In this document: positions 1 through 22,773 of the stretch, in pieces
Layout: every line of letters starts with the position of its first letter
Numbering within the stretch: position 1 is the stretch's first letter
Source of the DNA: a virus
DNA: 22,773 nt
Virus record (IMG/VR): IMGVR_UViG_3300010354_000710
Span: 1 to 22,773 of that record
Strand: one strand, 5' to 3'
Notes under the pieces: generated by a model
Seen by the model: only the letters and a program-made list of their open reading frames with translations
What the model was told of the DNA's origin: nothing
Database searches by the model: none
Translations under genes and position numbers: made by a program

Positions 1-48
1 GGTGTATTCTGACCACGGCAAATTCCTAGCGTCTGGCCGCAAAACCTT

Positions 49-144
49 CTAACGCCAAGGGATTTCGGCAGTCGGACCCCGACCCCGTTCGCCCTTTGTT
101 AGGTGAACCGTTAGCCTAACAACGTGTCCCTAACGGCCTCTAAC
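49..144. promoter_or_regulatory. CTAAC-word cluster, candidate terminase (cos/pac) site
   Basis: The leader before the small terminase gene carries six copies of CTAAC or its complement GTTAG: CTAAC at 49-53, 116-120, 130-134 and 140-144, and GTTAG at 98-102 and 110-114. The copies at 110-120 form a perfect inverted repeat with a one-base spacer (GTTAG-C-CTAAC). Most copies read YCTAAC followed by A or G. Phages of this gene order often have their cos or pac site directly upstream of the small terminase, where that protein binds repeated sites. I infer such a role here. An operator or promoter-linked site is the alternative. No gene is seen in 1-146. Confidence 0.35.
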
Positions 145-146
145 AA

Positions 147-713
147 GTGGCAGAGCTGCTCAAGCCCGCCGAGTTCGCCGCAATCAAGGGAGTGAGCCGA
201 GCAACGATGCACGACGCCATGAAGGCGCGCATCGCTGGCGCCGTGGTGGAGGTTGACGGCCGCCGACTTGTTGATCGCGACCTGGCCCTGGAGCTCTGGG
301 ACAAGAACACCAGGCGCAACAACAATGCCAAGACCGGACTGCCGCAGGATCGCAGGGAGCGGCTGCCCAAGGCGGCCCAACCACCCAATCCGCCAACAGA
401 TCATGAGCTGCAGGCCTTCATTCAGGGCCTGCCCGAGGATCAGATTCCGGACCTGAACGACAGCCGTGCCAGGCGTGAGCATTACCTGGCGGAGAAGGCG
501 CGCCTCGATGCGCTGCAGGGCCGGAAGGAGCTGCTGCCTGCTGATCAGGTGAAGGCCGAAGCCTTCAACCTGGCCCGTGCCCTGCGCGATGGACTGATGC
601 GTGTGGCCGACCGCCTGGCGCCGACGCTGGCCGCCACGGCTGACGCGCGGCAGGTTCACCACCTGCTGACCGAGGAGATCCGGGTGGCGCTGCGGAGCCT
701 GGGCGATGCCTGA
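147..713 (+). CDS. terS: Terminase small subunit (Nu1/TerS-like)
   Basis: Likely the DNA-recognition subunit of the packaging motor, which binds the phage DNA and loads the large subunit. The 188-residue product begins with a helix-turn-helix-like segment (residues about 5-45, LLKPAEFAAIKGVSRATMHD), typical of the DNA-binding end of Nu1-type proteins. A charged linker and a helical C-terminal half (about 105-185) for oligomerisation and TerL contact follow. The start is GTG at 147, right after the CTAAC cluster; no better ATG keeps the HTH. The gene overlaps the large terminase start by 8 bases. The family call rests on the N-terminal motif, the position and the size; overall similarity to lambda Nu1 would be low. 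Confidence 0.75.
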   Translation: MAELLKPAEFAAIKGVSRATMHDAMKARIAGAVVEVDGRRLVDRDLALELWDKNTRRNNNAKTGLPQDRRERLPKAAQPPNPPTDHELQAFIQGLPEDQIPDLNDSRARREHYLAEKARLDALQGRKELLPADQVKAEAFNLARALRDGLMRVADRLAPTLAATADARQVHHLLTEEIRVALRSLGDA

Positions 714-2601
714 CGGTGCAGCGGTCTACCGGGCGGCCTTCCTCGAAGGACTGATGCCACCGGCCCCGATGACGGTGGATCAGTGGGCCGATCAGTACCG
801 GATCCTGAGCGGCAAGGGTGCCAGCGAGCCCGGCCCCTGGAGGACGGATCGAACGCCATATCTGCGCGAGCCGATGCAGTGCCTGAGCCCGAGCAGCCCG
901 GTTCGGCGGGTGGTGCTGATGTTCGGCAGTCAGATGGGCAAGACCGAGGTGGTGCTGAACTGGCTGGGGGCGATCATCCACCTGTGGCCCGGCCCGGTGA
1001 TGCTGGTTCAGCCCACCGAGCTGATGGCCAAGCGCCTCAACAGCCAGCGGCTGCGGCCCCTGCTGCGTGAAACGCCGGTGCTGGCAGAGCGGATCGCGCC
1101 GGAGCGGTCCCGCGATTCCGGCAACAGCATGTTCCTCAAGGACTTCCAGGGCGGCGTGTTCGTGCTGACCGGCGCGAACTCTGGCAGCGGCCTGCAGTCC
1201 ATGCCGGCCGCCTACCTGCTGGCGGATGAGGTGAGCAGCTACCCCATGGAGGCCGACGACAAGGGCGACCCGCTGGAGAACGCCGAGGCCCGGACCTCAA
1301 CGTTCCCCATGGGCAAGATCCTGGTCACCAGCACGCCCGGCACCCGTGGCGCCTGTCGGATCACGGCGGAGTTCGAGACACGATCAGATCAGCGCCGGCT
1401 GGCTGCGTTCATGCCCTGTTGTGGTGCGCATGAGGTGATCCGCTGGCGTGAGCACATGGCATGGGACCGGCCCGATGGGGAGGTGTGGTGCCAGTGCCCG
1501 GCCTGTGGCGAACGGGTGGCGCAGCACCACAAGAGCACCATGCTGGCCGGTGCGCAGTGGCGGGCCAGCGCAGCAGGCGACGGCCAGACCGCTGGGTTCC
1601 ACCTGCCGGCCTGGTATGCCCCGGCGGGCTGGACACCGTGGGAGCAGATCCGGGACGAGTTCCTGCGGGCCAAGGACGATCCCCTGCTGCTGAAGGGCTG
1701 GGTGAACAAGCGAGCGGCGGAAGCCTGGGAGGATGAGGCCGTGGCCAGGATCAATGCCGATGGCCTGATGGCCAGGGCAGCGGCGGACCCCTACCCGACC
1801 GGCCACTGCCCCGCCGGGGTGCTGCTGCTGCTGGCTGGCGTGGACACGCAGGACACCTGGCTAGAGGTGAGCGTATGGGGTTTCGGGCGTGGTGAGGAGA
1901 GCTGGCTGATCTGGCATCAGAAGATCGAAGGCAACCCGGCAGAGCCTGAGGTGTGGCAGCAGCTCGACACGATCCGCGCGACCGAATGGCCCCGCGAGGG
2001 TGGCGGCACCCTGCGCATCCGGCACACCGCGATCGACTCCGGCGGCCACTTCACGCAGGAGGTGTATGAGCACGCCCGCCAGCGGACGCGCGAGGGCGTA
2101 GTGCCGGTGAAGGGCAGCAGCACCAGGGCGGCGCCGCTGCTGGGGAAGGGATCAAAGCAGGATGTGAACTGGCGCGGCCGGCTGCTGAAAGGTGGGGTGA
2201 CCCTCTACGCGGTCGGCACCGACACCGCGAAGCGCACCCTCTACGGCCGGCTGAAGATCACGCAGCCCGGCCCCGGTTTCGTCCACTTCGGGCAGAACGC
2301 GACCGATGAGTACCTGGAAGGGCTGACCTGTGAGCGGCTGGTGCCGCGCATGGTCAAGGGGTTTCAGGTGCTGGAGTGGACGAAGCCGGGCGGCGCCAGG
2401 AACGAACCGCTCGATACGGCGGTTTATGCGCTGGCCGCGCTGGAGCTGGTGAAGCGCCGCTACAACCGGGCCACGATGTGGGACCAGCTCGAAGCCGCCC
2501 TGCAGCAGGCCCCGGCCACCCCGGCCACCCCAGCTGCGACATCATCGCCGCGGCGCAGGGGCGGGCCGCCGCGCTCCGGCGGATTCGTGGGGAGCTGGTA
2601 A
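706..2601 (+). CDS. terL: Terminase large subunit, GpA family
   Basis: ATPase-nuclease that drives DNA into the prohead and cuts concatemers. At 631 residues it matches the length of the lambda gpA family. Walker A is GSQMGKT at residues 74-80. A Walker B-like strand ends in LLADE at 171-175, with the acidic pair D174/E175. A zinc-ribbon-like segment follows at about 230-270, with CC early and CPACG later. The nuclease domain starts near residue 378 with LAGVDTQ, whose aspartate (about 380) is the expected first metal ligand, and a second acidic-rich part lies near the C-terminus (EPLDTAVYAL). The first ATG, 8 bases inside terS, suggests translational coupling. The C-terminal tail is Pro/Ala/Arg-rich and probably flexible. 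Confidence 0.95.
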   Translation: MPDGAAVYRAAFLEGLMPPAPMTVDQWADQYRILSGKGASEPGPWRTDRTPYLREPMQCLSPSSPVRRVVLMFGSQMGKTEVVLNWLGAIIHLWPGPVMLVQPTELMAKRLNSQRLRPLLRETPVLAERIAPERSRDSGNSMFLKDFQGGVFVLTGANSGSGLQSMPAAYLLADEVSSYPMEADDKGDPLENAEARTSTFPMGKILVTSTPGTRGACRITAEFETRSDQRRLAAFMPCCGAHEVIRWREHMAWDRPDGEVWCQCPACGERVAQHHKSTMLAGAQWRASAAGDGQTAGFHLPAWYAPAGWTPWEQIRDEFLRAKDDPLLLKGWVNKRAAEAWEDEAVARINADGLMARAAADPYPTGHCPAGVLLLLAGVDTQDTWLEVSVWGFGRGEESWLIWHQKIEGNPAEPEVWQQLDTIRATEWPREGGGTLRIRHTAIDSGGHFTQEVYEHARQRTREGVVPVKGSSTRAAPLLGKGSKQDVNWRGRLLKGGVTLYAVGTDTAKRTLYGRLKITQPGPGFVHFGQNATDEYLEGLTCERLVPRMVKGFQVLEWTKPGGARNEPLDTAVYALAALELVKRRYNRATMWDQLEAALQQAPATPATPAATSSPRRRGGPPRSGGFVGSW

Positions 2602-2619
2602 GACTGTGTACCGTGGGCT

Positions 2620-3195
2620 ATGCCAATCCCCGCCACGATTCGCGCCGGCGACACGGTGCAATGGGTTGAGCCTCAGCAGCTCGACCTGAACGGCAACGCT
2701 GCGACCTCGGCCAGCTGGGTGTTGACCACCTTCCTGAGGTTTCACGCGACGCACGAAGGCGCCACGGTGACCGGCACAGCGCGAACGGATGGCGGCTGGG
2801 ACAACACCATCAGCGCCACGACCACTGCCGGCTTCGATGCGGGTCAGTGGTTCTGGCAGAGCCTGATCACCAGCGGCGCCACGGTGATCACCGTCGGCAG
2901 CGGATCATTTCAGACCCTGCCCAGCCTCAGCTATACCGGGCAGCCGGCGTCTTATGACGGCCGCAGCCAGGCAGAGCAGGACCTGGAGGCGGTGCAGGCG
3001 GCGATTCGGGCGATCGTCTCGAAGAATGCCAAGGCGTACACGATCGGGAGCCGCAGCTTCACCTACGCCGACCTCGGCCAGCTGATGGAACGCGAGGCGC
3101 AGCTGAAGGCGATCGTTGCCCGCGAGCGAGCAGCTGAGAAGGTGGCCGCCGGCCTGGGTGATCCACGGTCGCTGTTCGTGAGGTTCGGCCGATGA
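2620..3195 (+). CDS. gpW-like head-tail connector with extra N-terminal beta domain
   Basis: The 191-residue product lies between terL and the portal, exactly where lambda carries W. The C-terminal third (about 120-185) has the gpW pattern: a helix (DLEAVQAAIRAIVSKN), a short beta hairpin (YTIGSRSFTYADL) and a second helix (LMEREAQLKAIVARER). gpW enters the portal vertex after packaging and completes the connector. The first 110 residues are unlike gpW: a Thr/Gly-rich beta segment (TVTGTARTDGGWDNTISATT) that looks like an Ig-like or other beta-sandwich domain. The ATG at 2620 follows an 18-base gap. The stop overlaps the portal start by 4 bases. The gpW-like half is fairly secure; the role of the N-terminal half is unknown. 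Confidence 0.7.
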   Translation: MPIPATIRAGDTVQWVEPQQLDLNGNAATSASWVLTTFLRFHATHEGATVTGTARTDGGWDNTISATTTAGFDAGQWFWQSLITSGATVITVGSGSFQTLPSLSYTGQPASYDGRSQAEQDLEAVQAAIRAIVSKNAKAYTIGSRSFTYADLGQLMEREAQLKAIVARERAAEKVAAGLGDPRSLFVRFGR

Positions 3196-4790
3196 GCAAG
3201 CGGAAGCGCAAGGCGCAGCAGCCCGCCACGGGCCCGGCCCCCAGGCGCCGGGCCTACGAGGGCGCCATGGTCAGCAGGCTGACGGCGGACTGGGTGACCA
3301 GCTCCACCAGCGCCGACGCCGAGATCGACGGCAGCCTGGTACGGCTGCGCAACCGCAGCCGGCAGCTTGTCAGGGACAACGGCTACGCACAGCAGGCGTT
3401 GCGCTGCATCGTCAGCAATGTGATCGGAACGGGCGTGAGGATGCAGGCCCAGGTTCCGATGCAACGTGGCCGCGGCCGGCTCGACACCGCGATCAATGAC
3501 GCGATTGAACGGCGATGGGCGGCATGGTGCCATGCCGACACTTGCCACGCAGCGGGTCAGCTGAGCCTGCAGGAGATCGCCCGCCTGGCCTGGCGGGCCA
3601 CTGCCGAATCCGGCGAGGTGTTCATCCGCCTGGTGCCGGAGGCGATGGGCGCGGGCGTGGTGCCGTTGGCGCTGGAGATCCTGGAGGCCGACCTATGCGA
3701 CGAGGGCAAGACCAGCGGCCCCGATGCCAGCGGCAACGAGTGGCGCATGGGCGTGCGCGTCAACCGCTGGGGCAGGCCGCTGTCCTATCGGTTCCGCACC
3801 CGCCACCCCGGCGATGTTTCCGGCTCTGTCGGCTACGACGTGGTAGACGTTCCAGCCGATCAGATCATCCACCTGCGCCGCATCGAGCGGCCGGGCCAGA
3901 CCCGGGGCGTGCCATGGTTCGCCGCGGCCATCAAGGCCCTGCATCACCTCGCCGGTTACCAGGAGGCAGAGGTGGTCAGGGCCCGCGCGGCCTCCTCGTT
4001 GATGGGCTTCATCACCAGCCCAGAGGGCGAGCTGATCGGCGATGACGTCTACGACGCCGAGCGGGTGACCAACTTCGAGCCCGGTGCGTTCAAGTACCTA
4101 GCGCCCGGCGAATCCGTCAGCGTGCCGCAGCTCGACGCGCCTGATGGGCAGTTTGAGCCGTTCCTTCGGGCGATGCTGCGGGGCGTGGCTGCATCGACTG
4201 GCTGCAGTTTCGAGCAGGTGAGCAACGACTACAGCCAGAGCAACTACAGCTCAAACCGGATGAGCCGGCAGGATTCGATCGAGATGTGGAAGGGTGAGCA
4301 GCAGTACGCCATCGAGCATTTCTATCGGCCGATCTTCGCCCGCTGGATGGATGCAGCGGTAGCGGTCGGAGACCTGCAGCTGCCGAACTACGACGCGCTC
4401 CGCGAGCGTTACCAGGCTGTGCGCTGGTATCCGCGCGCCTGGGGTTTCCTGGATCCACAGGTGGAGATCGGCGCCTACAAGGACGCCGTGCGCTGCGGCT
4501 TCATGACACAGGCGCAGGTTGTTGCAGAGCAGGGCGGCGACCTGGCGGAGCTTATGCGCGACCTCGCTGCAGAGCGCGAGCTGGCGCAGGAGCTCGGCCT
4601 CACCCTCGACATCGATGCCGGCAAGGTCAGCAGCGCCGGCTTGACGCAGGCTCGCCCGCCTGGATCGATCATCCCGCAGGATCCCTACGCCGCAGAGGAC
4701 ACGGCAGCGCAGGCCAGCAGCGACAGCCAGGACGAGCCGGAATCCCCCGACGATCCCGAGGACAGCGACGACATGGAGGAGCCCACCTGA
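3192..4790 (+). CDS. Portal protein, lambda gpB family
   Basis: Forms the dodecameric ring at the capsid vertex through which DNA enters and leaves. At 532 residues it has the usual length. Lambda-type portal signatures are visible: an N-terminal basic stretch, then NGYAQQALRCIVSNVIGTG (about 60-80), the central RATAESGEVFIRLVPE segment, DVPADQIIHLRRIERPGQTRGVPW (about 220-242), and the clip/stem-side block with NDYSQSNYSSNRMSRQD (about 345-361). The C-terminus is Asp/Glu/Ser/Pro-rich and disordered. The ATG overlaps the preceding stop (ATGA). The final TGA shares one base with the capsid polyprotein start, which has a strong GGAGGA Shine-Dalgarno inside the end of this gene. Confidence 0.95.
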   Translation: MSKRKRKAQQPATGPAPRRRAYEGAMVSRLTADWVTSSTSADAEIDGSLVRLRNRSRQLVRDNGYAQQALRCIVSNVIGTGVRMQAQVPMQRGRGRLDTAINDAIERRWAAWCHADTCHAAGQLSLQEIARLAWRATAESGEVFIRLVPEAMGAGVVPLALEILEADLCDEGKTSGPDASGNEWRMGVRVNRWGRPLSYRFRTRHPGDVSGSVGYDVVDVPADQIIHLRRIERPGQTRGVPWFAAAIKALHHLAGYQEAEVVRARAASSLMGFITSPEGELIGDDVYDAERVTNFEPGAFKYLAPGESVSVPQLDAPDGQFEPFLRAMLRGVAASTGCSFEQVSNDYSQSNYSSNRMSRQDSIEMWKGEQQYAIEHFYRPIFARWMDAAVAVGDLQLPNYDALRERYQAVRWYPRAWGFLDPQVEIGAYKDAVRCGFMTQAQVVAEQGGDLAELMRDLAAERELAQELGLTLDIDAGKVSSAGLTQARPPGSIIPQDPYAAEDTAAQASSDSQDEPESPDDPEDSDDMEEPT

Positions 4791-7018
4791 TGGCGAACGT
4801 TAACGGCACCGAGATCGACCTGTTGCCGACCGAGGGCATGCGCACCGAGGCGCAGCGGTATCGGGACTGGAAGGCCGACGGGAGGCCCGGCGGGCAGGAC
4901 GCAGCAGCCGCCCGCGCCGGGCAGATCCTGAGCGGTGATGAACTGTCACCGGACACGGTGATCACCATGTCCGCCTGGTTCGCGCGGCATGAGGTGGACA
5001 AGGCCGGCGAAGGCTTCAGCCCCGGAGAGGACGGCTACCCCTCACCCGGTCGGGTGGCCTGGGCGGCCTGGGGCGGCGACCCGGGGCAGACCTGGGCTGA
5101 TGCCAAGGCCGAGCGAATCAAGGCGCTGAGAGAGGATCGCGGCGCAGTCTCTAGTCTGAATGCAACATCAACCGCGCCAATGGAGCTCAGGGATCAGCTA
5201 TCGCGTGAGCAGCTGCGCAGAGTCGAGGCGTTCGACTATGCCGCAGCGGTTCGCGCGGCAGACGATCCCGATGCTGAACCCTCCCGCTCCCTGGAGTTCT
5301 CGTTCTCAAGCGAGGCCCCTGTGGAGCGGTGGTTTGGCTCCGAGGTGCTCAGTCACGACGCCGGATCAGTCGACCTCAGCCGCCTCAATGACGGCGCCCC
5401 CCTGCTCTGGAACCACAATCCGGACCAGGTGCTGGGCGTCGTCGAACGCGGCTGGCTGGACGACGAGCGGCGCCGCGGCATGGTGTCGGTTCGATTCTCC
5501 CGCAGCGCCTTTGCTGAGGAGAAGTTGGCCGACATTCGAGACGGCATCCTGCGGAATGTGAGCGTCGGCTATGCCATCGCTGACGCGAAGCAGGAAAAGG
5601 ACGGCTCTGTGGTTGCCACCCGTTGGCAGCCCATGGAGGTGTCCGTGGTGTCGATTCCGGCTGATGCCGGCGTCGGCATCGGGCGCAGCATCAGCGCCAC
5701 ACACCCAGCGGCCCAGGCCGCCCCACCCTCAACCCATCAAACCCCCGTGGAAGAAACTCTCAATCTTGACGAGGTGCGGGCTCAGGCTGCGGCCGGAGAG
5801 CGCGCTCGCGTTGCCAGCATCACCGCCTTGACCCGCCAGCATGGCGCCGAGGATCTGGCCCAGGGCCTGATTGAATCCGGCGCCTCTGAGGCTGACGCCA
5901 TGCGCCAGGTGCTCGACGGCCTGGCCAAGCGCGCCAAGCAGCCCGCCACCCCTGCGGCCCCTGCTGCGCAGCCGATCGGCGGCGGCTCGGCTGACATCGG
6001 CCTGAGCGAGCGCGAGGCCCGCTCTTTCAGTTTCGTGCGGGCCATTCGCGCCATGGCCTACCCCCAGGACCGCGCCATGCAGGAGGCCGCGGCCTTTGAG
6101 CGCGAGGTTTCTGATGCGACCGCCTCGCAGATGGGGATGACCCGCGACGGCTTCCACGTTCCCCATGACGTGCTCCGCCGTGATCTGACCGTCGGCACCG
6201 CCAGCGCTGCCGGTGATCTCGTCTTCACCGACGCCCGCCCCGGTTCGTTCATCGAGTTGCTCCGCAACCGACTGGCCCTCTCCACCCTGGGCGCCCAGAC
6301 CCTGACCGGACTGCAGGGCCCCGTAGCCATCCCCAAGCAGACCGGCGGAGCAACCGCCTACTGGGTCGCCGAGAAGGGTGAGCCCACCGAGTCCAACCCG
6401 ACCGTGGGCCAGGTCAACCTGGCACCGAAGACCCTGGGCGCCTTCACTGAGTTCAGCCGCCGCCTGATGCTCCAGTCGTCTATCGACGTTGAGACCATGG
6501 TTCGCAACGAACTCACAACCGTGATGGCCCTGGAGATCGACCGGAGCGCCCTCTACGGCATTGGCTCCAGCAGCCAGCCGAAGGGCCTGAAGTTCATCAC
6601 GGGGCTGAACACCGAGGACTTCAACGCTGACAGCCCCACTTATGCGGAGCTGGTCAGCATGGAGACCAAGGTGAACGCCGACAACGCCGACATCGGTGCG
6701 ATGGCCTATCTCACCAACTCCACCCGGTACGGCGCCTTCAAGACAACCGAGAAGGCCAGCAGCACTGCTCAGTTCGTGCTGGAGCCCGGCGGCACGGTCA
6801 ACGGTTATGCCGTCGTTCGCTCCAATCAGGTGGAGGCCGGGGATGTTTTCTTCGGCGTGTGGAGCGCGATGATCATGGCGATGTGGGGATCGCTCACTTT
6901 GCAAGTGAACCCCTATGCACTCGACAAGAGCGGCGGCGTTCGCGTCACCGCCTTTCAGGATGTTGACGTGGCAGTCCGCTACCCCGAGTGCTTCACTCGC
7001 GGCAATAACACCCTCTGA
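4790..7018 (+). CDS. Capsid polyprotein: leader domain, prohead protease and HK97-fold major capsid protein
   Basis: A 742-residue fusion. Residues about 10-115 form a distinct leader domain (ending QTWADAKAERIKALRED) of a kind I associate with phage head proteins. Residues about 165-300 are an HK97-type prohead serine protease; the likely catalytic residues are His209 (LLWNHNPD), Ser258 (GILRNVSVGY) and possibly Glu283 (QPMEVSVVSIPAD). Residues about 320-440 are helical, matching a delta/scaffolding domain. The rest, to 742, is the HK97-fold coat (YWVAEKGEPTESNP, KTLGAFTEFSRRLML, a C-terminal VAVRYPECF). The protease would free the coat protein and remove the scaffold during maturation. The start has a good GGAGGA ribosome site. 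There is no sign of a stop or second start between the parts. Confidence 0.93.
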   Translation: MANVNGTEIDLLPTEGMRTEAQRYRDWKADGRPGGQDAAAARAGQILSGDELSPDTVITMSAWFARHEVDKAGEGFSPGEDGYPSPGRVAWAAWGGDPGQTWADAKAERIKALREDRGAVSSLNATSTAPMELRDQLSREQLRRVEAFDYAAAVRAADDPDAEPSRSLEFSFSSEAPVERWFGSEVLSHDAGSVDLSRLNDGAPLLWNHNPDQVLGVVERGWLDDERRRGMVSVRFSRSAFAEEKLADIRDGILRNVSVGYAIADAKQEKDGSVVATRWQPMEVSVVSIPADAGVGIGRSISATHPAAQAAPPSTHQTPVEETLNLDEVRAQAAAGERARVASITALTRQHGAEDLAQGLIESGASEADAMRQVLDGLAKRAKQPATPAAPAAQPIGGGSADIGLSEREARSFSFVRAIRAMAYPQDRAMQEAAAFEREVSDATASQMGMTRDGFHVPHDVLRRDLTVGTASAAGDLVFTDARPGSFIELLRNRLALSTLGAQTLTGLQGPVAIPKQTGGATAYWVAEKGEPTESNPTVGQVNLAPKTLGAFTEFSRRLMLQSSIDVETMVRNELTTVMALEIDRSALYGIGSSSQPKGLKFITGLNTEDFNADSPTYAELVSMETKVNADNADIGAMAYLTNSTRYGAFKTTEKASSTAQFVLEPGGTVNGYAVVRSNQVEAGDVFFGVWSAMIMAMWGSLTLQVNPYALDKSGGVRVTAFQDVDVAVRYPECFTRGNNTL

Positions 7019-7027
7019 CCCTGAGAC

Positions 7028-7228
7028 ATGAGGATTCGGATCCTGAAGCAGACCAGCATCAATGGCCAGCCCGCGAGGGTTGGCCAGCTGCTGGAGCCCT
7101 CCGACGCTGACGCCCGCACCCTGCTGGCGATGGGCAAAGCGGAGCCGGCGCCGATGGACCCGGATCCCGTGATCCTCACTCCCGAGGCGGCAGCGCCTCG
7201 CCCCCGCAAACCTCGCCCCCTCACCTGA
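7028..7228 (+). CDS. Small head-region protein, function unknown
   Basis: A 66-residue protein. The first 40 residues (MRIRILKQTSINGQPARVGQ) look like a small beta domain: two strands followed by a loop and a short helix ending in LLAMGKAEP. This pattern of a 'hydrophobic strand, GQ/GD turn, DADARTLLAMG' is common in tiny phage proteins found just after the capsid gene. The C-terminal 25 residues are Pro/Arg/Ala-rich and probably disordered. It sits 9 bases after the capsid gene and 2 bases before the next one, so it belongs to the head-completion cluster. I cannot assign a precise role. GC3 and codon use agree with its neighbours. Confidence 0.7.
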   Translation: MRIRILKQTSINGQPARVGQLLEPSDADARTLLAMGKAEPAPMDPDPVILTPEAAAPRPRKPRPLT

Positions 7229-7230
7229 CC

Positions 7231-7626
7231 ATGGCCCTCACCCAATACGCACTGGAGAAGCTCCAGCACTTCCCCCTTCATCCGGTGGCCTCTGAAACGG
7301 CCAACTTCACCGGCGCAACCACAAACATCGCTGACCTGAAGGATTTCGAAGGCGACATCCAGGTCATCCTCGACTCCGACGGCGGTGCATCCGGCACCCG
7401 CACCCTGGCCCTCAAGCTGCAGCACAGCGCCACCACGACCAGTGGTGACTTCGTGGATGTGACCGGCGGCGGCTTCACGTCGCTGACCACCTCGGCCAGC
7501 AAGCAGGTGATCACCCTCAACAGTGATGACCTGCGGCGCTACGTCCGACTGGTGACCACGCAAGGCGCTGGCAGCACCTACATCTATTCCGTCAACGGCT
7601 ACGGCCTGAAGAAGTACGAGGGCTGA
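7231..7626 (+). CDS. Putative capsid decoration or head-associated protein
   Basis: A 131-residue, beta-rich protein with no membrane segment. The central pattern FEGDIQVILDSDGG, TLALKLQHSA, FVDVTGGGF, then LRRYVRLVTTQGAG and YSVNGYGLKKYEG resembles a widespread group of small virion proteins encoded immediately after HK97-fold capsid genes. Its position fits a decoration protein like lambda gpD, but the sequence is not recognisably gpD, so that role is inferred from context. The ATG is 2 bases after the previous stop. The next gene starts 3 bases after its stop. Confidence 0.65.
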   Translation: MALTQYALEKLQHFPLHPVASETANFTGATTNIADLKDFEGDIQVILDSDGGASGTRTLALKLQHSATTTSGDFVDVTGGGFTSLTTSASKQVITLNSDDLRRYVRLVTTQGAGSTYIYSVNGYGLKKYEG

Positions 7627-7629
7627 TCC

Positions 7630-7908
7630 ATGGCGATTGTCGAGGATCCTGTCGTCTACCTGGAGGACCACGGAGTAACTGTCACCTCTGGGGCCATTAG
7701 TGGACTTGGCATCCTCGACATGCCTGGCGATTTTGTGCTTGGCGGGGAGGCGGTCGTGACCGATTACTCAGTCATCGCAGAAGCGTCAAAGTTTGGCAGC
7801 CTGAAGTACGGGGCGGCAATAACCGTTGCCGCAATTGCCTACATCGTCATCGACAATCGGCTGGTCGATGATGGAACATACTGTCAGATCAGCCTCAAAA
7901 AAACCTAG
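7630..7908 (+). CDS. Head-tail joining protein, gpFII-like
   Basis: A 92-residue beta-rich protein. The middle and end (GSLKYGAAITVAAIAYIVID then VDDGTYCQISLKKT) match the pattern of lambda gpFII-type proteins: a 'lrrGd.i.i....y.v......DDG....l.L' strand order. In lambda, gpFII closes the head connector and docks the tail. The gene has the right size and place. G+C is visibly lower than around it, suggesting a different history. A run of seven A residues (7897-7903) precedes the TAG stop. The ATG at 7630 is preceded by GAGGGC a few bases upstream. Confidence 0.65.
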   Translation: MAIVEDPVVYLEDHGVTVTSGAISGLGILDMPGDFVLGGEAVVTDYSVIAEASKFGSLKYGAAITVAAIAYIVIDNRLVDDGTYCQISLKKT

Positions 7909-7910
7909 CC

Positions 7911-8417
7911 ATGGCCCTCGCTGCGATCACCTCTGTTAGTTTTGCCAGGCCATCAAATACGACGGCCTACACCGCCGGCGATGTGATCGGCGCCGCTGAT
8001 GCTGGCACGCCAGCAAACGCAGGAAGTGCCGTGCACCGCCTCACTGGCGTCACGCAGTCTGACCGGTTCGTGCTGCTCAGTGACGCGCAGGTGATGATGA
8101 ACCGCTCTGACGTGCCGTCAGGAATGTCTGGCTTCCGTCTGCACTTCTACGACGCCGCGCCCGAGGCGATCCTGGACAATGCTGCGTTCAACCTGATTGC
8201 TGCCGATCGCGTGCGCTGGCGTGGCTCCGTGGACCTGCCGACCCCGCTTGACCTGGGCGACACCATCGTTGCGCAGGTGACCTATTGCGGGCTGCTGCTG
8301 CCCGTTGTGGCTGGCGCCGTGGATCTGTTTGTGCAGCTGCAGGCGTTGGGCGCGTGGACACCGGCCAGCGGCACGGTCCACACAATCCGCGCTCGTTTCG
8401 TGGAGGCCGGGATGTGA
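7911..8417 (+). CDS. Phage structural protein of unknown function
   Basis: A 168-residue beta-rich protein. It begins with a pattern often seen in head-region phage proteins (FARPSNTTAYTAGDVIGA), then alternates strands and turns (FVLLSDAQVMMN, GFRLHFYDAAPE, DLGDTIVAQVTYCG, VDLFVQLQALGAWTP). There is no signal peptide, membrane helix or catalytic motif. Its place between the head-tail joiner and the spike/fibre protein suggests a virion surface or connector role. It is in the -1 frame relative to the upstream gene, whose stop lies 2 bases before its ATG. Its end overlaps the next start within ATGTGA. Confidence 0.7.
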   Translation: MALAAITSVSFARPSNTTAYTAGDVIGAADAGTPANAGSAVHRLTGVTQSDRFVLLSDAQVMMNRSDVPSGMSGFRLHFYDAAPEAILDNAAFNLIAADRVRWRGSVDLPTPLDLGDTIVAQVTYCGLLLPVVAGAVDLFVQLQALGAWTPASGTVHTIRARFVEAGM

Positions 8418-9673
8418 GGCGGCCGCTGGCTCGAACGCTACTGCAGTCAGCGGCCCCATGGCTCCGCGATTCCCTGTGGCGCCGTGCCAGTGCGGTGCCT
8501 TCGCTAGACCTGCGCTTTGCTGAGAACAAGAGCCTGAACGATGCGGTGTCGGGTCAGAACCTGATCACATTCACCCGCGCCAGTTCCGCCACCTTTGTCA
8601 ACAGCCAGGGCTTGATTCAGGCTGCCGCTGCAAACGAGCCACGCTTCGATCACAGCCCACTGACAGGTGAGAGCCTGGGGCTGCCGGTGGAGGAGGCGCG
8701 AACTAATCTGCTGTTGAGGAGTGAGGAGTTTGATAACGCGGCGTGGAACTCTTCTGCTGGAGCGCGATCAGTCACGGCAGACGCGATTGCATCTCCAAGT
8801 GGCACAACAACTGCCGACAGAATCACGGCTGACGGCACAAATGTTCCGCACTTTGTCAGTCAAACAGTCACAGTAACCAATGCCGCACATGCGTGCAGCG
8901 TCTTTACCAAAGCCGGAACATCTAGCACGCTGGTGATTCGTGCGTTTTCGGCGCTTGGCGGAGCAAATGTGTTCTTCAACTTGAGCAACGGCACCGTTGG
9001 TTCAACGGCCCTAGGCGGAGTCGGTTCAATCGTGGCGTACCCAAATGGATGGCATCGCTGCGTTATGACGTTTACGCCTCTTGCTGCGACAGGTGGACTC
9101 GGGCTATACATTGATGACATTGCAGCCAATACCGCCACTGGAACGCTGCACCTCTGGGGCGCCCAGCTTGAACTCGGCGCCTTCCCCACCAGCTACATCC
9201 CAACCACCAGCGCCACCGTCACGCGCAGCGCGGATATGGCCGACATCATCAACACTGCCATTGCCAACGGCATCCGTACGTTTTATGCCGAGTTCCGCAG
9301 CCCTGCATCCGCTACACGTGGCGTCGTCAGCCTGAACGACAACAGCGCCAATGAGCGCGCCGCGATCAACAGCAGCGGCACCGATCCGCGCTTGGTAGTT
9401 GTTGATGGCGGCGTGACGCAGGCCGACATTGACGCTGGCACCATCGTGGCCAATGCCCGCAGTCGGATGGCCGTTCGCATCAGTGCTGACAACTTTGCCG
9501 CCAGCTTCAATGGTGAGGCTGTGGTGTCTGACACCAGTGGAAGCCTGCCCACCGTGGATCGCTTGTTCATCGGCCGCTCGCAAGCTGGCGAGTATCTGAA
9601 CGCCCCCATTGCACGACTGGTGGGCTGGCGCGAGGCGCTGCCGAACATTGCCTTGCAAGAACTGACCCGATGA
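8414..9673 (+). CDS. Spike/fibre protein with carbohydrate-binding-like and LamG-like domains
   Basis: A 419-residue protein starting at GTG 8414, which overlaps the preceding stop. The longer frame back to 8285 would lie inside the previous gene and is less likely. Residues about 35-110 carry a motif common in phage spikes and fibres (LITFTRASSATFVN, then LGLPVEEARTNLLLRSEEFD). A jelly-roll-like carbohydrate-binding domain follows (about 105-265, ending in LHLWGAQLELGAFPTSYIPT). The last 140 residues resemble a concanavalin/LamG sandwich (AEFRSPASATRGVVSL to LFIGRSQAGEYLNAPIARLV). A surface-sugar-binding appendage is likely. Parts around 8700-9120 are less GC-rich than flanking genes, which suggests exchange. 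No enzyme active site is seen. Confidence 0.75.
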   Translation: MRRPLARTLLQSAAPWLRDSLWRRASAVPSLDLRFAENKSLNDAVSGQNLITFTRASSATFVNSQGLIQAAAANEPRFDHSPLTGESLGLPVEEARTNLLLRSEEFDNAAWNSSAGARSVTADAIASPSGTTTADRITADGTNVPHFVSQTVTVTNAAHACSVFTKAGTSSTLVIRAFSALGGANVFFNLSNGTVGSTALGGVGSIVAYPNGWHRCVMTFTPLAATGGLGLYIDDIAANTATGTLHLWGAQLELGAFPTSYIPTTSATVTRSADMADIINTAIANGIRTFYAEFRSPASATRGVVSLNDNSANERAAINSSGTDPRLVVVDGGVTQADIDAGTIVANARSRMAVRISADNFAASFNGEAVVSDTSGSLPTVDRLFIGRSQAGEYLNAPIARLVGWREALPNIALQELTR

Positions 9674-10008
9674 ACTGCTACCGCTTCCCCGAGCGCGACA
9701 CGTTCCGCGCCCTGGCCGCCGCTGAGGAGTTGATCACTGAAGACGGCGAGCTGATTGCCTGCGGTCATACCCACGCCATCGACGAAGTGGGCATTATCTC
9801 CAGGGGTGGTGAATGGGATCCCGAGACCGGCGATGTGATCGTGCCGCAGACCATCATCAACGGCTGGCACGTCAACTTCCTGGGCGATCCGCCGCCAGCT
9901 TGGGATGCGTTCCTCGTGGTCGTCAATCACCCGAGTCGTGTGTTCCTGGGCGGCGCAATCCACGCCCCGAAAACCGCAATCCTGGAAGCCATCGCGCAGC
10001 TGCCATGA
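9670..10008 (+). CDS. Hypothetical protein next to spike gene
   Basis: A 112-residue soluble protein. It contains a run of short strands (GELIACGHTHAIDEVGIIS, GWHVNFLGDPPPAWDAFLVV) and ends in a helix (TAILEAIAQLP). The pattern resembles small proteins encoded after tail fibre or spike genes in other phages, some of which are assembly helpers, but I recognise no family firmly. The start ATG overlaps the spike stop by 4 bases and its TGA overlaps the next start by 4 bases, so it is translated as part of the chain. Composition matches the rest of the operon. Confidence 0.65.
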   Translation: MNCYRFPERDTFRALAAAEELITEDGELIACGHTHAIDEVGIISRGGEWDPETGDVIVPQTIINGWHVNFLGDPPPAWDAFLVVVNHPSRVFLGGAIHAPKTAILEAIAQLP

Positions 10009-10190
10009 ACCCCTACCTCCGCGCTGCCAAGGTCAGTCAAGAGCTGCGGCAACAGGCAGTAGAGGCCCTGAAGCATCGCCTGGCTGAGGAGCCGCCTCAG
10101 CCCTGGAATGTGTCCGCGACGGCCAGTGTCAATACGTCGGCGAAGGACCTGGCGACGCCGCAGGACGAGGCGTTGGCGTTGTCAGAATGA
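10005..10190 (+). CDS. Small helical protein
   Basis: A 61-residue product read from the ATG at 10005, which overlaps the previous TGA (ATGA). A longer reading back to 9813 lies inside the preceding gene and is rejected. The first half is an amphipathic helix (YLRAAKVSQELRQQAVEAL). The second half is Ser/Thr/Ala-rich and likely unstructured. No family is recognised. Its end overlaps the next start by 4 bases. Confidence 0.55.
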   Translation: MNPYLRAAKVSQELRQQAVEALKHRLAEEPPQPWNVSATASVNTSAKDLATPQDEALALSE

Positions 10191-10498
10191 GGGCATCTGC
10201 TGCCTCTGCTGTGCCCCCTGAGCACGATGTTACTCATCGAGATTTATGGGTCAAATTGGCTGAGCTGGGCGGCAAGCTCGACACCATGGCCGCCATGGTG
10301 GCGGACAGGAAGGAGGACATCTCCCGCATTACGAAAGATCTGGATCACCTCTTTACCCGCCAGCGGTTGATGGAGTCGAAACTCGCCCAGATATGGATGA
10401 TCGGCCTAGTGCTCACCATCGTGATCCCGACAGCTGCGACGCTCTGGGCCGCCAAGCTGTCAGCCCCGGCCGTTGAGATCCAGGAGAACGGGCGATGA
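10187..10498 (+). CDS. Small membrane protein with coiled coil (XhlA-like, possible lysis protein)
   Basis: A 103-residue protein with a likely coiled coil (about 18-65: LWVKLAELGGKLDTMAAMV, then KEDISRITKDLDHLFTRQRL) followed by one membrane helix (about 68-90: QIWMIGLVLTIVIPTAATLW). This order resembles XhlA/haemolysin-type phage proteins that work with holins, so a role in lysis or membrane docking is possible. The gene lies mid-operon before the tail genes and far from the endolysin, so the role is only suggested. The start overlaps the previous stop by 4 bases (ATGA). Confidence 0.65.
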   Translation: MRASAASAVPPEHDVTHRDLWVKLAELGGKLDTMAAMVADRKEDISRITKDLDHLFTRQRLMESKLAQIWMIGLVLTIVIPTAATLWAAKLSAPAVEIQENGR

Positions 10499-10701
10499 TC
10501 TGGATCACAACTGCATTGCTGGCCGCATACATCGGCGTCTGTGAGGTGCGGGCCCCTGATGCTTGGAAGGCGTGCGAAGGGCGCTGGAACTGGGCGCTGG
10601 GCGTGCTCGTGCCCAGCCCGCTGAACGGCGTTGCCAAGCTGCTGCCCCTGCCCTCGAGGCGTCGCCGGCAGACTGAGCCCGAGCAGGAGCCACCGGCATG
10701 A
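10495..10701 (+). CDS. Small single-span membrane protein
   Basis: A 68-residue protein with an N-terminal hydrophobic helix (MIWITTALLAAYIGVCEV), a middle with several tryptophans, and a basic, Pro/Gln/Glu-rich tail (SRRRRQTEPEQEPP) likely to stay in the cytoplasm or fold on DNA or membrane. A CAGGAGA ribosome site lies 10 or so bases before the ATG. It is coupled to the coiled-coil membrane protein upstream and the tail terminator downstream (4-base overlaps on both sides). The pair could form a holin or accessory lysis system, but no holin family is recognised. Confidence 0.6.
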   Translation: MIWITTALLAAYIGVCEVRAPDAWKACEGRWNWALGVLVPSPLNGVAKLLPLPSRRRRQTEPEQEPPA

Positions 10702-11111
10702 CCAGCAAGAGCGAGCGCATCCTTGACCGCATCGAAACCGTGCTGGCTGGCACCTCCGGCGTGAGCGGTCGGGTGTTCCGCGACCGCTGGGAGGCTCTGA
10801 GCCGGGGGGAGATGCCAGCCCTGGCGATCTACCCGGAATCGGAGTCCGACGACGTCGAGGCCACCTGTGGCGTCACCTCTGATCTGTTCGTGCGGGTCGA
10901 CGTGCTGATCAGCGGCGCACCGCTCAGCACCCTGGCCGACCCGGTGCGGGTCAGCGCCCATGCCCTGCTGATGGCCGAACCGTTCACCGGGCTGCAGGTG
11001 ATCCACTGCTATCCGGATGGCAGGAGATGGGATGCGGAATCGGGCGAGATCGGCATCCTGAGCTGTCGTTATCGTGTGGCGTATCGAACGACTTTGGCCT
11101 CGATCGAATGA
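10698..11111 (+). CDS. Tail terminator protein, gpU-like
   Basis: Caps the tail tube and joins it to the head. The 137-residue product has the gpU-like layout: an N-terminal helix (SERILDRIETVLAGT), a strand with PALAIYPESESDD, then LFVRVDVLISG, a helix in the ADPVRVSAHALLMAEP region, and a last strand ending YRVAYRTT, which is typical of minor tail protein U. The size and the position immediately before the tube gene agree. An AGGAG ribosome site precedes the ATG. Confidence 0.8.
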   Translation: MTSKSERILDRIETVLAGTSGVSGRVFRDRWEALSRGEMPALAIYPESESDDVEATCGVTSDLFVRVDVLISGAPLSTLADPVRVSAHALLMAEPFTGLQVIHCYPDGRRWDAESGEIGILSCRYRVAYRTTLASIE

Positions 11112-11320
11112 CCGAGCCACTCCCACCCCTGCCGCCAGCTGCTGGCACCTACCTCCTGCAGGAGGATGGATCGCTGCAGCTGCTGAGCCGAACCGAACCC
11201 GCACCCTCTCCCGCCCCTACCCCCTCCGAGGTGATCTCCGATGGCACTGACTCGCCGGCAGCTCCTGATGGTGAAGAAGGAGACGACGTACGGAACGTCA
11301 GCAAGCGCCGCCGGGACTGA
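11108..11320 (+). CDS. Small Pro-rich tail-region protein overlapping the tail tube gene
   Basis: A 70-residue product from the ATG at 11108, which overlaps the tail-terminator stop (ATGA). A longer frame back to 11027 lies inside that gene and is rejected. The beginning (PPAAGTYLLQEDGSLQLLSR) resembles small proteins found just before the tube gene in related siphophages, with a 'G.y....dGsl.l' motif, followed by a Pro/Ala-rich, then acidic and basic tail. The last 80 bases overlap the tube gene in another frame. The overlap makes the C-terminal part less certain. The function is unknown; an accessory of tail tube assembly is possible. Confidence 0.5.
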   Translation: MTEPLPPLPPAAGTYLLQEDGSLQLLSRTEPAPSPAPTPSEVISDGTDSPAAPDGEEGDDVRNVSKRRRD

Positions 11321-12176
11321 TGCCCTGCTGGTCCTGGATCCTGAGCTCACCCCGCTGGACGGGGAGATCCTGGAGCGCGAGGTGATCGACACTGCGCCGG
11401 GCCGGGTGCGCTCGCGGATCATCGCCCAGCGGAAGATGGGGCTGAGCTTCGGAGTCGAGGCGGCCGGCAGCGGCACCGCCGGCACTGCGCCGAAGTACGA
11501 CCCGCTCCTGCTGGCCTGTGGGTTCGGTTCAACCATCGTGGCCAGCACCAGCGTGACCTATGCGCCGGTGTTTCCGGCCACGGATTCGTGCGAGCTCTAC
11601 CACTCCTGGGACGGCAACAAGCACCAGGGCCTGGGCGCCAGGGGCACGGTTGAGATGGTCTTCAACTCCGGCGCGACCCCCCGGTTCAACTTCAACATGA
11701 CCGGCATCTACGTGGCGCCGACCGACGTTGCCAACCCCTCGCCGACCTACAGCAACCAGGCCGCACCGCTGGCCGTGGATGCCACGAATACCGCGACCGT
11801 CACGGTGGCCGGGATCTCTGCCTGCATGGCGGAGTGCAGCATCAACGTCAACAACACCGTCGAGTTCTTCGACCATGCCGGCTGCACCAAGCAGGTGCGG
11901 ATCACGGATCGCATGGTGGAGGGCAGCATCACCATCGAGCGGCCTGACGCGCTGAGTACCAAGGATTTCTACGCCCTGGCACTGGCCGGCACCAGCTCGC
12001 AGGTCACCTTCACGCATGGCACCGTGGCCGGCAATCGCATCGTGGTGAACCTGCCGACCGTCAATTTCGGTCCGCCTGCCCCGACCGACCTGCGCGGCGT
12101 GGCTGGCTTGCAGATTCCATTCGTGGCGCTGCATACTGCCGGCAGCTCGGACGAGCTGACCATTGCGTTCACCTGA
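11241..12176 (+). CDS. Major tail tube protein
   Basis: Forms the stacked rings of the non-contractile tail tube. The 311-residue product starts with MALTRRQLLMVKKETTYGTS, the usual opening of this tube-protein group, and has the expected central motifs (EREVIDTAPGRVRSRIIAQR, GFGSTIV) and a second half with repeated beta-barrel strands (AGISACMAECSINVNNTVEF, DRMVEGSITIERPD). The C-terminus (LQIPFVALHTAGSSDELTIAFT) is typical. A perfect GAGGTGA ribosome site lies just before the ATG, inside the preceding small gene, so this gene has its own strong initiation. The stop shares one base with the next start (TGATG). Confidence 0.88.
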   Translation: MALTRRQLLMVKKETTYGTSASAAGTDALLVLDPELTPLDGEILEREVIDTAPGRVRSRIIAQRKMGLSFGVEAAGSGTAGTAPKYDPLLLACGFGSTIVASTSVTYAPVFPATDSCELYHSWDGNKHQGLGARGTVEMVFNSGATPRFNFNMTGIYVAPTDVANPSPTYSNQAAPLAVDATNTATVTVAGISACMAECSINVNNTVEFFDHAGCTKQVRITDRMVEGSITIERPDALSTKDFYALALAGTSSQVTFTHGTVAGNRIVVNLPTVNFGPPAPTDLRGVAGLQIPFVALHTAGSSDELTIAFT

Positions 12177-12571
12177 TGGGATTCAAGCTCAGCACGGCCA
12201 GCAGCTACCCTTGGCCCGTGGTCGGCGAGCTGGCGGGTCACCGCTACAGCTTCACCGGGCATTTCGCGTTTCTGCCGCAGGATCGGATTGATGAGCTGTT
12301 GGTTGGCTCCGCCCGCCGCGAGGCCCTACTGAGACGCGGCGAAGACGATCCCGAGCTGCAGGGCATGAACAATCGCGCCATCGCCGCTGAGATATTGGTT
12401 GGCTGGGATGGCGTCACTGATGATGATGATGAGCCGATCGCATTCAGCCCGCACGAGCTGGAGAAGTTCCTGAAGATCCAAGGCGTCGCTGGTGCCGTGG
12501 CCAAGGCCTGGGGCGAGAGCCTGGAGGGCGGCCGCCGGGGAAACTCCAAGGCGCCGCGCGGCATTGGCTGA
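12176..12571 (+). CDS. Tail assembly chaperone, short (G-like) form
   Basis: The shorter of two tail assembly chaperones that coat the tape measure protein while the tube polymerises. The 131-residue product is acidic and helical (DRIDELLVGSARREALLRR, AIAAEILVGWDGVTDDDD, FSPHELEKFLKIQGVAGAVA). It lies between tube and tape measure genes, as lambda G does. Near its end the message has a GGGAAAC slip site (12538-12544) in the correct phase for a -1 shift. A fraction of ribosomes therefore should make a 231-residue fusion with the next frame. Without slipping, translation ends at TGA 12569-12571. Confidence 0.85.
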   Translation: MGFKLSTASSYPWPVVGELAGHRYSFTGHFAFLPQDRIDELLVGSARREALLRRGEDDPELQGMNNRAIAAEILVGWDGVTDDDDEPIAFSPHELEKFLKIQGVAGAVAKAWGESLEGGRRGNSKAPRGIG

Positions 12572-12578
12572 GCGGCGC
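12538..12578 (+). other. Programmed -1 ribosomal frameshift cassette
   Basis: The heptamer G GGA AAC (12538-12544), in phase with the upstream gene, fits X XXY YYZ and differs only in the last base from lambda's GGGAAAG. Six bases downstream an all-G/C stem of seven pairs can form: GCGCCGC (12551-12557) with GCGGCGC (12572-12578), with a 14-base loop and a G-T wobble below it (12550/12579). The zero-frame TGA lies at the end of the loop. A spacer of 5-9 bases to a stable structure is the usual arrangement. Confidence 0.85.
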
Positions 12579-12870
12579 TAGCGGTGGCACTGATGAGCTC
12601 GAGCGGTCGGCAGCGGACTGGGGCCTGGAGCTGCCGCCCGAGCTGCTGGAGCCGGAGCACTTCGAGGTATGGCCGGAGAACTGGCCCGCCCTGCAGCTGT
12701 TCATCCGATGCCAGACGCAGTGGCGAATCAGCGTCAACGGCAGGGCCGGCCTGGATTATGGCGCGATCATCGCCACGGCTAACCTGTACCAGACCTCGGA
12801 TCTGCCGCGCGTGATGGACGACCTGCAGATCATTGAGGCCGAGATTCTGATGCAGGAGGCGAAGCGCTGA
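12541..12870 (+). CDS. Tail assembly chaperone, frameshifted (T-like, DUF1799-like) extension
   Basis: This frame has no good start of its own and is expected only as a fusion: 123 residues from the upstream gene, then 108 residues read from CTC at 12544 to TGA at 12868-12870. The extension reads LQGAARHWLSGASGG and later FEVWPENWPALQLFIRCQTQW, GRAGLDYGAIIATANLY and DLQIIEAEILMQEAKR. This matches the pattern I associate with the DUF1799/T-like half of tail chaperones (aromatic 'FEVWPENWPAL', 'GLDY'). In lambda the T part binds the tube protein and the G part binds the tape measure. The AGGAGG in its last codons is the ribosome site of the tape measure gene. Confidence 0.83.
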   Translation, partial: KLQGAARHWLSGASGGTDELERSAADWGLELPPELLEPEHFEVWPENWPALQLFIRCQTQWRISVNGRAGLDYGAIIATANLYQTSDLPRVMDDLQIIEAEILMQEAKR

Positions 12871-14558
12871 TGGCCTTCAACATGGACGCCCTGCTAAGGA
12901 TCAAGGCAGCGGTCACAGGCGCAGACCAGGTGGCGGCGCTGGGCAACAAGTTCAACCAGGTGCAAGGGGCAGCCGCCAAGCTCACCAGCGGCGTGGGTCC
13001 GCTCGGGCAGGCCCTCGGCGCCCTGGCGCCTGCGGTCACGGTGGGCGGGCTGGGTGCGCTGGTGATGAAGACGATCGAGGCGGGCGACAATATGAACGAT
13101 CTGAGCCAGCGCACAGGCGTCAGCGTCGAGGCCCTGGCCAGGTTCAAGAAGGCAGCAGCTACCAGCGGCACGGACATCGACGCGGTGGCCAAGAGCCTGG
13201 GCAGGCTGAGCAAGGGCATGTACGAGGCGGCCACGACCGGTAAAGGCCCGGCGGCCGATGCGCTCAAGACCCTAGGGATTAGCGCCAAGGATGCTGCCGG
13301 CAATCTCAAGAGCGCTGATCAGGTGACACTGGAGATCGCTGATAGGTTCAAGGCCATGCCTGATGGCGTCGAAAAGACGGCTCTGGCCATGCAGCTATTC
13401 GGCAAGTCTGGCGTTGAGATGATTCCGATGTTGAATGAAGGCGGCAAGGCGATTGATTCGCTCAGCGTCAAGATGACAGCGGCATTTGCCAAGAAGGCCG
13501 ACGAATACAATGACAAGTTGGCCGTTCTTTCTGGCAAGGTTGGAGGCCTGGCCGCTGGGCTCACCGTGGCCCTGCTGCCCGCTCTCAATGCCATCGCTAC
13601 GGCTCTCACGTTCGTGGTGGATGGCTTCACAAAGCTGCCCGCTCCCATTCAGGCAACCGTTGGCATCGTGGCCGGGCTTGCGATTGCTCTGGCCGCCCTG
13701 GCGCCGGTGGCCACTTCGGTCGTGACCATACTCGGAGCGCTCTCCAGCACCGGCATCGCCACGGCGATCGCTGGTATCGGCACGGCGATCACGACCGCCC
13801 TCGGTGGTGCGCTCGCCTGGGTGGGCTCCACCTTCCTGCCCGCGATGCTGGCGTTCTTCACCGGCCCGGTGGGCTGGATCACGCTGGCGGTGATCGCCGT
13901 TGGCGCCATGATCTACGCCTTCCGCGAGCCGATCGGGAAGTTTCTCGCATGGGTTGGCGAAGGTATCGCCAACATGGCCAAGATCATCAGCGACGGAATC
14001 AAGGGCGGCATCAGCGCCGCCTGGAACTGGCTTCAGGACGCGGTCGGCAACGTGGCCCAAGCCCTGTCCAGGCCATTCGAGGTGGCGGTGAGGGGAATCA
14101 AGGCCGCTGTTCGTGGCGTCCTGCAGTACGTCGCCAACAACGTCAACACCGTGGCCAGGCTGGTCAATAACCTGATCCGCGGCTTCAACCGCCTGCCGAC
14201 GCCTGACCTGCCCGAGATCCGAATAATTGAGGTGCCCTCGTTCCAAGGCGGCGGCTACACCGGCAGCGGCGCACGCTCTGGCGGGCTTGATGGCCGCGGC
14301 GGGTTCATGGCGATGCTCCACCCTCAGGAGACCGTGATCGATCACACTCAAGGTGCAGCCGCCGCACTGGGAGGCGTCGCCACCGCCGCGGCCTCCGCCC
14401 CCTCGATCACGATCCAGACCGGCCCGATCTACCGACTGCCCGATGGCACCGATACGGTCAGCGTCGGTGACCTGCAGGCCGCCATGCAGGCCACCGCAGC
14501 GGCCGTAATGGGCCGGCTTCGGCGACCCGGCGCACAGCTGGCCCTGGGGATCCGCTGA
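12870..14558 (+). CDS. Tail tape measure protein
   Basis: Sets tail length and is ejected with the DNA. The 562-residue protein is helix- and alanine-rich. It opens with a coiled-coil-like region (LLRIKAAVTGADQVAALGNK), has a conserved tape-measure block (DLSQRTGVSVEALARFKKAA, then FKAMPDGVEKTALAMQLFGK) and three or so hydrophobic stretches in the middle (about 225-350, such as LTVALLPALNAIATAL and GWITLAVIAVGAMIYAF). The end has Gly-rich FQGGGYTGSGARSGGLDGRG and a HPQETVIDH motif, standard in tape measures. At about 0.15 nm per residue the tail would be near 85 nm, which is short for a siphovirus. The start ATG shares one base with the upstream TGA and has an AGGAGG ribosome site. Confidence 0.93.
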   Translation: MAFNMDALLRIKAAVTGADQVAALGNKFNQVQGAAAKLTSGVGPLGQALGALAPAVTVGGLGALVMKTIEAGDNMNDLSQRTGVSVEALARFKKAAATSGTDIDAVAKSLGRLSKGMYEAATTGKGPAADALKTLGISAKDAAGNLKSADQVTLEIADRFKAMPDGVEKTALAMQLFGKSGVEMIPMLNEGGKAIDSLSVKMTAAFAKKADEYNDKLAVLSGKVGGLAAGLTVALLPALNAIATALTFVVDGFTKLPAPIQATVGIVAGLAIALAALAPVATSVVTILGALSSTGIATAIAGIGTAITTALGGALAWVGSTFLPAMLAFFTGPVGWITLAVIAVGAMIYAFREPIGKFLAWVGEGIANMAKIISDGIKGGISAAWNWLQDAVGNVAQALSRPFEVAVRGIKAAVRGVLQYVANNVNTVARLVNNLIRGFNRLPTPDLPEIRIIEVPSFQGGGYTGSGARSGGLDGRGGFMAMLHPQETVIDHTQGAAAALGGVATAAASAPSITIQTGPIYRLPDGTDTVSVGDLQAAMQATAAAVMGRLRRPGAQLALGIR

Positions 14559-15022
14559 TGGCACGCGGCCAAGCCCTGTTCGTGCAGCTCCGAGACGAGG
14601 CGGGCACCGTCACCTATGCCCGCTGGCAGAGCTTCTGGATTGATGCCACAGTGACATGGGAGAGCCAGCCCTGGGCCTACATGCCGATGGACTGGGCCGG
14701 CATCACCAGCGGATCAGCCGGTGGCGATCAGGCGACGATCACCCTGCCGCGGCTGCCCTCGGTTGATGGCATCATGCGCCGCGCACTGGCTGGCCCCTGG
14801 CTGGCGGTGCTGAACGTCTATCAGTTCGATGAGGCCCTCGATGCCGGTGCACCCCAGGCGGGGCAGGTGCTCGTGGGTTCGTGCATCGGGCAGGTGATTA
14901 GCGCCAGCGCAACGGCCTCCACGATCGTGCTCAGGCTGGGCTCTGCCCTCTCGCCTGTCGGCGCGCAGTTCCCACCGGTGACGGCAACGGATGCCCTGAT
15001 CGGAGTGCCTTGCGTCCTATGA
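14558..15022 (+). CDS. Tail-tip associated protein (distal-tail-like), function inferred
   Basis: A 154-residue beta-rich protein immediately after the tape measure, where distal tail or hub-docking proteins (lambda M/L-like) sit. Visible segments are QALFVQLRDEAGTVTYARWQ, a Trp/Met-rich stretch (SQPWAYMPMDWAGITSG), ATITLPRLPSVDGIMRRAL and a last strand pair around STIVLRLGSALSPVGAQFPP. No Cys-rich lambda L motif is present. Its first ATG shares one base with the tape measure stop, and its TGA overlaps the next start (ATGA). I infer a tail-tip role from order and beta-rich make-up; the exact family is not recognised. Confidence 0.65.
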   Translation: MARGQALFVQLRDEAGTVTYARWQSFWIDATVTWESQPWAYMPMDWAGITSGSAGGDQATITLPRLPSVDGIMRRALAGPWLAVLNVYQFDEALDAGAPQAGQVLVGSCIGQVISASATASTIVLRLGSALSPVGAQFPPVTATDALIGVPCVL

Positions 15023-17277
15023 CATATCCCGCGTTTATCAACAGACGGGAGAGCTTCAATCCCGACGGGACGCGACGGCAGGCAGCAGTCGATCAGCAGT
15101 CGTTTTCCCTGCCGGTGATCGCCCCGGATGCGACCGAGGCCGAGAGCGGCCGGCTGCCACCTCCGGCGCAGGCTGCTGAGGCAGCAGCCCAGACCCCGCT
15201 GAACTCACCGCAGCAGGCCATGGCGATCGGAGAACCGGTGCCAGTGGTGTTCTGCCGCCGTCGAAACAACATCGGCGGAGTGCTGCTGTTCCCGAAGGCG
15301 ACAGAGGCGGCCTTCTCCAACTCCTCCACGCAGCAGACGGCGCGCTATCACTGCGTCCTGGGAGTCGGCCCGATGGGCTCCATCCAGGTGCGCGATTTCC
15401 GGGTGGGCGCCTGTCGCGTCGGGACATTCTCCCAGAACTTCGACAAGCGGGCCGGCACCTGGGCACCGGGCAACACCGCCACGGTGCAGAGCGGCTATCA
15501 GGTGCCGACCTTCCCGACCGCCTGCGGTGGCGGCGGCGCCTACACCGGGCTCAGCACCCTCGAGTTCAGCAGCACCACGGTCGGCGGGTCTGACGACTGG
15601 CGCCTCGGCTGCAATGTGTTCGTGCGCGAGGGAATGACCGTCTCCCGTCTACTCGGCGGCAGTGGCGCATCCGATAACTTTGTTGATTTGCTTTTGTGGG
15701 CCCTGCAGCGATCGAGCAGGGTGCCGGCCGCGATGATCGACATGGCCAGCTTCACCGCCGCGGCGCGGTTCCTGGACGTGAACGGCCTGTTCTGCAATGG
15801 CGAGTTCACTGAATCCGGCAACCTGGCAGATTTCATGGTGCGGATGTTGCCGTACTTCCTGCTCAGGGAGACGCGCATCGGCGGGAAGTACGGGCTGCGC
15901 CCGTTGGTGCCGATCAACACAGATGGAACCATTGACACAAACACCCTGGCGCCGGACTGGGTGCTGACGGAATCGGTGATCCTGCCCGGCAGCTTCTCGC
16001 AGGAATGGAGCGATGCCGGCACCCGACTGGCTCCCCGGCTGGTGATGATGTGGCGCCAGCAGGACGACACCAGCCTGCCGATTGTGCGAACCCTGCATGT
16101 GGGCCTGGGTCGCTCAGGACCGCCGGAGCAGCACGACCTATCGCAGTTCTGCGCATCAGAGATTCATGCGGCACGGGTCGGCGCCTACTTTCACGGGCGT
16201 CGCTACCTCTCAACCCATACAGGCAGCTGCACCCTCCTGCCAGGCAGCCAGACGGGCAGGATCAGCCAGGGCGACGTGGTGGCCATCAACCTGCCATTGA
16301 TCACTGGCCGGGAGGCGGACGGCGCGATCGCAGACTGGTACGCCGTGGAATCGGTGACGCCAGCGGCTGATGGGTCAGAGGCCCTCACGCTCTCGCATTT
16401 CCCGGTGGATTCAATGGCCCGCAGCCTGCTCGCCCTGCAGGTGGCAGGCGCCACTGCGCCTGGAAGCCTGTTGCCCTATCACCCAATCGGCGCCTGCGAC
16501 GTGCCAGGCCGGAGCACTGATCAGTCCGTGCCGGCCAGCAGCACCAGAGGCAGCGAAGTGCAGTTCACAGACTGGGGCGGCGGCCTGACCGTCGGCCCTG
16601 GAACTACCTCTCAGGGCAGCGGTGGCAGTGGCAGCGGTTCCGGCACCTACGACACCAGCACAGTTCCCGATTATCTGCCGGAATCTGAGGAGGCGCCCAA
16701 GTCACCGCCGGTCAATCCCGCAATGCCGGGCGGACCATTGAAGCCGTCGACAGAGATAGACAACCCAGATCCGGGCGCTTACGCCGACGAATGCCCAAAC
16801 GGAACGCAAACGGTCTATGTGCGTGTTCATTATGCGGCGCTTTCTTTAAGTAGCGCACAGCCAGCAAATACAAGCATTGCCACGAAGTGGGGCATGATCT
16901 CCAGCGTGGAAGGGTACTCTAGCGGCGGCCCTGTGGTGCTCAACAGGATATATTACCAAACGCCACAGGGTGTTAATACCACCGGCATTGTCTTCTCTAC
17001 TCGCGACGTAAACGCAGGCACCCCAGGCTACAACGTGAACATCCCCCTGGAGCTTGAGCAGTACGCCTACAGCTGCGACGTAGGCGGCGGCACTCCTGGA
17101 CCGATCGTCAATAGTAGCCGGTACACGGTGAGCAAAGGCGACACTCTCCCCGACATTGCCAGCAGAAGGCTGGGCAACTCTAACCGTTGGCCTGAGATAT
17201 ACAACCTCAACAAAGACAAGATTGAGAATCCAGACCTGATCTACCCGGGCCAGGTGCTCAAACTGCCCGCCCCCTGA
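15019..17277 (+). CDS. Tail-tip hub / host-specificity protein with C-terminal LysM domain
   Basis: A 752-residue protein from ATG 15019, which overlaps the preceding stop; a TTG nine bases earlier is less likely. Residues about 60-240 look like the start of a gpJ-type tail hub (QQAMAIGEPVPVVFCRRRNN, HCVLGVGPMGSIQVRDFRVG). The middle has more hub-like strands (to about 490). A Gly/Ser linker follows at about 530-545, then an AT-richer segment (residues about 575-694) with a probable beta domain. The end (about 702-751) is a classic LysM (YTVSKGDTLPDIASRRLG, NLNKDKIENPDLIYPGQVL), a peptidoglycan-binding fold. The protein probably contacts the host surface and cell wall during infection. The lower G+C near the end suggests a swapped receptor or wall-binding module. 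Confidence 0.85.
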   Translation: MTYPAFINRRESFNPDGTRRQAAVDQQSFSLPVIAPDATEAESGRLPPPAQAAEAAAQTPLNSPQQAMAIGEPVPVVFCRRRNNIGGVLLFPKATEAAFSNSSTQQTARYHCVLGVGPMGSIQVRDFRVGACRVGTFSQNFDKRAGTWAPGNTATVQSGYQVPTFPTACGGGGAYTGLSTLEFSSTTVGGSDDWRLGCNVFVREGMTVSRLLGGSGASDNFVDLLLWALQRSSRVPAAMIDMASFTAAARFLDVNGLFCNGEFTESGNLADFMVRMLPYFLLRETRIGGKYGLRPLVPINTDGTIDTNTLAPDWVLTESVILPGSFSQEWSDAGTRLAPRLVMMWRQQDDTSLPIVRTLHVGLGRSGPPEQHDLSQFCASEIHAARVGAYFHGRRYLSTHTGSCTLLPGSQTGRISQGDVVAINLPLITGREADGAIADWYAVESVTPAADGSEALTLSHFPVDSMARSLLALQVAGATAPGSLLPYHPIGACDVPGRSTDQSVPASSTRGSEVQFTDWGGGLTVGPGTTSQGSGGSGSGSGTYDTSTVPDYLPESEEAPKSPPVNPAMPGGPLKPSTEIDNPDPGAYADECPNGTQTVYVRVHYAALSLSSAQPANTSIATKWGMISSVEGYSSGGPVVLNRIYYQTPQGVNTTGIVFSTRDVNAGTPGYNVNIPLELEQYAYSCDVGGGTPGPIVNSSRYTVSKGDTLPDIASRRLGNSNRWPEIYNLNKDKIENPDLIYPGQVLKLPAP

Positions 17278-17828
17278 TGGCCGACTTTCCCGCTCTGGTT
17301 CCATCTATCCGCCCGCTCACCCCGGGGCTGTGGGGCGGAGTGACGCATCGCGCCATGAATGGCCAGGTCAGCGGCCTGCGGCGGTCGTCTGCTGAGATCG
17401 GCCGACGAGTGAGCTTGCGGTTCGAGAACATTACCGAAGCGCAATTCCTGCAGATCGTTGATCACTATCGCGGCCAGCGGTCCGGCCTTGATGGCTTCAA
17501 CTTCAACAGCACCACCCTGCCCACGGCCTACACCGCCAGCGGCCACACCTGGCTGTATGACGGCCCGCCTCAGGTGGTGGATCGTCATGCTGATGTGTTC
17601 ACGGTTGAGCTTGAATGCCGCAGCGAACCGCGCGGACCGTTCCGTGTTTCGGGCGGTGCGTTCACGATTCAGCCTGCCCTGGCGGCTGGCGGGGCCACGG
17701 CGATCATCCAGGGCCTGGCTATCACGCCGGTGGAGTCACTGACGGCTGGCACCATCACGCCGATCGTCACAGGTGCGGCGTTCGTGGTAGGCGCCACTGG
17801 ATTCCTGTCACCCGGCGCCCCGATATAG
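17277..17828 (+). CDS. Minor tail protein, paralogue of the protein at 18269
   Basis: A 183-residue protein. The central part (about 45-115) has the pattern RVSLRFENITEAQFLQIVDHYR, a strand into FNFNSTTLPTAYTASG, then HTWLYDGPPQVVDRHADVFTVELECRSE. The same layout (DHYLAQKEHQSF, HAYIYAGPPQELP, VDVAVSIVSVF) occurs in the gene at 18269, so the two are probably paralogues of a gpM-like minor tail protein. Only this copy has a Gly/Ala/Thr-rich hydrophobic tail (about 120-183). Translation is coupled to the hub gene by one shared base (TGATG). Confidence 0.65.
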   Translation: MADFPALVPSIRPLTPGLWGGVTHRAMNGQVSGLRRSSAEIGRRVSLRFENITEAQFLQIVDHYRGQRSGLDGFNFNSTTLPTAYTASGHTWLYDGPPQVVDRHADVFTVELECRSEPRGPFRVSGGAFTIQPALAAGGATAIIQGLAITPVESLTAGTITPIVTGAAFVVGATGFLSPGAPI

Positions 17829-17855
17829 CCTGTAGCCAGCCTGCTCTGAGCCGCC

Positions 17856-18269
17856 GTGGCCTCCGTCATCTACACCAGCTTCTTCCGTGACATGGCAAAG
17901 GGGGACATCGACCTCGACACGGTTACGGTAAAGGCGATGCTCACTACCAACAGCTACACCGAGAATAAGGATCACGACCGGCGCGATGATGTAACGAACG
18001 AGATCACGGCCACCGGCTACACCGCTGGCGGAGTGACGATCACGCCGACGGTCTCGGCCGTGGACACCACCAACGATCGGGTGACGATCACATTTCCGAC
18101 CGCCACCTGGAGCGGCTTCACCGGCACCGCCCGGCGACTCGTCTACTACGTCTCCACCGGCACGGCAGCCAATGACAACCTCATCGCCTGCGTCGACTTC
18201 GGCAGCGACGTGAGCCGCACGGCGGCCACCTTCGAGGTGTCGGCGTCAACGATCACGATTCAGAACTGA
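17856..18269 (+). CDS. Phage structural protein of a widespread small family
   Basis: A 137-residue beta-rich protein starting with GTG at 17856. It has the recognisable order IYTSFFRDMAKGDIDLDT, VKAMLTTNSYTENKDHDRRDD, EITATGYTAGGVTI, then TWSGFTGTARRLVYY and LIACVDFGSD, ending in a strand. I recognise this pattern from a common family of small phage virion proteins ('YTPn.H...sd.TNEv.gtGYTaGG.tl'), often found near tail fibre genes; its biochemical role is not established to my knowledge. It lies between the two paralogous minor tail proteins, and its stop shares one base with the next start (TGATG). Confidence 0.8.
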   Translation: MASVIYTSFFRDMAKGDIDLDTVTVKAMLTTNSYTENKDHDRRDDVTNEITATGYTAGGVTITPTVSAVDTTNDRVTITFPTATWSGFTGTARRLVYYVSTGTAANDNLIACVDFGSDVSRTAATFEVSASTITIQN

Positions 18270-18637
18270 TGGCTGCCTTCCCCAACATCGAACCGACCGG
18301 CCGCAGCTACGGCCTCGGCGCGCATCCTGTGGAGATCGCCGCATTCAGCAGCTCGGACGAGGTGCGGTTCCTGCAGGGCGGCACCTCCTCCGGCGTGCCG
18401 ATCTCCCTGGAGTTCCGGGGCCTGTCCACTACCAACGCCACCGCCATCCGCGACCACTACCTGGCGCAGAAGGAACACCAGAGCTTCACGATCCCGGCGC
18501 ATCTGTGGCGCACGCACACCAGCGTCTCCGATGTTGTGCCCTCAACCCATGCCTACATCTACGCCGGCCCACCGCAGGAGTTGCCCCGCTCGGGCGGGCT
18601 GGTAGACGTGGCGGTTTCAATCGTCTCCGTGTTCTGA
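18269..18637 (+). CDS. Minor tail protein, gpM-like, second copy
   Basis: A 122-residue protein. After MAAFPNIEPTGRSYG it follows the same order as the gene at 17277: a strand (VPISLEFRGLSTTNATAIRD), the HYLAQ helix, a middle strand with FTIPAHLWR, then HAYIYAGPPQE and a final strand VDVAVSIVSVF. The shared 'DHY..Q' and 'GPPQ' signatures and order make duplication likely. The layout resembles lambda gpM-type minor tail proteins and DUF2460-like tail proteins. The gene lies immediately before the endolysin. Confidence 0.65.
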   Translation: MAAFPNIEPTGRSYGLGAHPVEIAAFSSSDEVRFLQGGTSSGVPISLEFRGLSTTNATAIRDHYLAQKEHQSFTIPAHLWRTHTSVSDVVPSTHAYIYAGPPQELPRSGGLVDVAVSIVSVF

Positions 18638-18640
18638 GCC

Positions 18641-19375
18641 ATGGCAACCCCGACACTGGCCACCGTCCGCGCCGCTGCTGAGGAGGTGGCCAAACGCGGC
18701 CAGCTGCTGCCCCACCAGCTGGCCGCATTCTCCGCCTTGGATGCTGCCCTGACCCCTGAGCAGCGGAGGGCCTTCACGGACGGCTGGCGGGCCACGGGCA
18801 GCCCGGCAGCATCACCAGCCCCGGCGATCACGGCAGCCCGGCAGACAAACCCGCTCAGCGGATTCCCATTCTTCAGCCAGCTCGACAACGGCCCGGATGG
18901 ATGGAGGCAGTGTCAGACGAGCTCGATTGCCATGTGCCTGGCCTACCTGGGCGTGCCCAGCGTCCGCGACGATCTCGACTACCTGAAGATCGTCCAGAGG
19001 CACGGCGACACCACGAGCCAGGCCGCACACCGGGCGGCGCTGGCGGAACTGGGAGTGCGGGCCCGATTCGTGCAATCCTGCTCTGCGTCGCAGCTGCAGG
19101 CTGAAATCCGCTCTGGTCTGCCCGCGGCCCTGGGCTTCTACCATCACGGGCCTGCGGGCGCCCCCTCGGGTGGCGGGCACTGGCTGGCGTGTTTCGGCTT
19201 TGCTCCGTCCGGCTGGATCGTGAACGACCCCTTCGGGTCATGCGACCTGATCAATGGTGGGTGGGAGCATCGAGGCGGCACCACCGGGAAGGCACAGCTC
19301 TACTCCTACCGCAACTTCAACCCGCGATGGCTGGCCGAAGGACCACGATCGGGCTGGGCCTGGCTGTTCAGCTGA
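18641..19375 (+). CDS. Endolysin with C39-like cysteine peptidase domain
   Basis: A 244-residue protein with no signal peptide. Residues about 5-50 form a small helical domain (LLPHQLAAFSALDAALTPEQ) and a Pro/Ala linker, possibly a targeting part. Residues about 75-240 match the C39-like peptidase fold: the catalytic Cys91 in WRQCQTSSIAMCL, His180 in GGGHWLACFG, and Asp196 in WIVNDPFG, with the block RHGDTTSQAAHRAALAELGV. Such domains are common in phage endolysins and cut peptide bonds in peptidoglycan. Being last in the plus-strand operon also fits a lysis role. The nearest candidate holins are the membrane proteins at 10187-10701 or those before the sigma gene. Confidence 0.85.
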   Translation: MATPTLATVRAAAEEVAKRGQLLPHQLAAFSALDAALTPEQRRAFTDGWRATGSPAASPAPAITAARQTNPLSGFPFFSQLDNGPDGWRQCQTSSIAMCLAYLGVPSVRDDLDYLKIVQRHGDTTSQAAHRAALAELGVRARFVQSCSASQLQAEIRSGLPAALGFYHHGPAGAPSGGGHWLACFGFAPSGWIVNDPFGSCDLINGGWEHRGGTTGKAQLYSYRNFNPRWLAEGPRSGWAWLFS

Positions 19376-19559
19376 GCGGCACCGATCGCCCCTGGCTCAC
19401 CAGCAGATCCCGATAGCGGGCCATCAACCTGCGGCCATCACGATCACGCAGGCAGACGCCATGGCTGCAGATCTCCCAGGCCGCTCCGCCGGCATCATCA
19501 ACTACGACGCGCAGCTCGTCCGGGCAATCAAACTGAACCGACGGCTGCGGTGATCCCAT
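19368..19559 (-). CDS. Small hypothetical protein, minus strand
   Basis: A 63-residue product that looks real: VQFDCPDELRVVVDDAGGAA, then WEICSHGVCLRDRDGRRLMA with a strand-turn-helix feel and two cysteines. GC3 is high as in its neighbours. Nothing convincing is coded on the other strand in 19376-19557. It ends 8 bases inside the endolysin stop. Its ATG shares the palindrome CATG with the plus-strand gene at 19558, so the two start divergently from the same four bases. The family is unknown. Confidence 0.5.
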   Translation of the reverse strand: MGSPQPSVQFDCPDELRVVVDDAGGAAWEICSHGVCLRDRDGRRLMARYRDLLVSQGRSVPLS

Positions 19560-19839
19560 GGGCGGTGATGACGGTTGGCGGCTGGATCCGGCGCTCAGTC
19601 TGAGCGCAGCTCTGGCCCTGGAGGCAGCACGCCGCGCAATCCCCCGTCTTCATCGGCACGACTTGGAGGCCCAGCTGGATCAGGCGCTGATCGCCATGAC
19701 GCAGCACGATCACCTATTGCGCCAGGTGCTGGCTCGGGTTATTGAACTCGAGACCCAGCTGGCCCTGGTGGGGCAGTCAGACCGGCATCGGCACTGGGCG
19801 GCGGAGCTGATGCAGGAGCTGGCGGAGCATCGAGGCTGA
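19558..19839 (+). CDS. Small helical hypothetical protein overlapping the sigma gene tail
   Basis: A 93-residue helical protein (WRLDPALSLSAALALEAARR, then LEAQLDQALIAMTQHDHLLR and VIELETQLALVGQ) with a heptad-like distribution of Leu/Ile, so a coiled coil is likely. It has no known domain. The start ATG lies in CATG shared with the divergent gene at 19559. The last 101 bases are antisense to the end of the sigma factor gene. Either the two coding regions really overlap or one of them is shorter. The sigma tail in this stretch is Pro/Ala-rich and poorly constrained, so overlap is feasible. Confidence 0.55.
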   Translation: MGGDDGWRLDPALSLSAALALEAARRAIPRLHRHDLEAQLDQALIAMTQHDHLLRQVLARVIELETQLALVGQSDRHRHWAAELMQELAEHRG

Positions 19840-20728
19840 GCTCAAGTTTCTGCAGCACCTGCGGCGGGATCATGTCCCGCCGCAGCAGGTGCTCCAATCG
19901 CTTGAGCACTTGCTGGATTCGATGCTGCCCGCAGCCCTCCTGCTCCGCCAGCTCGCGCGTGGTGCGATGGGGTCCGCCGATCCCATAGCGGGCGCAGACC
20001 AGCCGGGCCAGCCGAGGCGATGACCTGCGCATCCGTTGGATCCGTTCGTGCAGTTCTTCCCGCTCCAGGTCCGGGCCCCTGGCATGCGATGGGATTACAT
20101 CGCTCAGCTGCGAATCACCCTCTCCGATCGGTACATCGAGGGATGCGCAGCCGCGACCGCGCTCCATGTAGAGCTCGATCTCCTGAGGCGACACGCGCAT
20201 CTCCTCCGCGATCTCGGCCAGGCTCGGCGGCCGGCCGAGCGTCAGCTCCAGCTGGTGGTGGCGGGCATCGAATCGGGCGAGCGACTGCGCAAGGCTGGTC
20301 GGCAGGCGGATGGCGCGGCCCGTCATCATGCCGCCGCGCGATATTGCCTGGCGGATCCACCAATAGGCGTAGGTGCTGAACTTATACCCGCGCTCTGGAT
20401 CGAACTTCTCAGCCGCTCGCTGGAGGCCGATGGCACCCTCCTGAAGTGCATCGGCCCGTTCGAGGCGATGGCTGTATTTCGCAGCCACCGACATCACCAG
20501 TCGCAGATTGGCGGCCACCATCCGATCCCGCGCCTTCCGGCCACGGCGGATGGTGGCCTGATGCTCGCGGTCTGGCGGGCCTGGCAGTGGCGCCGACCCT
20601 TTCGGGTGATCCTGCCAGGCGCGGACCAACGCCCCGAGGTGAAGCTCCTCCGCTGGTGTGAGCAGCGGCACCCGGCCAGCCTGGCGGAGCCAATGACCCA
20701 CCATCTCATCGCTGCCGCTGGCCCTCAT
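19739..20728 (-). CDS. Sigma-70 family RNA polymerase sigma factor (RpoD-like, divergent region 4)
   Basis: A 329-residue sigma factor. Region 1.2 is at about 8-40 (MVGHWLRQAGRVPLLTPAEE). Region 2 is at about 65-130, with the core-binding LQEGAIGLQRAAEKFDPERG and the -10-recognition segment YKFSTYAYWWIRQAI. Region 3 lies at about 140-210. Region 4 lies at about 230-285, with its helix-turn-helix at TTRELAEQEGCGQHRIQQVL. The start used is ATG 20728, which overlaps the stop of the upstream membrane protein; the frame is open far upstream but there it covers other genes. In the recognition helix, residues aligned with E. coli R584, E585 and R588 are Q268, H269 and Q272, so the -35 specificity should differ. 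The C-terminal 40 residues are Pro/Ala-rich. It probably directs host polymerase to phage promoters. Confidence 0.88.
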   Translation of the reverse strand: MRASGSDEMVGHWLRQAGRVPLLTPAEELHLGALVRAWQDHPKGSAPLPGPPDREHQATIRRGRKARDRMVAANLRLVMSVAAKYSHRLERADALQEGAIGLQRAAEKFDPERGYKFSTYAYWWIRQAISRGGMMTGRAIRLPTSLAQSLARFDARHHQLELTLGRPPSLAEIAEEMRVSPQEIELYMERGRGCASLDVPIGEGDSQLSDVIPSHARGPDLEREELHERIQRMRRSSPRLARLVCARYGIGGPHRTTRELAEQEGCGQHRIQQVLKRLEHLLRRDMIPPQVLQKLELSLDAPPAPASAPPPSADAGLTAPPGPAGSRVQ

Positions 20729-20937
20729 GGCGGATCCAATGGCGCCAGCAGCGTGGCCGCCAAGGCCAGTACGCCAGTCAGGCAGGCCCCCCAGGTGGAG
20801 GGCCAACCGATGATCAGCGCCGCGACCGCGACGGCCAGCAACAGGCAGGAGCAGAGCAGGCGCTGGCGACGGAAGCAGCGCGCCCGGTAACGAGCGGCGC
20901 CACGGGTGACGTGGACCTGATCGATGTGCCCCCTCAT
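20725..20937 (-). CDS. Small two-span membrane protein upstream of sigma gene
   Basis: A 70-residue protein with a basic N-terminus (RYRARCFRRQRLL) and two hydrophobic stretches (CLLLAVAVAALIIGW and LTGVLALAATLLAPL) separated by a short WPSTWGA turn. It could be a holin, a membrane anchor that modulates the sigma factor, or another small membrane protein; no family is recognised. It is coupled by 4-base overlaps both to the sigma gene downstream and to the 87-residue gene upstream. Confidence 0.6.
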   Translation of the reverse strand: MRGHIDQVHVTRGAARYRARCFRRQRLLCSCLLLAVAVAALIIGWPSTWGACLTGVLALAATLLAPLDPP

Positions 20938-21197
20938 GGCGTGTCTCCTGGGATGGTCCGAGGTGGCGGGAACTGAGGCTTGGGGATGATGGTCGGCTTC
21001 GGCGTGGCGGGCCCGCCCTTGCCGTTGCCACGCTGGACGCGGCCAGGATCGAGGCGTAGGGGCGGCGAACCAACAGGTCCGCGTCTGTTCTCGTGGTTGA
21101 ACCGGCGGCGCGGATCGTCCTGGGTTTCGCGGTCGAATCGCCCGAGGATCCAGCCAACCAGGAAGCTGCCGCAGGCGACGGAGAGGAGGGCGGTCAT
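20934..21197 (-). CDS. Small membrane-anchored Pro-rich protein
   Basis: An 87-residue product from ATG 21197. The longer reading to 21287 would overlap the coupled upstream gene. One N-terminal membrane helix (MTALLSVACGSFLVGWILGR) is followed by a charged and Pro/Arg/Gly-rich tail (TPKPTIIPKPQFPPPRTIPG near the end). A spanin-like or anchor function is possible but not shown; no coiled coil or lipobox is seen. The start overlaps the preceding stop (ATGA). Confidence 0.55.
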   Translation of the reverse strand: MTALLSVACGSFLVGWILGRFDRETQDDPRRRFNHENRRGPVGSPPLRLDPGRVQRGNGKGGPATPKPTIIPKPQFPPPRTIPGDTP

Positions 21198-21373
21198 GCC
21201 TGCCCCCGGCTCAGCAGGTGGCGACCCCAGGCCACCGCGACGGCGACGGCCTGAGCGTTCGGTGGCACCCCGTAGGACGCCTGCCACCAGGCCCGATACT
21301 CCGCCTCGAGGGCGGCGGTGGAGATGGCCGCATCAGCGGCCCGGAGTGCGGCGATGGTGTCCGGATCCATCAT
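21194..21373 (-). CDS. 59-residue protein between ssDNA-binding and membrane proteins
   Basis: This short gene reads MMDPDTIAALRAADAAISTA, then a Trp/Tyr-rich helix (EAEYRAWWQASYGVPPNAQA) and an Ala/Val helix with a Trp, ending in HLLSRGQA. Codon use is strongly GC3-rich as in its neighbours. The first ATG at 21373 shares one base with the stop of the gene before it (TGATG); a second ATG follows immediately. The stop overlaps the next start (ATGA). This exact coupling on both sides is the main evidence for the gene. The function is unknown; no family is recognised. Confidence 0.6.
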   Translation of the reverse strand: MMDPDTIAALRAADAAISTAALEAEYRAWWQASYGVPPNAQAVAVAVAWGRHLLSRGQA

Positions 21374-21957
21374 CAGAATGGGGGCTCCTCTTCACCGGCG
21401 AACTCATCGACATAGCCGGCAGGCTCGGCGACGCTGTATCCGTCCTGCTCCTCGAAGCCGTCGGTAGCGTCCTCCTCCTCGCGGGGCACGTAGGCCAGCA
21501 CCTGAGCAGCGCGAGGCCACAGGGACAGCCCGACACCTTCAGGCCGCTCCCAGCCGGCGGCAGTGAACTTGATGATCAGCTCCGAGCCGTTGCCGATGGC
21601 GGCACCGTTCCAGGGCTGCTTCTTGGCGTCGATGATCTGCGGCCCTTTGACCTTGCTGCCATCGTCGTTGATGAACTCCAATGTCTTGAACTTGACGACG
21701 GTGATCGACGGATCCTGTGCGTCTTGCTTCCAGGGCCTGCCCTTGTCGCTGATGCGCTTCTTCGTGCCGTGCGTGTCCGTCAGGATCGCCTCGAGCTTCG
21801 CCATGAATGCCTTGTGCTTCGGATTGGTGCCGGGGCTCAGCAGTAGCTCACACGTCCAGGCGCGGAGCTTCGATTCATCAAGCTGGGTCCGGGCTGTGAT
21901 CAGGTGCGCCCATCGGACGGGCGCGGCAGGAGTGAAGTGGGTTTCGGTGGATGCCAT
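21373..21957 (-). CDS. Single-stranded DNA-binding protein, gp2.5/DUF2815-like
   Basis: A 194-residue protein with a central OB-fold-like run of strands (VRWAHLITARTQLDESKLRA, then TCELLLSPGTNPKH, PSITVVKFKTLEF and AAIGNGSELIIKFTAAGW). The end is very acidic (YVPREEEDATDGFEEQDGYS to EFAGEEEPPF), as in phage ssDNA-binding proteins, where the acidic tail recruits replication partners and controls binding. This overall plan matches the gp2.5/DUF2815 group, which protects ssDNA in replication and recombination. It is not a close match to a named family, so I hold the family call as likely. The gene lies between the RHH-like protein and the small protein at 21194. Confidence 0.75.
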   Translation of the reverse strand: MASTETHFTPAAPVRWAHLITARTQLDESKLRAWTCELLLSPGTNPKHKAFMAKLEAILTDTHGTKKRISDKGRPWKQDAQDPSITVVKFKTLEFINDDGSKVKGPQIIDAKKQPWNGAAIGNGSELIIKFTAAGWERPEGVGLSLWPRAAQVLAYVPREEEDATDGFEEQDGYSVAEPAGYVDEFAGEEEPPF

Positions 21958-21966
21958 GGATGTGAT

Positions 21967-22170
21967 TCAGAGAAGGGATTTGAGGCTGCAGGCCAGGCGG
22001 ATCAGGTGATGGATCGCGCCGGACCGGGTGAGGCCGAGCTCAGCCGCCACGCGATCGACGGCGGCCAGGGTGTCGGGGCGCAGCACCGAGAAGACCCGAA
22101 CGGATCCGGCCTGGCGGCTGCGGCCATAGAGGCGAGGGCGCCGGGGAGGCGTGGCGGAGGGCTCAGACAT
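21967..22170 (-). CDS. Ribbon-helix-helix-like DNA-binding protein
   Basis: A 67-residue protein. After a basic N-terminus with Pro and Arg (PSATPPRRPRLYGRSRQAGS) it has a strand (RVFSVLRPD) and two helices (LAAVDRVAAELGLTRSGAIH and LIRLACSLKSLL). This is the size and layout of a CopG/Arc-type RHH, a small dimeric transcription regulator that binds with its strand. Position in the operon fits autoregulation of this operon or another phage switch. It overlaps the stop of the 79-residue gene by 8 bases and lies 9 bases before the ssDNA-binding gene. Confidence 0.65.
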   Translation of the reverse strand: MSEPSATPPRRPRLYGRSRQAGSVRVFSVLRPDTLAAVDRVAAELGLTRSGAIHHLIRLACSLKSLL

Positions 22171-22402
22171 GGAGGCTCAGCAGGCCCCATCGGTGAGGCT
22201 CGGCAGGGTGGGCAGCGAGCGTGGCAGGGATGAGCCGCCACTGATCCGGCCGGGGCTGCTTCGTGGCCCGCAGCCATTCCGCTGCGGACTGGGCCAGGCG
22301 GAACTGATGAGCCTGGCCGGGGCTGGCCACCAGCTCGTCGGTGCCCTGCCAGCGGCCATCCGGGGCCTGGAGAAGCCAGGCCATGCGGGTGAGGGTTGTC
22401 AT
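22163..22402 (-). CDS. Small hypothetical protein, early operon
   Basis: A 79-residue product starting at ATG 22402, which overlaps the stop of the repeat protein (ATGA). A 27-base longer reading to 22429 is possible but lies within that gene. It has a mixed strand/helix pattern (MAWLLQAPDGRWQGTDELVA, HQFRLAQSAAEWLRATKQP, then WRLIPATLAAHP and WGLLSLHV) with several tryptophans. It is acidic-to-neutral, soluble and without a recognised domain. The 8-base overlap with the RHH-like gene suggests coupling. Confidence 0.55.
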   Translation of the reverse strand: MTTLTRMAWLLQAPDGRWQGTDELVASPGQAHQFRLAQSAAEWLRATKQPRPDQWRLIPATLAAHPAEPHRWGLLSLHV

Positions 22403-22773
22403 GGCTCCACCCAGTCGTTGATGTGACATTGCCTGGCGTCTTCGGGGATCTGGCCAAGGTCGCCCGAGAGGCCGGAGCAGTCGCCCCGGAGATCGGAGCA
22501 GTCGCCCCAGAGGCCGGAGCAGTCGCCCCGGAGATCGGGGCTGATGACGCCCGAGAGGCCGGAGCAGTCGCCCCAGAGGCCGGAGCAGTTGCCCCGGAGA
22601 TCGGGGCTGATGACGCCCGAGAGGCCGGAGCAGTTGCCCCAGAGGCCGGAGCAGTCGCCCGAGAGGCCGGAGCAGTCGCCCCGGAGATCGGAGCAGTTGC
22701 CCCGGAGATCGGGGCTGATGACGCCCGAGAGGCCGGAGCAGTTGCCCCGGAGATCGGGGCTGATGACGCCCGA
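22399..22773 (-). CDS. Repeat-solenoid protein (partial), Cys-Ser-Gly-Leu repeats
   Basis: The gene runs off the right edge, so the N-terminus is missing; 124 residues are visible. They consist of fourteen units: ten of seven residues, [N/D]-C-S-[G/D]-L-[S/W/R]-G, and four of eight, V-I-S-P-D-L-R-G. A non-repeat C-terminal end follows (DLGQIPEDARQCHINDWVEP). The regular Leu-x-Gly spacing and the same-face Cys suggest a tight right-handed solenoid, perhaps a beta-helix, with Leu pointing inside. Similar short 'xLxGxCSGLxGD' proteins are known to me as phage hypotheticals, but their function is not established. The codons are strongly GC3-rich, unlike the opposite frame. The stop overlaps the start of the next gene (ATGA). 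Confidence 0.72.
   Translation of the reverse strand, partial: SGVISPDLRGNCSGLSGVISPDLRGNCSDLRGDCSGLSGDCSGLWGNCSGLSGVISPDLRGNCSGLWGDCSGLSGVISPDLRGDCSGLWGDCSDLRGDCSGLSGDLGQIPEDARQCHINDWVEP
22461..22773. repeat. Tandem 21/24-bp coding repeats
   Basis: Fourteen contiguous units plus 7 bases, each starting cgcccg, cgcccc or tgcccc on the plus strand. Ten are 21 bases and four (22524, 22590, 22698 and 22743) are 24 bases, ending ggctgatga instead of gagcagt. All lengths are multiples of three, so unit gain or loss keeps the minus-strand gene in frame. Units differ at the same few positions (gaggcc/gatcgg, cccg/cccc, tgcc/cgcc), which points to recent shuffling by recombination or slippage. Confidence 0.9.

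What the first reader, a model, noticed from the sequence alone, without database searches (positions are those of the whole stretch)
22399..22773. Tandem-repeat solenoid protein at the start of the visible minus-strand operon
The visible 104-residue repeat block (22461-22773) holds fourteen units in only two types, seven-residue CS-units and eight-residue VISPDLRG units, in a mixed order. Every seven-residue unit keeps a cysteine. Similar repeats occur in phage hypotheticals, but I know no established function. A binding scaffold or decoy for a host protein is a guess. Its position ahead of replication and sigma genes suggests early expression.
Basis: partly seen in the sequence, partly recalled or inferred. 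Interest (0 to 1): 0.72.

Follow-up and report, generated by a model that had tools for sequence, protein, structure and literature searches.

The report
Fast-changing heptad-repeat phage protein
The repeats are the end of a real but undescribed phage protein built from 4 to 35 seven-residue units; its surface residues change much faster than silent DNA positions, as expected of a binding surface in an arms race with the host, though what it binds is unknown.

Summary
Minus-strand ORF 22399-22773 is open to the contig end and encodes 14 units: ten Cys heptads [DN]CSxLxG and four octads VISPDLRG, then a 20-residue tail. Homologues settle the frame: 72 related genes have no stop in this frame and 163-805 in each other frame. 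The family is essentially phage-only (over 100 loci in viral contigs; 4 in 84,980 cellular genomes). It has a conserved N-cap (LYHY...GxNxxMxG), an array of 4-35 heptads, and one of two C-caps. It sits in phage recombination/replication regions.

The cysteine is not special: equally common relatives carry Val at that core position under the same caps. The striking feature is variation. Units differ almost only non-synonymously, at presumed outward positions 1, 3, 4 and 6 (the window shows zero silent differences among 14 units). In the least-varied arrays silent variants number 7 against 32 expected. Near-identical phages differ in unit number and in surface codons.

Best explanation: a short-repeat beta-solenoid acting as a rapidly reshuffled binding scaffold made early in infection. 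The fold is supported only indirectly (AlphaFold pLDDT 46-51). The target is unknown. No literature on this repeat was found. Short-read assembly of repeats is the main caveat.

The parts
22399..22773 (-). 5'-truncated gene of the heptad-repeat protein (124 residues visible; stop codon 22399-22401)
   Evidence: open frame; homologues with the same frame, repeats and tail
22462..22767 (-). 14 complete repeat units: 10 heptads [DN]CSxLxG and 4 octads VISPDLRG, with no synonymous difference among units
22744..22767 (-). octad unit VISPDLRG (others at 22699-22722, 22591-22614, 22525-22548): heptad with one residue added between S and L and Ile in place of Cys
   Evidence: same type of unit in other members: EISSGLRG, xVSPDLRG, DISDGLRG, NVSRYLTG
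22402..22461 (-). C-terminal cap DLGQIPEDARQCHINDWVEP
   Evidence: aligns with IPxxxRPCxLxDWVxx caps; I, P, R and W invariant in alignment A2
22163..22429 (-). next gene, 88 aa, unknown function, start overlapping the end of the repeat gene
   Evidence: ORF; no family match
21967..22170 (-). small ribbon-helix-helix-like regulator (67 aa)
   Evidence: phrog_4738 transcriptional repressor E=2.3e-4; order kept before SSB and sigma in relatives
21373..21957 (-). Gp2.5-like ssDNA-binding protein
   Evidence: phrog_112 E=1.5e-7; relatives at 48-73% identity
19739..21157 (-). phage-borne sigma-70 family factor (longest ORF; the true start is probably further in)
   Evidence: Pfam sigma-70 regions 1.2, 2 and 3 above cut-off, region 4 below it; phrog_351 E=1.4e-55

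Best explanation
The ORF is the C-terminal part of a phage-specific protein: an N-cap, an array of 4-35 heptads [DN]-[C/V]-[ST]-x-L-x-G (occasionally octads), and a short C-cap. Probable structure (inferred): a short-repeat beta-solenoid in which C/V2 and L5 fill the core, Gly7 makes a turn and positions 1, 3, 4 and 6 face outward. Probable mode of action (inferred): made early, from the recombination/replication region, it acts as a stoichiometric binding scaffold whose surface is retuned quickly by gain, loss and shuffling of units that differ at the outward positions. The likeliest use is to bind and neutralise or redirect a variable host factor (defence or DNA-metabolism protein). Shown: family, frame, caps, phage restriction, genomic context, C/V exchange, excess of amino-acid-changing variation, array turnover between near-identical assemblies. 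Inferred: fold, early expression, binding, identity of target.
For: Homologues with N-cap, heptads and C-cap in viral contigs; only 4 loci in 84,980 cellular genomes, the Desulfovibrio one beside phage-type recombination genes. Same-strand neighbours within 3.5 kb match exonucleases, RecE, Erf/Sak annealing proteins, Holliday resolvases, NinB, Gam, HNH, helicases and methylases. Cys 95.5% in C-type arrays, but Val arrays are about as common (57 vs 70 stretches), have the same caps and mix with C-type on a cap tree (13 changes; at least 3 forced by supported branches). Variation: window 0 silent vs N/D, G/D, S/W/R changes; L006 33 heptads with no silent change. Least-varied arrays: silent variants 7 vs 32.0 +- 4.3 expected; surface sites polymorphic 121/195 vs silent wobble 21/117, p=8e-15. 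Near-identical phages: about 40 non-synonymous vs 4 synonymous codon changes in heptads plus 0-11 unit gains/losses (flanks 78 vs 50); L007/L008 differ by one base in 10,456 and it is a heptad position-4 change. Non-helical: mean helix cost 0.70 for the window block vs 0.39 for Lpp, Gly invariant, Pro in octads; AF2 shows period-7 beta bridges.
Against: AF2 confidence is low (pLDDT 46 and 51) and Foldseek finds nothing significant, so the fold and outward positions are not established. No binding partner, expression or phenotype data exist. Unit-number differences come from metagenome assemblies, which can collapse or expand repeats. Arrays with more variation have as many silent changes as expected (342 vs 351 pooled), so the excess is confined to young arrays. 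Pentapeptide arrays in the same phages show the same pattern, so it may be general to short solenoid arrays. Some near-identical pairs share members and are not independent.
Confidence: 0.5

Rival explanations
1. Modular reader of a linear polymer: like TAL effectors, each heptad contacts one element of nucleic acid (or another repetitive ligand) through its variable residues, and shuffling units reprogrammes specificity.
For: Near-identical repeats with two to three hypervariable positions and array reshuffling resemble the repeat/polymorphic-residue logic of TAL effectors (PMC4168661 abstract); neighbours are DNA recombination genes.
Against: No fold relation to TALEs; the net charge is mildly acidic (median -6, range -16 to +5), unlike typical DNA binders; variable residues are few-state (D/N, G/D/E, R/S/W) and no code was found.
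Confidence: 0.12
2. DNA-mimic inhibitor of a host DNA-binding enzyme (gyrase, restriction enzyme, nuclease), working as Qnr/MfpA pentapeptide-repeat proteins or Ocr do.
For: Short-repeat solenoid in an early phage region; most members net negative; pentapeptide-repeat beta-solenoids are known to mimic DNA and bind gyrase (PMC10886550); one phage carries a pentapeptide gene 1 bp downstream (L021).
Against: Charge is weak and R is the commonest residue at position 6 (34%); several members are neutral or basic; D exchanges freely with N.
Confidence: 0.2
3. Alpha-helical coiled coil or fibre/structural protein (minor head or tail-needle like), given a hydrophobic heptad.
For: V-type members hit Pfam LPP above cut-off and tail-needle entries; phrog_19577 is labelled minor head protein.
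Against: Gly invariant and often two per heptad, Pro in octads, helix cost 0.70 vs 0.39; AF2 not helical; neighbours are DNA metabolism genes, not head/tail genes; matches cover the heptads only.
Confidence: 0.1
4. Cysteine array for metal or redox chemistry.
For: One Cys per heptad, 95.5% conserved within C-type arrays.
Against: The same protein occurs with all-Val arrays and the same caps; octads carry Ile or Val there.
Confidence: 0.03
5. Neutral or targeted-mutation array: a locally mutagenic or recombinogenic repeat with little selection on its surface.
For: Unit gain/loss is frequent; changes are confined to the same sites in many arrays.
Against: A mutational account must hit codon positions that change amino acids and spare silent ones in genes of different base composition; silent deficit 7 vs 32. 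Core and caps are conserved across divergent phages.
Confidence: 0.1

Closest known systems
Pentapeptide-repeat proteins (Pfam PF00805; Qnr, MfpA, AlbG)
   Same: Short-unit repeats with small and large core residues, probably beta-solenoid; also found in these phages, with the same excess of amino-acid-changing unit variation (L135, L024)
   Different: 7-residue unit [DN][C/V][ST]xLxG instead of A[DN]LXX; no Pfam pentapeptide match; different caps
Grass antifreeze beta-roll (Pfam PF21300, LbR_Ice_bind)
   Same: Seven-residue repeating unit in a beta-roll; weak sub-threshold profile matches over about 70 residues (best 20.2 bits vs cut-off 30, L118)
   Different: Below cut-off in every member; no ice-related context
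TAL effector repeats
   Same: Works like: near-identical repeats with hypervariable positions
   Different: 33-35 residue helical hairpins (general knowledge), secreted by Xanthomonas; no sequence relation
phrog_19577 (labelled minor head protein)
   Same: Contains similar heptads (E down to 1.5e-23)
   Different: Match limited to heptads (profile positions about 50-190 of 378); our family lies in recombination regions
UOF80481.1, hypothetical protein of Caudoviricetes sp. ctkAd229 (MW202691.1)
   Same: Only annotated full-length relative found in the phage collection; same N-cap and heptads, near Sak, NinB and SSB genes
   Different: No function assigned

Membership tests
Heptad-repeat phage family described here | contiguous LxG[DN][C/V][ST]x heptads | tested here: met
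Heptad-repeat phage family described here | C-cap IPxxxRPCxLxDWVxx or [DN]LDxCEITDEERxxGVDIxxL | tested here: met
   window tail IPEDARQCHINDWVEP
Heptad-repeat phage family described here | N-cap with LYHY and GxNxxMxG | not testable with these tools
   N-terminus lies beyond the contig end; present in most full-length relatives
Pentapeptide repeat (PF00805) | tandem A[DN]LXX pentapeptides, profile above cut-off | tested here: not met
   no PF00805 match in window or 20 homologues
Pentapeptide repeat (PF00805) | right-handed quadrilateral beta-solenoid | tested here: inconclusive
   AF2 pLDDT 46-51; Foldseek E > 0.1 although leading PDB hits include beta-solenoids such as AlbG
Coiled-coil / LPP (PF04728) / tail needle | alpha-helical heptad | tested here: not met
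   helix cost 0.70 vs 0.39, invariant Gly, Pro octads; AF2 not helical; experimental confirmation lacking
phrog_19577 minor head protein | full-length match and head-module context | tested here: not met
   heptads only; neighbours are recombination genes
Grass antifreeze beta-roll (PF21300) | profile score above 30 bits | tested here: not met
   best 20.2 bits
TAL effector | 33-35 residue helical repeats with a two-residue variable site | tested here: not met
   unit length is 7-8 residues

The most novel reading that the evidence does not exclude
A previously undescribed, widespread class of phage early proteins made of heptad modules whose variable residues form a rapidly reprogrammable recognition surface: a minimal, recombination-tuned binding system by which phages keep pace with varying host targets.
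Probability: 0.3. Interest if true: 0.88.

Novelty: new variant of a known kind. Interest (0 to 1): 0.64.

Why it matters
The family occurs across many unrelated phages, in the region that holds recombination and host-takeover genes, yet lacks a Pfam, NCBIfam or correctly named PHROG entry and was not found in open-access papers. The deficit of silent changes among units means the protein surface is being selected to change. If it is a programmable binder, unit order would predict target, and the modules would be a simple design scaffold. It is directly testable: one gene, short units, natural alleles differing by single surface residues.

Tried and rejected
Cys array as metal or disulfide device: rejected because all-Val arrays share the caps. 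Coiled coil or minor head protein: rejected on helix propensity, Pro octads and context. Pfam MSG (PF02349) hits in C-type and LPP, MINT_RAM7 hits in V-type: low-complexity heptad matches. PDB hit 8h2i 'P22' at E=5e-12: sum of weak repeats, no single stretch significant. Stacking period (two or three heptads per coil) sought by autocorrelation of variable positions at lags 1-9: no clear signal. AlphaFold on the window fragment and on a full-length homologue: low confidence. Foldseek PDB and BFVD: nothing below 0.001. Literature searches for the repeat gave no phage paper. Nearest phages sharing RHH-SSB-sigma do not have the repeat gene at this place, so the missing N-terminus could not be read from a close relative.

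Full report
What is there. The window is a whole viral record of 22,773 bases, a fragment. Its right end cuts through a minus-strand gene. Reading in, the gene gives SG, then 14 units (10 heptads [DN]CSxLxG, 4 octads VISPDLRG), then DLGQIPEDARQCHINDWVEP and a stop at 22399-22401. Tandem Repeats Finder scores the block 290 at period 21 and 479 at period 108. Several frames are open here because the units are multiples of three, so homologues were needed to choose the frame. In 72 related genes this frame has no stop and each of the others has 163-805.

Relatives. A protein scan of IMG/VR found 14 loci and an alignment-based scan 72. Full-length members share an N-cap (M.K.L.R....LYHY.......G.N..M.G), the heptad array, and one of two C-caps, [DN]LDxCEITDEERxxGVDIxxL or IPxSxRPCxLxDWVxx; the window has the second. 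Full-length Cys-type arrays have 4 to 35 heptads. Several phages carry two or three paralogues side by side (for example L005, L029, L033, L042). The genome collection (84,980 species) gave four loci, the best on a Desulfovibrio contig beside phage-type recombination genes. In 50,697 phage records the only clear full-length relative is a hypothetical protein of MW202691.1.

The cysteine. Cys fills 95.5% of heptad position 2 in the Cys-type set, but that set was collected with Cys-containing patterns. Matched DNA patterns for Val and Cys arrays returned 57 and 70 stretches. The Val proteins have the same caps, including a Val array on an IPASARPCNIADWIEGD cap (L143). On a tree of caps alone the two types need 13 changes, at least 3 forced by supported branches. 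Octads carry Ile or Val there. The position is therefore best read as a small buried core residue, not a chemical group.

Octads. The window's VISPDLRG is one of a recurring type: EISSGLRG, xVSPDLRG, DISDGLRG, NVSRYLTG, DVTAGLSG all add one residue between S3 and L5. A tolerated insertion, often with Pro, suits a loop between two short strands and not a helix.

Fold. Two AlphaFold jobs gave low confidence (pLDDT 46 and 51), but both show short beta bridges with period seven and almost no helix. Foldseek against the PDB found nothing significant, though beta-solenoids are frequent among the leading hits; BFVD also gave nothing below 0.001. Mean helix cost of the window block is 0.70 against 0.39 for Lpp. 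I infer a short-repeat beta-solenoid with positions 2 and 5 inside, 7 in a turn and 1, 3, 4, 6 outside; the number of heptads per coil is not resolved.

Surroundings. In the window the gene is followed by an 88-aa gene, an RHH-like regulator, a Gp2.5-like ssDNA-binding protein and a sigma-70 factor. RHH, SSB and sigma keep that order in relatives, but only 2 of 12 such records hold the repeat gene and it lies elsewhere in them. Across the family, same-strand neighbours within 3.5 kb match exonucleases, RecE, Erf and Sak annealing proteins, Holliday resolvases, NinB, Gam, HNH nucleases, helicases and methylases. The leading shared families include one packaging family (terminase small subunit) and no head or tail families, against the 'minor head protein' label of phrog_19577, whose match is limited to heptads.

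Variation among units. In the window, units differ at N/D (position 1), G/D (position 4) and S/W/R (position 6); every silent base is identical. L006 has 33 heptads with no silent difference. In arrays with at most seven polymorphic sites, surface amino-acid-changing sites are polymorphic in 121 of 195 cases and silent wobble sites in 21 of 117 (p=8e-15). A simulation that keeps each array's own codons and number of variants gives 7 silent variants observed against 32.0 +- 4.3 expected for the least varied arrays, 40 against 81.3 for up to seven sites, and no deficit when all arrays are pooled (342 against 351). So new variation is mostly amino-acid changing, and silent change accumulates later.

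Variation among phages. Ten pairs of related phages, most with flanks 98-100% identical, differ by 0-11 whole units and by about 40 non-synonymous against 4 synonymous codons within heptads (my count; pairs sharing L025 or L043 are not independent). Flanking ORFs of the overlapping pair set differ by 78 against 50. L007 and L008 differ by a single base in 10,456, and that base changes position 4 of a heptad. One phage occurs with arrays of about 10, 10, 5 and 2 heptads (L025, L028, L066, L085). These are short-read assemblies, so unit numbers need long-read proof; single-base changes in arrays of equal length are safer.

Interpretation. An early-region phage protein with a conserved core and caps and a surface that changes faster than silent sites is most simply a binding scaffold under diversifying selection. 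The partner could be a host defence or DNA-metabolism protein; DNA mimicry as in pentapeptide-repeat proteins (PMC10886550) and modular recognition as in TAL effectors are live rivals. Confidence: real family 0.97, recombination-region context 0.9, solenoid 0.75, diversifying binder 0.5; no target is identified.

Control. Pentapeptide-repeat arrays in the same phages also vary mostly non-synonymously (L135 pN 0.123, pS 0.008; L024 0.119, 0.032). The property may thus be shared by several short-solenoid proteins of phages.

Noticed in passing
window 19739-21157 (-): Phage-encoded sigma-70 family factor with regions 1.2-3 above the Pfam cut-off (region 4 below), next to an RHH regulator and Gp2.5-like SSB; the trio is conserved in related contigs, several with a nearby resolvase-type ORF (tested by Pfam in L092).
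   Followed up: partly
window 4790-7018 (+): 742-aa ORF matching both head maturation protease and major head protein PHROGs: an apparent protease-capsid fusion.
   Followed up: no
window 15010-17277 (+): Large tail-region protein whose C-terminus reads like a LysM domain (by eye, not tested).
   Followed up: no
window 18641-19375 (+): 244-aa protein resembling a C39-like cysteine peptidase, possibly the lysis or virion hydrolase (by eye, not tested).
   Followed up: no
L021:6436-6843: A pentapeptide-repeat gene starts about 1 bp after a heptad-repeat gene; other contigs (L078, L135, L024) also carry pentapeptide-type arrays with few silent differences between units.
   Followed up: partly
L020:3-476; L016:1229-1415; L138:4787-5094: Other short tandem-repeat reading frames (RGTAGS, DAAR, IEAGSF units) in the same phages, again with zero silent variation in the listed frame; that frame was chosen only because it is open.
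   Followed up: no
L015:5090-5093 and L074: Two members with broken arrays: an in-frame stop within the array (L015) and a truncated frame (L074); either assembly error or real on/off variation.
   Followed up: no
L105, L137, L121, L128, L157: Arrays mixing Cys, Val and Ala at position 2, some in large phages (115-239 kb contigs) with long extra domains.
   Followed up: no
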